Part shown: piece by piece, positions 1-64,000 of the stretch
Layout of the letters: each line of letters opens with the position of its first letter
How positions within the stretch are numbered: position 1 is the first letter of the stretch
Assembly (NCBI GenBank): GCA_016218085.1
Contig: JACREY010000007.1
Span: forward strand, 62,001-126,000
DNA length: 64,000 nt
Source of the DNA: Ignavibacteriota bacterium
GTDB taxonomy: Bacteria; Bacteroidota; Ignavibacteria; Tepidaquicellales; Tepidaquicellaceae
Reading direction: 5' to 3'
Made by a program: the position numbers and the translations under genes
Notes under the pieces: generated by a model
Told to the model about the DNA's origin: nothing
Databases searched by the model: none
The model's input: the letters and a program-made list of their open reading frames with translations, nothing else

Positions 1-993
1 CTTAAAATGATTAATCAAATGAATAATATCCTCTTTTCTTTCCCTAAGCGGAGGAATTAATACGGACACAACATTAATCCTGTAATACAAATCTTCCCTG
101 AACTTCCCTTCCCTGATAAGTTCTTCCAAGTTTTTATTTGTTGCAGTAATCATTCTTACATCGACATCAATAGTTTGAGTACCTCCTACTCTTTCAAACT
201 GTTCTTCCTGCAAAACTCTGAGCAGTTTTACCTGTGTAGATAAAGGCAGGTCACCGATTTCATCCAGAAAAAGCGTGCCACCGTCTGCAATTTCAAATCT
301 GCCTCTTCGCTGTTTATCCGCACCGGTAAATGCTCCTTTCTCATGTCCGAAAAGTTCACTTTCCAGAAGGTTTTCATTTAATGCGGCGCAGTTTACCGCC
401 ACGAATGGTTTTTCCTTTCTCTGGCTGGAATAATGTATAGCTTTTGCCAATACCTCCTTGCCTGTTCCGCTTTCCCCTCTAAGCAAAACAGTCGCCTTGC
501 TTTCTGCCACGCGCAAAGCAGTACTCAGAATTTTCTCCATCTTATCCGAGTATGCAACAATCCCGGAAATTTTATTTTTATCCTGAAGCTGTTCTTTCAG
601 CATTTTATTTTCGGAAATCAAATGCATTCTTTCGGTTATTCTTTTTATAATCATATCGAGCTCATCAAGATCAACAGGTTTTGTCAGGTAATCGAATGCA
701 CCTTCTTTCATAGCTTTTACTGCATTTTCAATAGTTCCGAAGGCAGTAACAATCACAACGGCAATTTCAGGATTTCTTTCCTTTAGTTTAATAAGAAGTT
801 CAATTCCGTTCATATCCGGCATCCTGAAATCAGAAAGCACGATATCAATCAGGTTTGCATCCGTAATCTTCAGCGCCTCAGTTCCCGATGCAGCTTCAAA
901 AATCGCATATCCTTTCTGTTTCAAGTAACCTGACAGAATCAATCGCTGGGATTGCTCATCATCCGCTATTAAAATACTATATTTTATACTCAT
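1..993 (-). CDS. NtrC-family sigma-54-dependent response regulator (C-terminus beyond window)
   Basis: Transcription activator of the NtrC/ZraR type, expected to be phosphorylated by the kinase encoded just upstream and to drive sigma-54 promoters. The first 331 codons are present. The receiver domain (about residues 5-115) has the acidic pair D11/D12, phospho-acceptor D55 in the motif LSDFRMPD and a conserved lysine in YLTKPVD. The AAA+ domain begins near residue 140 with Walker A GESGTGKE, the sigma-54 contact loop GAFTGA, and Walker [11 protein letters not shown]. The C-terminal helix-turn-helix lies outside the window. The ATG at 993 follows the stop of the kinase gene by 8 bases, so the two are one transcription unit. 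Family assignment is certain; the target genes cannot be read from here. Confidence 0.95.
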
Positions 994-1001
994 AATTTTG
1001 T

Positions 1002-3038
1002 TTATAATTCTATTGTAAATTTTGTGCCTGAATTAATATTACTTTCTGCCTTGATGTGTCCGTGATGTCTTGAAATAATCTGTTGTACAATGCTAAGCCC
1101 CAATCCGGTACCTTTTGGTTTGGTAGTGTAATATAAGTTAAAAATGTTATCGATGTTTTCACGGCTTATACCTTCGCCATTATCTTGCACTTCAAAAATT
1201 CTTTTTCCGTTCCTGGACCTGTAAGTAATTGTTATTTTTCCCTGAGAACTCACCGCATCGACAGCATTCTGCACGAGGTTAATAAAGACCTGTTTCATTT
1301 GTTCCGTATCAATACTGATTATATCCGAATTTAATTCAATAATTTCGAGTTCAACACCCTTTTCATTTGTCATTAGGCCGCAAATGGATTTCACTTCATT
1401 CAGAAAGTCAGAAGATGAAATTTCGGTTTCATTAAGTTTCGGAGGTCTAGCAAACCTAAGAAACTGTTCAATAATATTATTCACTCTCGAGGATTCTGAT
1501 TTTAAAACGCCTGCAAGGGTTTTGAACTCATCCGGCTGCATAACATCTGAATTTTCTTTTTCAAACCTCTGAGCAATCATATTAATTGAGTTAAGCGGAT
1601 TTCTCACTTCGTGAGCCACTCCCGATGCAAGCTCACCCATAGCAATGAGTCTGTCATTCATTTGCTTCTGTTTTTCGGCATTTTTAACCAAAGTTATATC
1701 ATCCAATACAATATTGAAAGCCGAGAAATTACCGTTATTATCCGTAATTACTGTTGTATTTGCAGAAACTATCATTTCATCTTTACCTTCCTGTGAAATA
1801 ACAAACTCAAAATTTCTTACGTTTTCCTTTTTATCAATCAGTTCCGATATTACTTTCAGTTCCGCGAATACATACTTGTATTTTTCACCTGTAATATTTT
1901 TTTGTTTTAGTCCGAAAAAGTTTTCTGCATTTTTATTGAAGATTTCTATCTCATCATTCCTGTTTACTGTTATGACTGCTTGCGACATATTGTCGAGTAT
2001 ATCCCCGGTAAAAGTCTGTATCTTTAAAAATTCCTCAGATACCATCTTGTAATTCTGGTTTGATACAATAACCGCAGTTACAATCAGCACAATCACGATA
2101 ATAACCAGTGAAATTATTATACCTCTCCAGAGCATTTTATTTTCAAGCATTTTAATTTCTTCCATTGAAAGACCAATCCTGAACAGGCCAAGCTTGTCGT
2201 TTTCAACGGTGAAAGATTTAACAATTTCGTAAACTTTTCTTCCTTCGTATTCCGCAATCCTCGATGCAATGTTGTTGTTTAAATAGGATTCCATCAAGAA
2301 AACATCATTTTTGAACGCAGAAAGTTCAGAATAATTTTTATCTGATGCAATAATTTCATTGTCATTCTGAAGAACTATATATTCTATCCCGCTTTTTTTT
2401 CCGATATCGGCAATAGTTTTTTCAAATCCGATTTTTTTTCTGAATTCGAGAAACGACTCGGCATCAAGATTAACAACGATTGCGCCCTTTTTCAATGGTC
2501 TTGAGACTGCAACTGCATACCTTACTCCTTTTTCCATTCTTGCGTTTTTTAAGCCGATTATAATTTCCTTTTTCTCGCCGGAAATTACCGAGTCGATAAA
2601 ATCATTCGGAGAATACCGTCCGATTTCATTTTTATGATGTGAATCGGGACTGTAATTACTGAATTCTTTTTTTCCATTCCTGCCGAAGACATTTATTCTG
2701 AACACCTCATTTTCTTCGGCAATTCTGACGAGCAACTCATTAGAAAGAAATGAAACGCTATCAAGTCTGGCAATATTATAAGCAACGCCAAGGAGATGTG
2801 TGGTTAAAATATTTTCCATTTCCCTGTCTGCAATTACAGTATTTACGCTGCTTTTATCCAGGGAAAAAATTATTGAATTCGCGTGTTCATCAAGCATATG
2901 ATAAATTTCATGCTTATTCTGGCTGAATTCAATATAAGATGAAAAAATCATAATAAGGGATATTACCAACCCGAATACAATAATATATCTGGGTTTAATT
3001 AAAGAAAACCTTCTCAGATTCTTCATTTCCTTATTCAT
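1002..3038 (-). CDS. Membrane sensor histidine kinase with PAS domain, partner of the NtrC-type regulator
   Basis: 678-residue two-component sensor. A membrane segment near residues 13-33 and another near 305-327 enclose a periplasmic sensor region of about 270 residues. A PAS domain (about 345-455) follows, then HisKA with phospho-acceptor H476 in [13 protein letters not shown], and an ATPase domain with the N box ([12 protein letters not shown]), G1 (VQDNGEGI) and G2 (GTGLGLSIV). All catalytic boxes are intact. It lies 8 bases before the regulator, in the AtoS/ZraS-type arrangement. Met5 (MKNLRRF) is an equally good start; no clear ribosome binding site decides. The periplasmic domain is not one I recognise, so the stimulus is unknown. 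Confidence 0.93.
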
Positions 3039-3129
3039 AAATTAGTTCACTTAATAATATTGTAAATTATTTTAAATAAATAATACAATTTTTATACCAA
3101 TTAATCAGGGGATTGACAGGAAAAGGAAT

Positions 3130-4038
3130 TTATCTGCAATTATTTTCAAGGCAGCAATCATTACCTGATTCTGTCTGAATAGTAGAGTGGGATATATTGA
3201 ATTTTTTCTTTAAATCATCATTTATATTCCTTATGAAACCCTCCAGAGCAATGCTTTTATCAACGACAAGATGAACAGTCAAAGCATTCTGGGAGGTGCT
3301 CATAGCCCATATATGCAGGTCGTGCACGTCAGTTACGCTTTCAATGTTTTTCAGATAATTATACACTTCATCAAATTCTATGTGAGAGGGAACAGCATCC
3401 ACTGATAGTTTAATTGCATCTTTCAGTAAATTCCACGTGCTTATCAAAATCACAATCACAACCACAAGACTTATCAAAGGATCAATCCACATATAACCGG
3501 TTGCAAGAATAAGAATACCTGAAACAACAACTGCAAAAGAAACAAGAGTATCAGTCAGCATATGAAGAAAAACACCTTTAATATTAAGGTCATTTTTTCT
3601 TCCTTTTAAAAAAAGAAGTGTTGTAATACCGTTAATCACAATTCCTGCGGAAGCAACAATAATAATTGTCTGTCCGCCTACCTCATTTGCAAGATAAAGT
3701 CTTTTAACAGCTTCAAACGAAATAACACCAAGTGCAAACATCAGCAGAGCAGCGTTAATCAGGGCAATAAGTATTGAGCCTTTCTTATAGCCGTAAGTAA
3801 ATTTTCTTGTAGAGTTTTTCTTTATCATCCACATCGAGGCCCAGGCAAGAAGCAGAGATATAACATCGCTGAAATTATGCCCGGCATCGGTAATCAAAGC
3901 CATGGAATTTGAAATCAGCCCGAAAATAAATTCAACGCATATATAAATAAAATTTAGAATAATGCCTGTTTTAATTGCTTTTTCGAAGTTTATCACATTG
4001 TGATTACCGGTATGTGAATGATTATGCTCCATAAACAC
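3130..4038 (-). CDS. Cation diffusion facilitator (CzcD/ZitB-like zinc exporter)
   Basis: 302-residue proton-coupled divalent metal exporter of the inner membrane. The N-terminus is histidine-rich (HNHSHTGNHN). About six membrane segments follow. The transport-site motif HxxxD occurs twice, as HNFSD (H54/D58) and HMLTD in the fifth helix; the HD-HD set is typical of zinc-selective members. The last 80 or so residues form the cytoplasmic dimerisation domain (VTDVHDLHIWAMS), and the tail has a CCLENNC cysteine cluster that may bind metal. Met3 is an alternative start. It is a single gene, with 91 bases to the kinase downstream. Zinc as substrate is inferred from the motif. Confidence 0.93.
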   Translation of the reverse strand: MFMEHNHSHTGNHNVINFEKAIKTGIILNFIYICVEFIFGLISNSMALITDAGHNFSDVISLLLAWASMWMIKKNSTRKFTYGYKKGSILIALINAALLMFALGVISFEAVKRLYLANEVGGQTIIIVASAGIVINGITTLLFLKGRKNDLNIKGVFLHMLTDTLVSFAVVVSGILILATGYMWIDPLISLVVVIVILISTWNLLKDAIKLSVDAVPSHIEFDEVYNYLKNIESVTDVHDLHIWAMSTSQNALTVHLVVDKSIALEGFIRNINDDLKKKFNISHSTIQTESGNDCCLENNCR

Positions 4039-4143
4039 TATTTGAAGTACACAGGGAAATAAATAAGCATAAAAATATCTTTTCTAAATTATTCAATATT
4101 ATGTTGAAAAAATAAGTTAAAAAGATTTTAAATTTTTTATAAT

Positions 4144-4178
4144 GTAAAAAAAAGCACACACCTGTAAAAGTGTGTGCA
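4144..4178 (-). terminator. Rho-independent terminator of the M1 aminopeptidase gene
   Basis: Perfect 8-bp stem (GCACACAC at 4154-4161, GTGTGTGC at 4170-4177) with an 8-base loop. Read on the minus strand it is followed by nine U (A-run 4145-4153). It lies 25 bases after the stop at 4202. Confidence 0.85.
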
Positions 4179-4201
4179 GATTTGAAATTCACAGAAAACT
4201 A

Positions 4202-6217
4202 TTATTTCAAAAGCAACATTTTCATTGTACTGCTGAAGTTACCGGATTCGATTTTACAGAAATAAACTCCGCTTGCCTCACTTGACGCATTCCAATCGGT
4301 TTCGTATCTTCCCGGAACCAATTCCTGATTGACAAGTTCCGCGACAATTTTACCTGTTATATCAAAAATTTTTACTTTTATAAGTGATTTTTTTTCTATA
4401 TTGAACTTAATCTTTGTAAAGGGATTGAATGGATTAGGATAATTCTGATAAAGAGCATATTTAACCGGAATCTCATTCGAGACATTATTTATCCCGACTG
4501 ACAGTGTTGCTGTTTTTAATACAATATCATTATTCGGGTCGAAGACAACGGTAGTCGGTTGTCTGTTAAAGTTAAACTGATACATCTGGTTATTTACATC
4601 ATTCAAAACCCTGATTAAAGTGTCCGTTCCCGTTGAGAAAGATACTTTTACGACTATTGGCATTTTATGGAAGACCGTATTTGTCTGTGACTGGAAAGCT
4701 TTAAAATTCACTCTCCAGTTACCACCGCCAAGGTTTACAATACCATATGTATTCTGATAAGTAGGATGATTAGGTTGTTTCACCCACTGGTCAATAAACC
4801 AGGTCAAGTCCTGACCTGCGACGGAACTGAACTTTGCAGTGAAATCATCAGTCAAAGCGTTTTTTAGCCTGAAATTAGCTGTGTCAGTAGCATAGCTTTT
4901 GAATGCGGCAAAGAACAAAGAGTCGCCGATTGTATAGCGAAGCATATGCAATACGCAGGATCCTTTGTAATATGTGATTGGTCCGTTGAATAATGTACCG
5001 TTTGGTGGAGTATTTATTGCCCAATCGGGATTATAGATAGGCCATCCAGGATTACCGGATAAATATCCGGAAGCATCGCCGTTAATATTACTTTTATAAG
5101 CAGTATAACCGCTGATATGTTCAAAATAAAGTGCTTCGAGGTATGTGGCAAATCCCTCATTAAGCCACAAGTCAGCCCAGGTTGCGCAGGTAATCATATC
5201 GCCAAACCATTGGTGCCCATATTCGTGAGATATTAATGATGTTACTGCACTCCAGGAAGGTGAAATTGTCGTTAATGTCTGATTTTCCATTCCGCCTCCG
5301 TAAGATGATACCGAGGCAAAACCATTTTTCTCAAACGGATGTTCTCCGAATAATTGAGAAAAAAAGTTTGTCATATCAACCATTGCATTTTTTGTCGGGG
5401 TGATATTTTCACCTGTGCTGTAATAAAGCATAATCGGGATACTGTCAGCAGGATTCGATAGTTTATGCCACCAGACAATATCAAGATTATAGCCTGTTCT
5501 TCCGGTTAATACAACTAGATAAGTTGAGACAGGGTCATTACTCACCCAGTGATACCAGATTGTATCAGCAATCCGCAAAGTATCATTAAGTCTTCCGTTT
5601 GAACCAATTTTCACATTTGAAGGTACTTTAATGGTAATATCGGTAAGAGCTTTATCTGAAGGCTTATCCCAGCACGGAAACCATTTCCTCGCACCTTCAG
5701 GTTCGCAGTCGGTATATACAAAACCGGATGCAGAGGAATAAAAAGCATTATCGCTGACATTATTATGCATGTAGTATATTTTTACGGTTACAATTTCCCC
5801 GACATTATATGTACGGTTAAGGTTTACCGTAACTTTATTCGTAGAATTACTGTGTAAAAATGTCAATACAGTTCCGTTTAAAAGTCTAACGGAATCAATA
5901 ACAAGCGACGTATAAACCGCATTCAATTCAATAGAATTCAGGACAGAGTCTACCCTGAAATTAATTTCTACATAGCCTGAGAACGCTTTACTGCCAGCAG
6001 TTTTAAAACAATTGTATATATCCAGTTTTAAAGTATACTTCAATACATCATACGAATGCCTTGGTGTATTCGGAGAATCTTTTAAAAAATTTCCTGTCGA
6101 TATCATCTGCGATTTTTTTTGAGAGCAGATATCAGCGCCTTTCATTCCTGAGTAATCCTGAGCATACAACGCTATGCTCAACATTGGAATTATAAGAAGG
6201 GATAAGAGCTTTTTCAT
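4202..6217 (-). CDS. Secreted M1-family zinc aminopeptidase with T9SS sorting domain
   Basis: 671-residue exported metallopeptidase that removes N-terminal residues from peptides. A signal peptide ends near ALYAQ. The M1 fold shows the exopeptidase motif GGGMEN, the zinc site HEYGH (331-335) with third ligand E354 in WLNEGF, and the catalytic tyrosine in ITYYKGS. It lacks the long C-terminal helical domain of cytosolic aminopeptidase N. From about residue 590 it carries a type A sorting domain, beginning with YQNYPNPFNPFTKIKFN and ending in KMLLLK, so it is expected to cross the outer membrane by T9SS. It stands alone with its own terminator. Enzyme class and export route are well supported; the substrate is unknown. 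Confidence 0.95.
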   Translation of the reverse strand: MKKLLSLLIIPMLSIALYAQDYSGMKGADICSQKKSQMISTGNFLKDSPNTPRHSYDVLKYTLKLDIYNCFKTAGSKAFSGYVEINFRVDSVLNSIELNAVYTSLVIDSVRLLNGTVLTFLHSNSTNKVTVNLNRTYNVGEIVTVKIYYMHNNVSDNAFYSSASGFVYTDCEPEGARKWFPCWDKPSDKALTDITIKVPSNVKIGSNGRLNDTLRIADTIWYHWVSNDPVSTYLVVLTGRTGYNLDIVWWHKLSNPADSIPIMLYYSTGENITPTKNAMVDMTNFFSQLFGEHPFEKNGFASVSSYGGGMENQTLTTISPSWSAVTSLISHEYGHQWFGDMITCATWADLWLNEGFATYLEALYFEHISGYTAYKSNINGDASGYLSGNPGWPIYNPDWAINTPPNGTLFNGPITYYKGSCVLHMLRYTIGDSLFFAAFKSYATDTANFRLKNALTDDFTAKFSSVAGQDLTWFIDQWVKQPNHPTYQNTYGIVNLGGGNWRVNFKAFQSQTNTVFHKMPIVVKVSFSTGTDTLIRVLNDVNNQMYQFNFNRQPTTVVFDPNNDIVLKTATLSVGINNVSNEIPVKYALYQNYPNPFNPFTKIKFNIEKKSLIKVKIFDITGKIVAELVNQELVPGRYETDWNASSEASGVYFCKIESGNFSSTMKMLLLK

Positions 6218-6409
6218 AAATTTTAAACTTTATTTTTAAAAAACTTTTTTAAAATACTTAAATTTTAGCTCAAATATAATTGTAAAATAATTTAAATAGT
6301 TGACTTGTTTAAAATTCGTTTCTTAATTAAATTTTAATACCGTATATCGCCTTGATTAGTGGACTTAGCTGTTTCATTAATATTAACAAGATACGATTAT
6401 GGTTGAATG

Positions 6410-6441
6410 CACCTCCCGGGAGACCGGGGGGTGTTTTTTTT
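6410..6441 (+). terminator. Orphan plus-strand rho-independent terminator
   Basis: A 10-bp stem (6410-6419 and 6424-6433, one G-U pair) closed by a GAGA tetraloop of the GNRA type and followed by eight T (6434-6441). It works only on the plus strand, since the minus strand lacks a U-tract. Both flanking genes are on the minus strand, so no annotated plus-strand gene ends here. Confidence 0.75.
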
Positions 6442-6463
6442 CGTATAATATTTTTCGGTTTAA

Positions 6464-7153
6464 TTAACTGCCGATTTTTATAAGGCATTTATCGAAGAGT
6501 CTGAGCAGTCCATACATCTCTTTGGAAATTTCAAACGGGCACACGAGATGGAATTCATCCCCCATTCCCACTTTCGAATCGATGTAGAGGCTGTAATTTT
6601 CTGAATTATAATCAGGAAGTTTAATAATTTTATCGAGAAGATTATCTTTTTCTATTTCGTATTTTTTAATTATTTCCATTTCTCCTTCAGTATTTGCAGA
6701 ATAAATATCTTCGCCTTTACTTGAAGCAAATTTATTTTTCAGGTGTTGGATATTATATTTTTTCGGAAGGGATTTTACAAGCGCATAGATAGAATCATTT
6801 TTTCTTCTTGCCGATTCTATATGCTCATCTGACATCCTGTTGTAATATTTGAATTCGAAATGAGGTTTTACCTGTTTTCCGTTTTCAATTATTCTTTTTT
6901 CAATTTCTTCCTTAGTCTCTATATTTGCGGGAGCATTTATCATATTTTCAAAAAGCACATAGGCAATTGTTTCCTTTTGTATCGTCAAAACACCATTAAT
7001 TTGTGCGAACATTTCCCATCCTTCGGGGAGAGATTTTTTCAGATTTGAAATCTTATTGTCCGAATCAATAATCGGATTCTTTTGCGCTTTCATTTCATCT
7101 GCCACGAATAACAGAATACCGAATATCAGGAAGAAACAAACATTCTTTTTCAT
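6464..7153 (-). CDS. Secreted protein of unknown function
   Basis: 229 residues with a classical signal peptide ending near EMKAQ (about residue 24). I do not recognise the mature part. It is rich in Lys and Glu, probably mostly helical in the middle (about 75-165), and has conserved-looking hydrophobic blocks such as WEMFAQINGVLTIQ near the start and FHLVCPFEIS near the end. There is no lipobox, sorting domain or further membrane helix, so a soluble periplasmic location is likely. Its start follows the stop of the asparaginase-like gene by 8 bases, so the pair is co-transcribed and may be functionally linked. Confidence 0.75.
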   Translation of the reverse strand: MKKNVCFFLIFGILLFVADEMKAQKNPIIDSDNKISNLKKSLPEGWEMFAQINGVLTIQKETIAYVLFENMINAPANIETKEEIEKRIIENGKQVKPHFEFKYYNRMSDEHIESARRKNDSIYALVKSLPKKYNIQHLKNKFASSKGEDIYSANTEGEMEIIKKYEIEKDNLLDKIIKLPDYNSENYSLYIDSKVGMGDEFHLVCPFEISKEMYGLLRLFDKCLIKIGS

Positions 7154-7161
7154 AATATTAT

Positions 7162-7650
7162 TTAATTAGAAATGAATTTACCCGTTACCTTATCCCTTCT
7201 TACTTCATCATACCTGAAAATGTTTCCGTTCATAGCGATATAAACTCCATATCCAAGAACATTAACCGCTCCCACTGCAGAGCCGACATTGAAATCTGCA
7301 TCTGTATTTGTAAATTTTTCCGGTTTGAAGGCACCAGTCAGTATAATAGTTTTATTTTTTAACTCCGAAAGGAAGGCAGCAGTATCGATTATGGTATCGG
7401 TACCATGTGTAATTATAATTTTATCCGTATCCACCTTTTCACATTCTTCAAATATCTTCTTTTTATCTTTAACTGTCAGGTCCAGGCTGTCCTTTCTCAA
7501 AAGCGGAATAATATCATATTCAAAAGAGGGATTAGCCCTTTCAAGAATCTGTCTCACAGCGGGTTCCGATATTTCAAAGGCATAACCCTTTGTTTGTCTG
7601 GGATAGTCTTTATCTATGGTTCCACCTGTCTGGATAAATAGAATTTTCAT
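7162..7650 (-). CDS. Single-domain asparaginase homologue
   Basis: 162-residue cytosolic protein matching only the N-terminal catalytic half of L-asparaginase-type amidohydrolases (full enzymes are about 330 residues). It keeps the first catalytic threonine motif TGGTID (T8-D13), the second, THGTDT, and the strand TGAFKP where the family lysine region lies. The C-terminal domain, which closes the active site from the neighbouring subunit, is absent. The gene has a proper start and stop, so it looks like the compact form of the family rather than a truncation. It is the first gene of a pair with the secreted unknown downstream. Substrate is not predictable. Confidence 0.8.
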   Translation of the reverse strand: MKILFIQTGGTIDKDYPRQTKGYAFEISEPAVRQILERANPSFEYDIIPLLRKDSLDLTVKDKKKIFEECEKVDTDKIIITHGTDTIIDTAAFLSELKNKTIILTGAFKPEKFTNTDADFNVGSAVGAVNVLGYGVYIAMNGNIFRYDEVRRDKVTGKFISN

Positions 7651-7745
7651 ATATTAATTTTATAAAGACAATTTAGGAAAAGTATATAAACGTTAAAATA
7701 TAAATTTCTGTACTTACATAAATTTAATATACTTGTTTTGAAAAA

Positions 7746-9221
7746 TCACTTCAGAAGAACCATTCTTTTTATATCTTTGAAATTACGCATTTCTAATTTA
7801 TAGAAATAGATTCCGCTTGTCAGATTATCCGCATTAAACCGAACATTATATGAACCTGCATTCAGTTTTTCATTTACAAGAACATCTAATTCCTTTCCGA
7901 GCATATTATAAATTCTGATAGTTACCAATCCTGATTCTTTAATCTGAAAATTTATTATGGTTGAAGGATTAAACGGATTCGGATAATTCTGACTTAAATA
8001 AAAATTCCCGGGAACAGAATTCGAAAGAATATTAATTCCTGACGGATTGCTTCTGTTAAACCTGTATATCTTTCCATTTGAGTATCCAATTATAAATAAT
8101 TCATTAAACTGGTCTGTTCCGAATGAAGACAGGCTGGTTGGAAGAGTAGCCAGCAGGGAATCTGAGGTAACATTACCGTTATTATATCTCAGCATCCATA
8201 TTTTCCCGTTGCAGTAATCCCCGTAAATATATGCGCCCTGAAGTTCGGGTCGTCTTGTTCCCCTGTATACATATCCGCCGGTCACGGAACAGGCTCCGCC
8301 TGCATGGTTATACACTTTTATCGGTAAAGTTTTTCCTGAAGTATCGCAGCCGCTCGGCGGATTATAGCAAACAAGGCCTTCCATCACCCGCCATCCGTAG
8401 TTTTTTCCGTTTTGCAAAATATCAATTTCTTCCCATACACCCTGACCAACATCACCGCAATAAATAAGACTTGTGACCGGGTCCTGCGAAAACCTCCACG
8501 GATTCCTCAATCCCCAGCTAAATATTTCTCCCCTTCCCGATGCTGAGTCATTATAGAAAGGATTAGTAACCGGAATTTTATATCTGGTAGTATTTGTAGT
8601 ATCATTTATATTCAATCGTAAAATTTTCCCAAGCAGCACGTGTGTATTTTGAGCATTGTTTAACGGGTCTCCGCCGCTGCCGCCGTCACCCATTCCAATA
8701 TAAAGGTTGCCATCCAATCCGAACATCAGGCATCCGCCGTTATGATTTGTATAAGGCTGGTTTACCTGTAAAATACGGTATTCGCTTAAGGAATCCGCTT
8801 TATTCGGGTCGGTTTGTGAGACTTTAAATCTTGCGATGACGGTCCGCAGAGGGCCGGGTGCTGTATAATCCAGGTAAAAATATCCGTTATTTATATAACT
8901 CTGGTGAAACGCAAGTCCAAGCAACCCTTCCTCACCTGATGAAGCGGATATTTTATTCGAAATATCAAGAAAAGTTTTTACACTTGCAGGTGTAACATTG
9001 CTGTCATTAGGAAATACTTTAATCAATCCGTTTTGCTGGACGACAAAGATTCTGTTTGTTCCGTCGTTACTATGGGTAAGAAATACAGGAGATGTAAATG
9101 TAAGATTTGGAAACGCCTGTAAAAGCTGGACATTTGGATTCTGTGCAACTCCACAATTGTTACCAATCAAAAACAAGAAATAAAGCAGGAGAGTTAGCAA
9201 TCCACGTTTTAAAATTTTCAT
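7746..9221 (-). CDS. Secreted PQQ-type glucose/sorbosone dehydrogenase-like protein with T9SS sorting domain
   Basis: 491 residues. A signal peptide (to about residue 26) is followed by the six-bladed propeller of soluble quinoprotein sugar dehydrogenases: EEGLLGLAFHQ, the calcium/PQQ-loop region HNGGCLMFGLDGNLYIGMGD, and WGLRNPWRFSQDP. A type A sorting domain starts near residue 405 (SQNYPNPFNPSTIINF) and ends KRMVLLK. The family oxidises aldose sugars or serves as a carbohydrate-binding propeller; PQQ use is not proven by sequence. The alcohol dehydrogenase gene ends 32 bases upstream on the same strand, so a shared transcript is likely. Confidence 0.9.
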   Translation of the reverse strand: MKILKRGLLTLLLYFLFLIGNNCGVAQNPNVQLLQAFPNLTFTSPVFLTHSNDGTNRIFVVQQNGLIKVFPNDSNVTPASVKTFLDISNKISASSGEEGLLGLAFHQSYINNGYFYLDYTAPGPLRTVIARFKVSQTDPNKADSLSEYRILQVNQPYTNHNGGCLMFGLDGNLYIGMGDGGSGGDPLNNAQNTHVLLGKILRLNINDTTNTTRYKIPVTNPFYNDSASGRGEIFSWGLRNPWRFSQDPVTSLIYCGDVGQGVWEEIDILQNGKNYGWRVMEGLVCYNPPSGCDTSGKTLPIKVYNHAGGACSVTGGYVYRGTRRPELQGAYIYGDYCNGKIWMLRYNNGNVTSDSLLATLPTSLSSFGTDQFNELFIIGYSNGKIYRFNRSNPSGINILSNSVPGNFYLSQNYPNPFNPSTIINFQIKESGLVTIRIYNMLGKELDVLVNEKLNAGSYNVRFNADNLTSGIYFYKLEMRNFKDIKRMVLLK

Positions 9222-9253
9222 AGCTTTTTAATACTACAACAAATATAATACAG

Positions 9254-10279
9254 CTAAAGTTTTATAACCTTAGCGCCCTTTATTTTTCTCTGCTTAAGTT
9301 CCATCAAAGCAATATTTGCTTCTTCAAGAGCATATTCCTGATAATCAGGCTTCAGATTAAGTTCAGCCGCAAGCTGAAGAAATTCGCTTATATCCGAAGC
9401 AGATACATTTGCCACTGTTTTTATTTCCTTTTCCATCCAAAGATGTTCGGGATAATCAATTTTGAGAAGATAATTTTTATCTATATCTTCCTTCCGGATT
9501 GCATTAATAACAAGTCTGCCATTCGGTTTAAGGTTTTTCAGTCCTTCCACAACCGGCATCCAGACCGGAGTTGTATCAACAATGCTGTTCAGTTTTTCGG
9601 GAGATTCATCTGTTGTATTCCCTATCCAGTCGGCACCAAGCTGGACAGCAAATTCTCTTTCCTTTTCGCTTCTTGCAAACACAAAAACTTTTGAATCGGG
9701 ATATTTATGTTTCACCATTTTTAGAACGAGATGAGCAGAAGCCCCGAAGCCGGTCAGTCCAAAGCTCTGACCGTTTTTTAAATGTGCAAGTTTAACGGAG
9801 CGGTAGCCAATAGCACCTGCGCATAAAAGCGGAGCAGATTCAGAATCTGAAAAAACTTCGGGAATAAGAAAAGCGGATTTTTCAGGAACTACAATATATT
9901 CTCCGTACCCTCCGTTGACATCTCTGCCTGTTGCTCTGAAATCAGGGCATAGATTATCATTTCCTTCAATGCAGTATTCACATAATCCACAAGAAGAATA
10001 AATCCATCCGATTCCCACCCTGTCATTTAATTTCAGGTTTTTTACTCCTTTTCCTAATACTTCAATCCTCCCAATAACCTGATGACCGGGCACGACAGGA
10101 AAAACGGGCGGCGGCGTTCTTCCTTCAATTTCATCGAGTTCCGTATGACAGACACCGCACGTGCTTACTTTTACAAGCACTTCACCTATACCCGGAACTG
10201 GTTCAGGAATTTCTTCAATTATAAGAGGATTATTTTCAGTATTAAGATCACAAATTTTTTTCAATAAACAGGCTTTCAT
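9254..10279 (-). CDS. Zinc-dependent medium-chain alcohol dehydrogenase
   Basis: 341-residue cytosolic NAD(P)-dependent dehydrogenase. The catalytic zinc site is visible as CGVCHTELD, the GHQVIG segment after it, and the third ligand in LLCAGAIGYR. The structural zinc loop has four cysteines in CGLCEYCIEGNDNLC. The nucleotide-binding fold starts around LTGFGASAH (about residues 175-185). Overall pattern is closest to the bacterial AdhA/AdhP group acting on small primary alcohols. It precedes the secreted sugar dehydrogenase by 32 bases and is probably co-transcribed with it, although one enzyme is cytosolic and the other secreted. The substrate is inferred only from the family. Confidence 0.92.
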   Translation of the reverse strand: MKACLLKKICDLNTENNPLIIEEIPEPVPGIGEVLVKVSTCGVCHTELDEIEGRTPPPVFPVVPGHQVIGRIEVLGKGVKNLKLNDRVGIGWIYSSCGLCEYCIEGNDNLCPDFRATGRDVNGGYGEYIVVPEKSAFLIPEVFSDSESAPLLCAGAIGYRSVKLAHLKNGQSFGLTGFGASAHLVLKMVKHKYPDSKVFVFARSEKEREFAVQLGADWIGNTTDESPEKLNSIVDTTPVWMPVVEGLKNLKPNGRLVINAIRKEDIDKNYLLKIDYPEHLWMEKEIKTVANVSASDISEFLQLAAELNLKPDYQEYALEEANIALMELKQRKIKGAKVIKL

Positions 10280-10462
10280 AATGTGATTTGCTTAAAATAA
10301 AAAATTATCAAATTAATCGGAATAATTAAAGTTAGAATACAGGCATAGCTAAAATATTTTTAAAGTATTATCATTACACCGATTTATTTATTGCAGTAAT
10401 AAAAAAAAATCATTAGATTGAATTTGCCTGAATAATCAGGAAAAATAACCGGAAAAACTAAA

Positions 10463-13261
10463 ATGAGCAAAGAGAAGAAGATTTCGGGAAGCGCATCTGA
10501 TAAAGAAAAACTTCTGCATATTTGGCTTAAAGATACCCCTTTTGTTTTTTACTCAAAGAATTTCGACTCTAATAAAATCGATGAGCTCAATACAGATTGG
10601 TCGTTTAATTTAGAAAAGGCTCTGACGGGAAAGCAGGTTGACGAGCAAATCCATATAATACTGGACGGAAAAAGGAAATCAGTCAGGCAGGTATTATCGC
10701 CGCTCAAGGAAAACGGGGAGACATTGGGTGTTCTGGGTATAAATCTTGATTCATCAGAAAGCGATACTATTATGGATGAATTGAAAAGAAATATTGACAT
10801 TCACAGCACATTTTATAAGTTTTCGAAGGAAGGTATTTACAGGATGGAATTTAAAAAACCCATTCCGGTTGATCTTCCAGTAAAGAAACAGATTGAGTTT
10901 TTTTACAAATACGGCTATCTGGCGGAATGCAATGATTCTCTTGCAAAGATGTACGGCTACAGCAGCAGCGAAGAAATTATCGGAAATAAGTTAATTGATT
11001 TTCACAAAGACGAAGGCAATAAGATAAATTACGAAGCTAACAGAGCGTTTATCGAATCAGGTTACAGGATTTATGATGCAGAGACAGAAGAAATTGACAA
11101 GCACGGAAAAGTCAGATATTATTCCAACAATGCGGTTGGTATAATAGAAAACGGGTTCATAGTCAGGTACTGGGGAACTCAAATTGATATTACGGAAAGG
11201 AAAAGAACCGAAAAGGCACTCAGAGAATCGGAAGAAAGATACAGGATGCTGGTTGACCATTCACCGGAAGCAATAGCAGTTCACAGCAAGGGAATAATAG
11301 TATATGTAAACAATTCAATGGTAAAGCTTCTTCGTGCAAAGAATGCAGGTGACTTACTCGGAAAAGAAGTAATGTCTTTTGTACATAAAGATTACACCAA
11401 AATTGTAAGCGATAGAATCAAGAAAACACAGACGGAGAAAGTTCATTCGGACGAACTTGAGGAGAAATTCATTGCCTGTGACGGGAAGATATTAGATGTA
11501 GAAGTTACGGCAATCCCATTCATTTACAACGGGATACCATCATCCCAGGTAGTAGTAAGGAATATAACGCAGAGAAAGAAAGACGAGAAAATCAAATCTT
11601 CGGTCTATAAGATATCAGAGCTTGTGCATTCAATCAGCACACTGGGCGAATTGTACAAATCAGTTCATAAAATCGTGGCAGAGCTGATGCCTGCAAAAAA
11701 CTTTTATATTGCTCAATATGATGAAGATTCAAATCTAATATCATTTCCATATTTTGTTGACGAAGTGGATGAGAAACCCGAGCCGAAAAAATTCGGAAAA
11801 GGACTTACTGAATATGTAATCAAAACCGGCAAGTCCCTGCTTGCGGATCCTGAAGTTTTCAGGAAACTGATTAATAAAAAGGAAGTGGAATCAATTGGAG
11901 CCGAATCACTTGATTGGCTTGGTGTTCCGCTGAAAATAAAAGATAAAGTAATCGGGGTACTTGTTGTTCAGTCTTACAGCAAGGGAATCAGATACAAGCA
12001 ATCGGAATTAAATATTCTGAATTTCATATCCGAACAGATAGCAATGTCCATTTCCGCAAAAAAATCGGAAGAGGAATTAATAAAAGCGAAAACATTTGCC
12101 GAAGAGGCAAGCAATCTTAAGACCACTCTGCTATCGAACATGAGCCATGAGTTAAGAACACCAATGAACGGCATACTGGGATTCACCGAAATCATTCTTG
12201 AAGAATCAGAAGATAATTTTATTAAAGAGCTGGCTCAGTATATTCAGGTATCCGGTAAAAGGCTTATGAAAACCTTAAACTCAATAATGGACCTTTCCCA
12301 GCTCGAATCAGGCCAGGCTATTATAAACCTCGAAGAGTTTGATTTGATTCAGGAAATACAGAGTGTAATAAGCTCTTTTATCCCAATAGCAAACCAGAAG
12401 AACCTTTACCTGAATTTTATTCATCCACAGTTCATAGTTATTGTGTACAGCGATAAGAATATAATCCAGCAAATAGTATCGAATCTCATAGACAATGCGC
12501 TGAAATTCACTTCCACAGGCGGGGTTACCGTAGAAGCCAACCTTTTAAAGACGGCAAGTAATAAAATTGTAGATATAAAAATTATTGATTCAGGAATTGG
12601 AATTGCAAAAGAATACAAAGACTTAATATTCAAGGAATTCAGGCAGGTAAGTGAAGGGCTGAAAAGAAATTATGAAGGAAGCGGGCTGGGGCTTTCACTT
12701 ACAAAAAAGATGGTAAGCCTTCTGAACGGTAAAATTGTTTTTGAGAGCCTGCCGGGTAAAGGCACGATTTTCAATGTCATATTACCCGTAAAATCGAATC
12801 CGAAGAATTCATCGGATAGAATATTTGAAGAACCGGTATTCGATTCGGAAATAATAAGAGACATCCCATCGGATACTGCAACAGAAATGCCTGAGATTCT
12901 TTTGGTGGAAGACAATGAAATCAGCATAAAACTTACAAACCAGTTTCTTTCAAAAGTATGCAAAATGGACTATACAAAAAGTCCGGTTGATGCTCTGAAA
13001 ATGATAAAGAACAAAAAATATGACTTAGTATTAATGGACATAAATCTTGGAGATGAAGTTGACGGACTGAAGCTGACAAAAAAAATCAGGGAAACCAGGG
13101 GATACGAAAGCACTCCAATAATTGCCGTGACAGGATATGCACTGTTGGGCGACAAAGAAAGGATCATCGAAGGAGGTTGTACTGATTACATTAAAAAGCC
13201 ATTTGAAAAATCCGCACTAATTAATATAATCAGCAAATACATAAAGACAGGGAAAAAATAA
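10463..13261 (+). CDS. Hybrid histidine kinase (PAS-PAS-GAF-HisKA-ATPase-receiver)
   Basis: 932-residue cytosolic signalling protein without membrane segments. Order: an N-terminal PAS-like segment (about 10-95), a PAS domain (about 100-245), a second PAS (about 255-375), a GAF domain (about 390-535), HisKA with phospho-acceptor H562 in NMSHELRTPMNGI, an ATPase domain (N box IVSNLIDNALKF, G boxes DSGIGIA and GSGLGLSLTKK), and a C-terminal receiver with phospho-acceptor D859 in LVLMDINLGD and the lysine in YIKKPFEKS. All catalytic residues are present. No separate output regulator lies beside it, so phosphorelay to a distant protein is inferred. The tiny secreted gene 74 bases downstream may share its transcript. 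Confidence 0.95.
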   Translation: MSKEKKISGSASDKEKLLHIWLKDTPFVFYSKNFDSNKIDELNTDWSFNLEKALTGKQVDEQIHIILDGKRKSVRQVLSPLKENGETLGVLGINLDSSESDTIMDELKRNIDIHSTFYKFSKEGIYRMEFKKPIPVDLPVKKQIEFFYKYGYLAECNDSLAKMYGYSSSEEIIGNKLIDFHKDEGNKINYEANRAFIESGYRIYDAETEEIDKHGKVRYYSNNAVGIIENGFIVRYWGTQIDITERKRTEKALRESEERYRMLVDHSPEAIAVHSKGIIVYVNNSMVKLLRAKNAGDLLGKEVMSFVHKDYTKIVSDRIKKTQTEKVHSDELEEKFIACDGKILDVEVTAIPFIYNGIPSSQVVVRNITQRKKDEKIKSSVYKISELVHSISTLGELYKSVHKIVAELMPAKNFYIAQYDEDSNLISFPYFVDEVDEKPEPKKFGKGLTEYVIKTGKSLLADPEVFRKLINKKEVESIGAESLDWLGVPLKIKDKVIGVLVVQSYSKGIRYKQSELNILNFISEQIAMSISAKKSEEELIKAKTFAEEASNLKTTLLSNMSHELRTPMNGILGFTEIILEESEDNFIKELAQYIQVSGKRLMKTLNSIMDLSQLESGQAIINLEEFDLIQEIQSVISSFIPIANQKNLYLNFIHPQFIVIVYSDKNIIQQIVSNLIDNALKFTSTGGVTVEANLLKTASNKIVDIKIIDSGIGIAKEYKDLIFKEFRQVSEGLKRNYEGSGLGLSLTKKMVSLLNGKIVFESLPGKGTIFNVILPVKSNPKNSSDRIFEEPVFDSEIIRDIPSDTATEMPEILLVEDNEISIKLTNQFLSKVCKMDYTKSPVDALKMIKNKKYDLVLMDINLGDEVDGLKLTKKIRETRGYESTPIIAVTGYALLGDKERIIEGGCTDYIKKPFEKSALINIISKYIKTGKK

Positions 13262-13335
13262 TTGCAAAATGCATGAAACCAATGTACTGGAAAGGTTGTC
13301 TAATTAGTAAGTAAAAAAAACAAATAAAATAAATT

Positions 13336-13551
13336 ATGAAAATAACAAAATTTTTTATGCTTATTATTATAGCAGCATTCCTGTTTACTGCGGCGGAGAG
13401 TTTTGCCGGTCCGAGGTACAGGACTTGCAGGGTCGTAAAAAGAGTATATCCCGCATACTATTCAGGTTTCACAACTTATGTAATAGTAAAAAAACCAAAG
13501 AAGATTCACAAGCATCACAAAAAAATTATCAGGAAAGTAATTTATTATTAA
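13336..13551 (+). CDS. Tiny basic secreted protein
   Basis: 71 residues. A strong signal peptide (MKITKFFMLIIIAAFLF, cleaved near ESFAG) leaves a mature chain of about 46 residues that is very basic and rich in Lys, His, Arg and Tyr, with one cysteine and the run KKIHKHHKK near the end. I do not recognise it. The composition would suit binding to cell wall, nucleic acid or metal, but nothing proves this. It sits between the hybrid kinase and a strong terminator, so it is the last gene of that unit or has its own promoter in the 74-base gap. Confidence 0.7.
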   Translation: MKITKFFMLIIIAAFLFTAAESFAGPRYRTCRVVKRVYPAYYSGFTTYVIVKKPKKIHKHHKKIIRKVIYY

Positions 13552-13570
13552 AAGAAATGTTTTGATAACA

Positions 13571-13597
13571 AAAACCCCTGGAGTTCAGGGGTTTTTT
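13571..13597. terminator. Bidirectional terminator between convergent genes
   Basis: Stem AAAACCCCTG / CAGGGGTTTT (13571-13580 and 13586-13595) with a 5-base loop; a T-run follows on the plus strand and the A-run serves the minus strand. It separates the small secreted gene from the YdeI-like gene. Confidence 0.85.
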
Positions 13598-13605
13598 GTT
13601 ATAAT

Positions 13606-14220
13606 TTATTTTTTTTCGTATTTCCAATTTCTTGACTTACCTTCGGAAAGCCATTCGACAGCTGTTTCGATTCTTCTGTTTCGTGTTTCCTCTGTTTTTG
13701 CTTCAGTTATCCACATTATATATTCTTTCCTGTGAGAATAAGCAAATTTTTCAAAGGAGACCTGCGCCTTCTTGTTTTTTTTCAGAGCTTTGAAGAAACA
13801 GTCAGGAATTACCAGTTCTGTTTTTCCGGTATCTTTTTTCTTAACAGTTAATTTAACACCCTCGTCATTCAATTTCATCGCTTCTTTTATATATGAAATG
13901 AAAATATTATCGTGAGGCAAATCAGATTTACTTTTTATCTGACCTAAACTTCCCATAGAATCTTTATCTTTTATTTTCAATATCTTTTTGGAATCATTCA
14001 TCAGGGATTCTTTCCAGAAATTAAAAGCACAGTGATGTTTGAATGCTGCCATACTGCACATCATACCTTTGTAGTCAAAATGCGGAAATCCCCACTTGAT
14101 AACTTCCCGGGTTTTGGGACAAGCTTTATGCACCAAATTTCTGATATGGCTTAAAACCGGTTTTGCAAAATCCGCTGATTTTGCGATGTAAGCGTCTATT
14201 TTTTTATTTTTTGCTCTCAT
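13606..14220 (-). CDS. YdeI/OmpD-associated family protein with DUF1801-like N-terminus
   Basis: 204-residue cytosolic protein. The first part (about 10-120) matches the DUF1801 fold: KPVLSHIRNLVHKACP, then the hallmark EVIKWGFPHFDYKG and HCAFNFWK. The C-terminal part (about 140-200) has the YdeI signature, including the run around AYSHRKEYIMWITEAKTEET and the closing RNRRIETAVEWLSEG. The family is widespread; some members have been linked to bacteriocin or peptide resistance, but its biochemical role is not established. It is a single gene on the minus strand. Confidence 0.85.
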   Translation of the reverse strand: MRAKNKKIDAYIAKSADFAKPVLSHIRNLVHKACPKTREVIKWGFPHFDYKGMMCSMAAFKHHCAFNFWKESLMNDSKKILKIKDKDSMGSLGQIKSKSDLPHDNIFISYIKEAMKLNDEGVKLTVKKKDTGKTELVIPDCFFKALKKNKKAQVSFEKFAYSHRKEYIMWITEAKTEETRNRRIETAVEWLSEGKSRNWKYEKK

Positions 14221-14395
14221 AGAATTTAATAATTTCTGAATAATATAATAGAATGCAGATTAATACAGTTCCATAATTAGTCAAAACCACAATTCTAAAA
14301 AAGTAGACATATTGCGGAACAAAATCCAGATAAATGGATATAAAAACCAAGAGTGTCTTTTATCAATAATTTTTAAAATTTTAAATTTCTTTGCC

Positions 14396-17300
14396 GTGAA
14401 AACAATAAACAGGTTTTTTTTGTCGATATTATTGGGGGCAATTCTGACTTCAGGCGCTGTAAAGACTTTAATTGCAGCATCCGACGACGGAAGTGTCAGG
14501 TTTTATGTTTCAGCCAATAATTATTACTATCCCGGTGATAACATATCACTGAATCTTTATTCTTACGACTATTCAAAAAAGAAAAAGAACAACAAATACA
14601 GTTTCGATATACACATATACAAAATCCGTGATATTGCAGGATTTTATTCCAACCAAATATCAAGATACAGTATAGACGTAATGGGAAGAGACAGCACAAA
14701 CCTCACCTTCTTAGGGGACGAAATCGGTTCGTTTACAAAAAATCTGAAATCCACTTATGACTACGGATACTTTTACGTAAACGAAAGCATACCTCTCAAC
14801 ATCAGAGATAAAGGGGCCTACCTGATAAAAGTTACCTGCGGAAACCAGGTCGGGTATTGCGGACTGGTGGTAACCACAATTGGAGTAATTTCAAAAGCAG
14901 GTATAAATTCAATGCTTGCATACATTGTTGACAGAAAAACAGGTACTCCGGTTTACAATGCCGATTTGAATTTCTATCTTGGTGCAAATCAAATAGGCAA
15001 AGGTTATTCGTCTGCAGACGGCATATTCTTTCAGGAAATCAAGGACCCTGTATTAAGAAATAAACAGGACAAAACTCCACTGATAATCGGCAGCTCTGGA
15101 GATGATATTGTAATATCAGACCCATATCTTTATTTCGGATATGATGCAAACAGGTTTAATACATATGTATTCACGAACCAGCCTGTTTACAGAACAGATT
15201 CAGAAGTTAATTTCAAGGGAACGATAAGAAAGAAAACATCTGCGGGATACGAATCACATTCCAATGAAGATATTACAGTAATAATAAAAGACTCAAGGCA
15301 TGCTGAGGTTTACAAGAAAGTATTGAAGACAAATGAAAACGGAAGCTTCGACGGCGTTTACAAAATTGACAAAGAAGCTCCATTAGGCACATATACAATA
15401 ACAACACTGATAAACGAGAAAAACTCTACTGTCACAAATTTTACTGTCGAGCAGTATAAAAAACCAGAATATAAAGTAACGGTTAAAGCCGACAAAGGGC
15501 AGTATTACGGATATGATAAACTCACAGCAACTGTTGAAGCCAAATATTTTTTCGGGAGCCCTGTTGCAGATGCGGATGTTGAATACAATGTATACAAGGT
15601 CCGCTACTACAAACCCTGGTGGGCATTTTCAGAATGGGCGTGGTGGTACGAGGAATATTATTCCGCACAGGATGAGAACAGTAAATATAAAGGGGCACAA
15701 TACATTCATACTGGCAAGGCTAAACTCAACAACGAGGGAAAATTCGAATTCAGCTACAACATTAAAGAGGATTTTAAAAACCAGCAGAGCGACAATAAAT
15801 GGTATTACTGGTACAATACCGAAACAGATTATAAATACATTGTCCAGGCAAAAGTAGTGGACAAGTCAAGGAGGGAAATTTCAGGACTTACTACCGTTTT
15901 TGTAACCCGTGGAGGATTTTACCTGAATGCAAAATCTGATAAATATTTATATAAGCCCGGACAAACCGTAAACCTAGAAGTAATTGCCAGCGACTTTACG
16001 GATAAGCCCGTAGAATCGAATTACACCGTAAATATTTATAAATACAACTGGAGCAGATATGACTATAAGGACAACCGCGAACTGGTAAATACACTTTACG
16101 GTAAGACTAAATCTGACGGAAAAGGGATTGTCTCATACGAACTTCCCGGTAACGGTGCAGAAGGGTCCTACAATGCAGAGATAATTGCTCTTGATGAGAG
16201 GGGAAAAGAAATAAAAACCACTGCTTACTACTACGTCTGGGGAAATGACAACTGGTGGAGTTATAATATTTCATCGGGTATTCAGATAATCACGGATAAA
16301 GACAGCTATAAGAAAGGCGAAATCTGTAAAGCTCTAATCTTCACTACAACTCCCGATGCATACGTCCTGATAACAACTGAAACGGATAACATCATAAGTT
16401 TTTCGTCCGAAAAAATAACAGGTACTTCAAAATTGATTGAGATTCCGATAAATGAAAACTACAACACAAATTTCAAGATAAGCGTCAATTACGTTAACAA
16501 CGGACAATTTTTCACTTCCTCAAAATCCCTGATGCTGATTCCCGAAGAAAAATTCCTGACAGTTAATGTTGAACCGTCAAAGGAAATATACAAACCAAAG
16601 GAAGAAGGATTATTAAAAGTCAGGGTTCTGGATTATCAGAATAAGCCTGTATCAAATGCGGAAGTATCACTTGGAATTATAGACGAAAGCATATACTCTA
16701 TAAAGGAAGATGCAACAAAGGATATAAGAAAGGCATTTTACGGGCAAAATCTTTCTTATGTATCGACTGCATTCAATACTTATGTATCAAATTACAGTTA
16801 TTCAAGGCTGTTGACCATATACGAAAAATTTAACATACGCTCGACAAAGGAAAGCGAACTGGCGACTGTAAAAGGTACATTGCTGACTAAAAATAATATT
16901 GCGGTATCGGGGGCAGTAATAGTCATCGATGAAAACTTTAATGCGGCAACTACTGATGCCGATGGTAATTTTGAGTTCAAGCTGCCAGAAGGGACCTATT
17001 CAATCGGAATATTTTACAGTAATCTGGATTATGACGGGTTGATGAAAATCTCCCTTTCAAGAGGAGAGACAAAAACAATTAAGCTCTATACCGATAAATC
17101 GATGAACGATATTACAAAATTTGAGCAGAGTGAAATTACAACAGGCAATCTTGAAAGCGGTGTGGACAGGATGAATAATGTATCAAAGACAACCGCACCT
17201 CATAAGTCAGAGGAAAAATCGGGAATGAAACTTAAAAAAGGCGATGATGAATCAAAAGACAAGTCTCCCGATTTTAAGGAAGCTGATGTCAGGTCAGATT

Positions 17301-19420
17301 TCAGGGATGCCATATACTGGTCCCCTTATACAAAAACTGATGCAGACGGATATGCTTACGTTAGTATTAAGTACCCCGACAATCTTACATCTTGGAGAAT
17401 CACATCAAGGGTAATAACAAGCGACACAAAGGTCGGACAGGCAACACATACAGTAATAACGAGAAAAAACCTTCTTGTGAGAATGGAAACTCCCCGCTTC
17501 CTTCAAGACAAGGATGCGGTCACTATTTCAACTGTAATCCACAACTATCTGAATACAGATAAAACAGTTAGGGTAAAATTCAGAACAACGAATGTCTCAA
17601 TCGCGGGTGAAAGCGAAAAGACGATAAACCTTGCTTCTAATTCAGAGCAGAGACTTGACTGGAATATCAGAGTAGATAATCCTTATGGAGAAGCAAAGCT
17701 ATACGCAGAAGCTTTGACAAACGAAGAATCAGATGCAGTGGAAATAAAAGTACCGCTTCAGCCTAAAGGATTGGAAGTAATTCAGCCGCTTATAGCAGAT
17801 TTTTCAGAGGACAATGTTTCGGAAAAGAAATATATAGATATACCTTACGGAACGGATTTAAGAAGCGCAAACTTAAAATTCTCAGTAGCACCTTCGCTTG
17901 CTTCTACAATTCTGAATTCACTCGATGAACTTGCGGGTTATCCGTACGGATGTGTCGAGCAGACTATGAGCAGATTCCTGCCGACAGTAGTAGTAGCGAG
18001 CGCTTTCAAAGAACTCAATGCTCCAATTAACGAAGCGACCAAAAAAGACTTGCCGAAAATGGTCGATGCAGGACTGAAAAGGCTTTACGGTTTCCAGCAT
18101 ACTGACGGCGGCTGGGGTTGGTGGACAAACGACGCAACTAATCCATTCATGACAGCTTACGTAGTTTACGGCTTATCAATTGCAAAATCTGCAGGATACG
18201 ATATTAATATCAATGTTATTTCAAAAGGCGTTGCATCGATGAAAAGCTCCCTTAATAATTCACTCGACCCGACTACCAGGGCTTACATACTTTATGCTAT
18301 GGCAATTGCCAGCGAAAAGGATGCTGAGAAATACAAAGATGAGCTTGACAAACTTTTACGGGAGGATATAAATGACTATGCAAGGAGCCTTATTGCTATG
18401 ACTTATAACACACTTGGTGATAAGGAATCTGCACTGAAAGTAGTTAATGAACTCGAAAGCCGCGCAGTTACATCTGGCGAAAGCGGAGCATACTGGGAAG
18501 GCAAGTCCTTTCATTATAACTGGCAAGATGATAAAGTTCAGACAACAGCTATGGGTCTTAAAGCGCTTGTTAACATCAAAGGCAGTTCAGATTTAAAAAA
18601 CAAAATCATTCGCTGGCTCATGATGCAGAGAATGGGTTTCTCTTGGAGGAACACGCAGGAAACGGCAATGATAATTTACGCAATGGTTGATTACCTGAAG
18701 AACTCTCAGGAGCTTTCACCTGACTACAATGTAAGAATTTTTATTAACGGCGAGAAATGCTATGAAAAGCGTATGAGCAAGAATGATATATTCAACAAGG
18801 ATTCGCTTATCAGAATTTCAGGCGGCAGACTTAAGGAAGGAAAGAATGAAATACGTATTGACAAGGAAGGAACGGGCAAGGTATATTTCTCCTCGAACAC
18901 TAGTTATTATTGGGATTCCGAAAACATCTCCCCGCGTGAAGAAGGATTCAGGGTAGAAAGGGAATATTTCAAACTCGAGAAATACGAATCCTATAGCGGA
19001 CAAAACATTACGTACAGGAAACAGTATTTTGATGGAAATGTAAAATCAGGGGATATGATACTTGTAAAGCTCAGAGTTTACTCAAAAGAAAAGAATCTTA
19101 ATTTCTTCATGATGGAGGACCCGATTCCTGCGGGCTGCGAAGTGACAAAGGACGACTGGGCATACAGGATAGAAGACGAGAAAGATTATTCGGGACATTC
19201 TTATTACTGGTGGAGATGGTGGTATGCGGATAAGGATATAAGAGACAATAAAGTCACATTTTTTGCAACATATCTTTACAATGATGCATACGAATTTTCA
19301 TACATAATGAGGGCACAGATTCCGGGAGACTACAACATAAATCCTTCCCGCGGCTCGCTGATGTATTACACTGATGTAAACGGAAGCACAGCAAATAAGA
19401 AACTGCACATCGAAGATTAA
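14396..19420 (+). CDS. Large alpha-2-macroglobulin family protein with thioester motif
   Basis: Envelope protein thought to trap attacking proteases. I choose the GTG at 14396, 28 codons inside the longest open frame (TTG at 14312), because it yields a normal signal peptide (VKTINRFFLSILLGAILTS). The product is about 1674 residues. It has tandem macroglobulin domains, an inserted carboxypeptidase-regulatory-like domain (roughly 825-880, from VKGTLLTKNNIAVSGAV), a charged Lys/Asp/Ser-rich linker, the conserved WSPYTKTDADGYA block, and the thioester site GCVEQ with C1186 followed by the helical toroid and a receptor-like end. There is no lipobox and no PBP1C partner gene beside it, unlike the enterobacterial type. 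It is monocistronic and ends at a strong terminator. Confidence 0.92.
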   Translation: MKTINRFFLSILLGAILTSGAVKTLIAASDDGSVRFYVSANNYYYPGDNISLNLYSYDYSKKKKNNKYSFDIHIYKIRDIAGFYSNQISRYSIDVMGRDSTNLTFLGDEIGSFTKNLKSTYDYGYFYVNESIPLNIRDKGAYLIKVTCGNQVGYCGLVVTTIGVISKAGINSMLAYIVDRKTGTPVYNADLNFYLGANQIGKGYSSADGIFFQEIKDPVLRNKQDKTPLIIGSSGDDIVISDPYLYFGYDANRFNTYVFTNQPVYRTDSEVNFKGTIRKKTSAGYESHSNEDITVIIKDSRHAEVYKKVLKTNENGSFDGVYKIDKEAPLGTYTITTLINEKNSTVTNFTVEQYKKPEYKVTVKADKGQYYGYDKLTATVEAKYFFGSPVADADVEYNVYKVRYYKPWWAFSEWAWWYEEYYSAQDENSKYKGAQYIHTGKAKLNNEGKFEFSYNIKEDFKNQQSDNKWYYWYNTETDYKYIVQAKVVDKSRREISGLTTVFVTRGGFYLNAKSDKYLYKPGQTVNLEVIASDFTDKPVESNYTVNIYKYNWSRYDYKDNRELVNTLYGKTKSDGKGIVSYELPGNGAEGSYNAEIIALDERGKEIKTTAYYYVWGNDNWWSYNISSGIQIITDKDSYKKGEICKALIFTTTPDAYVLITTETDNIISFSSEKITGTSKLIEIPINENYNTNFKISVNYVNNGQFFTSSKSLMLIPEEKFLTVNVEPSKEIYKPKEEGLLKVRVLDYQNKPVSNAEVSLGIIDESIYSIKEDATKDIRKAFYGQNLSYVSTAFNTYVSNYSYSRLLTIYEKFNIRSTKESELATVKGTLLTKNNIAVSGAVIVIDENFNAATTDADGNFEFKLPEGTYSIGIFYSNLDYDGLMKISLSRGETKTIKLYTDKSMNDITKFEQSEITTGNLESGVDRMNNVSKTTAPHKSEEKSGMKLKKGDDESKDKSPDFKEADVRSDFRDAIYWSPYTKTDADGYAYVSIKYPDNLTSWRITSRVITSDTKVGQATHTVITRKNLLVRMETPRFLQDKDAVTISTVIHNYLNTDKTVRVKFRTTNVSIAGESEKTINLASNSEQRLDWNIRVDNPYGEAKLYAEALTNEESDAVEIKVPLQPKGLEVIQPLIADFSEDNVSEKKYIDIPYGTDLRSANLKFSVAPSLASTILNSLDELAGYPYGCVEQTMSRFLPTVVVASAFKELNAPINEATKKDLPKMVDAGLKRLYGFQHTDGGWGWWTNDATNPFMTAYVVYGLSIAKSAGYDININVISKGVASMKSSLNNSLDPTTRAYILYAMAIASEKDAEKYKDELDKLLREDINDYARSLIAMTYNTLGDKESALKVVNELESRAVTSGESGAYWEGKSFHYNWQDDKVQTTAMGLKALVNIKGSSDLKNKIIRWLMMQRMGFSWRNTQETAMIIYAMVDYLKNSQELSPDYNVRIFINGEKCYEKRMSKNDIFNKDSLIRISGGRLKEGKNEIRIDKEGTGKVYFSSNTSYYWDSENISPREEGFRVEREYFKLEKYESYSGQNITYRKQYFDGNVKSGDMILVKLRVYSKEKNLNFFMMEDPIPAGCEVTKDDWAYRIEDEKDYSGHSYYWWRWWYADKDIRDNKVTFFATYLYNDAYEFSYIMRAQIPGDYNINPSRGSLMYYTDVNGSTANKKLHIED

Positions 19421-19430
19421 GATGGAAATT

Positions 19431-19472
19431 AAAACCCCCGGAAGAATTAATTCTTCCGGGGGTTTATATATT
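19431..19472. terminator. Strong terminator after the alpha-2-macroglobulin gene
   Basis: A 14-bp perfect palindrome (19435-19448 with 19449-19462), extended to 17 bp by flanking AAA/TTT, then an AT-rich tract. It lies 10 bases after the plus-strand stop and 10 bases beyond the stop of the convergent minus-strand gene, so it probably serves both. Confidence 0.85.
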
Positions 19473-19482
19473 TTATATAGAG

Positions 19483-21387
19483 TTATTTATTTTTTTCTTT
19501 CAGCAATAACCAGTATTTATTATCCACCTCACCCTTATCGATAATTTTACCTGCATTATTTATAGCATCATTATAAGCGGAAATTTTTTCAGAATCACAG
19601 TACCACAGGTATAAAGCAGATTCAGAACCGTTAATTCTTCCGAGAATACCTTCGGGATATCCGAACTTATTATGAAATACTATTCTCTGGTAAGGCGCAT
19701 ACCACATTAATATATAACCCACATATTCAGTTAATATTTTATCAATCTGTCTGATTATTTTCACTCTCTCAATGTAATTAAACGTAACGGCATACCTATC
19801 GCAAAGTTCATCAAGTTTTATATCCTTAATCCCCTGCCAGTTTGTATTGTTCTTTTCGTCTGCAAGCCCGGATTTAAAACTTCCTTCGGGATTTGGGACA
19901 GGAAGGGCTGTCCAGGTAATTGGAAGAAGCGTAAAATTTCTTTCATCACCGAGTTTAAGAGTTGTGGTCAGGTCAATCTCTTTCAGGTTTAGTTTAATGC
20001 CAATTTTCTTCAGGTCTTCCTGATAAACGGTAAAATACCTGTCCATACCTTTTTGAAACGGCATATCAATCTCAAAAATCTTTCCGTTTTTCAATAGATA
20101 TCCGTCCTGATTTTTTTCTGTCCAGCCTGCTTCCGAAAGCAGATTCCTTGCAGAGTCAAGATTAAAACCGAATTTCGGGTTCGACGGATTTTCATATTCG
20201 CTTCCGGCAAAATAGGAATTCATCAAATTATAGGAATTGGAAAAAAACTTTTCATTGAACTTATTCCTGTCGAAAGCATAGAACAGAGCTTTTCTGACTC
20301 TGATATCATCATAGGGTGCTTTTCTGGTGTTAATGCTAATGCCCTGAATTCCGCTGAGCTTCTCGTTGAATATCCTACTTTTTAAAATCAATCCCCTTGA
20401 TACCTCATCGAAGTCAAATTTATCTTTCCACGACGAAACCCTCCTGACAGAAACAATATCTATTTCCCCTTTTTTGAATTTCTCGTATTCCAGCGATTCA
20501 TCACTCACAAACACAAACTTTATTATATCGAAATTATTTATCCCTTTATTGAATTTTTCCTTTTCTCCCCAGTAATCAATATTCCTACACAGATTAATCG
20601 ACTGACTTTTTACGATATCTTTTTCAAGGATAACATAAGGTCCCGTACCCGGAATGTATATGTGATTATATTTTTCAACATAATCCTTTCCTGAAATATT
20701 TTGCAGGTAATGTGCAGGAAGCACCTTCAGTACTGCAGAGATGAAATAGAACTGCTTCCAGCTAGCAGTCTTAGATTTTACGGAGATTATATATTTGCTT
20801 TCAGCTGCGGGTGTTTCGAAGGAATTCATCAATTCGTTGGTATAAGGGTTCAGAATTCCGGGATCGCTGAATAATTTCCAGGTAGCAATGAAATCATCTG
20901 CAGTTAAAGGCTTACCGTCAGCCCATCTGGCATTCGGATTAATCCTGAACTTGTAAGTCATATTATCATCGAGAATTTTCCAGTGTGTTGCAAGATAAGG
21001 AATATAATCTGAAGTTACGGGATCAATATTTAAGAGCGATTCATACAGAAGGTTTCCACAGACAGTATTGAATTCATTATTATAGTCCTTGCCTGCAATC
21101 CTTAGAGTATTAGGAAAATCTATAAGAGACATCGAGATACTGCCGCCTTTTACCGCATCGGGTTTTCCCTGAGAATTATAATTTGAATTAGTCTCCCAGC
21201 CATCGCCTGTAAAGCCGTTTCCACCTGACTCCGCCGAGACTGAAGGGTCTGCTCCGGGCGGTGTTTCATATTTTTTAATTGATACGGGAGATGTGTTGAA
21301 ATCTGCTTGCTTTTTGCTTTTCCTTTCACACCCATGGAAAGCAAAGAAAGCCAGAAATGCTATACTTAAAAAAAATAATTTTTTCAA
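19483..21387 (-). CDS. ABC transporter substrate-binding lipoprotein, peptide/family 5 type
   Basis: 634-residue extracytoplasmic solute receptor. The signal peptide ends in a lipobox (AFHGC, lipidated C20), then a flexible linker rich in Ser, Gly and Asn. The body has the family 5 pattern of DppA/OppA: KGGSISMSLIDFP at the start, LLYESLLNIDPVTSDYIPYL, the signature segment YKFRINPNARWADGKPLTAD, and FYAFDRNKF in the middle. No permease or ATPase genes are next to it, so it either works with transporters encoded elsewhere or has another sensing role. Peptide as ligand is inferred from the family only. Confidence 0.9.
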   Translation of the reverse strand: MKKLFFLSIAFLAFFAFHGCERKSKKQADFNTSPVSIKKYETPPGADPSVSAESGGNGFTGDGWETNSNYNSQGKPDAVKGGSISMSLIDFPNTLRIAGKDYNNEFNTVCGNLLYESLLNIDPVTSDYIPYLATHWKILDDNMTYKFRINPNARWADGKPLTADDFIATWKLFSDPGILNPYTNELMNSFETPAAESKYIISVKSKTASWKQFYFISAVLKVLPAHYLQNISGKDYVEKYNHIYIPGTGPYVILEKDIVKSQSINLCRNIDYWGEKEKFNKGINNFDIIKFVFVSDESLEYEKFKKGEIDIVSVRRVSSWKDKFDFDEVSRGLILKSRIFNEKLSGIQGISINTRKAPYDDIRVRKALFYAFDRNKFNEKFFSNSYNLMNSYFAGSEYENPSNPKFGFNLDSARNLLSEAGWTEKNQDGYLLKNGKIFEIDMPFQKGMDRYFTVYQEDLKKIGIKLNLKEIDLTTTLKLGDERNFTLLPITWTALPVPNPEGSFKSGLADEKNNTNWQGIKDIKLDELCDRYAVTFNYIERVKIIRQIDKILTEYVGYILMWYAPYQRIVFHNKFGYPEGILGRINGSESALYLWYCDSEKISAYNDAINNAGKIIDKGEVDNKYWLLLKEKNK

Positions 21388-21484
21388 TTTTTATTTCACC
21401 CCTGTTTACCTTTATGTAACATTGAAATTTAACATCATTTTGTTAAACAACAAATGAAAATATTTGAATATACCGGATTCAATA

Positions 21485-22951
21485 TCATACAGGTCTTTTA
21501 CTAAATTGCTGCATTTCTTTCACTTTTTCCATAAACCATTCTTTACTTACAAGAGTTCGTGATTCAGATATCTGAGGTGCAAAATATTTTAATTCATTTT
21601 TATCCGGACTCAGCCTTAGTTTCAGTAGAGTATGATACCTGTCAAGGAATTCTTTTGTATAATTCCTTACGGGGCGGGCTACTTTCCCGGGATTGTTCTT
21701 CATATAATGTTTTATCCTGTCGATTTCGAGAAATGCCTCCTCGAATTCCGATATTTCATAGAAAATTCTCAGTTTGGTTCTTGAAGCATCTAGTATATAG
21801 AGATAATTAGAGGACTTCATCTTGTTCAGGAGATCAATTGCCTGTTCGAATTGTCTCTTGGTAAAGTATAGTCTTGAATAAGCCAGGCAAATCTCTTCTT
21901 CCCTGATTTCTTCCGGCACCTCGTTTGAATACTTTCTGATAAATTCCTCAACCCATTTGAATTTCTTCAGTCTTATGCCAACCACTACATAATCCCGGAA
22001 AGCGCTTGAGGGGTACCTGATTTCTCTAAGTTCTGAAAATAATCCCAGTCTCAATTTAAGCTTGTATAACCTGAACACATCTTTAAGATATTCACTATAT
22101 CCGGAATTTATCATCAGGAAATAGTAAGTAATCATATATCCAAAATATCTGTCTTTTACGGGATCGGTCAGCTTTTCAAGGTTTTTAAAGAGAATATTTC
22201 TGAATTTTGAAAACCATTCTGTATTTATTCTTTCAGAAATGGACTTATACAGGTAATAGTTCAGAATAGTTATCAGATAAGAATTTGAATTTCGCATTTC
22301 GAGAATTTTTATGAGTTTGTCAGTTTTTAAATTCACCATAATATCGAAAAGCAGGTTAACCGTTGGATTAATATTGTAAGTTTTTTCTATTTCATATTCA
22401 ACGGCTCCAAGAAAAAAAACTTCAAGAAAGTTAATCAGAGTGTAATCAATTTGCCTGTTAAGTTCCTCGAACATCCTGTTGAAATTTCTTTGTTCTCTGT
22501 GGTAATAAACGTTTTGCATTTTTAATTCCGAGACCAGCTGTGATTTATCCTCGGTATCTTTTGGCATTTTTACTTTTTTATATTCCTGTTCGAAAATCTT
22601 TGCCAGCTTTTTTCCATTAAGCCCTTTAAGCAACAGAAGCTTATTAAGGTGGTAATTGCCTTCCAGTTCTTTTGCAATTATGTACTTTTCAAAGATTTTT
22701 GTTAACTCGTTTAAGCGGTTTCGCAAAGTTTTATTGTTGTAATTTTTTCCCGGATATGCCAAGGAATAAAAATCCCTGACTGAATAATTATTTGGTTTTA
22801 TTCCGTTTCTTTTAAAATAATCCACAGCATTTAAAATGCCCGAATAATCTCTTGACCTGCAGTAATAAACAGAAGATGAAAAAGACCTGAACTTAGAAAA
22901 TTCCCCTTTTTCAAGAGAATTTAACAGTTTTAATATTTTATAGTATCTCAT
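21485..22951 (-). CDS. Helical-repeat protein of unknown function (no signal peptide)
   Basis: 488 residues, very rich in Lys, Arg, Leu, Tyr and Phe and predicted to be almost entirely helical. There is no signal peptide or membrane helix. The start (LNSLEKGEFSKFRSF, then YPGKNYNNKTLRNRLNELTK) resembles an N-terminal pattern I know from unnamed cytosolic proteins of Bacteroidota and Ignavibacteria. The middle and end look like degenerate TPR-type helical hairpins, for example YSRLYFTKRQFEQAIDLLNK. I cannot give a function. It is divergent from the 23099 gene, with a 147-base shared promoter region. Confidence 0.7.
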   Translation of the reverse strand: MRYYKILKLLNSLEKGEFSKFRSFSSSVYYCRSRDYSGILNAVDYFKRNGIKPNNYSVRDFYSLAYPGKNYNNKTLRNRLNELTKIFEKYIIAKELEGNYHLNKLLLLKGLNGKKLAKIFEQEYKKVKMPKDTEDKSQLVSELKMQNVYYHREQRNFNRMFEELNRQIDYTLINFLEVFFLGAVEYEIEKTYNINPTVNLLFDIMVNLKTDKLIKILEMRNSNSYLITILNYYLYKSISERINTEWFSKFRNILFKNLEKLTDPVKDRYFGYMITYYFLMINSGYSEYLKDVFRLYKLKLRLGLFSELREIRYPSSAFRDYVVVGIRLKKFKWVEEFIRKYSNEVPEEIREEEICLAYSRLYFTKRQFEQAIDLLNKMKSSNYLYILDASRTKLRIFYEISEFEEAFLEIDRIKHYMKNNPGKVARPVRNYTKEFLDRYHTLLKLRLSPDKNELKYFAPQISESRTLVSKEWFMEKVKEMQQFSKRPV

Positions 22952-23098
22952 TTTTTTATTTTAATCTCTTGGGGGCTGTTTTTATTATAATTTATATATT
23001 TATAATGCTATTAGCAATTTATATTTAAATAATACTGGGGACATTTGGTATATTGTTTCTTTGTAATCATAAAAGAAGGTATATATTTTTACGATAAT

Positions 23099-23734
23099 AT
23101 GATTAAGAATAAAAAAATAATTTTTTTGAAACCGTTTGAAGTATATCCTTCATTCACTCCTATAATAAGCACCTGGAGAATTTTAAGCAAGAGGCTTAAA
23201 AAGCACGAGGAGCTGCAGGAGGCATTTCTTTTAAGATCTGAAATCAATGATACAAAATTCGGGTTCATAAGTACTTCAGTCTGGGGCTCAAAGGAATCCT
23301 TTAAGAGAGCAATCAGCAGTGATACTCTTTTGAAGCTTCATCATTCTACAAACGGAAGAGACAAAACATCCGTAATATACAGCTTATATAAAACAATTTA
23401 TGAAAACGGGAATTCAAAGATACCGAGAAGAAGCGTTAAAGCTTTTTTGTGTTTTATCAGACAAGGAGAGAGCAAAAAGGAAAAGTTATTAGCGGAAACG
23501 GAAAATTTAGAGAAAGAGCTTTCCGGTCTGAATATTCAATACAAACTTAAAATATTAAAATCCATATACGCAAAAAACAAAATCGGTTATATTATGTTAC
23601 TGCATTTCAGCAACAAAGGCAATATTAAATTTTTCTTAACAGGTATAATCGATAAACATCTTACAGACATAACCGATTGTCAAAATTCCGTTTATAAAAT
23701 AGAATCATATATAAAAAACCATTTAAACAAATAA
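23099..23734 (+). CDS. Uncharacterised cytosolic protein, possible dimeric alpha/beta-barrel fold
   Basis: 211 residues from the ATG at 23099; the frame is open back to a TTG at 23045, but that extension lacks a domain-like sequence. Residues about 15-75 (SFTPIISTWRILSKRLKK, then FGFISTSVWGSKESFKRAI) resemble the strand-helix pattern of antibiotic-biosynthesis-monooxygenase-type ferredoxin-like folds; this is a weak inference. The remainder is basic and does not match anything I know. The next reading frame (a decayed propeller gene) starts 1 base after its stop, so the two were probably an operon. Confidence 0.6.
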   Translation: MIKNKKIIFLKPFEVYPSFTPIISTWRILSKRLKKHEELQEAFLLRSEINDTKFGFISTSVWGSKESFKRAISSDTLLKLHHSTNGRDKTSVIYSLYKTIYENGNSKIPRRSVKAFLCFIRQGESKKEKLLAETENLEKELSGLNIQYKLKILKSIYAKNKIGYIMLLHFSNKGNIKFFLTGIIDKHLTDITDCQNSVYKIESYIKNHLNK

Positions 23735-23735
23735 A

Positions 23736-24426
23736 ATGAAAACAAAAACGATAATTTCTTTTATCCTTTTTATAGCAGCATCCGCTTTTTCACAGGATTT
23801 TCAGAGTTGGAAATTTATTCACCCCATACCGCAGTCCAATAACCTGCGAAAAATCAGAGCAGTTGATGCAAATACATGGTTTGCCGTCGGGGCAAACGGT
23901 ACATTTATGCGTACAACCAACGTAGGTATAAACTGGTACTTTCATCATTTTGCAGGAAAGATTAATGCAACTCTCGGAACGACATATGCATACGATTTAT
24001 GGTTCTTTAATTCCAATACAGGCATTGTGGTTGGTGATCAGGGATATATCGGAAGGACAACCAACGGGGGTGTAACCTTTGACTCTGTAGGTACAGGACT
24101 TATCCCTGCAAATTCAAGATGCTGGGCAGTATGGTTTGCAGATGCGAATACCGGATACATCGGGGCAGGAAGTCAATCCGCATTTAATACAAATATTCTG
24201 AAAACGACAAACGCAGGAATTAACTGGACAAGCGTTTACACTTCTTCTACAAGTTATATAAATAATAGGGAGATTAATAAGTTCTGAAATAAATAACGTA
24301 CATTTAAATCAGGGAAATTTCAAATTGAATTTTAATGGTTCCGGACTTTCTTCCGGAATATATTTTTATTCTCTTGAATTAAACGGGAATATAATTTCAA
24401 CAAAAAAAATGATATTAATTAAATAA
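23736..24426 (+). pseudogene. Decayed Ycf48-like T9SS propeller gene, internal deletion with frameshift
   Basis: The first frame (to 24287) gives a signal peptide and about 165 residues of Ycf48-like propeller closely resembling the next gene: WKFIHPIPQ against WKWIHPRPQ, and VDANTWFAVGANGTFMRTTN against the matching segment there. It then runs into a stop after INNREINKF. One base out of frame, from about 24270 to the stop at 24426, the sequence encodes only the end of a sorting domain (GRLISSEINN, then LNFNGSGLSSGIYFYSLEL and TKKMILIK), which aligns with the last 50 residues of the following gene. About 500 residues, including the NYPNPFNP start of the sorting domain, have been lost. I infer a deletion within a duplicate. 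Confidence 0.8.
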
Positions 24427-24454
24427 TTTTTTTTAAAAATTAATCAAAATCAAA

Positions 24455-26674
24455 ATGAAAAAACTATTTCTTATTGCTATATTTTTCATCTCCGGTGCAG
24501 GGCTTTTAGCCCAAACGTCACCTGACTGGAAATGGATTCACCCAAGACCTCAGGCACAGTATGTCAAATGGGTAAAAATGATTGATGCCAATACCTGGTA
24601 TGCGGCAGGTGAATACGGCGTATTTTTAAAAACAACAAATGCCGGCACAAACTGGACCGTAAAAACAGCCGGATATCCAAGTACACTTTATCCGGGAGCA
24701 GGAATTTATCAGAATAATCTATCGGGTTACTTTCTTAATGCAAATACGGGATTTCTCGGAGTTCAGTCAGTTCCCGGAATTCTAAGAACGACAAATGGAG
24801 GACAAACGTTTGATACAATAAGGATACTTGCAAGCGGCTCGATGTCTACATATAGTTTTTCATTTATAAATTCTACAACCGGATACCTTAGTGCAACCAG
24901 TACAGGCAAAGTAATGAAGACAACTGATGCCGGTTTAACGTGGGTACAATTACCGAATCTTGGCACTCTTACTTTTTATGCAGTATATGCATCAGACACA
25001 AATAATATTATAACTTCATCTTCATCGGGTAATGTGTACATTACAACCAATGCAGGTCAAAATTGGACTACATCTAATGTAGGTACCACAAATACTCTTT
25101 ACGGAATGAAATTCCTTAGCGCACAGACAGGTTATGTTTGCGGTTCGAGCGGATGCGTAAGATATACAACAAACGGAGGATTTAACTGGACCGGTACAAG
25201 CGTACCTACGACAAGTTCCATATATTATATACTGCCGGGTTCGTCTGATATATACGCAGGCGGCACAGTAAGCACACAGGAGATGTTCAAGAGTACTGAT
25301 AACGGAACAACCTGGACTTCGGTATCATATGCATCAGGTCCCAGCATTACAGGTTTCAATGCATACTTTGGCGATAAAGTCGGAAATACCATTTTTCTCG
25401 GAGGCACATACGGAGAAATGATTAAATCAACCGACAACGGGACAACCTGGTCAACATTGATGTACAGGAAATCACTTGCAAATCTAAGCGGGGATTTATA
25501 CGCTCAGAGCAACAACGGAAATGTAATCGCATGCGGAGTAAATCTCGGATCAAATGACGCAATTGTCAATTCAACCGACGGCGGGAATACCTGGAGCGCA
25601 GGAAATTTCATTATAAACAGCTACTGTAGCAGTATCAGTATGCTCAATCCTTCAACAGGGTTCATTAGCGGAAGGTATGGTATGTTTTTCAAAACAACAA
25701 ACGGCGGTGTAAGCTGGGATACTTCTTTAAGCTGGAACCCAGCATTAACCTCATATTTCTGCAACGGGGTTGATTTTATAAATGCAAATACAGGATGGAT
25801 AGTCGGCGGTATTCCAGGTGTGGGCGGCAATACAAAAATATTTAAAACCACAAACGGAGGAGTAAACTGGAATGAACAGGTATCCGCTTATACGGGTCCT
25901 GTTGGCGTAAAAGTGGATATGGTAAATGCAAATACCGGATATATGACCCACGCAGCCGGACTGCAGAAAACCACTAATGGAGGAGATAACTGGTCGCTTA
26001 TCACAAATCCCGGACCATCAGGAACATCATATACTCCTCTGAAAGTTTTAGATTCGATAAACTTATTTACTGGCGGAAATAATTCACAGGTATATGGCTC
26101 ATCAAACGGCGGAACAACCTGGGATTCTTTAAACTTCCCGGTAAAAGCCGGAACGATTTTCTGCACAGACTGGTATAACAGCCAAAACGGATGCGCGGGA
26201 GCAGTAATCGGTGTGGTAGGTAAGACTACAAACCGCGGACAGACCTGGCAGATGTGGAATATCGGAGGATATACAGTTTATTCCGTAAGAATGGTACATC
26301 CTGACACAATATTTGCGGCTTGCGGAAATACATTCGGAGCGCAGATTTTTAAATACTCGAAGGGGTTTGTAACGGGTGGTTTCACTTACGAGAACAAGAT
26401 TCCCACTTCTTTTATTCTGAAACAAAATTATCCGAATCCCTTCAACCCTGTAACAACTATTGAATTTGATTTGCCAAAAGCAGGAAATGTTTCTCTTAAT
26501 ATTTACGACCTTGCAGGCAGACAATATTCAAGCGAGATAAAAAATCTGAACCTGAATCCCGGAAATTATAAAATGGATTTTAACGGAACGCAGCTTTCAA
26601 GCGGTGTTTATTTCTATTCTCTTGTAGTTGACGGCAGGAATGTAGCCACCAAAAAGATGGTAATGGTAAAATAA
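24455..26674 (+). CDS. Secreted Ycf48-like beta-propeller protein with T9SS sorting domain
   Basis: 739 residues: a signal peptide ending near GLLAQ, then about a dozen propeller strands built around the repeat TTNxGxNWT (for example TTNAGTNWTVKTAG and TTNGGVNWNEQV), as in Ycf48/BNR-type proteins. The type A sorting domain starts near residue 655 (LKQNYPNPFNPVTTIEFDLP) and ends KKMVMVK. It is probably exported to the cell surface; Ycf48-like domains in such cargo are usually structural or binding modules with no known ligand. The decayed paralogue lies 28 bases upstream. A strong terminator follows. Confidence 0.88.
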   Translation: MKKLFLIAIFFISGAGLLAQTSPDWKWIHPRPQAQYVKWVKMIDANTWYAAGEYGVFLKTTNAGTNWTVKTAGYPSTLYPGAGIYQNNLSGYFLNANTGFLGVQSVPGILRTTNGGQTFDTIRILASGSMSTYSFSFINSTTGYLSATSTGKVMKTTDAGLTWVQLPNLGTLTFYAVYASDTNNIITSSSSGNVYITTNAGQNWTTSNVGTTNTLYGMKFLSAQTGYVCGSSGCVRYTTNGGFNWTGTSVPTTSSIYYILPGSSDIYAGGTVSTQEMFKSTDNGTTWTSVSYASGPSITGFNAYFGDKVGNTIFLGGTYGEMIKSTDNGTTWSTLMYRKSLANLSGDLYAQSNNGNVIACGVNLGSNDAIVNSTDGGNTWSAGNFIINSYCSSISMLNPSTGFISGRYGMFFKTTNGGVSWDTSLSWNPALTSYFCNGVDFINANTGWIVGGIPGVGGNTKIFKTTNGGVNWNEQVSAYTGPVGVKVDMVNANTGYMTHAAGLQKTTNGGDNWSLITNPGPSGTSYTPLKVLDSINLFTGGNNSQVYGSSNGGTTWDSLNFPVKAGTIFCTDWYNSQNGCAGAVIGVVGKTTNRGQTWQMWNIGGYTVYSVRMVHPDTIFAACGNTFGAQIFKYSKGFVTGGFTYENKIPTSFILKQNYPNPFNPVTTIEFDLPKAGNVSLNIYDLAGRQYSSEIKNLNLNPGNYKMDFNGTQLSSGVYFYSLVVDGRNVATKKMVMVK

Positions 26675-26704
26675 TATCTGAAATTACTTTTTTCGTTCTC
26701 TCCT

Positions 26705-26742
26705 CCCCGGATGGTAAATTCGCCGTCCGGGGTTTTATTTTT
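26705..26742 (+). terminator. Rho-independent terminator after the propeller gene
   Basis: A 10-bp stem (26705-26714 and 26723-26732, one G-U pair) with an 8-base loop and a T-rich tract TTTTATTTTT. It begins 31 bases after the stop codon. Confidence 0.85.
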
Positions 26743-26893
26743 ATGCTACTTAAATATTATATTGAGCAATCATATAATATTGATACTGTATTCTCAAAAA
26801 GATACAAATTTTAAAAAAATTACACGTATTTTTCAATAAATACCAGGTTTTTTTGGCTTAATAATTGTATTTATTTTATTAAATCTAATTGGA

Positions 26894-27064
26894 ATGGATA
26901 TAAAATCTTTAGAGTCAATGTATAACTGGAAGCCGGAAGACGGGGATTATATCACTCCGGACGAGGATAAATCATCTGAAAACAGGTTAATTGAACTTTT
27001 AATAAAACTAAGATTTACTGATTTTTACAAAAAGCTGTTATCATCTATATTCAGATATTTTTAA
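26894..27064 (+). CDS. Possible small protein of 56 residues
   Basis: An ATG-initiated frame of 56 codons lies isolated between a plus-strand terminator and the minus-strand terminator of the giant gene. The product is acidic at the start (MYNWKPEDGDYITPDEDK) and amphipathic and basic at the end (LIELLIKLRFTDFYKKLLSS), with no signal peptide. The codon choice and the two-part composition look protein-like rather than random, but I recognise no family. About 150 bases upstream are free for a promoter. It could also be a chance frame in intergenic DNA. Confidence 0.4.
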   Translation: MDIKSLESMYNWKPEDGDYITPDEDKSSENRLIELLIKLRFTDFYKKLLSSIFRYF

Positions 27065-27100
27065 TAAAAAAAAGCCCTTTGCTGTTGCGGGCAAAGGGCT
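27064..27100 (-). terminator. Rho-independent terminator of the giant beta-helix gene
   Basis: Perfect 10-bp stem (AGCCCTTTGC at 27073-27082, GCAAAGGGCT at 27091-27100) with an 8-base loop. On the minus strand a U-rich run (27064-27072) follows. It lies 23 bases after the stop at 27123. Confidence 0.88.
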
Positions 27101-27122
27101 CGTGAGCTAGAACTAATTATTA

Positions 27123-30100
27123 CTACTTCACTAGCGTCATTTTCTTTGTAAAGATAAGGTCTTTATTCTGACCGTTTGTAATCAATCTGTAGAAATATGT
27201 TCCGGACGATAGATTCGTGCCGTTAAGTTCTACGGTATAGAATCCTGCCTGTTTCATTTCACCTGAGACAAGAGTTTTAACTTCCCTGCCAAGCATATCA
27301 TAGATGGTAAGCCTGACTCTGCTGTCGAACGGAAGTTCGAAATCAATCTTTGTTGTGGGATTGAACGGATTAGGATAGTTCTGTGACAGCCTGTAATCGG
27401 TCGGTAGTGCAATATCAATTACATTGTTCAGAGAGAAGTACTTGTATGCACCTGACTTATCTATCTGTTTCAGTCTGTAGTTGTACTTTCCGGAATTAAG
27501 CTTTTTATCCTCGAATGAATATGTAACCGGTGTATTTGAATTACCGGCCGATTTCACATATCCGACATTTGACCAGCTGCCTGAATTAAGTTCTGAATTT
27601 TTAATTCTCTGGATTTCAAATCCTGCATTGTTCAGTTCGCTTTCGGTTTTCCAGGTAAGCTTTACATCTCTGCCTGCAACCGAAGAAATAAATGAGGTAA
27701 GCTGTACCGGGAGAGGTGAATCGTTACCCGTAAATGTGAAAGAAGAGAATCCGTTATCGATTCCTGTTATTGATACGGTTTTTGTCGTTGTATTCGTTGT
27801 TGTATTTAAATCCAGCATATTCCATACCGAGCCCGAATACTTTGCAACCCTTAAATTATCTTCGGGTGAAATATTAATTGTATAAGTTCTTGAAAGATTA
27901 TAATAAACCGTCATATCATAAGTATATGGCAGGACGCCTCCGGTTTCGGTAATATCGAGGTATTCATACGCATAAGAATTATACGGCGAGCCCGGAGGTA
28001 CATTACCCGGTTTGAACACGGCAGAAATTGAAGACGGAAGCGTGCCGGCTCCTGCGTGCCAGGTTAAGGTTGCTATGGTAGTTCCCGCAAAAGTAAGCGT
28101 AGTGGTTCCGCCGTCTGTTATAGCACCTGATATGCCGACTGCATTTGGTTCGACAGAAGGAGCAACCTTATATGCACCGATATCTTCAGGACCCTGTCCG
28201 ACAGATGTATTTCTCGGATTACCGAGATAATCATCCGTAACAGCTGCAATCGGATATGCGCCACCGTTTACAGTCCAGCAGTTAGCATTAGCTGCATCAG
28301 GCTGAAGGTTTGTTGAGGATGTGAAACCTGAATTACCGCTTATCGAGAATAAATCCTGAGCTGAACCGGTACGCCAGTTTGTCAGTGTCGCCCTGTCTGT
28401 AGCACCGATATATCCAAGATTCGGACCTGTTGTATAATAGTTATTGTAGTTCATGTTTGAAAATACAGTATTTGCAGCATTACAGCATATTGCATACCTG
28501 TTTGTACCAATCGTCTGAGTTGTCTGGAAAATGTTATTTCTTATATCCAGAGAACCGGCTGTTGTTACAGTTGAAGAAATCATAAGGCAAGCAGGAACAC
28601 CAGTTGCTAAAGTCTGTTCAGTTGCAAGAGATATTGAGTTATAATAGATATTATAACCGCCCCCTGAAGCAATATTTATTCCGTAACCGTTATCCGTAGT
28701 CTGGCTTGCCCATCCGTATCCATAAACATTATAAATCACATTGTTCGTAACATTAACTGCCGCGGCTGTCAATGTAGAGGCAAGGTATATACCCCAGGCA
28801 TTATATCCGCTGGCATTAGAATTCGATAAATTGTAAATTATATTCTTGCTTATATTTACACCGGAGGTAGTAGAAGTTACGGCAATACCCATAACAGTGC
28901 CTGTACTTGCGGTAGAAAGGTTATTAATATTGTTTCCTGAAATAGTAATATTGGAATTTGCCACACCACCGGAGAGGTAAATTCCTCTTGGTCCGCCAGC
29001 TGTGCCGCTGATTGTGGTGATTGTGTTTCCTGAAATTGTGCTATTCCAAGCACTGGTAGCAAGCCATATACCTGTTATATTGCTTGCATCAACAGTGTTT
29101 GCATTGTTTCCGATGTTATTATTGGTAATGGTACTACCATCTATACCCTGCAGATAAATTCCGACAAGCCTTACCGCATCTGCACCTGAAGAATTCAGGT
29201 CATTTCCTGTAATAACCATACCGCTTCCGTTACCCGCGGCGACAACTGTTATGCAGTATAAACCGATATATGCCTGTTTAATCGAATTATTCTGTATGGT
29301 AATATTATTGAAATAACCGGCTGTACCGGATGCTGCACCATCGCTGATTACAACTGCGCTAGAGCTGTTTATTCCATTTTTGATATTGCAATTTTTCACG
29401 GTTACATTTGTTATCGGGGTTGTGCCTGCAGAACCAATCCAGATTACCTGCGGTGTTGTTACAGATGTATTCTCGATTGTCATATCCCTTGTTGTAGTGC
29501 CGTTATTCGAGCCGTCAATCGTAACATAATTTGTATTGTAGATTTTAAATATCGGAGCACTCGAAGATGAACCTGAAATAACAGGTGAAATACCTGTTGA
29601 AGGTTTTATTGTAATAGTATTAGTTGCACTAACACCGCCTACACTATTAATAATAAACGGATATGTTTCCGCCAGATATGTAGCGTCCACCAAAAGAAAT
29701 GTTACAGCTCCGCTTATACCTCTGTCACTTAAGTCGCTCATTGCCTCAGTTATTGTAGAATAAACGCCGTTCGGGGCATCGAGCTCATTCTTCTTCGTTG
29801 CATTATTAATTCCATCGCTGTCAAATATAACTTTCTTATCTCCGGTGTAAGGTTTACCGTTTTCCATCAACACATAGTATTCTTCGGTAGTGTTTGCCGA
29901 CCTGTTGTCTGAAGCATCTTCAGAAATTGAATTTACGGTCATTTCTTCAGAAAGAGGTCTTGGTTTTATACTGCCGTTATTATCAGTCAAATCAGTTTTT
30001 GTTTTATCTGATTTTACATCTTTGGTAATGTTATTTTGTTTCTTTGTATCTGAAGTTTTTTCTTTCTTTCCATTATTCTGTTTTTCACTCTTTTCATTCG

Positions 30101-33100
30101 AAACATTTCTTGTCATTTTTTCATAATACAGGTTTTTGCCTGTTACTTTATTGAAAGCGCTTAATCCAACTGTGTATGTTCCGCCTGCTAAAGGTCCGCC
30201 CACTATCTTATACTGGTTTATTGTTCCGGTCAGCGGGAATGCTGCGGAGGTCAGGTTAACGCTTGTCGGTGCCGCTGCAAATGTACCCGAATTAATGCTT
30301 ACGTTTGGCGTCGTAAATAAATCCTGAGCAACAATGAAATACTGAATATAATCATTCAAAGCCACAGAGCCGCCGTAAATAATACTATAGTCAATTGTAA
30401 AGTCAAATGGTGATACGGCATTTGTAGCTTCTGACCATTTCCAACCGTTATCAAAAGCAGTATTGCCTGCAAAGGTGTTGGCATCCGTTAATTTTTTGTA
30501 ATATATCCTCGGAGAAGTTCCGCTTGTTGTGTTAATTCCGCTGAAATCTGTAATAGTTGCAAAACCTGACAATGTCCTGTTTGATGTTGAAGTTGTGTTG
30601 GTTAATACTGTGTAAGAAATTGTCGGACCGGCTGCATCGACACCATATTCATAAGCACCTATAGCCGGAGTTGTCAAGCTTCTTGTAACTCCAAGATAGT
30701 CCTCAGTTACTGTTGCAATCGGAGTACCAACAAGGAGAAGCGGTGAATTTAAAGCCGGTCTTAAGTCCGAAGTGCTTGTAAACAACGGATCTGAAGATAT
30801 CGAATTTGCATCCTGTGTTGTAGCGGTCTGCCATGCAGCAAGGTTTGCACAAGTTGTTCCGTTGTAAACACCTAAATTCGTACCTACTGTATAGTAGTCA
30901 TTATAATTTATACTTGTAAATGTAGATGTTGCTGTAGTAAATACGCAATAGTTATTCATAGTATAACTTCCGGAGAGAGGTTGCACGGCATTATAGAACA
31001 CATTATTTCTCAAGTCCATATTCGTTGTTGCTGCTGAATAGTTCATAAGGCAGTGTGCATATGTTCCGGTTGTACCTCTTGAAGAAGTTCCGGTCATGCT
31101 TATAGAGTTATAATAAAGTTTAAAATTTGTACCACCAATAATTCTTATACCTGCTAACTGGTAATTATTTGTAGTCGTATATCTGTGGAAAACTTTATAA
31201 ATAACGTTATTTACAATTGTATTATCAGTTAACCCGGTAACAAATTCCATTCCGATAGCATAACTGATGGAAGTATTTCCGTCAAGATCGTTGAAATCGT
31301 GAATTTTATTTCTGCTGTACAAATTAAAAGAGCTACCTGTGGAAGAATATATTCCGTATTTAGCTCCGTTTTGTTTCATATTAAACACTTCATTCTGCGA
31401 GATTGTTGAATTATTAACATAAAGTAAATAGATACCGTAGAACAGGACATAATCAGTTGAGGTTTCAGAACCGACTGTATTGCCGTTGATTAATACTGTA
31501 CTATGTTCGCCGCCAGAAGTTCCACCTGCATATATACCATAATAACTTTTGCTGATACTGTTATTTATTATCTGTGTATTATCATTATCCGCACCAGCTG
31601 TACCAATTGTTGTTCCCCCAGAAAATATTCCATAAGTAGACAGAGTATTTATTCCGGTTTTAATATTACAGTTTTTTATAGTATTATAAGTTGCTCCGGC
31701 TCCAGTTCCTGTACTTGCAAGCCAGATACCTGCAGTTGATGCTGCCGCGTTTGTATTTTCGATTGTTAAGCTTCTGTCCGTACTGCCGCTGTTTGAGCCG
31801 TCGAGAGTGAAGTAATCCGTTCCGTTAAGTTTAATAATGGCGTTTGCGGATGAACCCTGAATAATCGGCTGAACACCTGTATTGGGCTTCATTGTAATTG
31901 TATTCGTACCGCTTGCGCCTGTAACAGCATTTAAAGTTAGCGGGAAAGTTTCACCGTTTGCAGTGTTATAAGGCACTCCTGCGGCATTTGTAAGAGTAAG
32001 TGTTACCGCACCGCTAATACCTCTCATACCAAGATGATAAAATGCATCTGTAATCGTAGTAAAGTTCGGGAAAGAATATCCCTGACCGACGTAATAGTTG
32101 CCTGCCATTGGTCCGACTAAAGTTCTTTCACCGGCAGGCGCAGTAACAGAAGGTACCTGAGGATTTCCGCTTGCGACTATGATATTGCATTCGCCGTCAA
32201 TCAGGTTGCCTGCCGCCGCAGAGCCGGATACGTCATAAGCAAGCCAGAAATAGTTTGTTCCCTCAGAGAGATTCTGCGAGCCAAAGACCGAAAAATCTGT
32301 AAAGGTAGGTGTTTCCTGACCGAAAAGAGTGCTTGTGGAAAAAGTGCTCGATGTTCCTGTATAATATATTTTTGCCGGTGTGCCGTTTATATCATTAATA
32401 TCAGTAGTTCCATTTGCATTCACATCGAACTGTGTAATATTCAGAGGTGTACCCGAGCCGGAAGTCACTACTTCAATTCTTATAACCTGCTGGTTTGTTC
32501 CGCCAATTGAAGCATACCCGGAAATCTGAGTTGTTGTGCTGGAAACGTAAGTCATAACTGCGGGAGGCGTGAATGCGCCTTCATCCGCGCCGATATCGGG
32601 AGTTGTTACGTTTCTGGTATTACCGTCATAGTCATCCGTAATGGCAATCGGTGTAGAAACCGGAGTACCGCCGCTTTCGCACTGAGTTGGTGTTCCTGCA
32701 GATAAGTGCAAATCGTACGGTGTTGTTGCAATATTAGTAAAAGGAGGAAGTTCCGTTACAGAATTTGCATCTCTCGGAGAAACAAGTGTTTTAAAATCGC
32801 CAAGTGTCTGGTTTGAATTTGTACCATCATAATAAATCAAATTTACAGCACTTGGAGTACCTGCATAAAAGAGGTTGTTATTTGAATTAGCAGAATATGT
32901 AGTTAATGTTGCACTGTTCCTCATATATGCTACGTTCAATCCTGTTCCATTAGGAGTCGATGTAGTTACTACAATATTATTCCTCATATCGAGAGTCGGA
33001 GTTGTTGAAGCATAAATACCTCTGACACCGAAGTTTGTGCCTGAACTTGTTGAATTAAGATAAATTGTATTATAGAATAAATTAACAGTAGTACCGGAGG

Positions 33101-34814
33101 AAACATAAATACCTGCAATAGGAATAGCCGCGCTTGCCGCTGTTGACCTTAAATCTGAAATAAAATTATTATATAAATTTCTTGTAGTACCCCCGGCAAT
33201 ATTAACTCCATATATCGTCGAGCTTGAATTAGCACCTGATAAATTATAAATCCGATTTTTATAAGCGTTCATTGTAGTAGCAGTTGATCCTAAATACATT
33301 CCATATACCGTTCCTGCTGTACCACCTGTTGAATTTAAGGAATGTACCAAATTATTTGATATATCAACTGTTGTGCCATAACTAACCGAGATTCCGTACA
33401 GTGTATTTCCATAAGTACCAGAGAGACTATAAACACTGTTGTTTTGAAAAACTTTTGTTCCTGCCGCGGTCAACTGATAAATTCCATAAATAGTTGATGT
33501 TGTAGTAGTAGAAGTTGCAGAAATATTATAAACATTGTTATTAATAACTGTTTCATTAACAGAGCTGCTCCCGCTGTAGATACAATACATTGTTCCTGAG
33601 CTGTTTCTTGTAACATCTCTGATAGTATTTCCATTTATAGTCATATTAGTTGCACTTGTCCATGAAATACCATAAAAGGAACCCGTAGTTGTAACTAAAG
33701 TAATGGTTCTAACCTGATTATTATTTATATTAATTGTATTTGATGAAGCACCTGTAGCATTATAAATTCCATAAAAAGTACCTGTTGACGATGTCAAAGA
33801 GATATTAGATACAATATTATTGTTGATATTACAGGGGTTTGCAGCTGTCGTTTGAGCGTTCATATAAATTCCTTGAAATGCACCGGCAACAGAAGAACTT
33901 GTAAGAGTTAACGTTCCTGTACCCGAACTGTTTGAATAACCAATTATATTATCAGTAATCTGTATGTTGTTTCCATAAGTTGTATTAGAGAAATAAATTC
34001 CATACATCGTTCCAGCAGCTGTAAAATTTCTCGTTGCGGTCTGGAAAATCCTGTTGTTAGAAATTGTCCAGTCTGTATTACCGGAAGATACATACATACC
34101 AGCGCATCCGCCTGTCAGGAAATAATCATACAAATTATTATTTGAAACCGTGACACTGCTATTTGCAATCGCTGAACTTGTTGTAGAACCATTTCCGTAA
34201 ATCAATTTCGAAGGCAGTGTTGCACCGGCAGGTCCCAAGTTACAGTATGATATAGTAATATTATCATTTCCTGTAGTTGTACCTGTAGAAATAAATATAT
34301 TACCACCGTTTGTAGCATTTGAGCCATAGAAAGAACCAAGAACCGTACAATTTGTAACTGTATTATTTGTAGCATCCGCTACAAACCTGATTGTACTTGT
34401 TCCTGATGTAGTTGAAGCAAGCGTGTTTGAAATAGTCAATGAATTACCGCCGGTATTTAAACCGTTAATGGTAACGTTATCCGCTCCGTTTAATTGAATA
34501 AGAGGATTCCCGGCAGTTGAAGCACCTGAAATTGTTCTCGCACCGGATGGATAAATTGTGATTGAAGTCCATGCACCTGCATTAAGACTGTTAGTTCCGG
34601 CCTCAGTAGTAACATCACCTGTAATTGTGATAGTTATAGTAGCGCCGGTTTGTGCAGTTCCGTTTAACGCGGCAAATGCTCCGCTTGCATTTGTCAGCGA
34701 CGTATATACGCCATCTACGCCTACAGAACCGCTAATTGTAATCTGAGAGAACGACGAATTGCTAAGGATAAAGATACCCATGGCAATTACGAAAAGAGTG
34801 AAGAGTTTTTTCAT
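27123..34814 (-). CDS. Giant secreted beta-helix protein with T9SS sorting domain
   Basis: 2563 residues. After a signal peptide (to about residue 23), three large units of roughly 700-850 residues follow. Each opens with a variant of GVYTSLTNA / FTTITDAFYHLGMRGISGAV / YSTITEAMSDLSDRGISGAV plus a TITIKPSTG-type segment, continues with Asn-rich parallel beta-helix repeats (NNNIVSN, NNxIYN), and closes with a module ending in the pattern DDYxGxxRxxxxPxIGAxE. Unit one also carries a beta-sandwich insert, and a Lys/Ser/Asp-rich linker of about 130 residues joins units two and three. The end has VKLTWKTESELNNAGFEIQR and a sorting domain (LSQNYPNPFNPTTKIDFELP to KKMTLVK). It is probably a cell-surface adhesin or polysaccharide-binding fibre; no catalytic motif was seen. 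Confidence 0.88.
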   Translation of the reverse strand: MKKLFTLFVIAMGIFILSNSSFSQITISGSVGVDGVYTSLTNASGAFAALNGTAQTGATITITITGDVTTEAGTNSLNAGAWTSITIYPSGARTISGASTAGNPLIQLNGADNVTINGLNTGGNSLTISNTLASTTSGTSTIRFVADATNNTVTNCTVLGSFYGSNATNGGNIFISTGTTTGNDNITISYCNLGPAGATLPSKLIYGNGSTTSSAIANSSVTVSNNNLYDYFLTGGCAGMYVSSGNTDWTISNNRIFQTATRNFTAAGTMYGIYFSNTTYGNNIQITDNIIGYSNSSGTGTLTLTSSSVAGAFQGIYMNAQTTAANPCNINNNIVSNISLTSSTGTFYGIYNATGASSNTININNNQVRTITLVTTTGSFYGISWTSATNMTINGNTIRDVTRNSSGTMYCIYSGSSSVNETVINNNVYNISATSTTTTSTIYGIYQLTAAGTKVFQNNSVYSLSGTYGNTLYGISVSYGTTVDISNNLVHSLNSTGGTAGTVYGMYLGSTATTMNAYKNRIYNLSGANSSSTIYGVNIAGGTTRNLYNNFISDLRSTAASAAIPIAGIYVSSGTTVNLFYNTIYLNSTSSGTNFGVRGIYASTTPTLDMRNNIVVTTSTPNGTGLNVAYMRNSATLTTYSANSNNNLFYAGTPSAVNLIYYDGTNSNQTLGDFKTLVSPRDANSVTELPPFTNIATTPYDLHLSAGTPTQCESGGTPVSTPIAITDDYDGNTRNVTTPDIGADEGAFTPPAVMTYVSSTTTQISGYASIGGTNQQVIRIEVVTSGSGTPLNITQFDVNANGTTDINDINGTPAKIYYTGTSSTFSTSTLFGQETPTFTDFSVFGSQNLSEGTNYFWLAYDVSGSAAAGNLIDGECNIIVASGNPQVPSVTAPAGERTLVGPMAGNYYVGQGYSFPNFTTITDAFYHLGMRGISGAVTLTLTNAAGVPYNTANGETFPLTLNAVTGASGTNTITMKPNTGVQPIIQGSSANAIIKLNGTDYFTLDGSNSGSTDRSLTIENTNAAASTAGIWLASTGTGAGATYNTIKNCNIKTGINTLSTYGIFSGGTTIGTAGADNDNTQIINNSISKSYYGIYAGGTSGGEHSTVLINGNTVGSETSTDYVLFYGIYLLYVNNSTISQNEVFNMKQNGAKYGIYSSTGSSFNLYSRNKIHDFNDLDGNTSISYAIGMEFVTGLTDNTIVNNVIYKVFHRYTTTNNYQLAGIRIIGGTNFKLYYNSISMTGTSSRGTTGTYAHCLMNYSAATTNMDLRNNVFYNAVQPLSGSYTMNNYCVFTTATSTFTSINYNDYYTVGTNLGVYNGTTCANLAAWQTATTQDANSISSDPLFTSTSDLRPALNSPLLLVGTPIATVTEDYLGVTRSLTTPAIGAYEYGVDAAGPTISYTVLTNTTSTSNRTLSGFATITDFSGINTTSGTSPRIYYKKLTDANTFAGNTAFDNGWKWSEATNAVSPFDFTIDYSIIYGGSVALNDYIQYFIVAQDLFTTPNVSINSGTFAAAPTSVNLTSAAFPLTGTINQYKIVGGPLAGGTYTVGLSAFNKVTGKNLYYEKMTRNVSNEKSEKQNNGKKEKTSDTKKQNNITKDVKSDKTKTDLTDNNGSIKPRPLSEEMTVNSISEDASDNRSANTTEEYYVLMENGKPYTGDKKVIFDSDGINNATKKNELDAPNGVYSTITEAMSDLSDRGISGAVTFLLVDATYLAETYPFIINSVGGVSATNTITIKPSTGISPVISGSSSSAPIFKIYNTNYVTIDGSNNGTTTRDMTIENTSVTTPQVIWIGSAGTTPITNVTVKNCNIKNGINSSSAVVISDGAASGTAGYFNNITIQNNSIKQAYIGLYCITVVAAGNGSGMVITGNDLNSSGADAVRLVGIYLQGIDGSTITNNNIGNNANTVDASNITGIWLATSAWNSTISGNTITTISGTAGGPRGIYLSGGVANSNITISGNNINNLSTASTGTVMGIAVTSTTSGVNISKNIIYNLSNSNASGYNAWGIYLASTLTAAAVNVTNNVIYNVYGYGWASQTTDNGYGINIASGGGYNIYYNSISLATEQTLATGVPACLMISSTVTTAGSLDIRNNIFQTTQTIGTNRYAICCNAANTVFSNMNYNNYYTTGPNLGYIGATDRATLTNWRTGSAQDLFSISGNSGFTSSTNLQPDAANANCWTVNGGAYPIAAVTDDYLGNPRNTSVGQGPEDIGAYKVAPSVEPNAVGISGAITDGGTTTLTFAGTTIATLTWHAGAGTLPSSISAVFKPGNVPPGSPYNSYAYEYLDITETGGVLPYTYDMTVYYNLSRTYTINISPEDNLRVAKYSGSVWNMLDLNTTTNTTTKTVSITGIDNGFSSFTFTGNDSPLPVQLTSFISSVAGRDVKLTWKTESELNNAGFEIQRIKNSELNSGSWSNVGYVKSAGNSNTPVTYSFEDKKLNSGKYNYRLKQIDKSGAYKYFSLNNVIDIALPTDYRLSQNYPNPFNPTTKIDFELPFDSRVRLTIYDMLGREVKTLVSGEMKQAGFYTVELNGTNLSSGTYFYRLITNGQNKDLIFTKKMTLVK

Positions 34815-35730
34815 AATAATTAGTTCTAATTTAAATAATGATATTTATAAAATTTTTAAGCGATAAAAATTTAATTTAATTTCGAAAAAAGAAATTAACT
34901 TTATAAAAACACTTATTTTTTTAATCTGAATTTTAAATCAGATTTGCAATTAAAAACAATTGAAAAAAAGGGATTCCTGTGTTAACATTAATTGAGCTTT
35001 TCATGAACCATAAGGCACTAACATAAAAAACCAAAAAACATTATTTATCGTGTGAGTGTTGGTCAGAGTTTGATAAATAAAGGTGTAACGTTTATAACTC
35101 TTTCTGCTGTACTTCTTACTTTAACTAATTATAAATAAATAAAAAAATTATTATTATTTCTTTTATTTCGAGTTAATTAAATATTTCGCAGAGCATTAGT
35201 ATAACTTCACCTGAATTCTTATCAAAAATACTATACTATTTATAGTTAGGTTCGTTGAAATTAATAAAATTAATATTTAAAATCAAATAATTATTAAATT
35301 AATCAGCAGAGGTGTGTTTCGTATAAAACGTTAGCCGATATTAAAATCCGGGTGTGAATCCGGAAGTGGTCAAGCTTAAAAACAGCAAATTTTGCACCAA
35401 AAATAAATTATGAATATTTTATACATATTGGATTTCTAAAAATGAGACATAGTGAGCACATTAAAAAACATAGTACAGATACTTACTTTTTTTGTGATTT
35501 TTAGGGCATAAAAATTCATTTGGCTTAATTTACGGATACATTTTTGCATCGTTTGAAATTTTTATTTATAATCTTTTTTTTTGCATAATTTTAATATACA
35601 TCTTTACTGAGCCGGTTTTTTAGCTCTATCAAAGCCGGGTGTCCCGATATATTCAAAAATTCGCATTTTTTATTTTGGAATAAAGCATTACTTTTATTTA
35701 CACGCCATCCAAAAACATAGAGGAGTATTT
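34815..35730. other. Long intergenic region between divergent giant gene and cytochrome operon
   Basis: 916 bases, very AT-rich, with no convincing coding frame; the longest candidate near the end is a 20-codon frame at 35441. It contains an 11-bp bulged stem-loop (35065-35101), a 12-bp palindrome ACTATTTATAGT (35235-35246), a GC-richer block that may fold (35305-35398) and a CGGG-TGT-CCCG mini-hairpin at 35636-35646. The cytochrome start at 35731 is preceded by a good Shine-Dalgarno (AGAGGAG). It must hold the promoters of both divergent units and an unusually long 5' leader for one of them. Confidence 0.7.
35305..35398 (+). promoter_or_regulatory. Possible structured RNA element in the cytochrome leader
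   Basis: A GC-richer patch in an AT-rich leader. GGTG (35311-35314) can pair with CACC (35395-35398) to close the element. Inside are a weak hairpin (35316-35329) and a 5-bp stem TCCGG/CCGGA around the loop GTGTGAAT (35347-35364). The last piece resembles the P5-L5 arm of cobalamin riboswitches (consensus CCGGTGnnAnTCCGG), and its position after a hairpin also fits. However, the other cobalamin signatures (the CCCGC-ACTG junction and the 3' GTCAGGAGACC box) are missing, so it may be a degenerate or unrelated element. Structure is inferred by eye. Confidence 0.25.
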
Positions 35731-37083
35731 ATGAAAAAATTATTTTTGATTTTTACAGCACTGCTGATTCCGTGTTTACTTTTTTCCCAGAATACAAAGA
35801 GCGGAGATGATGCGAAGGGAATATTCAAGTATGAGAACTTCCAGAAGCCTGATGAATGCGGCTCTTCCTGCCATACGGATTTTTATGCGCAATGGAAGCA
35901 GATGATGATGTCGAAGTGCTACACGCACGAATGGGATGAGATAGAATATTTCAAGCTGGCAGTTCCGCACGCGGAAAAGGAGTCAAAGGTAGCGGGAGTG
36001 AAGGCAGGCTGCAACGGATGCCACGCACCTGTTTCTTTTATGGCGGGAGACGTGCCGCCACCGAAGCCGAATATGAATTCGCGCGCAAACGAATCGGTTT
36101 CTTGCGACGTCTGCCATTCTGTAACTGGATTTACGGGAGACACTCCGTATAACTTCAATTTCATTTCAAACCCGGGTAATGTAAAGTACGGCAACCGTGA
36201 GAGCCTGAATTCACCTTCACACGATGTAAAGAAAATAGATTTTCTGTCCAAGGCGGAATTCTGCGGCACCTGCCATAATGAGAAATCACCTTTCGGCGCG
36301 TGGGTAAAAGCAACTCACCTCGAGTGGAAGGACGGACCATATTCCAGGGAAGGGGTTCAGTGTCAGAACTGCCACATGCCGCGGACACCGGGAATAAGCT
36401 CTGCGATGGGAGAGTTTCATCAGGATGTTGCACAGCACCTTTTTCACGGAGCGCACGACCCCGGTAAGGTGAAGGGAACAATTGAGCTGAGAATACATCC
36501 CGAAATGGAGGATGCAGCTCCTGGCGAGCAGTTAAAATTTACGGTAGTGCTTTATAATGCGAAGACGGGGCACAAGTTTCCGACGGGTTCGGCTGAGGAA
36601 AGAATGCTGTGGCTGCACGTGGAAGCGGTTGATGCGAAGGGAAACGTATTTCATTTAAAAGTCGATAAAAAAGGATTTCCCGGAGAAGAATTCACAATAT
36701 CTTCGGATGTTCTTGCTTACCAGGATATGGGAGTGCCATTAGGAATTACCGATTTCAAGGGAATACAGCGCGACGGGATTCCGTTTGGAGACAGGATTTT
36801 CAGGATGCCATATCTCGACCCTGTGGGACGAATGACAATACAGCAGTGGAATACGGCTTCATTCGGAGTGGATTACAGGATTGGGCCGAGGGAGACAAAA
36901 ACCGAGACATTCACGTGGGTTGTTCCGGATAATATTGAAATCGGAAAACTTAAAGTAAAAGCGGTTTTGAATTATCAGAAACTTCCGTTACCAGTTGCGG
37001 ATTACCTGGGTGTTCCGAAGGATGAATCCGAAATAATTGAAGTAAATTTTCATCAGACTTTTGTTGAAATAGTGGATGATTAA
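35731..37083 (+). CDS. Periplasmic multiheme cytochrome c (c554-like)
   Basis: 450 residues with a signal peptide ending near LLFSQ. Four canonical CXXCH heme sites (CNGCH, CDVCH, CGTCH, CQNCH) lie in the first half, preceded by CGSSCH, a CX3CH site in the usual first-heme context of this family (CxxCHxxxYxxW). Several extra histidines could act as distal ligands. After about residue 255 comes a non-heme beta-rich domain (PGEQLKFTVVLYNAKTGHKFPTGS). The pattern matches multiheme c554/c-prime-type electron carriers. A strong AGAGGAG site precedes the ATG. The one-heme barrel gene follows after 31 bases, suggesting one electron-transfer module. Redox partner and substrate are unknown. Confidence 0.88.
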   Translation: MKKLFLIFTALLIPCLLFSQNTKSGDDAKGIFKYENFQKPDECGSSCHTDFYAQWKQMMMSKCYTHEWDEIEYFKLAVPHAEKESKVAGVKAGCNGCHAPVSFMAGDVPPPKPNMNSRANESVSCDVCHSVTGFTGDTPYNFNFISNPGNVKYGNRESLNSPSHDVKKIDFLSKAEFCGTCHNEKSPFGAWVKATHLEWKDGPYSREGVQCQNCHMPRTPGISSAMGEFHQDVAQHLFHGAHDPGKVKGTIELRIHPEMEDAAPGEQLKFTVVLYNAKTGHKFPTGSAEERMLWLHVEAVDAKGNVFHLKVDKKGFPGEEFTISSDVLAYQDMGVPLGITDFKGIQRDGIPFGDRIFRMPYLDPVGRMTIQQWNTASFGVDYRIGPRETKTETFTWVVPDNIEIGKLKVKAVLNYQKLPLPVADYLGVPKDESEIIEVNFHQTFVEIVDD

Positions 37084-37114
37084 TTTTAAGAATATTTTAA
37101 AAGAGGATATCATA

Positions 37115-38275
37115 ATGAAAAAAATTTTTATAGCATTAATAATATTTATATTTTCTTATTGCCTGATAAATGAAGCTGGAGCGATACCCGCTTTTGCGAG
37201 AAAGTATAATATGTCCTGCAACGTCTGCCACTCTCCTTTCCCGAAGTTGAAGCCGTATGGTGAGGATTTTGCGGCAAACGGATTCCAGCTTCCGGATAAG
37301 GAGCCGGCCAGATACTTTAAAAAAACGGGTGACGACCTGCTGATGCTGATGAGGGAGATTCCGGTTGCGTTGAGATTTGAGCTTTTCGGACAGTACGAAA
37401 ATTCAAGGGATGTAAATCCGGATTTAAGAACACCTTACATTCTGAAGTTTATGTCGGGTGGAAATATTTACAAGGATATTTCATATTACTTTTATTATTT
37501 CATCAGCGAGCGCGGAGAAATGGCGGGGATTGAGGATGCGTTTATTATGTTCAATAATGTATTTTCAAATAAATTAGACCTTGATTTATACGCAGGGCAG
37601 TTTCAGGTTTCGGACCCGCTTTTTAAAAGAGAGCTGAGGATGACTCAGGAGGATTACGCTATATACACAGTCAAGCCCGGAAGAACTCTTGCTTCACTGA
37701 AATACGACAGAGGGATTATGGTGACCTATGCAGCTCCTACAAAGACAGATTTCACGCTCGAGCTGCTCAGCGGTAACGGTTTGGGCACGGGAGAGACATT
37801 TGATGCGGATAAGTATAAGAATATAATGTTCAGGGCTTCGCAGGAAGTCACTCCTTTTTTAAGAATCGGCGGATTCGGATATTACGGAAAGGAGCAGCCT
37901 GATTCTGTTTCGAATGAAATGTATATGGCAGGCGCAGACCTGACTTTAGGAAACGACAAAGTGGAACTGAATGCACAGTATGTTTACCGAAGCGACATTA
38001 ATCCCGGAATGACACAGGTCAAGCCGACAGAAAGAGTAAAAACAAAGGGTGGATTTGTTGAACTGCTGATTTCCCCGCAAGGAGATAAAAGCAGGGTAAC
38101 GGGCTCGCTTTTGTACAATTATGTTGATTCGGATTTTAAGGAATTGAATTACCAGAGTTATACGGGAAGCATCAATTACCTGATTGCAAGAAATCTCAGG
38201 CTTTCCGGTGAATACACATATATCAAGGACACAAAAACTTCCAGATTCTCACTTGGTATTATTTCAGCTTTCTGA
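37115..38275 (+). CDS. Outer-membrane beta-barrel protein with an N-terminal c-type heme site
   Basis: 386 residues from the ATG at 37115, chosen over the longer frame from 37076 because it gives a signal peptide (MKKIFIALIIFIFSYCL) with an AGAGGA site 9 bases upstream. The mature start has a single heme motif CNVCH in the context FARKYNMSCNVCHSPFPKLKP, followed by about 330 residues of alternating strands typical of a porin and a C-terminal phenylalanine (IISAF). The fusion of one heme to a barrel suggests an electron or small-molecule gate in the outer membrane. It is the second gene of the cytochrome operon and is followed by a terminator. Confidence 0.85.
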   Translation: MKKIFIALIIFIFSYCLINEAGAIPAFARKYNMSCNVCHSPFPKLKPYGEDFAANGFQLPDKEPARYFKKTGDDLLMLMREIPVALRFELFGQYENSRDVNPDLRTPYILKFMSGGNIYKDISYYFYYFISERGEMAGIEDAFIMFNNVFSNKLDLDLYAGQFQVSDPLFKRELRMTQEDYAIYTVKPGRTLASLKYDRGIMVTYAAPTKTDFTLELLSGNGLGTGETFDADKYKNIMFRASQEVTPFLRIGGFGYYGKEQPDSVSNEMYMAGADLTLGNDKVELNAQYVYRSDINPGMTQVKPTERVKTKGGFVELLISPQGDKSRVTGSLLYNYVDSDFKELNYQSYTGSINYLIARNLRLSGEYTYIKDTKTSRFSLGIISAF

Positions 38276-38289
38276 TTTTTGCATAACTG

Positions 38290-38327
38290 AAAAGCCGGAT
38301 GAGAAGAGTATCCGGCTTTTTTTATTC
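38290..38327. terminator. Bidirectional terminator after the heme-barrel gene
   Basis: A 10-bp stem AAAGCCGGAT / ATCCGGCTTT (38291-38300, 38310-38319) with a 9-base loop and a T-run on the plus strand; the A-run also serves the convergent gene ending at 38348. Confidence 0.88.
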
Positions 38328-38347
38328 TATTATTTTTTTAAGGATAT

Positions 38348-39133
38348 TTACTTCGGCTGTCTGTTAATAATATTTATCAACGGTTGGAATGCATCCGGTT
38401 TAATTGCTTCTTTCCCCACAAACGGATGGTCCATAACATAAATGAGGTATAATACCAGTACACTTACGAAGACAAGAAATGCAGTCATCACGTGTAAGTG
38501 CCATTTATTCCTTGTGCTGAAGAAAAATGTAAATGCAATGAGGACTACTGAGGAGAGTATCAATACAATCCAAAGTATATCCGGCATATTCTGCCTGCTG
38601 CTAAGGAGTCTGTGCCTGCGATATTCCCTCAGTTCCTGCATATTCCGAAGTGACTGAGACAGTACTTCATTATTTGTAACATCGCTCGATTTAATGGAAA
38701 GATAAATCCTGTTGAGCTTGATGAAACTTTTCTGTGCTTCCTCGTCCGATTTTCCATCGGCCATAGATTTCCATTCATCATCGATAACCTGTTTCACATA
38801 TTCTTTGATTGTCGTTTGAATTTCGTTCTTTATTGAATCCGGATATACTCTTGAGTCATAATAAAGGTTAAGGAGGTTATTTGCCTCCCCTTCAATTTTT
38901 GATGTTGTTGCATCCATATTATTCCAAATTGCAAAGACCACGAATGCCATCAGCACGGCATAAATTACGCAGACTGCATTATACAAAAATCCTCCCACTT
39001 CGTGATTTTCTATAAGGGAATCGTGCGAAATATTTTTTCTGATTAATTTTTCAGCAATAAAAAAAATAGTGATACTAACTGCAGAAAGGATTAAAATAGA
39101 TACTATAAACGGTAATTCAAGAAATATTCTCAT
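38348..39133 (-). CDS. DUF4239 (bestrophin-like domain) membrane protein
   Basis: 261 residues with four membrane segments (about 7-27, 50-72, 185-206 and 213-235) and a helical cytosolic or periplasmic middle part. The architecture and the motifs GFLYNAVCVIYAVLMAFVVF, EANNLLNLYYDSR and the closing MDHPFVG are those of the DUF4239 family, distantly compared with bestrophin channels. Function is unknown. It is a lone gene, convergent with the heme-barrel gene and divergent from the CoA-transferase operon. Confidence 0.88.
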   Translation of the reverse strand: MRIFLELPFIVSILILSAVSITIFFIAEKLIRKNISHDSLIENHEVGGFLYNAVCVIYAVLMAFVVFAIWNNMDATTSKIEGEANNLLNLYYDSRVYPDSIKNEIQTTIKEYVKQVIDDEWKSMADGKSDEEAQKSFIKLNRIYLSIKSSDVTNNEVLSQSLRNMQELREYRRHRLLSSRQNMPDILWIVLILSSVVLIAFTFFFSTRNKWHLHVMTAFLVFVSVLVLYLIYVMDHPFVGKEAIKPDAFQPLINIINRQPK

Positions 39134-39290
39134 GATACTGGTTTTAGTTAGTTTAAATATAGCAAATATTAATTTACAATTTTAGTCACAGAAAAATTTA
39201 TTTAGATTCCGGGATAAATTAGAGTAAATTTTTTGTTTCAAATTTGTAATTAATATATTATCTTACTGTTCCTAAAAACAATAAAAAACT

Positions 39291-39983
39291 ATGAATAAAG
39301 TCGTAAAAAGCGTCCGTGAGGCAATTGAGGGCATTAAGGACAATATGACAGTCATGTTCGGAGGATTCGGTCTTTGCGGAATTCCTGAAAATGTTATAAG
39401 AGAACTAGCCAAAACCAAAATAAAAGGTCTTGTATGCATTTCAAACAATTGCGGAGTAGATGATTTCGGTCTTGGTTTCCTATTAAATAACCATCAGATT
39501 AGGAAAATGGTATCATCTTATGTCGGCGAAAATGCGGAGTTTGAACGCCAGATGCTGAGCGGCGAGCTGGAGGTGGAGCTTATTCCGCAGGGCACTCTAG
39601 CAGAAAGAATAAGAGCAGGCGGCGCTGGAATACCTGCATTTTTTGTACCGGCAGGATACGGTACGGAAGTAGGAAACGGAAAGGAATCCCGTGAATTCAA
39701 CGGGAAGATGCATCTGCTCGAACAGGCGCTTACTGCAGATTTTGCAGTTGTAAAAGCCTGGAAGGGAGACACTGCAGGAAACCTAATTTACAAATACACA
39801 GCAAACAATTTCAATAATATGATGGCTATGGCGGGTAAAGTCACGATAGCAGAAGTAGAAGAGCTGGTGCCAGCCGGCGAGCTTGATCCGAATTTTATAC
39901 ATACACCCGGTGTTTTTGTTCAGAGAATATTCAAGGGTGTTGATTACGAAAAAAGAATTGAACAATTAACCTTAACAAAATAA
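39291..39983 (+). CDS. scoA: Succinyl-CoA:3-ketoacid CoA-transferase subunit A
   Basis: 230-residue alpha subunit of the enzyme that moves CoA from succinyl-CoA to acetoacetate or a related 3-ketoacid. It shows the CoA-binding glycine motif [11 protein letters not shown] near residue 25, and the family blocks [12 protein letters not shown] and [16 protein letters not shown], ending with the QRIFKG region. Length matches the separate alpha subunits of bacteria. The beta subunit starts 6 bases after its stop, and the lyase-like gene follows, so this is an operon for use of ketone bodies or of acetoacetate from leucine. Confidence 0.94.
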
Positions 39984-39989
39984 TCAGTT

Positions 39990-40646
39990 ATGGCATTAGA
40001 CAAAAACCAGATAGCAAAAAGAATTGCAAGCGAGCTGAAAGACGGCGATTATGTAAACCTTGGAATAGGCATACCAACACTTGTGGCAAATTTTATTCCC
40101 GAAAATATTCACGTTACGCTTCAATCGGAAAACGGAATGTTAGGGATGGGTCCCTTTCCAACGATGGAAACCGTTGATGCCGACCTGATTAATGCGGGTA
40201 AGCAGACAATTACTTACCTTCCGGGTTCATCATTTTTCGATTCGGCAACGAGCTTTGCGATGATAAGGGGCGGACACATAGACATCACAATTCTCGGTGC
40301 TTTCGAAGTATCGGAAAAAGGCGATATAGCAAGCTGGAAAGTTCCTGGAAAACTTATTAAAGGTATGGGCGGAGCAATGGACCTTGTTGCTTCAGCAAAG
40401 AATATTATAGTAGCGATGCAGCATACCAACAAGGAAGGGCAGTCAAAACTGCTCAGGAAATGCACTCTCCCGCTTACAGGAGTAAACTGCGTGAAGAGAA
40501 TTGTGTCCGACCTTGCAGTACTGGATGTTACGGAGAAAGGATTTAAATTAAAAGAGCGCGCACCCGGCGTAACTCTGGAGCAGATAAAAACTGCTACTGA
40601 AGGAACGCTAATAATTGAGGGTGATATTCCGGAAATTAAATTTTAA
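39990..40646 (+). CDS. scoB: Succinyl-CoA:3-ketoacid CoA-transferase subunit B
   Basis: 218-residue beta subunit. It contains NLGIGIPTLVANFIPE and the catalytic glutamate E47 in QSENGMLGMG, which forms the covalent CoA thioester in this family, then GGHIDITILGAFEVS and PLTGVNCVKRIVSDLAVLD. It pairs with subunit A, from which it is separated by 6 bases; the next gene begins 9 bases later. Acetoacetate as acceptor is inferred from the family and from the lyase-like neighbour. Confidence 0.94.
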   Translation: MALDKNQIAKRIASELKDGDYVNLGIGIPTLVANFIPENIHVTLQSENGMLGMGPFPTMETVDADLINAGKQTITYLPGSSFFDSATSFAMIRGGHIDITILGAFEVSEKGDIASWKVPGKLIKGMGGAMDLVASAKNIIVAMQHTNKEGQSKLLRKCTLPLTGVNCVKRIVSDLAVLDVTEKGFKLKERAPGVTLEQIKTATEGTLIIEGDIPEIKF

Positions 40647-40655
40647 AATTATTAA

Positions 40656-41663
40656 ATGAATTATCCGAAAAAAGTAGTAATTGGAGATATAACAGTGCGG
40701 GACGGATTTCAGCACGAAGAAAAATATATACCGCTCGAGGCAAAGCTCTGGCTTGCGGAGCAGCTGATACTAGCAGGTTTCAAGCATATTGAAGTAACGA
40801 ATCTGGGCAATCCGACAGGTATGCCTCAGTTCAAAGATGCGGATGAATTGATGAAGAAAATCAGAAACAGCAAAAAGGTTGCAAACCTGCTGGGCAGCGT
40901 TTCTCTTACATGCGTGACCATAAGGGAAAAAGCTGTTGAAAGAGCCATTAAAAACAAGCTCGAAGGATTCGGTCCTGACAGGATTTTACTGATGGTTTCG
41001 ACAAGTGAATCGCACCACAGAAAAAATTCGGGTCTCTCGCTCGACGAATATTGGAAGATGTCGGAAAAATACATAAAGATGGCGCGTGAAGCAGGCATAA
41101 AAGTAAACGGCACTGTAAGTACAATCTGGGGTTGCCCAATCGAAGGGCCGACAGAAATGAAAAAGGCAATCGAGTTTGCCAAACGCTGGTTTGATATTGG
41201 TGCAAGCGATGTAGAGCATGCAGACCACGACGGCTCAGCATCTCCTGACAGGATTTACAGATATTTTTCGATGCTGATGGATGAATTCCAGAATCCGCAG
41301 AAACACATAGTTCATCTGCATACCACACGCGGATGGGGACTTGCAAATGTTCTTGCCGCATTGCAGGCAGGAATGACAAATTATGAAGCCACAATGGGAG
41401 GACTTGGCGGACAGCCTGCAAACTTTGTAAGCGGGGTGCCGGTAAGCGGTACGGGTGATTATTATTACGCAGATCCGCTGATAACAGGTCTTGTTTCCAC
41501 AGAAGATATGGCAGTGATGATGGATGAGATGGGAATAGAAACAAATCTCGATATCGACAAGATACTTCAGATAGGAAAAATGGTTGAAAGGATAGTCGGC
41601 AGACCGCTGCGTTCAGAAAGCATTAAGACAGGAAGAATCCCAAAAGCAATGACCGGCAGATAA
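40656..41663 (+). CDS. HMG-CoA lyase-like DRE-TIM metallolyase lacking the usual catalytic cysteine
   Basis: 335 residues, one TIM-barrel domain. It has the substrate and metal motif RDGFQ (R15, D16, Q19) and the metal histidines H220 and H222 in HLHTTRG, as in 3-hydroxy-3-methylglutaryl-CoA lyase. The glycine-rich loop that normally reads GLGGCPYAxGASGN here reads GLGGQPANFVSG, so glutamine 253 stands where the catalytic cysteine is expected; the loop is followed by about 20 extra residues before the conserved STEDM helix. It is co-transcribed with scoAB, which fits making acetoacetate from a hydroxyacyl-CoA. True HMG-CoA lyase activity is therefore uncertain; a related acyl-CoA lyase is possible. 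Confidence 0.85.
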   Translation: MNYPKKVVIGDITVRDGFQHEEKYIPLEAKLWLAEQLILAGFKHIEVTNLGNPTGMPQFKDADELMKKIRNSKKVANLLGSVSLTCVTIREKAVERAIKNKLEGFGPDRILLMVSTSESHHRKNSGLSLDEYWKMSEKYIKMAREAGIKVNGTVSTIWGCPIEGPTEMKKAIEFAKRWFDIGASDVEHADHDGSASPDRIYRYFSMLMDEFQNPQKHIVHLHTTRGWGLANVLAALQAGMTNYEATMGGLGGQPANFVSGVPVSGTGDYYYADPLITGLVSTEDMAVMMDEMGIETNLDIDKILQIGKMVERIVGRPLRSESIKTGRIPKAMTGR

Positions 41664-41690
41664 ATCTGATATCAAATAACAATTTATAAC

Positions 41691-41724
41691 AAAGAAGCAT
41701 CCTTTTACGGATGCTTCTTTGTTT
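41691..41724. terminator. Bidirectional terminator after the CoA-transferase/lyase operon
   Basis: A perfect 12-bp stem (AAAGAAGCATCC at 41691-41702, GGATGCTTCTTT at 41709-41720) with a 6-base loop; it also lies 9 bases from the stop of the convergent gene. Confidence 0.85.
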
Positions 41725-41732
41725 AAAAGCAA

Positions 41733-43256
41733 TTACTCTTTTTCTTCAAAAATATATTCGAAGACTTTGCTCATATCATTCCATTCGAGTTTATGAATAT
41801 CCCAGTGGCGGGCAGGAGCTTTTCTCTCAAGTTTTTGTGCAATAATCATTTTTTCTCCGTCGGTCCTTAAATTTATCATTCCGTATACTGTTACAATCCT
41901 CTCCTTTTTTTTGCCTTTTGGAACTTTACTTAAATCAAAGAATTCCTTACTTGAACGGGCAAGTTCAGTACTGAAGATCATTGGTCTTTCACCTCTGCTG
42001 AATTTCCCTATCGTACCAAGGCTGTCAGGCCGGGGATGGCAGTAAGATTCATCATCACCGCTTGATATTACAGTTGCAACCGGATTTACCGACCTTAAGA
42101 AATCAACCGAAAAATCGTGGCTGCCGTGATGGCACGCTTTTGCAACGTCTGATTGAAAGTATTGTCTAGCTTTGTTAATTACTTCTTTAATTTCATTTTT
42201 CAGTTCTTCAATTTTTGCTTCGTCTGTTTCTTCTTTCAAAAATCTGTTAATCTTCTTTACATCGGCTCCTGTATATTTTTCCAATAGATATTCTTCGGCT
42301 TTTTTATTCAAATCCCCACCAATGATAATTCTCGCTTTTCCGATTTTAAGCATTAATATAACCGAATGTCCGTTTTTAGTTGGGCCCACGCCGTCAAAAT
42401 ACCTGAGCACCTTTTCGCCATCAACAGTTTCTGTTATGGGTCCCAGAATATCAATTTCCAGATTTCCGTCCTTATAAAACTTATTATTTTCATCTCCGGA
42501 CAGAGCCTCGAATTTTACATTTTTTTGATTATTAAGCGCTGACAATAAAGTCTTTTCATAAAGTGATTCTTTTTCGACTTTTTTCAAATGTGCTTTTGCT
42601 TTTTTGTCCGTGTCAAATATTTCAGTTAAATATTTATTCTTGCCGGCTTTGACTTTCTTGCCCAGTTTTTCCTCCTCTTCCCTGTCTCCCATTTCGAATA
42701 TTCCGTTATGATAAACATAATCGAAACTTAATTTCTGCTTCAGGCCTTTTGGCTGTTCAAAGACTTTTAGAAATCCCTTGTAATGATCGCTGTCAGGATG
42801 AGATATAACTGCTTTTAGGGCTGGCGGCGGAATCTTTGATTTTGCAAGGTTGAATCTCCATTTGAGGAACCTGAACATATTATCTCCGACACCCGCATCG
42901 ATAATATAATGCTCGTCTTTCGGAGTGACAATATGGCATCCGTCACCCTGACCGACATCGACAAAATTGACTTCCAGAATTCTATCAGCCTGAATATCTG
43001 TCTCAGGCAAGATATATCCGTCTTCGTTTCTGCAACGCACCTTTATGTATGTTTTTTCATCCTCGGTTATTGTTTCAAAATTTTTATTCTTAATATAAAC
43101 TTTAATATAATCACCGAACAGCAGCTGCTTTACAAATGAAAACTTTTTCTCTCCTTTTTTTGATTTTTCCCCTTTTTTTTCTTTGTAATTGAAAAGCTTT
43201 ACAAAGGGATATGAGGCAAAACCATACCCCTGCTTTCTTACTTGTTCTAGGCTCAT
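41733..43256 (-). CDS. Solitary ComEC-type metallo-beta-lactamase-fold protein
   Basis: 507 residues, no signal peptide or membrane helices. An N-terminal part (about 1-90) with a Lys/Glu-rich insert looks like an SH3-type barrel (GDYIKVYIKNKNF, then VRCRNEDGYILP). The hydrolase domain has the entry motif NFVDVGQGDG, the metal motif SHPDSDHYKG, GGDLNKKAEEYLL and CHHGSHDFS, exactly the set found in the C-terminal nuclease-like domain of the DNA-uptake protein ComEC. The ComEC channel domain is absent, so uptake is unlikely; nuclease or other phosphodiesterase activity is inferred. A 558-base AT-rich gap separates it from the dsrC operon, which is divergent. Confidence 0.85.
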   Translation of the reverse strand: MSLEQVRKQGYGFASYPFVKLFNYKEKKGEKSKKGEKKFSFVKQLLFGDYIKVYIKNKNFETITEDEKTYIKVRCRNEDGYILPETDIQADRILEVNFVDVGQGDGCHIVTPKDEHYIIDAGVGDNMFRFLKWRFNLAKSKIPPPALKAVISHPDSDHYKGFLKVFEQPKGLKQKLSFDYVYHNGIFEMGDREEEEKLGKKVKAGKNKYLTEIFDTDKKAKAHLKKVEKESLYEKTLLSALNNQKNVKFEALSGDENNKFYKDGNLEIDILGPITETVDGEKVLRYFDGVGPTKNGHSVILMLKIGKARIIIGGDLNKKAEEYLLEKYTGADVKKINRFLKEETDEAKIEELKNEIKEVINKARQYFQSDVAKACHHGSHDFSVDFLRSVNPVATVISSGDDESYCHPRPDSLGTIGKFSRGERPMIFSTELARSSKEFFDLSKVPKGKKKERIVTVYGMINLRTDGEKMIIAQKLERKAPARHWDIHKLEWNDMSKVFEYIFEEKE

Positions 43257-43814
43257 AATTTTAATTTTTAAAATTTTTGAAAAATAATTAATATTTGTAA
43301 ATGTAAAACCGAAGCCTGATATAAATCTGAGTATAAAAAACTGTTTGGATGACAGATAAAAGTGGGTGAAATATAAGATAAGTTTATTATTTTGAGGATT
43401 CTCACCCGAACAGTCTTAGTTCTTTCCCCTGCTAAATTTTTTATATTTTAAAAAATTAATAATGTAATTTTTATTAAAAGGGAAATACATTTCGAAAAAT
43501 AAATACTTCTTCATTTGTAAAACATCTTTTTTTAAACTATAAAAATTATTATAAATTATCAATATATATTTAGCTTTACCTAATAATAAATATATACGGT
43601 AATCATTTATTTTCGGATAATTATAGTTTTGTAGTGAAATTTCGTACTATAAATAGTGTTCTTTGAATTGGTTTTGATCTGATAACCTATAGTAAATGTT
43701 TTATAATAATAATTTATAATTTTCATATCACGGTAATATTGTGCAGTTTTTTTTGAATTCTTTATTATTTTTTAAAATATTAACTTGTTAAAAATAAAAT
43801 CTAATATTCACAAT
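43257..43814. other. AT-rich intergenic region upstream of dsrC
   Basis: 558 bases without a coding frame I can support. It is the shared upstream region of two divergent units and should hold the dsrC promoter. The only distinct sites I see are the 12-bp palindrome at 43646-43657 and long A/T tracts. The longer open frame of dsrC extends back to a TTG at 43785. Confidence 0.6.
43646..43657. promoter_or_regulatory. 12-bp palindrome upstream of dsrC
   Basis: ACTATAAATAGT, two 5-bp half-sites around a central AA. The reverse complement occurs at 35235-35246 upstream of the cytochrome operon, the only other copy I noticed. It lies about 160 bases before dsrC. It could be an operator, but AT-rich palindromes also arise by chance. 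Confidence 0.25.
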
Positions 43815-44123
43815 ATGGAAGTTGATGGAAAAGAATTCAAAGTCGATGGAGACGGCTTTTTGCAAGATCCTTACATCTGGAATGAAGAAGTTGCAGCTTT
43901 ATTTGCCAAATTTGACGGGATAGGAGAGCTTACCGAAAAGCACTGGGCAATTGTAAAATTTATACGCAAGAACTGGGAAGATACGGGAATGGCACCGATG
44001 ATACGCTCTATTTGTCAAACAACCGGTGTTAAACTTAAAGATATATATCAGCTGTTTCCGCTTGGTCCGGCTCGTGGAGCTTGCCGAATAGCCGGTTTAC
44101 CAAAACCTGATGGCTGTGTTTAG
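43815..44123 (+). CDS. dsrC: DsrC/TusE-family sulfur carrier
   Basis: 102 residues from the ATG at 43815, chosen because the conserved domain starts there (VDGKEFKVDGDGFLQDP). It is a small cytosolic carrier whose flexible C-terminal arm holds two redox cysteines, C90 in RGACRIAGL and the penultimate C101 in PDGCV, spaced exactly CX10C. Both being present marks true DsrC, able to form the intramolecular disulfide or trisulfide that DsrMK-type complexes reduce, rather than single-cysteine relatives. It leads a four-gene row; the membrane cytochrome starts 15 bases after its stop. No dsrAB or tusBCD genes are in the window, so its sulfur source may be the cysteine desulfurase in the same row. 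Confidence 0.93.
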   Translation: MEVDGKEFKVDGDGFLQDPYIWNEEVAALFAKFDGIGELTEKHWAIVKFIRKNWEDTGMAPMIRSICQTTGVKLKDIYQLFPLGPARGACRIAGLPKPDGCV

Positions 44124-44138
44124 AAAATTTTTACTTTT

Positions 44139-44762
44139 ATGAAATTCTATCAATTGGTTTCATTTACTGCTTTTCTGATTTGTTTGATAAGCCTGTCTTA
44201 CCATTTTTTCAGATTAGTCAAATTGGGTTCGCCAAAAGATTATTCCAGCAAGATTGGTAACCTGTATTCAGCAATCCCCTATTCATTTATCGGGGCAATG
44301 AATCCGCTGAAGAAGGAATCTGCATATTTGCATTACCCAACATATGCAGCAGGAATACTATACCATTCCGGTACTTTTATATCCTTTATTTTATATTTTT
44401 TATTCCTTTTCAGTTTCAGTTTTTCTGATTTTTTACAATATATTCTGATTTGCGGATTGGCAGTATCCATTGCAAGCGGTATTGGCATTTTCATAAAACG
44501 GGTATCATTAAAAAAACTCAGATATCTTTCCTGTCCGGACGACTACATTTCAAATCTTCTGGTAACAGCATTTCAGATATTTACATTACTTGCAACAATA
44601 TCAGAATCTAATGCTACATATTATAATATTGGTGCAGCATTATTATTCCTGTATTTACCGCTTGGTAAGCTTAAACATTCTCTGTACTTCTTTGCTGCAC
44701 GTTTTCATCTTGGCTACTATTACGGATGGCGGGGAATTTGGCCAGTTAAAAATCATAAGTAG
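44139..44762 (+). CDS. NarI/DsrM-like membrane cytochrome b subunit
   Basis: 207 residues with five likely membrane helices. It matches the heme-b membrane subunits of the nitrate-reductase-gamma family that serve DsrK/HmcF/TmcB-type proteins: histidines in LHYPTYAAGILYHSGTF and KLKHSLYFFAARFHLGYYYG, the last block being the family's closing FxxRxxxGxxxGxRG pattern. It is shorter than DsrM (usually above 300 residues), closer to HmcE/TmcC size. It should exchange electrons with menaquinone. It lies 15 bases after dsrC and 5 bases before the iron-sulfur gene, which makes a two-subunit membrane complex very likely. Confidence 0.85.
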   Translation: MKFYQLVSFTAFLICLISLSYHFFRLVKLGSPKDYSSKIGNLYSAIPYSFIGAMNPLKKESAYLHYPTYAAGILYHSGTFISFILYFLFLFSFSFSDFLQYILICGLAVSIASGIGIFIKRVSLKKLRYLSCPDDYISNLLVTAFQIFTLLATISESNATYYNIGAALLFLYLPLGKLKHSLYFFAARFHLGYYYGWRGIWPVKNHK

Positions 44763-44767
44763 AAAGA

Positions 44768-46060
44768 ATGGATAATTTTAAAAATAAAAAGGATAAAGCA
44801 ATCCGGATTCTTTCCGAACCAAAAGACAGTAAGTTAATAACACACTTAAACAGTTGCGTACATTGCGGATTGTGTGCAGAAAGTTGCATGTACTATCTGG
44901 CAACGAACGATGAAAAATATATTCCCGCTAAGAAAGTAGACATTATTTCTTCAATTTACCAGCGGTATTGTACTTTTACTGGGAAATATTTTCCCGTACT
45001 TACTGGTTCAAAAGAGCTGGATGAAGAAACTAAAGATGAGATGATTGACCTTCTTTTCGGAGCCTGCACGTTATGCGGACGCTGTACAAAACATTGCTCA
45101 ATAGGGGTGGATATTTCATATGTTGTTAGAACGGGAAGACAAATGCTCTCGGAAATGGATATGGTACCGGCAACCCTACAATCAACCGTTAATGCAGCTG
45201 TTCAAACCGGGAATAATATGTCAATTCCTACTGAAGAATTTACTGATACATTAGCCTGGCTGGAAGACGAGCTTAAAAATGAAGTAAACGACCCGATGGC
45301 TGCTATACCTCTGAATGTAACAAACACAAATATTCTTTATACATTGAATCCCCGTGAACCGAAATTTTTCCCGTTATCAATTTCTGCAATGGCTAAAGTT
45401 TTTTATGCTGCAAAGGAAAGCTGGACATTATCCACAATAATGTATGATGTTACCAACTATGCATATTTTACATCAAACAACGAAGAAGCAATAATCATTG
45501 CTCAAAGATTATACGATGAAATGCTGAATTTAAATTCTAATCGCTGTATACTTGCTGAATGTGGTCACGGCTCGAGAGCGTTCCGTTGGGAAGCTCCAAA
45601 TTATCTCCGTAAGAAATTTCCATTCGAAGTAATTACGGCTGTCGAACTTCTTGCTGAATATATAAGCAGCGGAAGGATAAAGCTCGATAAAGAATTGAAT
45701 AAAGAAGTAATGACCCTTCACGACCCTTGCAATTTAGTGAGAGAAGGAGGAGTTATTGAACAGCAAAGATATATTATGAAGAATACGGTATGCAACTTCG
45801 TCGAAATGACACCTCACGGTACTGAAAATTTCTGCTGCGGGGGCGGAGGGGGCCAGCTGGCAATGAGCGAATACAATGAACGCAGAATGAAAATAGCAGA
45901 GATAAAAGCAGAACAGATTCGCAGAACAGGAGCAAAGGTCGTGGTTACTCCGTGCCACAATTGTGTTGACCAGTTAATGCAAATAGATAACAAGTTCAAG
46001 CTGGGTGTAAAGATAAAAACTCTGGCTGAGATAGTAGCCGATGCAATAATTCTTGAATAA
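44768..46060 (+). CDS. DsrK/HdrD-like iron-sulfur protein
   Basis: 430 residues, cytosolic face of the membrane complex. Two [4Fe-4S] motifs lie near the N-terminus (CVHCGLCAESC and CTLCGRCTKHC). The C-terminal half has a complete CCG-type site, C-X34-CCG-X37-CXXC, beginning at HDPCNLVR and ending at CHNC. This holds the special cluster that in heterodisulfide reductases and DsrK attacks disulfides. The first of the two CCG repeats found in HdrD is reduced to ECGHG. With DsrC encoded two genes upstream, the natural substrate would be the oxidised DsrC arm. It follows the cytochrome b gene by 5 bases. Confidence 0.9.
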   Translation: MDNFKNKKDKAIRILSEPKDSKLITHLNSCVHCGLCAESCMYYLATNDEKYIPAKKVDIISSIYQRYCTFTGKYFPVLTGSKELDEETKDEMIDLLFGACTLCGRCTKHCSIGVDISYVVRTGRQMLSEMDMVPATLQSTVNAAVQTGNNMSIPTEEFTDTLAWLEDELKNEVNDPMAAIPLNVTNTNILYTLNPREPKFFPLSISAMAKVFYAAKESWTLSTIMYDVTNYAYFTSNNEEAIIIAQRLYDEMLNLNSNRCILAECGHGSRAFRWEAPNYLRKKFPFEVITAVELLAEYISSGRIKLDKELNKEVMTLHDPCNLVREGGVIEQQRYIMKNTVCNFVEMTPHGTENFCCGGGGGQLAMSEYNERRMKIAEIKAEQIRRTGAKVVVTPCHNCVDQLMQIDNKFKLGVKIKTLAEIVADAIILE

Positions 46061-46106
46061 TAAACTTTTAAAATTTACAAATACTTAAACCAACTATTTT
46101 TCTTTT

Positions 46107-47270
46107 ATGAATAATTTAATATATCTTGATAATTCAGCAACCACATATCCAAAACCTGACAGTGTTTATAAATTTATGGACAGTTTTTACAGGGAGCATG
46201 GGGTAAATCCCGGAAGATCCGGATTCGACGCTGCACTTGAGGCAGAAGAAATTGTAATGAATACACGTAAACTGTTGACTGAGTTCTTTAATGCAAGAAG
46301 CGATAATAACAGACTGACTTTCTCTTACAATGCTAGCGACTCTCTTAATATGATTATTCAGGGATTGGTCGAAAAAGGAGATCACGTAATAGCAACAATG
46401 CTCGAGCATAATTCTGTATTGCGTCCGCTGTATCACATGGAAATGAATGAAGTCATAAAAACAACTTATGTCAGTTTTGATGAAAAAGGATATATAAATC
46501 CCGATGATATAAGAAAAGCAATACAGAAGAATACGAAAATGGTTGTAATGAACCATTGTTCTAACGTTATCGGCACTATCCAGCCTGTTGCAGAGATTGG
46601 AAAGATTTGTAAAGAAACGGGCGTATTGCTTGTAGTGGATTCCACGCAAAGTGCAGGTGCCATTCCAATCGAAATGCAGGCAATGGGAATAGATGTTTTA
46701 GTGTTTACCGGACATAAATGCCTGATGGGTCCTACAGGCATCGGCGGGTCATATGTAATGGAAAACGTACCTGTGAGAGGTACCCGATTCGGAGGAACAG
46801 GAGTCCGCTCCGCACAGAAAACACATCTTGAAGAGTTCCCGTATAGGCTTGAATGCGGAACGCTGAACCTTTTAGGTGTAGCAGGACTTAACGCCGGCAT
46901 AAAATGGATTTTGGAAAACGGAATTAAAACACTGCACGATAAGGAAATGATTCTTTGGGATAAGCTACGCAAAGGAATTCAAAGAATAGAAAACGTAATA
47001 ACATACTGTGCGGAAAGCATAGAAAATCACAACCCGGTATTAAGCTTCAATATCAAGGGTTTTGATTCCGGTGATGTGGGCACGATGCTGGACGTTGATT
47101 ACAACATCGCCTGCCGTACAGGTTTGCAATGCGCACCGCTAGTGCACGTTGGTTTGGGAACTGATAAAATACACGGTACAGTGCGCTTAAGTGTTGGTCC
47201 TTTTAATACGGAAGAGCATATTGACACGGCCATTCAGGCAGTAAAAGAAATAGCAGAACTTAGGAAATAA
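46107..47270 (+). CDS. Cysteine desulfurase family protein (class V aminotransferase)
   Basis: 387-residue PLP enzyme expected to take sulfur from cysteine as a persulfide, leaving alanine. It has the N-terminal YLDNSATTYPKP, the substrate histidine region MLEHNSVLRP, DSTQSAGAIPI, the PLP lysine in FTGHKCLMGPTGIGG and the persulfide cysteine in CRTGLQCAPLVH. The pattern fits the smaller desulfurase group outside the IscS and SufS operons. There are no scaffold genes (iscU, sufU) nearby. It is the last gene of the dsrC row, 46 bases after the iron-sulfur gene, so sulfur delivery to DsrC is a reasonable inference. Confidence 0.9.
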   Translation: MNNLIYLDNSATTYPKPDSVYKFMDSFYREHGVNPGRSGFDAALEAEEIVMNTRKLLTEFFNARSDNNRLTFSYNASDSLNMIIQGLVEKGDHVIATMLEHNSVLRPLYHMEMNEVIKTTYVSFDEKGYINPDDIRKAIQKNTKMVVMNHCSNVIGTIQPVAEIGKICKETGVLLVVDSTQSAGAIPIEMQAMGIDVLVFTGHKCLMGPTGIGGSYVMENVPVRGTRFGGTGVRSAQKTHLEEFPYRLECGTLNLLGVAGLNAGIKWILENGIKTLHDKEMILWDKLRKGIQRIENVITYCAESIENHNPVLSFNIKGFDSGDVGTMLDVDYNIACRTGLQCAPLVHVGLGTDKIHGTVRLSVGPFNTEEHIDTAIQAVKEIAELRK

Positions 47271-47286
47271 ATTTTGCTCATAATTT

Positions 47287-48225
47287 TTATTCGTTGTGTT
47301 TTTTACATCTTCTAGCTTTTAGTTCCATTGGCAGTATGCAGTTATAAACAAATTTGTTTACGGGTGTTTCAATGTTGTATCTGGATGCAAGTTTTACAAC
47401 CATTCCGTTTTGATATTCTATTTCTGATGGCTTTCCTTCCCATACATCACGAGTAAGAGAGGATGTGGAATTATAAGGATATGTATCAATCAGAGCTACG
47501 GTTTTATTTACAAAATCGGGATTTATATTGATACCGATTTTTCTTGCAAGTCTGCTGATTTCTTTTAATAAATCAGTCATCATTTTTCTTGTCTGCTTAA
47601 GTTCCCTGAGTTCACCGTAAGTAGTTCTTGTAACGGCAAGCAGACCGCTCACACAGATGGTTATAAATTTTTTCCATAAATCGGCATTGATGTCTTCTGA
47701 TATCTTGGATTTAATTCCAGCCGAATCAAAAATCATTTTTATTTTTTCAAGCCTTTCTGTTTTTATATTGTTTCTTTCCCCAAAGACTATTGACGGCTCA
47801 ACTCCAAAATGATTTATGACTCCGGGACATTCAAGTTTGCTGATAATAAAGCATAAACCTCCGATAACTCTTGACTCCCCCAGGTGTTCTGCAAGCTCCT
47901 CTGCAGCTGAAATACCATTCTGAAGCGGGATTACAACCGCATTTTCGCTTAAAACGGTACTGACTTTCTCTGCGATTTCCTTAACCTGCCAGGCCTTTAC
48001 GCAGATAAAAATCAAATCCGCATGTTTCAAATCCTCGATTTTCCTTGTTACATTTACCATATCAATTTTAAAATCCCCAAGTAAGCTTTTCACCGTTAAT
48101 CCATTATCACGAAGTGATTCATAATTTAATCCGCGGGAAAGAAAAGTCACATCAAAACCTGCCAGCGCAAGTCTTCCGCCGAAATACCCGCCAACACCTC
48201 CTGTACCTATTATTCCGATTTGCAT
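47287..48225 (-). CDS. panE: 2-dehydropantoate 2-reductase (ketopantoate reductase)
   Basis: 312-residue cytosolic NADPH enzyme of pantothenate and CoA synthesis. The nucleotide motif is IGIIGTGGVGGYFGGRLA; the catalytic lysine lies in DLWKKFITICVSGLL, followed by the family block TTYGELRE and the closing NGMVVKLASRYNIETPVNKF. Length is normal. It is convergent with the desulfurase gene. The broken membrane-protein gene ends only 2 bases before its start codon, so the two were translated from the same message. Confidence 0.9.
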   Translation of the reverse strand: MQIGIIGTGGVGGYFGGRLALAGFDVTFLSRGLNYESLRDNGLTVKSLLGDFKIDMVNVTRKIEDLKHADLIFICVKAWQVKEIAEKVSTVLSENAVVIPLQNGISAAEELAEHLGESRVIGGLCFIISKLECPGVINHFGVEPSIVFGERNNIKTERLEKIKMIFDSAGIKSKISEDINADLWKKFITICVSGLLAVTRTTYGELRELKQTRKMMTDLLKEISRLARKIGININPDFVNKTVALIDTYPYNSTSSLTRDVWEGKPSEIEYQNGMVVKLASRYNIETPVNKFVYNCILPMELKARRCKKHNE

Positions 48226-48227
48226 TT

Positions 48228-48672
48228 TTATTTTTTTAAATTGTTAATTTCCCATTCACCTGACAGTCGTGCTGCAAACGTTCCGGAAATAGTCATTGCA
48301 CTAACACTTAAGACATAATCCGCAAAAACAGCTTCTGTAGAAAAATAATTTGATGAAGCATACAATCCAAAGTTCACGGATGCCCAGAAAAGAAGTGCAA
48401 AGACAAAACCATTCTTTAAACCCGACTTAAATGTTTTTTGCCCCTGACCATTTTAATACAATCGTAATTAAAAATCCCATTGCCAATGACGTTACAACCA
48501 TAGCCCAAATAATAATCTGTCCTGGTTGACGGCTAAGCTGCATAGTAAATTCCTCCGATACAGCAGGATATGATTTATAGATTTCCTTTAAAACAAAAAA
48601 ATAAGCGGTTGCATTAAGCAAAAGATTAATTATTGAGGTAATTATACCGGCTAAAAGAAATTTTTTATTCAT
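48228..48672 (-). pseudogene. Small membrane protein gene split by a frameshift in an A6 run
   Basis: The first frame (48427-48672) encodes 81 residues with two membrane helices (LLAGIITSIINLLLNATAYF and IIIWAMVVTSLAMGFLITIV), ending KWSGAKNI. In the +1 frame, starting at the A6 run (48435-48440) just before that stop, the sequence continues without stops for about 65 residues (KSGLKNGFVFALLFWASVNF, then a third or fourth helix) to the TAA at 48228-48230. Removing one A would give a single 147-residue protein with four helices, a common layout for small unnamed membrane proteins. I read this as a recent frameshift, a sequencing error or transcript slippage. panE follows after 2 bases. Confidence 0.75.
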
Positions 48673-48712
48673 AGTGGGATAAATTAGTTTTTCATTTAAT
48701 TTGATCGTTTTT

Positions 48713-50191
48713 TTATTTACCGTTTAAATCAAATTTCCATAAACAATTCGTCCAAGTGCTGTCCGGTTCGGTGTATTTCAATGTTACAGGAAAATCAGGA
48801 GATATGCATGTCGATGATATCAGCAGGTTACCACCTTTGATATAATTGGAGCTTGGCGTCATCATTATTTGTTTTGAACCACCTCCGAATGTTGAATATT
48901 CAATATTCTTCAGTGTTTTGTTCATTATTAATATCACCAAATCCCTTCCACCATCAATGGATTGGTATAGTGCATCTTTCGTCACCGGAAAATCTTTTGA
49001 TACGGAACTTCCGACTAATATATAATTTTTCCTGTCAGTTTCTGCAATATAATATAAATAATCGCTTTTAGTACCGCCAATAAAAGATGAATATACCGGG
49101 CTATTCAATTTTAAATTAAACTTCAAAATAAAACCATCGGATTTACCCCCAGAATATTTCCCGTTTAGGGCATCTGATGAAACCGGAAAATCGGGTGATT
49201 TTGTTTCCCCGGCAAGAATAAAATTCTTAGCATTTTGAACAATGACAGAATTGACCTGATCGGTTGAATCCCCGCCGATAAAAGTTGAATAATAAACTTT
49301 AGAGAGTTTTTGATTTAATATTGTCAGGAAACCATCAGTCTCCCCTGTCAAAGAATTTTTATAAGCATTTTCTGTGACAGGAAAATTGCTCGAATATGTA
49401 CCTCCCGTGAGAATTATTTTCCCGTTTACATCGAAAGAATAAGACTGAACATAATCCAGAGATTTTCCGCCCAAATATGTTGAGTATAAAATTTTATCGA
49501 GATTTAATGATAAGGATGTTATTGTTATATCCCCTGAGAGCCACGATTTTGAAGTATCCGGCGGCGAAGAATTATCATATTTCTTCTGCAGGGCTTTTTT
49601 AGTTACGGGAAAATCCTGAGATTTGGATTTTCCGAATAAATACAGTGTGTTATTATAAACTGCAAGCCTTGTCCAGTGATCAGATCCTGAACCGCCTAGG
49701 TAAGTGGAAGCAATATACCTGCAATCATTAGTAAATTTAATTATGTAATGGTCGTTGTCGCCTTTATTCGATTTTTGGTAAGCTTTATTTGAAACCGGTA
49801 AATCTTTCGAATCTGTTGTGAAGCCGACATATACATTGTCATAATCATCGAGTGCGATTTGCAAACAATAAAATTCTGACCCAATCCCGCCAATATAAGT
49901 TGAGTAAATTAATTCACCTTTTGGCGACAATTTCATTAAAAATATATCGCCTCCTGTCACATCATCATTAGTACAGCCTTTATAATTTTTCTGAAAAGCA
50001 TCGTATGTAACCTTTAATCCTTCCCTTGTCCCGCCTGCAACAAATATGCAACCGTTTTTATCGACAACAGAAGAGACAGATGAATGCACTCCTCCGCCCG
50101 GGGCTAAATAGACTGAATAATCTATTTTTTGTGCGAAAACATTGAGAGTGATACCCACAAAAAGTAATGAAACGAGAAATAACTTTTTCAT
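48713..50191 (-). CDS. Exported SBBP-repeat beta-propeller protein
   Basis: 492 residues from the ATG at 50191, preferred over the ATG five codons earlier because it starts a normal signal peptide (MKKLFLVSLLFVGITLNVFA). The mature protein consists of about seven SBBP repeats of roughly 55 residues, each with a core of the type YSTYLGGxxxD followed by VGxTxSxDFPVT (for example STYIGGIGSE, STYLGGSGSDHW, STFIGGDSTD). There is no T9SS sorting domain, so it may stay periplasmic or use another route. The family has no known activity. It stands 40 bases after the small membrane gene's start, same strand. Confidence 0.85.
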   Translation of the reverse strand: MKKLFLVSLLFVGITLNVFAQKIDYSVYLAPGGGVHSSVSSVVDKNGCIFVAGGTREGLKVTYDAFQKNYKGCTNDDVTGGDIFLMKLSPKGELIYSTYIGGIGSEFYCLQIALDDYDNVYVGFTTDSKDLPVSNKAYQKSNKGDNDHYIIKFTNDCRYIASTYLGGSGSDHWTRLAVYNNTLYLFGKSKSQDFPVTKKALQKKYDNSSPPDTSKSWLSGDITITSLSLNLDKILYSTYLGGKSLDYVQSYSFDVNGKIILTGGTYSSNFPVTENAYKNSLTGETDGFLTILNQKLSKVYYSTFIGGDSTDQVNSVIVQNAKNFILAGETKSPDFPVSSDALNGKYSGGKSDGFILKFNLKLNSPVYSSFIGGTKSDYLYYIAETDRKNYILVGSSVSKDFPVTKDALYQSIDGGRDLVILIMNKTLKNIEYSTFGGGSKQIMMTPSSNYIKGGNLLISSTCISPDFPVTLKYTEPDSTWTNCLWKFDLNGK

Positions 50192-50488
50192 AATTTTTAC
50201 ATCCATTTAATATTTTTAAGATTTAAAAAATGTTTCGTTAGAAGGGACTAAATAATTACCCCAACCGCTTTCAAAAAGTGCGTCTTAAAATTTTTTTGCT
50301 GGTGCTTTCAATCAATAAACCTGCATTTGCTAAATATGTAAAGTCAATCTTTTTTTGATCTATGCAATCCGGAGATTCAAACTCATTAAAAACAATAATG
50401 AGAATATTATGAATCTATTCATATTTTAACCTGTTTAAATAAAAATTTGACTTTCTTTAAAATTCTAAAATTTAAACTTATAACACGT
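50192..50488. other. Intergenic region upstream of the SBBP gene
   Basis: About 300 AT-rich bases between two minus-strand genes. The only structure I see is a small inverted repeat CTCATT/AATGAG at 50382-50402. No terminator for the upstream operon is evident; the SBBP promoter should lie here. Confidence 0.5.
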
Positions 50489-51859
50489 TTATTTTTCCAG
50501 ATATTCTAAAGCGAACTTAACCCAGTCCTTAATAGACTTATCAATATATATATCAGGTTGAATTCCGATATTATCAATTGGGTAATCGGGCAGTCTCATC
50601 GATCTCCAGGTTGGCATCATAAGCTTGTAATTCTTGCAGCCAATATCGAAGAAACTTGCAGAACCGTAATCCAGTGCGCCATAAGTCGGTGTGCCGAGAA
50701 TTTTTACTTTTTTACTTTGCCTTGCATCCAGAACAAATGCTTCACCGGAGCTGGCGGTTCTTCGATTTACGAGTATTACTATTTGCGCAGGGCTTTTCTT
50801 TTCGGGCTTAATTTCGTTCAAATACACATCCGTCGTATCTGTATTCACGAATTGTCCCATTTTCTCCTTAAACATTTTAATCCATTCTTTCGCCCGCTTC
50901 TTTCCTTCATCATCATCGTACCAGTTTTCTACTTCATTTATAAGGGTTTCGGTAGCAAGGAATTCCATTCCTACTCCTCTTACGCTCCCGGTTAATATAT
51001 ACGGTAGTAATTTTTCATAAGATTCATAGGCACCGCCTAAATTATTCCTGACATCGATAATAAGGTTCTCGCTGTTTTCGAGAGTATTTTTGTTATCGTA
51101 CAATAGTTTGTTGATTCTATCGGTATAATTATGTTCAAAGCTGGACAGGCAGAGTAATGATGTTTTTTCAGTCAGTTTTTTGAAATAACACCCCTCAAAG
51201 TCATTTATTTTCGATTTAATCTCCTCTTCGGTCAGGTTCGGCTTTGGCTGCAATTTTACGAACTTCGAGTAATTGAAAAACAGAATCCACCCGTCAACGA
51301 GTTCGTATTTTTCTTCCGACAAGGAATGGTCCCTGAGGTAATAAAAGGCTTTTCCGTTTTCAAAAAGTCTGAATTTTATTTCACCCGGTTTCCAGTATGC
51401 GGTATCAGCTTCTATGATAAATCCCTGATATTCAGTTTCCATTTTAATTATTCCGATTTTATAAGCCCCCGATTTCCATATACCTTCAAGAGTGTCAGGT
51501 GTACTCTCAATGCGCTTTAAAAATTCAGTGTATTCAACGGATACTTTATTTTTGGAATTTTCATTAATGTTAAGGGGATAAACACTTATATGCCCATCCC
51601 TGAAAAAGTCCGTATAACTTCTTAATAAACCGATACAGTCAGAATCATTTGCATCGCGGACTTTCATCTGAAGATTCTCTTTAAAATTATTATATACAAT
51701 CCTGTCTTTTGTTTTATCTTTAAATCCCGGATATTCAGTTTCAATTTTTCCAATAAGATTATTTAAAGCATCCCCGCAGTTGCAGTCTGTCTGGGAAAAT
51801 GCAGCTGCGGCAAAGGACGTGCAGAATAAAAATATTAATAAGCTTTTTATTGTAATCAT
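50489..51859 (-). CDS. Exported S41-family (tail-specific) peptidase
   Basis: 456 residues with a signal peptide ending near AAFSQ. The N-terminal half (about 25-230) is a substrate-binding region without an evident PDZ. The catalytic fold follows: a strand block LIIDVRNNLGGAYESYE, the nucleophile serine in NRRTASSGEAFVLDA, and the region KVKILGTPTYGALDYG that normally follows it. Such enzymes cut protein or peptide C-termini in the periplasm. It is the last gene of a four-gene unit, 4 bases after the stop of the PD40 protein gene at 51864. It has no sorting domain itself. Processing of the co-encoded secreted proteins is a possible but unproven role. Confidence 0.88.
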   Translation of the reverse strand: MITIKSLLIFLFCTSFAAAAFSQTDCNCGDALNNLIGKIETEYPGFKDKTKDRIVYNNFKENLQMKVRDANDSDCIGLLRSYTDFFRDGHISVYPLNINENSKNKVSVEYTEFLKRIESTPDTLEGIWKSGAYKIGIIKMETEYQGFIIEADTAYWKPGEIKFRLFENGKAFYYLRDHSLSEEKYELVDGWILFFNYSKFVKLQPKPNLTEEEIKSKINDFEGCYFKKLTEKTSLLCLSSFEHNYTDRINKLLYDNKNTLENSENLIIDVRNNLGGAYESYEKLLPYILTGSVRGVGMEFLATETLINEVENWYDDDEGKKRAKEWIKMFKEKMGQFVNTDTTDVYLNEIKPEKKSPAQIVILVNRRTASSGEAFVLDARQSKKVKILGTPTYGALDYGSASFFDIGCKNYKLMMPTWRSMRLPDYPIDNIGIQPDIYIDKSIKDWVKFALEYLEK

Positions 51860-51863
51860 AAAA

Positions 51864-53339
51864 TTATTTAATGTAATTCATAGCTTTTGTTTCACGATAA
51901 ATCCGGTCCGATTTTTGCTCTGTTGCAGTTATAGTATAGATATAAATTCCGGATGATAAGTTCAGTTTATTCATTTCCATTGATACTTCATATATGCCTG
52001 ATTTTTGAACAGAATTGACGAGAACTGCAACTTCTTTTCCTAAAATATCATAGACTTTCAGGCTGACACGACTGTTTTCAGGAATTGAATATCTGATGAC
52101 AGTAGCCGGATTAAATGGATTCGGATAATTCTGAAAGAGTTTAAAATTGTCTGCTGTAATTTCACTAATCTGGCGGACTGAAGTATGGTTTACGATATTC
52201 AGAGTAAAGTAGCAAGCGGCTAGAGCATTTGCATTGTCAGTTGCAATAACTTTAAGCCAGACCGCACCTACGGAAGAGGGTGTGCCTGAAAGAGTTCTTG
52301 TTGCAGGATTAAAACTCAACCATGACGGAAGCGCACTGCCACTCCCCTGTGTTGCAGAATAAGTAAGCGTATTATTTCCATCATCATCTATGAAGGTACT
52401 GTCCGGAATCGTAAAACTGAAAAGATGTCCGACCGAGTCAGTCCGGTCTGCAATCTGATTTTTTAAATAAGGGATAAAATTTGTGTACTTCAGACTATCT
52501 ATCACATTATCAATTTTAACCCAATAAGTATTGTATGTACTCATTGGCCAATTTCCACGCGTGAAGAACAGATATTTATTATCATTCGTAACATAAGGGC
52601 AGCATTCATAATTGTTGTTCGTATTAATATTTGAACCAAGTGATTTGGGATTTGTCCAGCTTCCGTTGCTTTTATGGTAACTGATAAACAAGTCATATGG
52701 GGATGTCAATCTGAAAAAGATAATAAATGATTCATCTTTTGCTATAAAGAAATCATTTTCTGTAGCTGTGTTATTAATCGGACTTCCCAGGCTTTGAATT
52801 GTCGTGTCAGTATTATTGATTACAAGCCTGCATATATCACTGCTGCCTCCCGGAGTAGAGGCAAGGTAATAGTGTTTCAATTGTGTTTCACGGAAATAGT
52901 GGGATTGCAGACTTGACGAAAGCAGCCTGACGGGAGCGCTCCATCCAGTACCGTTTCTTACCGAATAAAAAGAGCAAGCCACTCCATTTATATCCTTTTG
53001 CATATAAATTGTGCTGTCGTTGACGGAGAGTGCAGGTCCGACAAATCCTTCGAAAACAGCAAATGGTCCCTGCCACATATTGTTCTGATATTTATAACAT
53101 TTAATTCTCTGGACAGAAGCCGGCCAGTTATCCAGTTCTCCGTAATAAATTTCTTTTCCATCAGAGCTGACACTTACCCTTTCCACGGGGCGCAGACCGC
53201 TGCTGAACTGAAGCTGAAATATCACAGGGGTATTACCCGGCCTTGTCTGTGACAGATAAAGGCTGTCAGAAGGTATTGACTGAGATAAGCAAATATTTAT
53301 ACTCAGGCAAGCAAATAAAATAAGGAAAAGTGTTTTCAT
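51864..53339 (-). CDS. T9SS-exported PD40/cadherin-like protein, paralogue 3
   Basis: 491 residues: a signal peptide ending LSQS, a propeller of PD40/TolB type (VSSDGKEIYYGE, VTNDNKYLFFTRGN), then a cadherin-like putative Ig domain (about 300-390, FSFTIPDSTFIDDDGNNTLT to WLSFNPATRTLSGTPSSVGA), and a type A sorting domain (KLFQNYPNPFNPATVIRYSI to AMNYIK). It is the third of three tandem copies with the same order of domains. Its closest sorting-domain match is the first copy (54856), which shares the unusual ending RETKAMNYIK. It precedes the S41 peptidase by 4 bases. Confidence 0.88.
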   Translation of the reverse strand: MKTLFLILFACLSINICLSQSIPSDSLYLSQTRPGNTPVIFQLQFSSGLRPVERVSVSSDGKEIYYGELDNWPASVQRIKCYKYQNNMWQGPFAVFEGFVGPALSVNDSTIYMQKDINGVACSFYSVRNGTGWSAPVRLLSSSLQSHYFRETQLKHYYLASTPGGSSDICRLVINNTDTTIQSLGSPINNTATENDFFIAKDESFIIFFRLTSPYDLFISYHKSNGSWTNPKSLGSNINTNNNYECCPYVTNDNKYLFFTRGNWPMSTYNTYWVKIDNVIDSLKYTNFIPYLKNQIADRTDSVGHLFSFTIPDSTFIDDDGNNTLTYSATQGSGSALPSWLSFNPATRTLSGTPSSVGAVWLKVIATDNANALAACYFTLNIVNHTSVRQISEITADNFKLFQNYPNPFNPATVIRYSIPENSRVSLKVYDILGKEVAVLVNSVQKSGIYEVSMEMNKLNLSSGIYIYTITATEQKSDRIYRETKAMNYIK

Positions 53340-53365
53340 TTTTTTTGTTTAATTTTTTGAGAAGA

Positions 53366-54835
53366 TTATTTAAGTACTACCATTTTTTTACTGTCTATAA
53401 AAGACTCTGTTTTAATCGAATAGATATAAATTCCGCTCGAATAATTTTTTGCATCAAAATCGATCGAATAGAATCCTGAATTCAGATTTCTGTTTAGCAA
53501 ATCCGCAACTTCCCTTCCGAGCAGGTCAAAAACTTTCATTGAAACATATCCTGATTTGGGAACATTAAACTTTATATTAGTAACAGGGTTAAAAGGATTA
53601 GGATAATTCTGAAAGAGCTTAAAACTACCGGGGGTATTTTCATCAATCTTTCGAACCGATATATGATTAACAATATTCAATACAAAGTAACAGGGTACCT
53701 GGGCATTAGCACTGTCTGTAGCAACTGCTTTGATCCAGACAGAGCCAATTGAAGTTGGTGTACCTGAAAAAGTTCTTGTTACAGGATTAAAAACGAGCCA
53801 TGAAGGGAGTGCACTTCCGCTTCCCTGGGTCGCTGAGAAAGTAAGAGTATTATTTCCGTCGTCATCTATAAATGTACTGTCGGGAATTGTAAAACTAAAC
53901 GGACGTCCGACTGTATCGGTCTGATCAGGAATCTGGTTATTAAGGTACGGTAAAAAGTTTGTATGTTTCAGACTGTCGATAAGATTATCAATTCTGACCC
54001 AGTAAATACTATAGGATGACCAGCTATTTCCACCTCGTGTAAAGAACAAATATTTATTATCCGATGTAACATAGCAGCCGAATTCCCACGAAGCCCCGCT
54101 AATATTAACTTGCGGACCGAGTGATTTTGAATTTGTCCATTTTCCGTTTGCTTTTTTGTAGCTTATATAAAGGTCGCCTGCTACGGACGAGGAACTTCGG
54201 GCGTGAATTATATACGATTCATCCCTGGCAATGAAGAAATCGTTTTCATCCATAGTTGTATTTACGGGTTTTCCGAGATTCTTAATTGAAGTATCAGAAC
54301 CGTTAATTTGCCTGCAGCCTAAATCTCTTGACGGTAATCCGGTATATTCAGCCGACATATAATAATTTTTGAGATTTGTTTCCTGATAATAATGTGTCCA
54401 CTGGTTTGTGGAGAGACACCTGACAGGAGTACTCCAGCCTGTGCTGTTCCGTACAGAATAATATGCCGTTGCAAATGTATTAACATTCGTTTCCATATAC
54501 ATTACACTATCATTCACGGAAAGCGCAGGATTCATAAAACCTTCGAATACCACAAATGGTCCCTGCCATCTATTATTCAGATATTTATAATATTTTATCC
54601 TTTGAACATTAGCCGGATAAGTGTCAATTTCACAGTAGTATATTTCTTTTCCGTCGGATGAAATAGTTATTCTTTCGACGGGACGCATCGTTCCGATGAC
54701 CGGCAGTGCAAATACTTTTGCGGTATAGCCCGGTGGGGTTTGCGCCAGATAAATACTATCTGTGGGAATAGTCTGCGGTGTGCAGCATTTTGCAAATAAA
54801 AAAAGAACAGCAACTGTTAAAAATGATTTCATCAT
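53366..54835 (-). CDS. T9SS-exported PD40/cadherin-like protein, paralogue 2
   Basis: 489 residues with the same plan as its two neighbours: signal peptide, PD40 propeller (ISSDGKEIYYCEID, VTSDNKYLFFTRGG), cadherin-like domain (FSFTIPDSTFIDDDGNNTLT, WLVFNPVTRTFSGTPTSIGS) and sorting domain (KLFQNYPNPFNPVTNIKFNV). Its propeller and cadherin parts resemble paralogue 3 most, but its sorting domain ends SKKMVVLK, unlike the other two. This suggests the tail was exchanged or diverged separately. Gaps to its neighbours are 20 and 26 bases, so all three are one transcript. Confidence 0.88.
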   Translation of the reverse strand: MMKSFLTVAVLFLFAKCCTPQTIPTDSIYLAQTPPGYTAKVFALPVIGTMRPVERITISSDGKEIYYCEIDTYPANVQRIKYYKYLNNRWQGPFVVFEGFMNPALSVNDSVMYMETNVNTFATAYYSVRNSTGWSTPVRCLSTNQWTHYYQETNLKNYYMSAEYTGLPSRDLGCRQINGSDTSIKNLGKPVNTTMDENDFFIARDESYIIHARSSSSVAGDLYISYKKANGKWTNSKSLGPQVNISGASWEFGCYVTSDNKYLFFTRGGNSWSSYSIYWVRIDNLIDSLKHTNFLPYLNNQIPDQTDTVGRPFSFTIPDSTFIDDDGNNTLTFSATQGSGSALPSWLVFNPVTRTFSGTPTSIGSVWIKAVATDSANAQVPCYFVLNIVNHISVRKIDENTPGSFKLFQNYPNPFNPVTNIKFNVPKSGYVSMKVFDLLGREVADLLNRNLNSGFYSIDFDAKNYSSGIYIYSIKTESFIDSKKMVVLK

Positions 54836-54855
54836 AATTATTTAAGTTTGATAAA

Positions 54856-56331
54856 TTATTTTATATAATTCATGGCTTTTGTTTCTCTGTGAACCCGATT
54901 TGAATTCAGCTCTGAAGCAATCAGGCTATAGAAATATATTCCCGAAGTAAGATTCAACTTGCTTATATCAAGATTTACATCATACAAACCGGATTTCAGA
55001 TTTGAGTTTACGAGTACGGCAATTTCTTTCCCGGCTACATCATACAATTTAAGACTGACATTGCTGTTATAAGGTAAAGAGTAACTGATTACCGTACTCG
55101 GATTAAAAGGGTTTGGAAAATTCTGGAAAAGTTTATAATCATTTATAATCTGTCCGTTTGGTTCGTGGATATAAGTATTATTAACCACATTCAGAAAAAA
55201 GTAACAGGAAACCAAAATATTTGCACTATCAACCGCCAGCACCCTGAGTCCGACAGTACCTATTGAAGCAGGAGTGCCGCTGAATGTTCTTGTTGCTGGA
55301 TTAAAACTCAGCCAGGACGGTAAAGGGCTGCCGTTGCTGAGAGTAGCAGAAAAAGTCAAAGTATTCAATCCGTCGTCATCAATAAACGTACTGTCAGGTA
55401 CAGTGAAATTAAATTGCCTGCCAACTGTATCTGTCAGGTTTGGTATCTGATTTTTAAGATACGGAGCGAAGTTTGTATGTTTGAGGCTGTCCATCAGTCC
55501 GTCTATTCTTGACCAGTACACAGCAACATCAGAATAATTCGGATTCGTGCCGGTTGTATAAAAGAGGTATTTATTATCTGATGAAACAAACGGACCCCAC
55601 ATTCCTTGCCCGAAATTTATTTCATTCCCAAGGTCTTTCGGATTTGTCCAGCCTCCGTTGCTCTTTTTAAAAGTAATTTTTAATCGTCCTTTTGCAAGAA
55701 TCATAAATGATTCATCTCTTGCTATGAAAAAATCCAGATTATCTTCAGGACTGCTGACAGGAAGGCCAAGACTAACGACTGTAGTATCTGAGCCGTTCAT
55801 ATATAATCTGCACCAATCTGATGCACCAATTGTCGGATTTGAAATCGAAGAAATATAATAGTTGCCGCTGTTCGTTACCTGAAAGTAATGCGCGGAATTA
55901 AGACCATATAAAAATCTCTTAGGGGTTGTCCAGTTCGAGCCGCTTCTTACGGAGTAGAGCATTTCATAAGGCACATTATTGTTCTGAAAATAAATTGTAT
56001 CACAATTACGCGAAAATGCAGGAGCAAGGTAATTTTCAAACACATTGAAAGGACCTGTCCATTTATTTCCTGAATATTTATAACATTTAATTGTATCGCC
56101 CGCGGTAGGATAGTAACGGCGGATAACGGTATAATAAATTTCCTTGCCGTCGTTTGATATGGCAATTCTTTCGCCGTAAAAGGACTGCGGACTGACAGGA
56201 AGTACAAATTTCTTGGGTGTTTTTCCTGTCGGGGGTGTTTGCGCCAGATACATACTATCCGGCGGAATGGGCTGGGAATTGCTGACACAAGCAATTATTA
56301 AAATGCATAAAGTAAAAATAACTTTTTTCAT
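54856..56331 (-). CDS. T9SS-exported PD40/cadherin-like protein, paralogue 1
   Basis: 491 residues, first gene of the operon. Signal peptide to about residue 19, PD40 propeller (ISNDGKEIYYTVIRR, VSSDNKYLFYTTGT), cadherin-like domain (FNFTVPDSTFIDDDGLNTLT, WLSFNPATRTFSGTPASIG) and type A sorting domain (KLFQNFPNPFNPSTVISYSL to AMNYIK), where the usual NYPNPFNP reads NFPNPFNP. It is the most diverged propeller of the three. The conserved opening IPPDSMYLAQTPP recurs in all three after the signal peptide. Ligand unknown; a cell-surface binding role is inferred. Confidence 0.88.
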   Translation of the reverse strand: MKKVIFTLCILIIACVSNSQPIPPDSMYLAQTPPTGKTPKKFVLPVSPQSFYGERIAISNDGKEIYYTVIRRYYPTAGDTIKCYKYSGNKWTGPFNVFENYLAPAFSRNCDTIYFQNNNVPYEMLYSVRSGSNWTTPKRFLYGLNSAHYFQVTNSGNYYISSISNPTIGASDWCRLYMNGSDTTVVSLGLPVSSPEDNLDFFIARDESFMILAKGRLKITFKKSNGGWTNPKDLGNEINFGQGMWGPFVSSDNKYLFYTTGTNPNYSDVAVYWSRIDGLMDSLKHTNFAPYLKNQIPNLTDTVGRQFNFTVPDSTFIDDDGLNTLTFSATLSNGSPLPSWLSFNPATRTFSGTPASIGTVGLRVLAVDSANILVSCYFFLNVVNNTYIHEPNGQIINDYKLFQNFPNPFNPSTVISYSLPYNSNVSLKLYDVAGKEIAVLVNSNLKSGLYDVNLDISKLNLTSGIYFYSLIASELNSNRVHRETKAMNYIK

Positions 56332-56705
56332 ATTAATTTATTTAGTTTTTTTAAATGATAATTGAATTTCAATACTGGTTAATTCAGGAAAAATAAATAC
56401 CCCTGTTAAATAATTTCATAAAACATATTTTTTTAAAAAGCGTATATAAAAGGAAGTTTTTCATAAAAATATTTTTTTTAATTAATTAATATTAATTTTC
56501 TATACGAAAAAAAGTTGGATATGATAATGTGTTTTCAGCATATGCAAATAATTAATCAGTAAACTGCCTGAAAATGTCTGTGAAAGCATTATAAATCCGG
56601 ACGTTCGCGTTAATTTTCAGGGATTTTACCTGAAAAACCACTTAATTCACTTAATTTGATTATTTTTTACATTCGGTATTTACTATTTTAGCTTAATTCC
56701 TGAAG
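56332..56705. other. Intergenic region between divergent operons, with repeated CCTGAAAA sites
   Basis: 374 AT-rich bases shared by the three-paralogue operon (minus) and the LytS/LytTR operon (plus). No coding frame. Short sites with the core CCTGAAAA or its complement occur at 56532-56538, 56567-56574, 56614-56621 and 56629-56636; the last two form a perfect 8-bp inverted repeat with a 7-base spacer, about 70 bases before the kinase gene. They are candidates for binding of the LytTR regulator or for a 5' leader hairpin. Confidence 0.4.
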
Positions 56706-57743
56706 ATGGAAAACAAAACCGTCATAAAAATACATATTGCATTCTGGATTATTTCATCCGGTGTTTCCTTTTTACATATACTTGCATATTTAAGCAATCC
56801 AATGATAATCCAGCTGGTATTCGGAATTTTTATAAGTATTCTATGCAATGCTTTCACATTTTACATCTTCTACTTCCTGGTAAGGGATAATATTCTGAAT
56901 AAAAAAAGAATTTTCTTTCTGATTTTTTTCGAATTTGCTTTTCTTGCGGTATTCAGTTTAGTGTATTGTGTTTTGTACGTATTGCCTTATGTATTTACGC
57001 TTACTCCTGATAATCCGGTCAAATTCATAATTGAAAACGGAATCAGGAACAGAATTTATATTGCAGCAGCTTACATTGCTTCATTTTCAATTTTGGGAAT
57101 TCTCTCCAGAGTTACTCTTCTTTGGTACAGAAACCAGTTAAAGAAAAAAGACCTGGAAAAGCAGAATATTGCAAACGAGCTGGCAATGCTGAAAGTACAG
57201 ATAAATCCGCATTTTCTGTTCAACACAATGAACAATATTAAATCACTTATTAACAGCCGCCCTTCGAAAGCAATTACAAGTATAGATAAACTGAAAGGCA
57301 TTATGCATTATATGGTTTTTGATTCATCTTCGGAATCTGTACTGCTCGCGGAGGAGGTGCGGCATATAAATAATTATCTCGAACTGGAAAAAATCAGATT
57401 CAGCGACCCCGGTTTTATCGACTTTAAAATAACAGGTGATTACGGGGAAATAAATATTCCGCCGTTAATTTTTATGCCGTTCATAGAAAATGCATTCAAA
57501 CACGGCAACCGGCTTGCAACACCGCCCGGTATAACAATCAGGCTGGATGTTATAGATGACAGGATTGATTTTGAAGTATCGAATTCCGTCAATGAATTCG
57601 GAATAATTCGGAACGGCAAAAGCGGATTCGGGCTTGCAAACATATGCAGGAGACTCGATTTGCTTTTCGGTGAAAAATATAAATTAGAAATTAGCAATAA
57701 AGACAAAGAATATTCAGTTAAACTTTACCTTAACCTAAAATGA
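56706..57743 (+). CDS. LytS/YehU-type sensor histidine kinase
   Basis: 345 residues. Four membrane helices in the first 150 residues, a short coiled linker, then the His_kinase domain of the LytS type with phospho-acceptor H169 in QINPHFLFNTMNNI. The ATPase domain is complete: N box FIENAFKHG and G box SGFGLANICRRLDLLFGEKY. It overlaps the regulator gene by 4 bases (ATGA), a sign of coupled translation. The sensor part has no recognised ligand-binding domain. It is the active kinase of this operon. Confidence 0.93.
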   Translation: MENKTVIKIHIAFWIISSGVSFLHILAYLSNPMIIQLVFGIFISILCNAFTFYIFYFLVRDNILNKKRIFFLIFFEFAFLAVFSLVYCVLYVLPYVFTLTPDNPVKFIIENGIRNRIYIAAAYIASFSILGILSRVTLLWYRNQLKKKDLEKQNIANELAMLKVQINPHFLFNTMNNIKSLINSRPSKAITSIDKLKGIMHYMVFDSSSESVLLAEEVRHINNYLELEKIRFSDPGFIDFKITGDYGEINIPPLIFMPFIENAFKHGNRLATPPGITIRLDVIDDRIDFEVSNSVNEFGIIRNGKSGFGLANICRRLDLLFGEKYKLEISNKDKEYSVKLYLNLK

Positions 57744-58456
57744 CAATAAAATGCATAGCTGTAGACGATGAACCGCTTGCGCTGGATATTATAAAAGATT
57801 ATGTGTCCCGCATTCCATTCCTGAAGCTTATAAAAACTTTTTCAGAAGGCATCAGCGTGATAGAATATTTATCATCCAATACCGTGGATTTGATTTTTCT
57901 CGATATTGAAATGGGTGGAATTTCAGGAACGCAGCTGCTGAAATCCCTTCAAAAGAAACCAAAAGTTATTATGACCACAGCATACAGGAATTACGCCGTG
58001 GATGCATTCGATTTAAACGTTACCGACTACCTGCTTAAGCCATTTTCGTTCGACAGGTTTTTACAAGCTGTAGAAAAAGCGCATACCCTGATAAAAAGCG
58101 AACAGCCGCATTTAACCTCAGAAAGCACAGAACGAAAATATTTCTTTGTAAAATCTGACGGGAAACTGATTAAAGTTAATTTTGACGACATACTATATAT
58201 TGAAGGAATGAGCGAATATCTTGTTATAAAAACCAGAAACGGAAATATTATCACGCTTCAGAACTTCAGGAACATCGAAGAGTCGCTCCCGGATTCGGGC
58301 TTTGTGAGAATACACAAATCCTACCTGGTCTCCCTGAATAAAATCGAGAGCGTTAAAGGGCAATGCGTAATTATTTCCGGCAAGGAACTGCCTATAGGCA
58401 ATAAATTCAAAAAGGAATTCTTTTCAATAATTTCATCGACGGATAAAAGAGATTAA
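57740..58456 (+). CDS. LytTR-family response regulator
   Basis: 238 residues: receiver domain (about 1-120) with the acidic pair in VDDEP, phospho-acceptor D55 in LIFLDIEMGG and lysine in YLLKPFSF, then a LytTR DNA-binding domain (about 135-235; FFVKSDGKLIKVNFDDILYI and FVRIHKSYLVSLNKI). It overlaps the kinase gene upstream by 4 bases and the second kinase-like gene downstream by 1 base. The repeated CCTGAAAA sites upstream of the operon are possible targets, which would mean autoregulation. Confidence 0.94.
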   Translation: MTIKCIAVDDEPLALDIIKDYVSRIPFLKLIKTFSEGISVIEYLSSNTVDLIFLDIEMGGISGTQLLKSLQKKPKVIMTTAYRNYAVDAFDLNVTDYLLKPFSFDRFLQAVEKAHTLIKSEQPHLTSESTERKYFFVKSDGKLIKVNFDDILYIEGMSEYLVIKTRNGNIITLQNFRNIEESLPDSGFVRIHKSYLVSLNKIESVKGQCVIISGKELPIGNKFKKEFFSIISSTDKRD

Positions 58457-59481
58457 TGACAAGAAGGCAAATCATATATGTTCATTTAGCATTCTGGGCT
58501 GTAATGTTAACTCTGACAGGGCTTGAGACAATTCCCCAGTTCGGTATAAGAACATACAGTTTTATTGTTCTGGATTACATATTTTATGCCGCGTCATTTA
58601 TTTCGATGTTTTATCTTTTTTATTATCTGATATCCGAAAAGCACCTCATCAAAAAAAAGATGGTATTTTTCGTTGTATCGGGATTACTTCTTATTATAGT
58701 TTCGGCCGTTCCCATTACATTAATATACGTTTATATTCTGTTCCCCGGTTTATTCGACCTGCCGTCCAACAAGCTCCTACCTGATTTCGGGAAATATTAT
58801 TTCAGTTTTATGGAAACTAATTTCATATTCGTAACATCAGGCGTGCTTTTAAAGACCGCACTGCTCTGGTACAATAATTTCATGAAACAAAAAGAGATTG
58901 AAAAACAAATATTATCAAATGAGCTGTCCTTGCTGAAATCGCAGATAAATCCCCGCTTTCTTTTTGATTCTCTCGAAAGTATAAAATCCCTTGCTTTTTC
59001 CGAACCGGAAAAAGCTGTCACGGGTATAGAGTACCTTTCGGAAATTATGAGCTTTATGCTATACGAAACATCATCGGATAAAATCCTGCTGGATGATGAA
59101 ATAAAAAGCATAAAGAATTATCTTGAATTCAAAAAAATCCTGAACGCTTCAGACAGGATTAATTTCTCTGTTAGCGGCAATACGGCAGGAAGAAAAATTC
59201 TTCCTCTGATTTTCTTACCGCTTGTCGAATACATTTTCAGTTTTAATGACGGAAGGTCAGAATTTACAAAAATGGAAACAGGTATTTCTGCCGATGAGAC
59301 AAAATTAACTTGCTGTTCGGAAATCACTTTTCCCGAAAATATAAATCTTTCAACGGAATGCAATGAAGATATTTTAAAATCTGCGGAACGCCGACTCGAA
59401 TTAGCTTACGGTAACAGGTATAAACTGGAGAAGAAATGCACCGGAGAAAAATATTCGATAGTTTTGGAATTGGGAATTTAA
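58456..59481 (+). CDS. LytS-like pseudokinase
   Basis: 341 residues, paralogous to the first gene of the operon: four membrane helices, linker and His_kinase region align along their length. The phospho-acceptor block reads QINPRFLFDSLESI, with R167 where H169 stands in the paralogue, and the ATPase domain is degraded: FIENAFKHG has become LVEYIFSFNDG, and the G box SGFGLANICRRLDLL is replaced by LKSAERRLELA without glycines. The frame is intact and overlaps the regulator gene by 1 base, so loss of catalysis seems selected rather than decay. I infer a regulatory or sensory partner that forms heterodimers with the active kinase. Confidence 0.85.
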   Translation: MTRRQIIYVHLAFWAVMLTLTGLETIPQFGIRTYSFIVLDYIFYAASFISMFYLFYYLISEKHLIKKKMVFFVVSGLLLIIVSAVPITLIYVYILFPGLFDLPSNKLLPDFGKYYFSFMETNFIFVTSGVLLKTALLWYNNFMKQKEIEKQILSNELSLLKSQINPRFLFDSLESIKSLAFSEPEKAVTGIEYLSEIMSFMLYETSSDKILLDDEIKSIKNYLEFKKILNASDRINFSVSGNTAGRKILPLIFLPLVEYIFSFNDGRSEFTKMETGISADETKLTCCSEITFPENINLSTECNEDILKSAERRLELAYGNRYKLEKKCTGEKYSIVLELGI

Positions 59482-59637
59482 CATACGATAATTTTTGCAA
59501 TATTTTTAATTGATTTTCAAATTACTGCAAGTTTACCTCAATTCGAAAGACCGAAGAAATTAATAAATCCCGATATTCGATTTTTCAAGACTCTTCTTCT
59601 GAATTGAAAATAAAATTTATTTCCCGTAAATTGAACT

Positions 59638-59713
<76 letters not shown>

Positions 59714-59715
59714 CA

Positions 59716-59783
59716 TTCAATGTACAATTTTCAATGTACAATGTACTTTTTCCGGTGTTCAATTTTCAATTTCAGATGTTCAG
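59716..59783. repeat. Short direct repeats after the tRNA
   Basis: The 13-mer TTCAATGTACAAT occurs at 59716-59728 and 59730-59742 (period 14), followed by a partial third copy (AATGTAC) and by looser TTCAATTTTCAATTTCAG repeats to 59783. It starts 3 bases after the tRNA. No integrase or second tRNA fragment accompanies it. Confidence 0.6.
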
Positions 59784-59877
59784 TAAATATCTTGTAGCAT
59801 TTTTAGTTTGAATATTTCAGAATTTTTGGAATTTATTCCTATTATTTATAGTTTACACAGGTAAAATATTAAATAAT

Positions 59878-60306
59878 ATGAATATGTTTAAAAATCTTTT
59901 TTTGGCGGTTTTGTTTTTTTTAGCAGTAGTTTTCTTTTTAGCAGATAAAACTTATTCCGAAAACAATACAATGAATCAAAGTGATACTGTTCAAATAAAA
60001 ATCCTGACATATATATACCTTGGAGAAACCGACAATGATTTTTTCATTACGTGCAGTATAGAAAAAGGGGAAGTGGTGCCGGATATGCTTCTGGATGCAG
60101 TGTGCAAAACGGGAAAAAGATTTTCGGTTAAAATAGATAAAATCGAAAAATATCTGTTCACGGATGTATTCATTCCTTCGGCAAAGACGGGAGACTCCGT
60201 ATGCCTGCGGGCAAAACTCAACAGCGGCAACGCTTCGGGGTTCAATCACGAGGATTATGTACTTGTAAATACAGGCGCTCCTTATTTTGAGGCAATAAAG
60301 AAATAA
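59878..60306 (+). CDS. Exported small protein, possible EF-Tu domain-2-like barrel
   Basis: 142 residues with a strong N-terminal hydrophobic segment (MFKNLFLAVLFFLAVVFFLA), cleaved near TYSEN or kept as an anchor. The mature part of about 110 residues follows the strand order of the beta-barrel in domain 2 of translation factors: FFITCSIEKGEVVPDMLL, then FSVKIDKIEK and AKTGDSVCLRAKLN. That fold in an exported protein would be unusual; the match is by pattern only. Two cysteines. No obvious operon partner. Confidence 0.65.
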   Translation: MNMFKNLFLAVLFFLAVVFFLADKTYSENNTMNQSDTVQIKILTYIYLGETDNDFFITCSIEKGEVVPDMLLDAVCKTGKRFSVKIDKIEKYLFTDVFIPSAKTGDSVCLRAKLNSGNASGFNHEDYVLVNTGAPYFEAIKK

Positions 60307-60323
60307 TTTTCCGAAAACGGATT

Positions 60324-60803
60324 TTATTTAAAGGTATATCCGATTCCGCCTATGGATAAATAAGTATTAGCAGGAACTTCAAGCCCGGCTTTCAGCATCA
60401 GACCGCCTTCATCAGGCTGATACCTGTAGCCAAGTTTAGCGGCAGGAAAGAAAGAAAAACTTTTTTCCTGTTCAAGATTGAAAAACGGCCCGCCACCAAG
60501 ACCTGCTTCGAATTTATTTTTTTGTTTTGTCATATAATTAAATGTTACGGGAAAGCTCAGGCAAGTGCCCGATATGGCATCACCTGAAACGCCCGCTCCA
60601 AAAAAGCCGATATTCACCCCTCCCCTAAGGCTGAAATTATCATTCAGCATTCTTTCATAATTCAAACCGCAGCCGACAGCAACAGCACTTCGGGAGAATA
60701 TCAGTCCGAAATCCAGATAAATAGTGTTTTTTGCTTTTGTAATATCCTGAGAATAAATAGTGACTGCGCAAAGAATAGACAGGAAAATAATAAGTCGTTT
60801 CAT
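60324..60803 (-). CDS. Small outer-membrane beta-barrel-like protein
   Basis: 159 residues with a signal peptide ending near IYSQD. The mature chain alternates aromatic and small residues in about eight strands (YLDFGLIFSRSAVAVGCGLNY, LGYRYQ, the closing IGGIGYTF), typical of eight-stranded OmpA/OmpX-type barrels, though it ends in lysine after the last phenylalanine. It is a lone minus-strand gene convergent with the preceding one. Function unknown. Confidence 0.75.
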   Translation of the reverse strand: MKRLIIFLSILCAVTIYSQDITKAKNTIYLDFGLIFSRSAVAVGCGLNYERMLNDNFSLRGGVNIGFFGAGVSGDAISGTCLSFPVTFNYMTKQKNKFEAGLGGGPFFNLEQEKSFSFFPAAKLGYRYQPDEGGLMLKAGLEVPANTYLSIGGIGYTFK

Positions 60804-60999
60804 TTATTTAATTTTATTTGTAAGAGAAATAATAACTATTAAGCCTGAAACAACAATCTAATGCAAACTTACAGATTTTTTTATAATACTTAAATCCTAT
60901 TATTACTAATCTTTGATATTTTTTTGCGGTTTAATGCACTTGTAATATAATTTCATTATATTGCATAAAATATTTTCAGATAAAAAACAAATCGTATAA

Positions 61000-61440
61000 A
61001 TGAAACCACAGGGACAGGCAATAGTAATGTACATCGGAATAATTATCGGAGGGCTTGGTTTTCTATTGGGCGCTGGGGTTGCTATAATTGCGGCGCCAAT
61101 ACCCGGGACTATATTTACGGCAATATTCATTATCATATTCGGATTAACATTTGGAAGGCTTTATTTAAGAAACAGAACAAGAAACCGCCTTCTTCGCACG
61201 GGGAGAAGAGCAAGAGGGAAAATTATCGAAGTTTGGGACACAGGAGTAACAATAAATAATCAACCGCAGATTGGTATGATAATTGAAGTTAAACCGGATA
61301 CGGAAATGCCATTCAAAGCAGAAGTAAAGCAGGTAATTTCCCGCCTGCAGACTTTTTATTATCAGGTTGGAAAAAACTGCATAGTGAGATACGACCAAAA
61401 TGATAAAAGCACTGTAGCTATAGAATCATTAAATGATTGA
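61000..61440 (+). CDS. DUF3592-like membrane protein
   Basis: 146 residues: two membrane helices (about 8-30 and 36-56), a basic loop (RNRTRNRLLRTGRRARGK) and a small beta-rich cytosolic domain with the pattern GKIIEVWDTGVTINNQPQ, EVKPDTEMPFKAEV and the closing GKNCIVRYDQND. This layout is shared by many unnamed bacterial proteins. Function unknown. Monocistronic as far as I can see. Confidence 0.75.
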   Translation: MKPQGQAIVMYIGIIIGGLGFLLGAGVAIIAAPIPGTIFTAIFIIIFGLTFGRLYLRNRTRNRLLRTGRRARGKIIEVWDTGVTINNQPQIGMIIEVKPDTEMPFKAEVKQVISRLQTFYYQVGKNCIVRYDQNDKSTVAIESLND

Positions 61441-61518
61441 TTTCACCGGTAAAAAATATTTTAAACTTGAACTATTAGATTATTCTTCTTAATTTTCTTC
61501 TTATAAGGAAAAAACACT

Positions 61519-62049
61519 TTGAAAAAGGCAATCACAATATTCCTGATTTTAATGCTGCTTTTCAATTCAGCAGGGTATGTTATTGTATATTTTCAATTAA
61601 AATCTTTTTTTAAGAAACAGGCATTCACAAAACTCGAAAATTTTGTAAAACCGGAAGATTTAACTACAATAGTCCTTTCAAAATACGAATTCGAAAATGA
61701 AGACGAGAATTTTCATTTTGTGGAGCCGCACGAAATCAGGTACCACGGTAATATGTATGACATCTCCAGGATAGAATTCGAAGGCGAAACAGTTAAAATT
61801 ATTGCCTTAAGTGATGAAAACGAAACCAACCTGAAAAACCTTTTTGCACAGTTTTTTACAAAATGTCTAAACGATAAATATTCAAATACGGCATCAGCTA
61901 TTCAATCTCTGATAATTGACGCCGGAATGCCGGTTGATTTTGACGGCATTTCTGCATTTAAACACGATATTTACTTTTCAAATCTGTATTTTCCCACATT
62001 AAACACTATCATAGACATACCTTATCCACCCCCCAGATTTGCTTTATAA
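61519..62049 (+). CDS. Uncharacterised exported or membrane-anchored protein upstream of a TonB receptor
   Basis: 176 residues from a TTG codon at 61519 with an AAGGA site about 10 bases upstream; the TTG starts a good signal or anchor sequence (KKAITIFLILMLLFNSAGYV). The mature part has DEIRYHG-like motif HEIRYHGNMYDISRIEF, a layout I know from small periplasmic proteins coded near outer-membrane receptors in Bacteroidota, and ends with DIPYPPPRFAL. I cannot assign a function. A TonB-dependent receptor gene follows after 547 bases. Confidence 0.65.
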   Translation: MKKAITIFLILMLLFNSAGYVIVYFQLKSFFKKQAFTKLENFVKPEDLTTIVLSKYEFENEDENFHFVEPHEIRYHGNMYDISRIEFEGETVKIIALSDENETNLKNLFAQFFTKCLNDKYSNTASAIQSLIIDAGMPVDFDGISAFKHDIYFSNLYFPTLNTIIDIPYPPPRFAL

Positions 62050-62241
62050 AAATCTGCAAATTTTATTCTCTTATAATGGTAGATTACATCGGATTTTCAA
62101 ATTGATTTTTACTTAAAAGAAAAACTATATTTTTCCCAGGATATAAGATTTTCAGTTAATATATTTTTAACCGGTGTAGCACCATTAAAGATATACGAAA
62201 ATTTACAATCTAAAAGAAAGACTGACAGTCGCATTCTTTGT

Positions 62242-62299
62242 TCAGCGAGGTCACCCTTTCTGTACCTCGCTGAGCGGAATGTCAAAGAAGCGTTCTTTG
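62242..62299. repeat. Paired inverted repeats, REP-like
   Basis: A perfect 10-bp inverted repeat TCAGCGAGGT / ACCTCGCTGA (62242-62251, 62264-62273) is followed by a second, CAAAGAA-GCG-TTCTTTG (62283-62299). The core CCTCGCTGAGCGGAATG has the look of dispersed intergenic repeats that occur in many copies per genome. No T-tract follows, so it is not a normal terminator. Confidence 0.55.
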
Positions 62300-62456
62300 A
62301 ATTCGGTGATTTGATTGCTTTAATTAACGTATAATCCGGAATAATAGAGCTCAAAGTAGCGCGGTATAAAAACTTGTATCGTTAAATGATTTTTGTAAGG
62401 CAAAAACAATAATTTTCTTCTGAAAAGAAGATTGCTAAAGATACATTCTGAGAAAT

Positions 62457-62480
62457 GCGGGGTGTCTTCCTCCACCCCGC
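62457..62480. repeat. GC-rich inverted repeat
   Basis: Perfect 8-bp stem GCGGGGTG / CACCCCGC with an 8-base loop, far richer in GC than its surroundings, about 115 bases before the receptor start. No T-run on either strand. It could be a REP-type repeat or a leader structure. Confidence 0.5.
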
Positions 62481-62596
62481 TCTTGGAATGGGAGTTATAA
62501 TTTGCAGAAAATTTGCCTGAAGGTATTAAAGGGGTTTAGGAATTCATTTAAAAAGAATTTTATTGTAAACTTTTTTGAATTAAAATTATTTAAACA

Positions 62597-64000
62597 ATGA
62601 GAAAATTAATATTACTTTCAATAATTATATTTGGTTTTTATCTCGTTTCCGATTTGAAGGCTCAAATCGATACGGGATATTACGAAACGGAAGAAGTAGT
62701 AATAACAGGTACAAGAACAGAAAAGAAAATTATAGATATTCCTTATTCAGTAAACCGTATCGATCAGACACAATGGCAGACAACCCGTAAACAGGCCGTG
62801 AACGAGGTTTTGTCACTCGTTCCTGGAGTCTTTTTCCAATCAAGATACGGCAATCATGATGTCAGAATTTCAATCCGCGGATTCGGAAGCCGCTCAAATT
62901 CAGGGATCAGAGGTGTCCGCATACTGCTGGACGGAATACCTGAGTCTGAGCCCGACGGTCAGACCAGAATCGAAGCCATTGATTTTACGGCAATAGGTAA
63001 AATTGAGGTCGTAAAAGGTAATTCATCCTCCCTTTACACAAATGCACCCGGAGGTGTAATGAATTTCCTATCAGATGTGGATTTTACAAAAAATTTCGCT
63101 TTAATCGACAATGATTTCGGAGAATACGGATTAAGGAAAAATGGTTTTAAAGTAGGATTAAATTCCGGCAGTACAAGGTTTATGCTGACATCGAGCTACG
63201 AAAATTATAAAGGGTTCAGGGACCATAGTGAGGAATATCAGACTCGCATAAACTCCACTTTAATTTCCGAAATAAGTGCAAAAACAACATTGAAGATATT
63301 CGGATATTATGTTAACGGATTGATTAAATTACCGGGTTCTCAAACTTATAAAGAATATACTACAAATCCGTATGGATCAGATGCCACTACCCTGGCAAGA
63401 GATTTGAAACGCGTAACCAGGAAGGGCAGAATTGGGGTAACCTATAATACACGCTTCGGAAAGAATGACCAGCATACAATTGAAATAACAGGATACGGAA
63501 CAATTAAGAATCTCGAAAGAACAGACAGCCGTTATAGAATATTCAGCAGAAGCGGACTCGGAGCTTCATTTAAATACATTAACCAGATGGAAATAGGTAA
63601 AAGACACAATGAATTCACTGTCGGAGGCGATTTATTTTACCAGGGCGGACCTATGAACTATTTTGATAACGTGAACGGTCAAAAAGGAGATATTTCCAAA
63701 GCAATACTTAATGAGAAATTAACAAATGTCGGGTTTTATTTACTCGATCAGTTTTCCGTGATTCCGGGTAAACTGGACTTCCTGCTTTCAGGCAGATATG
63801 ACAGGGTAACTTACATTTCGGAAGACTGGCAAAATACCGGTGCAGATACTTCCAGAACTTTCGACCGCGTAACGCCTAAGGTGGCACTAAATTATAAATT
63901 CACATCAAAGATTGCGGCTTATACTTCCTTTGGTCTTGGTTTTGATTCTCCGGCTAATAATGAACTGGATAACTATCCGTCTTCAACAAACGGAGGCAGA
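62597..64000 (+). CDS. TonB-dependent outer-membrane receptor (C-terminus beyond window)
   Basis: The first 468 residues are present and the frame is open at the window end. After a signal peptide (to about DLKAQ) comes the plug domain: EEVVITGTRTEKKIIDIPYS, VLSLVPGVFFQSRYG, RISIRGFGSRS, GVRILLDGIPESEPDGQ and IEVVKGNSSSLYTNAPGGVM, followed by the first barrel strands. There is no N-terminal carboxypeptidase-like or signalling domain. It imports a scarce large ligand such as a siderophore, cobalamin or metal chelate using TonB energy; the plug pattern is nearest to siderophore-type receptors, but the ligand cannot be fixed. Met at 62597 gives a normal signal peptide. Confidence 0.93.
   Translation, partial: MRKLILLSIIIFGFYLVSDLKAQIDTGYYETEEVVITGTRTEKKIIDIPYSVNRIDQTQWQTTRKQAVNEVLSLVPGVFFQSRYGNHDVRISIRGFGSRSNSGIRGVRILLDGIPESEPDGQTRIEAIDFTAIGKIEVVKGNSSSLYTNAPGGVMNFLSDVDFTKNFALIDNDFGEYGLRKNGFKVGLNSGSTRFMLTSSYENYKGFRDHSEEYQTRINSTLISEISAKTTLKIFGYYVNGLIKLPGSQTYKEYTTNPYGSDATTLARDLKRVTRKGRIGVTYNTRFGKNDQHTIEITGYGTIKNLERTDSRYRIFSRSGLGASFKYINQMEIGKRHNEFTVGGDLFYQGGPMNYFDNVNGQKGDISKAILNEKLTNVGFYLLDQFSVIPGKLDFLLSGRYDRVTYISEDWQNTGADTSRTFDRVTPKVALNYKFTSKIAAYTSFGLGFDSPANNELDNYPSSTNGGR

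Follow-up and report, generated by a model that had tools for sequence, protein, structure and literature searches.

A conserved row of dsrC, membrane redox complex and cysteine desulfurase genes in Ignavibacteria and Bacteroidales that lack DsrAB

The gene row and its products

The window analysed here is a 64,000-nucleotide stretch (positions 62,001 to 126,000 of contig JACREY010000007.1) from an Ignavibacteriota genome that is 98% complete, and between positions 43815 and 47270 it holds a row of four genes that, like every feature listed below, lie on the + strand. The first, dsrC (43815..44123), encodes a DsrC/TusE family sulfur carrier of 102 aa from an ATG start, the mechanical ORF beginning upstream at a TTG at 43785. 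It is followed by M (44139..44762), a probable membrane cytochrome b subunit of the NarI/DsrM/HmcE/TmcC type with 207 aa, K (44768..46060), an HdrD/DsrK-type protein of 430 aa, and D (46107..47270), a class-V PLP cysteine desulfurase family protein (TIGR01977) of 387 aa. Only 15, 5 and 46 bases separate the successive genes of this C-M-K-D row; an initial annotation had described four genes in one direction with these gaps, and each was indeed found in its place. Promoter and terminator scans returned signal without clear excess over shuffles. An 82-aa Cys-rich upstream protein, sought in the window, gave no convincing match there, and as a fold-search query it gave no usable match.

The DsrC of the window scored above the cut-offs of PF04358 (118.5 bits) and TIGR03342 (101.5 bits), and solved DsrC structures align with it over its full length. 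Both cysteines of a CX10C arm, as claimed at the outset, are present, i.e., C90 (codon 44082-44084) and the penultimate C101 (codon 44115-44117), after which only the terminal valine follows; together with a third cysteine, C67 (codon 44013-44015), they are invariant in 67/67 operon copies. On its family scores and its C90/C101 pair the protein belongs to the two-Cys, or redox, type and not to TusE, for which it has an arm cysteine too many and a score of 66 bits against a cut-off of 191 (NF008562). Two cysteines in the DsrC arm have been regarded as a sign of sulfur metabolism through DsrAB (PMC3397948). Within the Ignavibacteria, a two-Cys arm was found in 10/10 genomes with DsrA, whereas 32 of the 33 genomes with neither DsrA nor C-M-K-D had a one-Cys arm, and the arm of the C-M-K-D copies was again of the two-Cys type (8/8 within the class, 67/67 overall). 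From these counts, the second arm cysteine tracks the presence of an MK partner, and its constant retention in the operon argues for the DsrC of C-M-K-D being a redox partner coupled to MK instead of a plain TusE relay.

The membrane subunit M has no match in Pfam and weak matches in NCBIfam to HmcE (30 bits, cut-off 275) and TmcC (21 bits, cut-off 240). The folds that its AlphaFold model (pLDDT 87) matched best were those of NarI and of an N-terminal portion of EtfD, the NarI match having a Foldseek probability of 1.00 but an E of 0.04, and a VIA Z of 10.1 where chance helical bundles reach ~13. Candidate heme b ligands are the conserved H22, H65, H76 (74/74) and H180 (75/75). K belongs to the HdrD/DsrK-type CCG superfamily: it is above the cut-offs for PF02754 (the CCG domain, 42 bits) and PF13183, and has two 4Fe-4S motifs (C30/33/36/40 and C100/103/106/110) and a complete CCG site (C321, C356-C357 and C396xxC399, from 45728 to 45964), the cysteines of the motifs and of the site all being invariant among 80 relatives. 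It falls below the equivalog cut-offs of DsrK (NF045796, 232.8 bits against 400), TmcB (293.9 against 735) and HmcF (282 against 750).

The desulfurase D exceeded the TIGR01977 cut-off of 377 with 438.7 bits. Its second best NCBIfam match, SclA, stayed under cut-off (326.7 bits against 525). The Schiff-base (PLP) lysine K204 (46716-46718), H101 and a candidate persulfide cysteine, C342 (47130-47132), are invariant. That D might be the sole desulfurase of the cell was ruled out by other strong desulfurase-type genes in the same genome (C18, at 503 bits, and more). In the tree, the D orthologues form one clade of their own, and the distances between K proteins correlate with those between D proteins at 0.79; D is a desulfurase clade dedicated to the C-M-K-D operon, which it follows.

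Conservation of the row and its missing partners

The order C-M-K-D recurs in ~70 other genomes with differing flanking genes, across Ignavibacteria and Bacteroidales, including rumen-derived Bacteroidales MAGs, and such conservation amid unrelated flanks rules out a chance adjacency of the four genes. In a scan of a genome collection, in which the best 80 of 223 relatives were analysed and gene rows counted with tblastn, C lay upstream of K in 73/75 loci and D lay downstream of K within 400 bp in 66/73. Conservation of the desulfurase beside dsrC had been proposed as a check on the initial reading, and these counts bear it out. At five loci D does not adjoin, and in four of these genomes a D orthologue is on another contig (684-714 bits); the seeming lack of D at a further locus (L118) was an artefact of antisense-ORF picking, D sitting 24 bases 3' of K. 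Among 294 genomes of the class, K was found in 10, D in nine of those 10, and D without K in one; the tenth K genome, lacking D, has its K cut by a contig end. This co-occurrence has a Fisher value of 2.5e-15 with no correction for phylogeny. In the phylum at large the operon is patchy, being present in two of 395 sampled genomes in a draw that does not locate where it is densest.

The initial annotation had noted that neither dsrAB nor tusBCD was in the window, and this holds for the whole genome, in which no NIR_SIR, DsrE-family or TusA match was found; without the latter two, the usual Tus relay is missing. Siroheme reductase (PF01077) was likewise absent from all nine operon-bearing Ignavibacteria, the window's genome included, and DsrA (TIGR02064) from 50 further K-carrying genomes, nearly all of them with the row. 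Positive controls gave matches in both searches, so that DsrAB or another siroheme reductase elsewhere in the genome is ruled out. The suggested independence from DsrAB therefore extends to every operon-bearing genome examined (0/9 for PF01077, 0/50 for DsrA), and the row, missing DsrAB, does not constitute a DsrABCMK pathway. On its genomic side the initial reading, in which the desulfurase would load DsrC directly and the membrane complex would tie it to the quinone pool without DsrAB, is well supported, and the genomic findings that had been named as counting against it did not appear.

Relation to known systems

The row has a two-Cys DsrC, a CCG-type K and a probably NarI-type M in common with the DsrC/DsrMK(JOP) systems of sulfate reducers and sulfur oxidisers, in which quinone and the arm of DsrC are proposed to exchange electrons (PMC10504309, PMC6470260). 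It differs from them in having no DsrAB or other siroheme sulfite reductase, no DsrJOP seen at the locus, a K at 233 bits against the DsrK cut-off of 400, and a desulfurase as its usual fourth gene. The TmcBC and HmcEF modules of Desulfovibrio, also proposed as DsrC partners (PMC6470260), include the nearest relatives of K (TmcB, 294 bits, and HmcF, 282 bits) and of M (HmcE and TmcC), but the scores are far under the equivalog cut-offs, dsrC and a desulfurase belong to the unit, and the neighbours that recur include no further recognisable subunit of Tmc or Hmc. With the E. coli Tus relay (IscS-TusA-TusBCD-TusE-MnmA) the row shares an acceptor of the DsrC/TusE family and a cysteine desulfurase that may supply the sulfur, whereas TusA and the DsrE family are absent from the window's genome, and a second arm cysteine and a membrane redox complex are present. 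In HdrDE and mycobacterial EtfD, a NarI-like membrane part and a 4Fe-4S/CCG part similarly join a cytoplasmic partner to the quinone(-like) pool, and the two ends of the solved menaquinone-linked EtfD (9ojn) match M and K (PMC13083937). Here, though, the probable partner is DsrC and not ETF or CoM-S-S-CoB, K has one complete CCG site and, unlike in EtfD, M and K are separate genes. Closer to home, the same class has SQR-DUF1641-DsrC-DsrE2 clusters, in related genomes, where DsrC also occurs without DsrAB, but with a single cysteine in the arm (the second position holding A, T or S) and with no adjoining MK. No description of the C-M-K-D operon was found in searches of the open-access literature.

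A possible cysteine-fed DsrC route

Based on the gene order and its conservation, the co-occurrence of D and K, the lack of DsrAB and the retention of both arm cysteines, we tentatively favour, at a little short of even confidence, a DsrAB-independent DsrC redox operon that is reductive, fed by cysteine and releases sulfide. D would take the sulfane sulfur of cysteine onto C342 and pass it from that persulfide to C101 of DsrC, a step for which there is precedent, as the penultimate cysteine of DsrC is persulfurated by E. coli IscS with cysteine, and also by sulfide (Stockdreher et al. 2012, PMC3397948). Attack by C90 on the C101 persulfide would then expel sulfide and leave a C90-C101 disulfide, and the arm would be re-reduced by electrons passing from menaquinol via cytochrome b in M and the 4Fe-4S clusters of K to the CCG site. 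The net reaction would convert cysteine and menaquinol to alanine, sulfide and menaquinone, i.e., a quinol-linked, sulfide-releasing route for which sulfite reductase would be unneeded. The transfer from D to DsrC, the release of sulfide, quinol as donor and the direction itself are steps that we infer. Using menaquinol to reduce a disulfide or trisulfide is thermodynamically unfavourable in the absence of coupling, and no DsrJOP was seen at the locus.

The sequence leaves the redox direction of MK and DsrC unset, and the oxidative direction is energetically easier for MK. DsrC would then gather sulfide or sulfane sulfur, MK would oxidise its thiols or persulfide to the benefit of menaquinone, and D would mainly supply or remove carrier sulfur, so that the row would feed electrons from the oxidation of sulfide or thiols into the quinone pool. 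In favour of this, several lake Bacteroidales have the operon inside or next to clusters that contain SQR, DUF1641, a second DsrC, DsrE2, TusA, FlpD and an HdrA-like protein and stand under a CRP/FNR-type regulator. With such neighbours, D need not be the sole sulfur source everywhere, and in the lake rows that source could be sulfide or sulfane instead of cysteine. Overall we hold the oxidative direction to be rather unlikely, since in the window and at most loci such partners are not nearby, the carriers include rumen Bacteroidales, which are presumably strict anaerobes, and a cysteine desulfurase would be hard to place in it. It is also conceivable, at a lower probability again, that MK and DsrC shuttle electrons from menaquinone to thiols of the cytoplasm or back without carrying any sulfur, D being co-inherited for Fe-S assembly or repair of K. 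The three cluster sites on K, the loci at which D does not adjoin the other genes and the DsrC partners proposed beyond DsrAB, e.g., Tmc, Hmc and Flx-Hdr (PMC6470260), would suit such a hub, but Fe-S supply has no need of D when other strong desulfurase-type genes, such as the 503-bit C18, are present, and D is tied to an operon that keeps C101 alongside C90 in every copy.

That a single family holds DsrC and TusE, and that a desulfurase is the sulfur source of Tus (PMC3397948), brings to mind a biosynthetic relay, with D and DsrC acting like IscS and TusE to supply sulfur for a thiolase of tRNA or of a cofactor and MK only resetting oxidised DsrC. We regard this as very improbable, as the invariant second arm cysteine is absent from TusE-type proteins, the window's genome has no TusA or DsrE-family match, and a distribution as patchy as 2/395 phylum genomes is unlike that of a housekeeping thiolation path. 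Least credible of all is that the row handles selenium and D is a selenocysteine lyase, even though EF_2568, on which TIGR01977 was founded, has been assessed as probably being a selenocysteine lyase (PMC2276186) and SclA, albeit under cut-off, is the second best NCBIfam match of D. At the loci of the best 80 of 223 relatives, none of the neighbours that recur could be recognised as belonging to a selenium gene family, and the extra neighbours that were recognised belong to sulfur-transfer families.

Returning to the reductive, cysteine-fed reading, its wider extension is a more doubtful proposition: Bacteroidota that ferment or live in sediment, rumen Bacteroidales among them, might use D, DsrC and MK to unload electrons from menaquinol onto sulfane sulfur derived from cysteine, forming sulfide in a respiratory or redox-balancing process, free of sulfite reductase, that has not been described before. 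What the row itself suggests, with DsrC, MK and their own desulfurase but no sulfite reductase, is an undescribed way to move sulfur and electrons. The conserved operon sets the redox step between DsrC and MK apart from the reduction of sulfite, and offers a simple system for testing electron exchange between MK and DsrC. It also carries a caution, in that matches to dsrC, dsrM or dsrK should not be read as evidence of sulfate or sulfite reduction, and in Bacteroidota of the rumen and of lake sediments the operon would point to thiol respiration or the formation of sulfide where surveys based on dsrAB overlook it.

The four-gene row and its relatives

The genes for DsrC, a NarI/DsrM-type cytochrome b (M), an HdrD/DsrK-type protein (K) and a class-V desulfurase (D) lie, as the initial annotation had described, in one direction on the + strand of the window at 43815-47270, with intergenic gaps of 15, 5 and 46 bases and products of 102, 207, 430 and 387 aa. 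DsrC passed its family models and could be aligned over its full length with DsrC proteins of solved structure, its arm cysteines being C90 and C101. In K there are two 4Fe-4S motifs and a single complete CCG set, and its best named relatives were TmcB, HmcF and DsrK, every score being far under the respective cut-off. M had only weak sequence matches, and a fold search with its predicted structure (pLDDT 87) gave NarI and the N-terminal part of EtfD as best matches; since helical bundles attain such Z scores, this fold match is suggestive rather than decisive. The CCG part of the same EtfD entry was the sole solved sequence relative of K. D passed TIGR01977 and has kept its PLP lysine and active-loop cysteine.

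The row, or the portion their contig spans, was present in seven further loci from two families of Ignavibacteria, with flanking genes that vary among genera and families. When an alignment of K was used to scan a public collection of genomes, 223 relatives emerged, the best 80 of which were from Bacteroidota MAGs (Ignavibacteria and Bacteroidales) of anoxic sites such as lakes, sediments and rumen. Tblastn of loci from these best 80 placed DsrC upstream of K in 73 of 75, M likewise in 73 of 75, and D ≤400 bp after K in 66 of 73, bearing out the proposed adjacency of the four families and of the desulfurase with dsrC. Five loci had the first three genes and no adjoining D, which four of the five source genomes encode on another contig; in one more locus D was 2.3 kb off, and one K had no partners. 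L125, a locus labelled Alphaproteobacteria, nests among Bacteroidota copies with an operon nearly identical to the Bacteroidales record L126, and is probably from a mislabelled MAG.

Other M-K pairs exist (L244:8231-10907; L243:7869-10313). In genus g45 (family f16) the pair adjoins DsrE2 and a MerR-like gene, and no canonical DsrC was found; in family f19 it has a longer K (583-586 aa) and is beside a PAS-like protein. The window itself has a multihaem-like CXXCH-rich cytochrome whose gene shares a few bases with the next one, for a protein that starts with a CXXCH-bearing N-terminal part and has a long beta-barrel-like stretch (35731-38275), and then two CoA-transferase-like subunits with an HMG-CoA-lyase-like gene (39291-41663) and, on the other strand, a ComEC-like metallo-hydrolase (41733-43256); none of the last four recurred beside the operon in relatives.

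Arm cysteines and the pairing of K with D

DsrC was sought in 294 genomes of Ignavibacteria. Stockdreher et al. stated that the second arm cysteine occurs almost only with DsrAB (PMC3397948). Within the class, it was present in 10/10 DsrA-bearing cases and missing from 32 of 33 that had neither DsrA nor the operon, and in the one exception DsrC adjoins a K-type gene. Operon DsrCs had it in 8/8 cases in the class and 67/67 across all copies. By these counts the second cysteine tracks a CCG-type K partner, not DsrAB, and this is the strongest sequence evidence that the operon DsrC would perform redox chemistry with M and K rather than act as a TusE. The commonest DsrAB-less setting of DsrC in the class looks like SQR-like/DUF1641-like/DsrC/DsrE2-like (L036, L039, L043, L046, L053, L060), with a one-cysteine arm.

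The K clade occurred in 10 of the 294 genomes and the D clade in nine of those, the tenth having a K truncated at a contig end (Fisher 2.5e-15, a value that ignores shared ancestry). One K-less genome, G008, has a D-like gene (L242:1544-2707, 59% identical), and has neither K nor DsrC, nor any recognised sulfur genes nearby. In family f1, K and D were jointly present or jointly absent in several genera, and thus their joint gain or loss is likely. In a quick tree, operon and unlinked copies of D formed one clade separate from other desulfurases, and the lone D-like gene also fell inside it. Pairwise distances of K and D had a correlation of 0.79, which shows co-inheritance and not by itself interaction.

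DsrAB, the Tus relay and neighbouring genes

The lack of DsrAB noted for the window held more widely: with controls positive as expected, nine Ignavibacteria that carry the operon had no siroheme reductase match, and a further 50 genomes with the K gene, nearly all with the row, had no DsrA match. By contrast, among 74 other genomes of the class with a DsrC, 17 had DsrA above cut-off. The window's genome (assembly 98% complete) had no match to the DsrE-family or TusA models; in some lake Bacteroidales, TusA and DsrE2 are beside the row.

Extended clusters in lake Bacteroidales (L103, L105, L111, L119, L123, L124, L127, L128) contain a CRP/FNR-type regulator, a NifX-like protein, a 500-aa PLP enzyme, the four genes, DsrE2, TusA, FlpD and an HdrA-like protein, some with SQR-like, DUF1641-like, additional DsrC and DsrE2 genes upstream. 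In all, 14 loci have this second class-V PLP enzyme (~500 aa; e.g., L103:3466-4983) close to the operon, in many cases immediately upstream of dsrC, and its best NCBIfam match was SufS (125 bits, far under cut-off). A copy with 63% identity lies away from the operon in the window's genome (L247:7884-9347), right after a regulator that by eye is Rrf2/IscR-like. In addition, 30 of the 80 loci (e.g., L106:4783-5028, L099:4765-5016) have immediately upstream of dsrC an uncharacterised protein of ~82 aa in which five cysteines are invariant (CPNxxxC...YC...CxR...FCPDFxxPD); it is absent from the window, and Pfam, NCBIfam and PDB fold searches gave no match for it.

A candidate mechanism

We favour a mechanism in which D would load sulfur onto C101 of DsrC, C90 would free sulfide on forming the arm disulfide, and M and K would re-reduce the arm with menaquinol as donor. 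For the loading there is a precedent in vitro, with IscS plus cysteine, where sulfide alone gave the same result (PMC3397948), and the re-reduction matches the accepted DsrC-DsrMKJOP scheme (PMC6470260, PMC13232883). This favoured mechanism is short of certain because sequence does not fix the redox direction and because the row is beside SQR, DsrE2, TusA, FlpD and an HdrA-like protein in some lake Bacteroidales, company that would fit a role in oxidation or one fed by sulfane sulfur. The row could also be read as a thiol hub, as a biosynthetic relay or as a system that handles selenium; this last reading is raised because the founding member of TIGR01977 was assessed as probably a selenocysteine lyase (PMC2276186).

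The operon is real, conserved and made of known families, and is apparently undescribed: its separate parts were already known, and to judge by the open-access papers searched, it is new to find them combined with a dedicated desulfurase and free of DsrAB.
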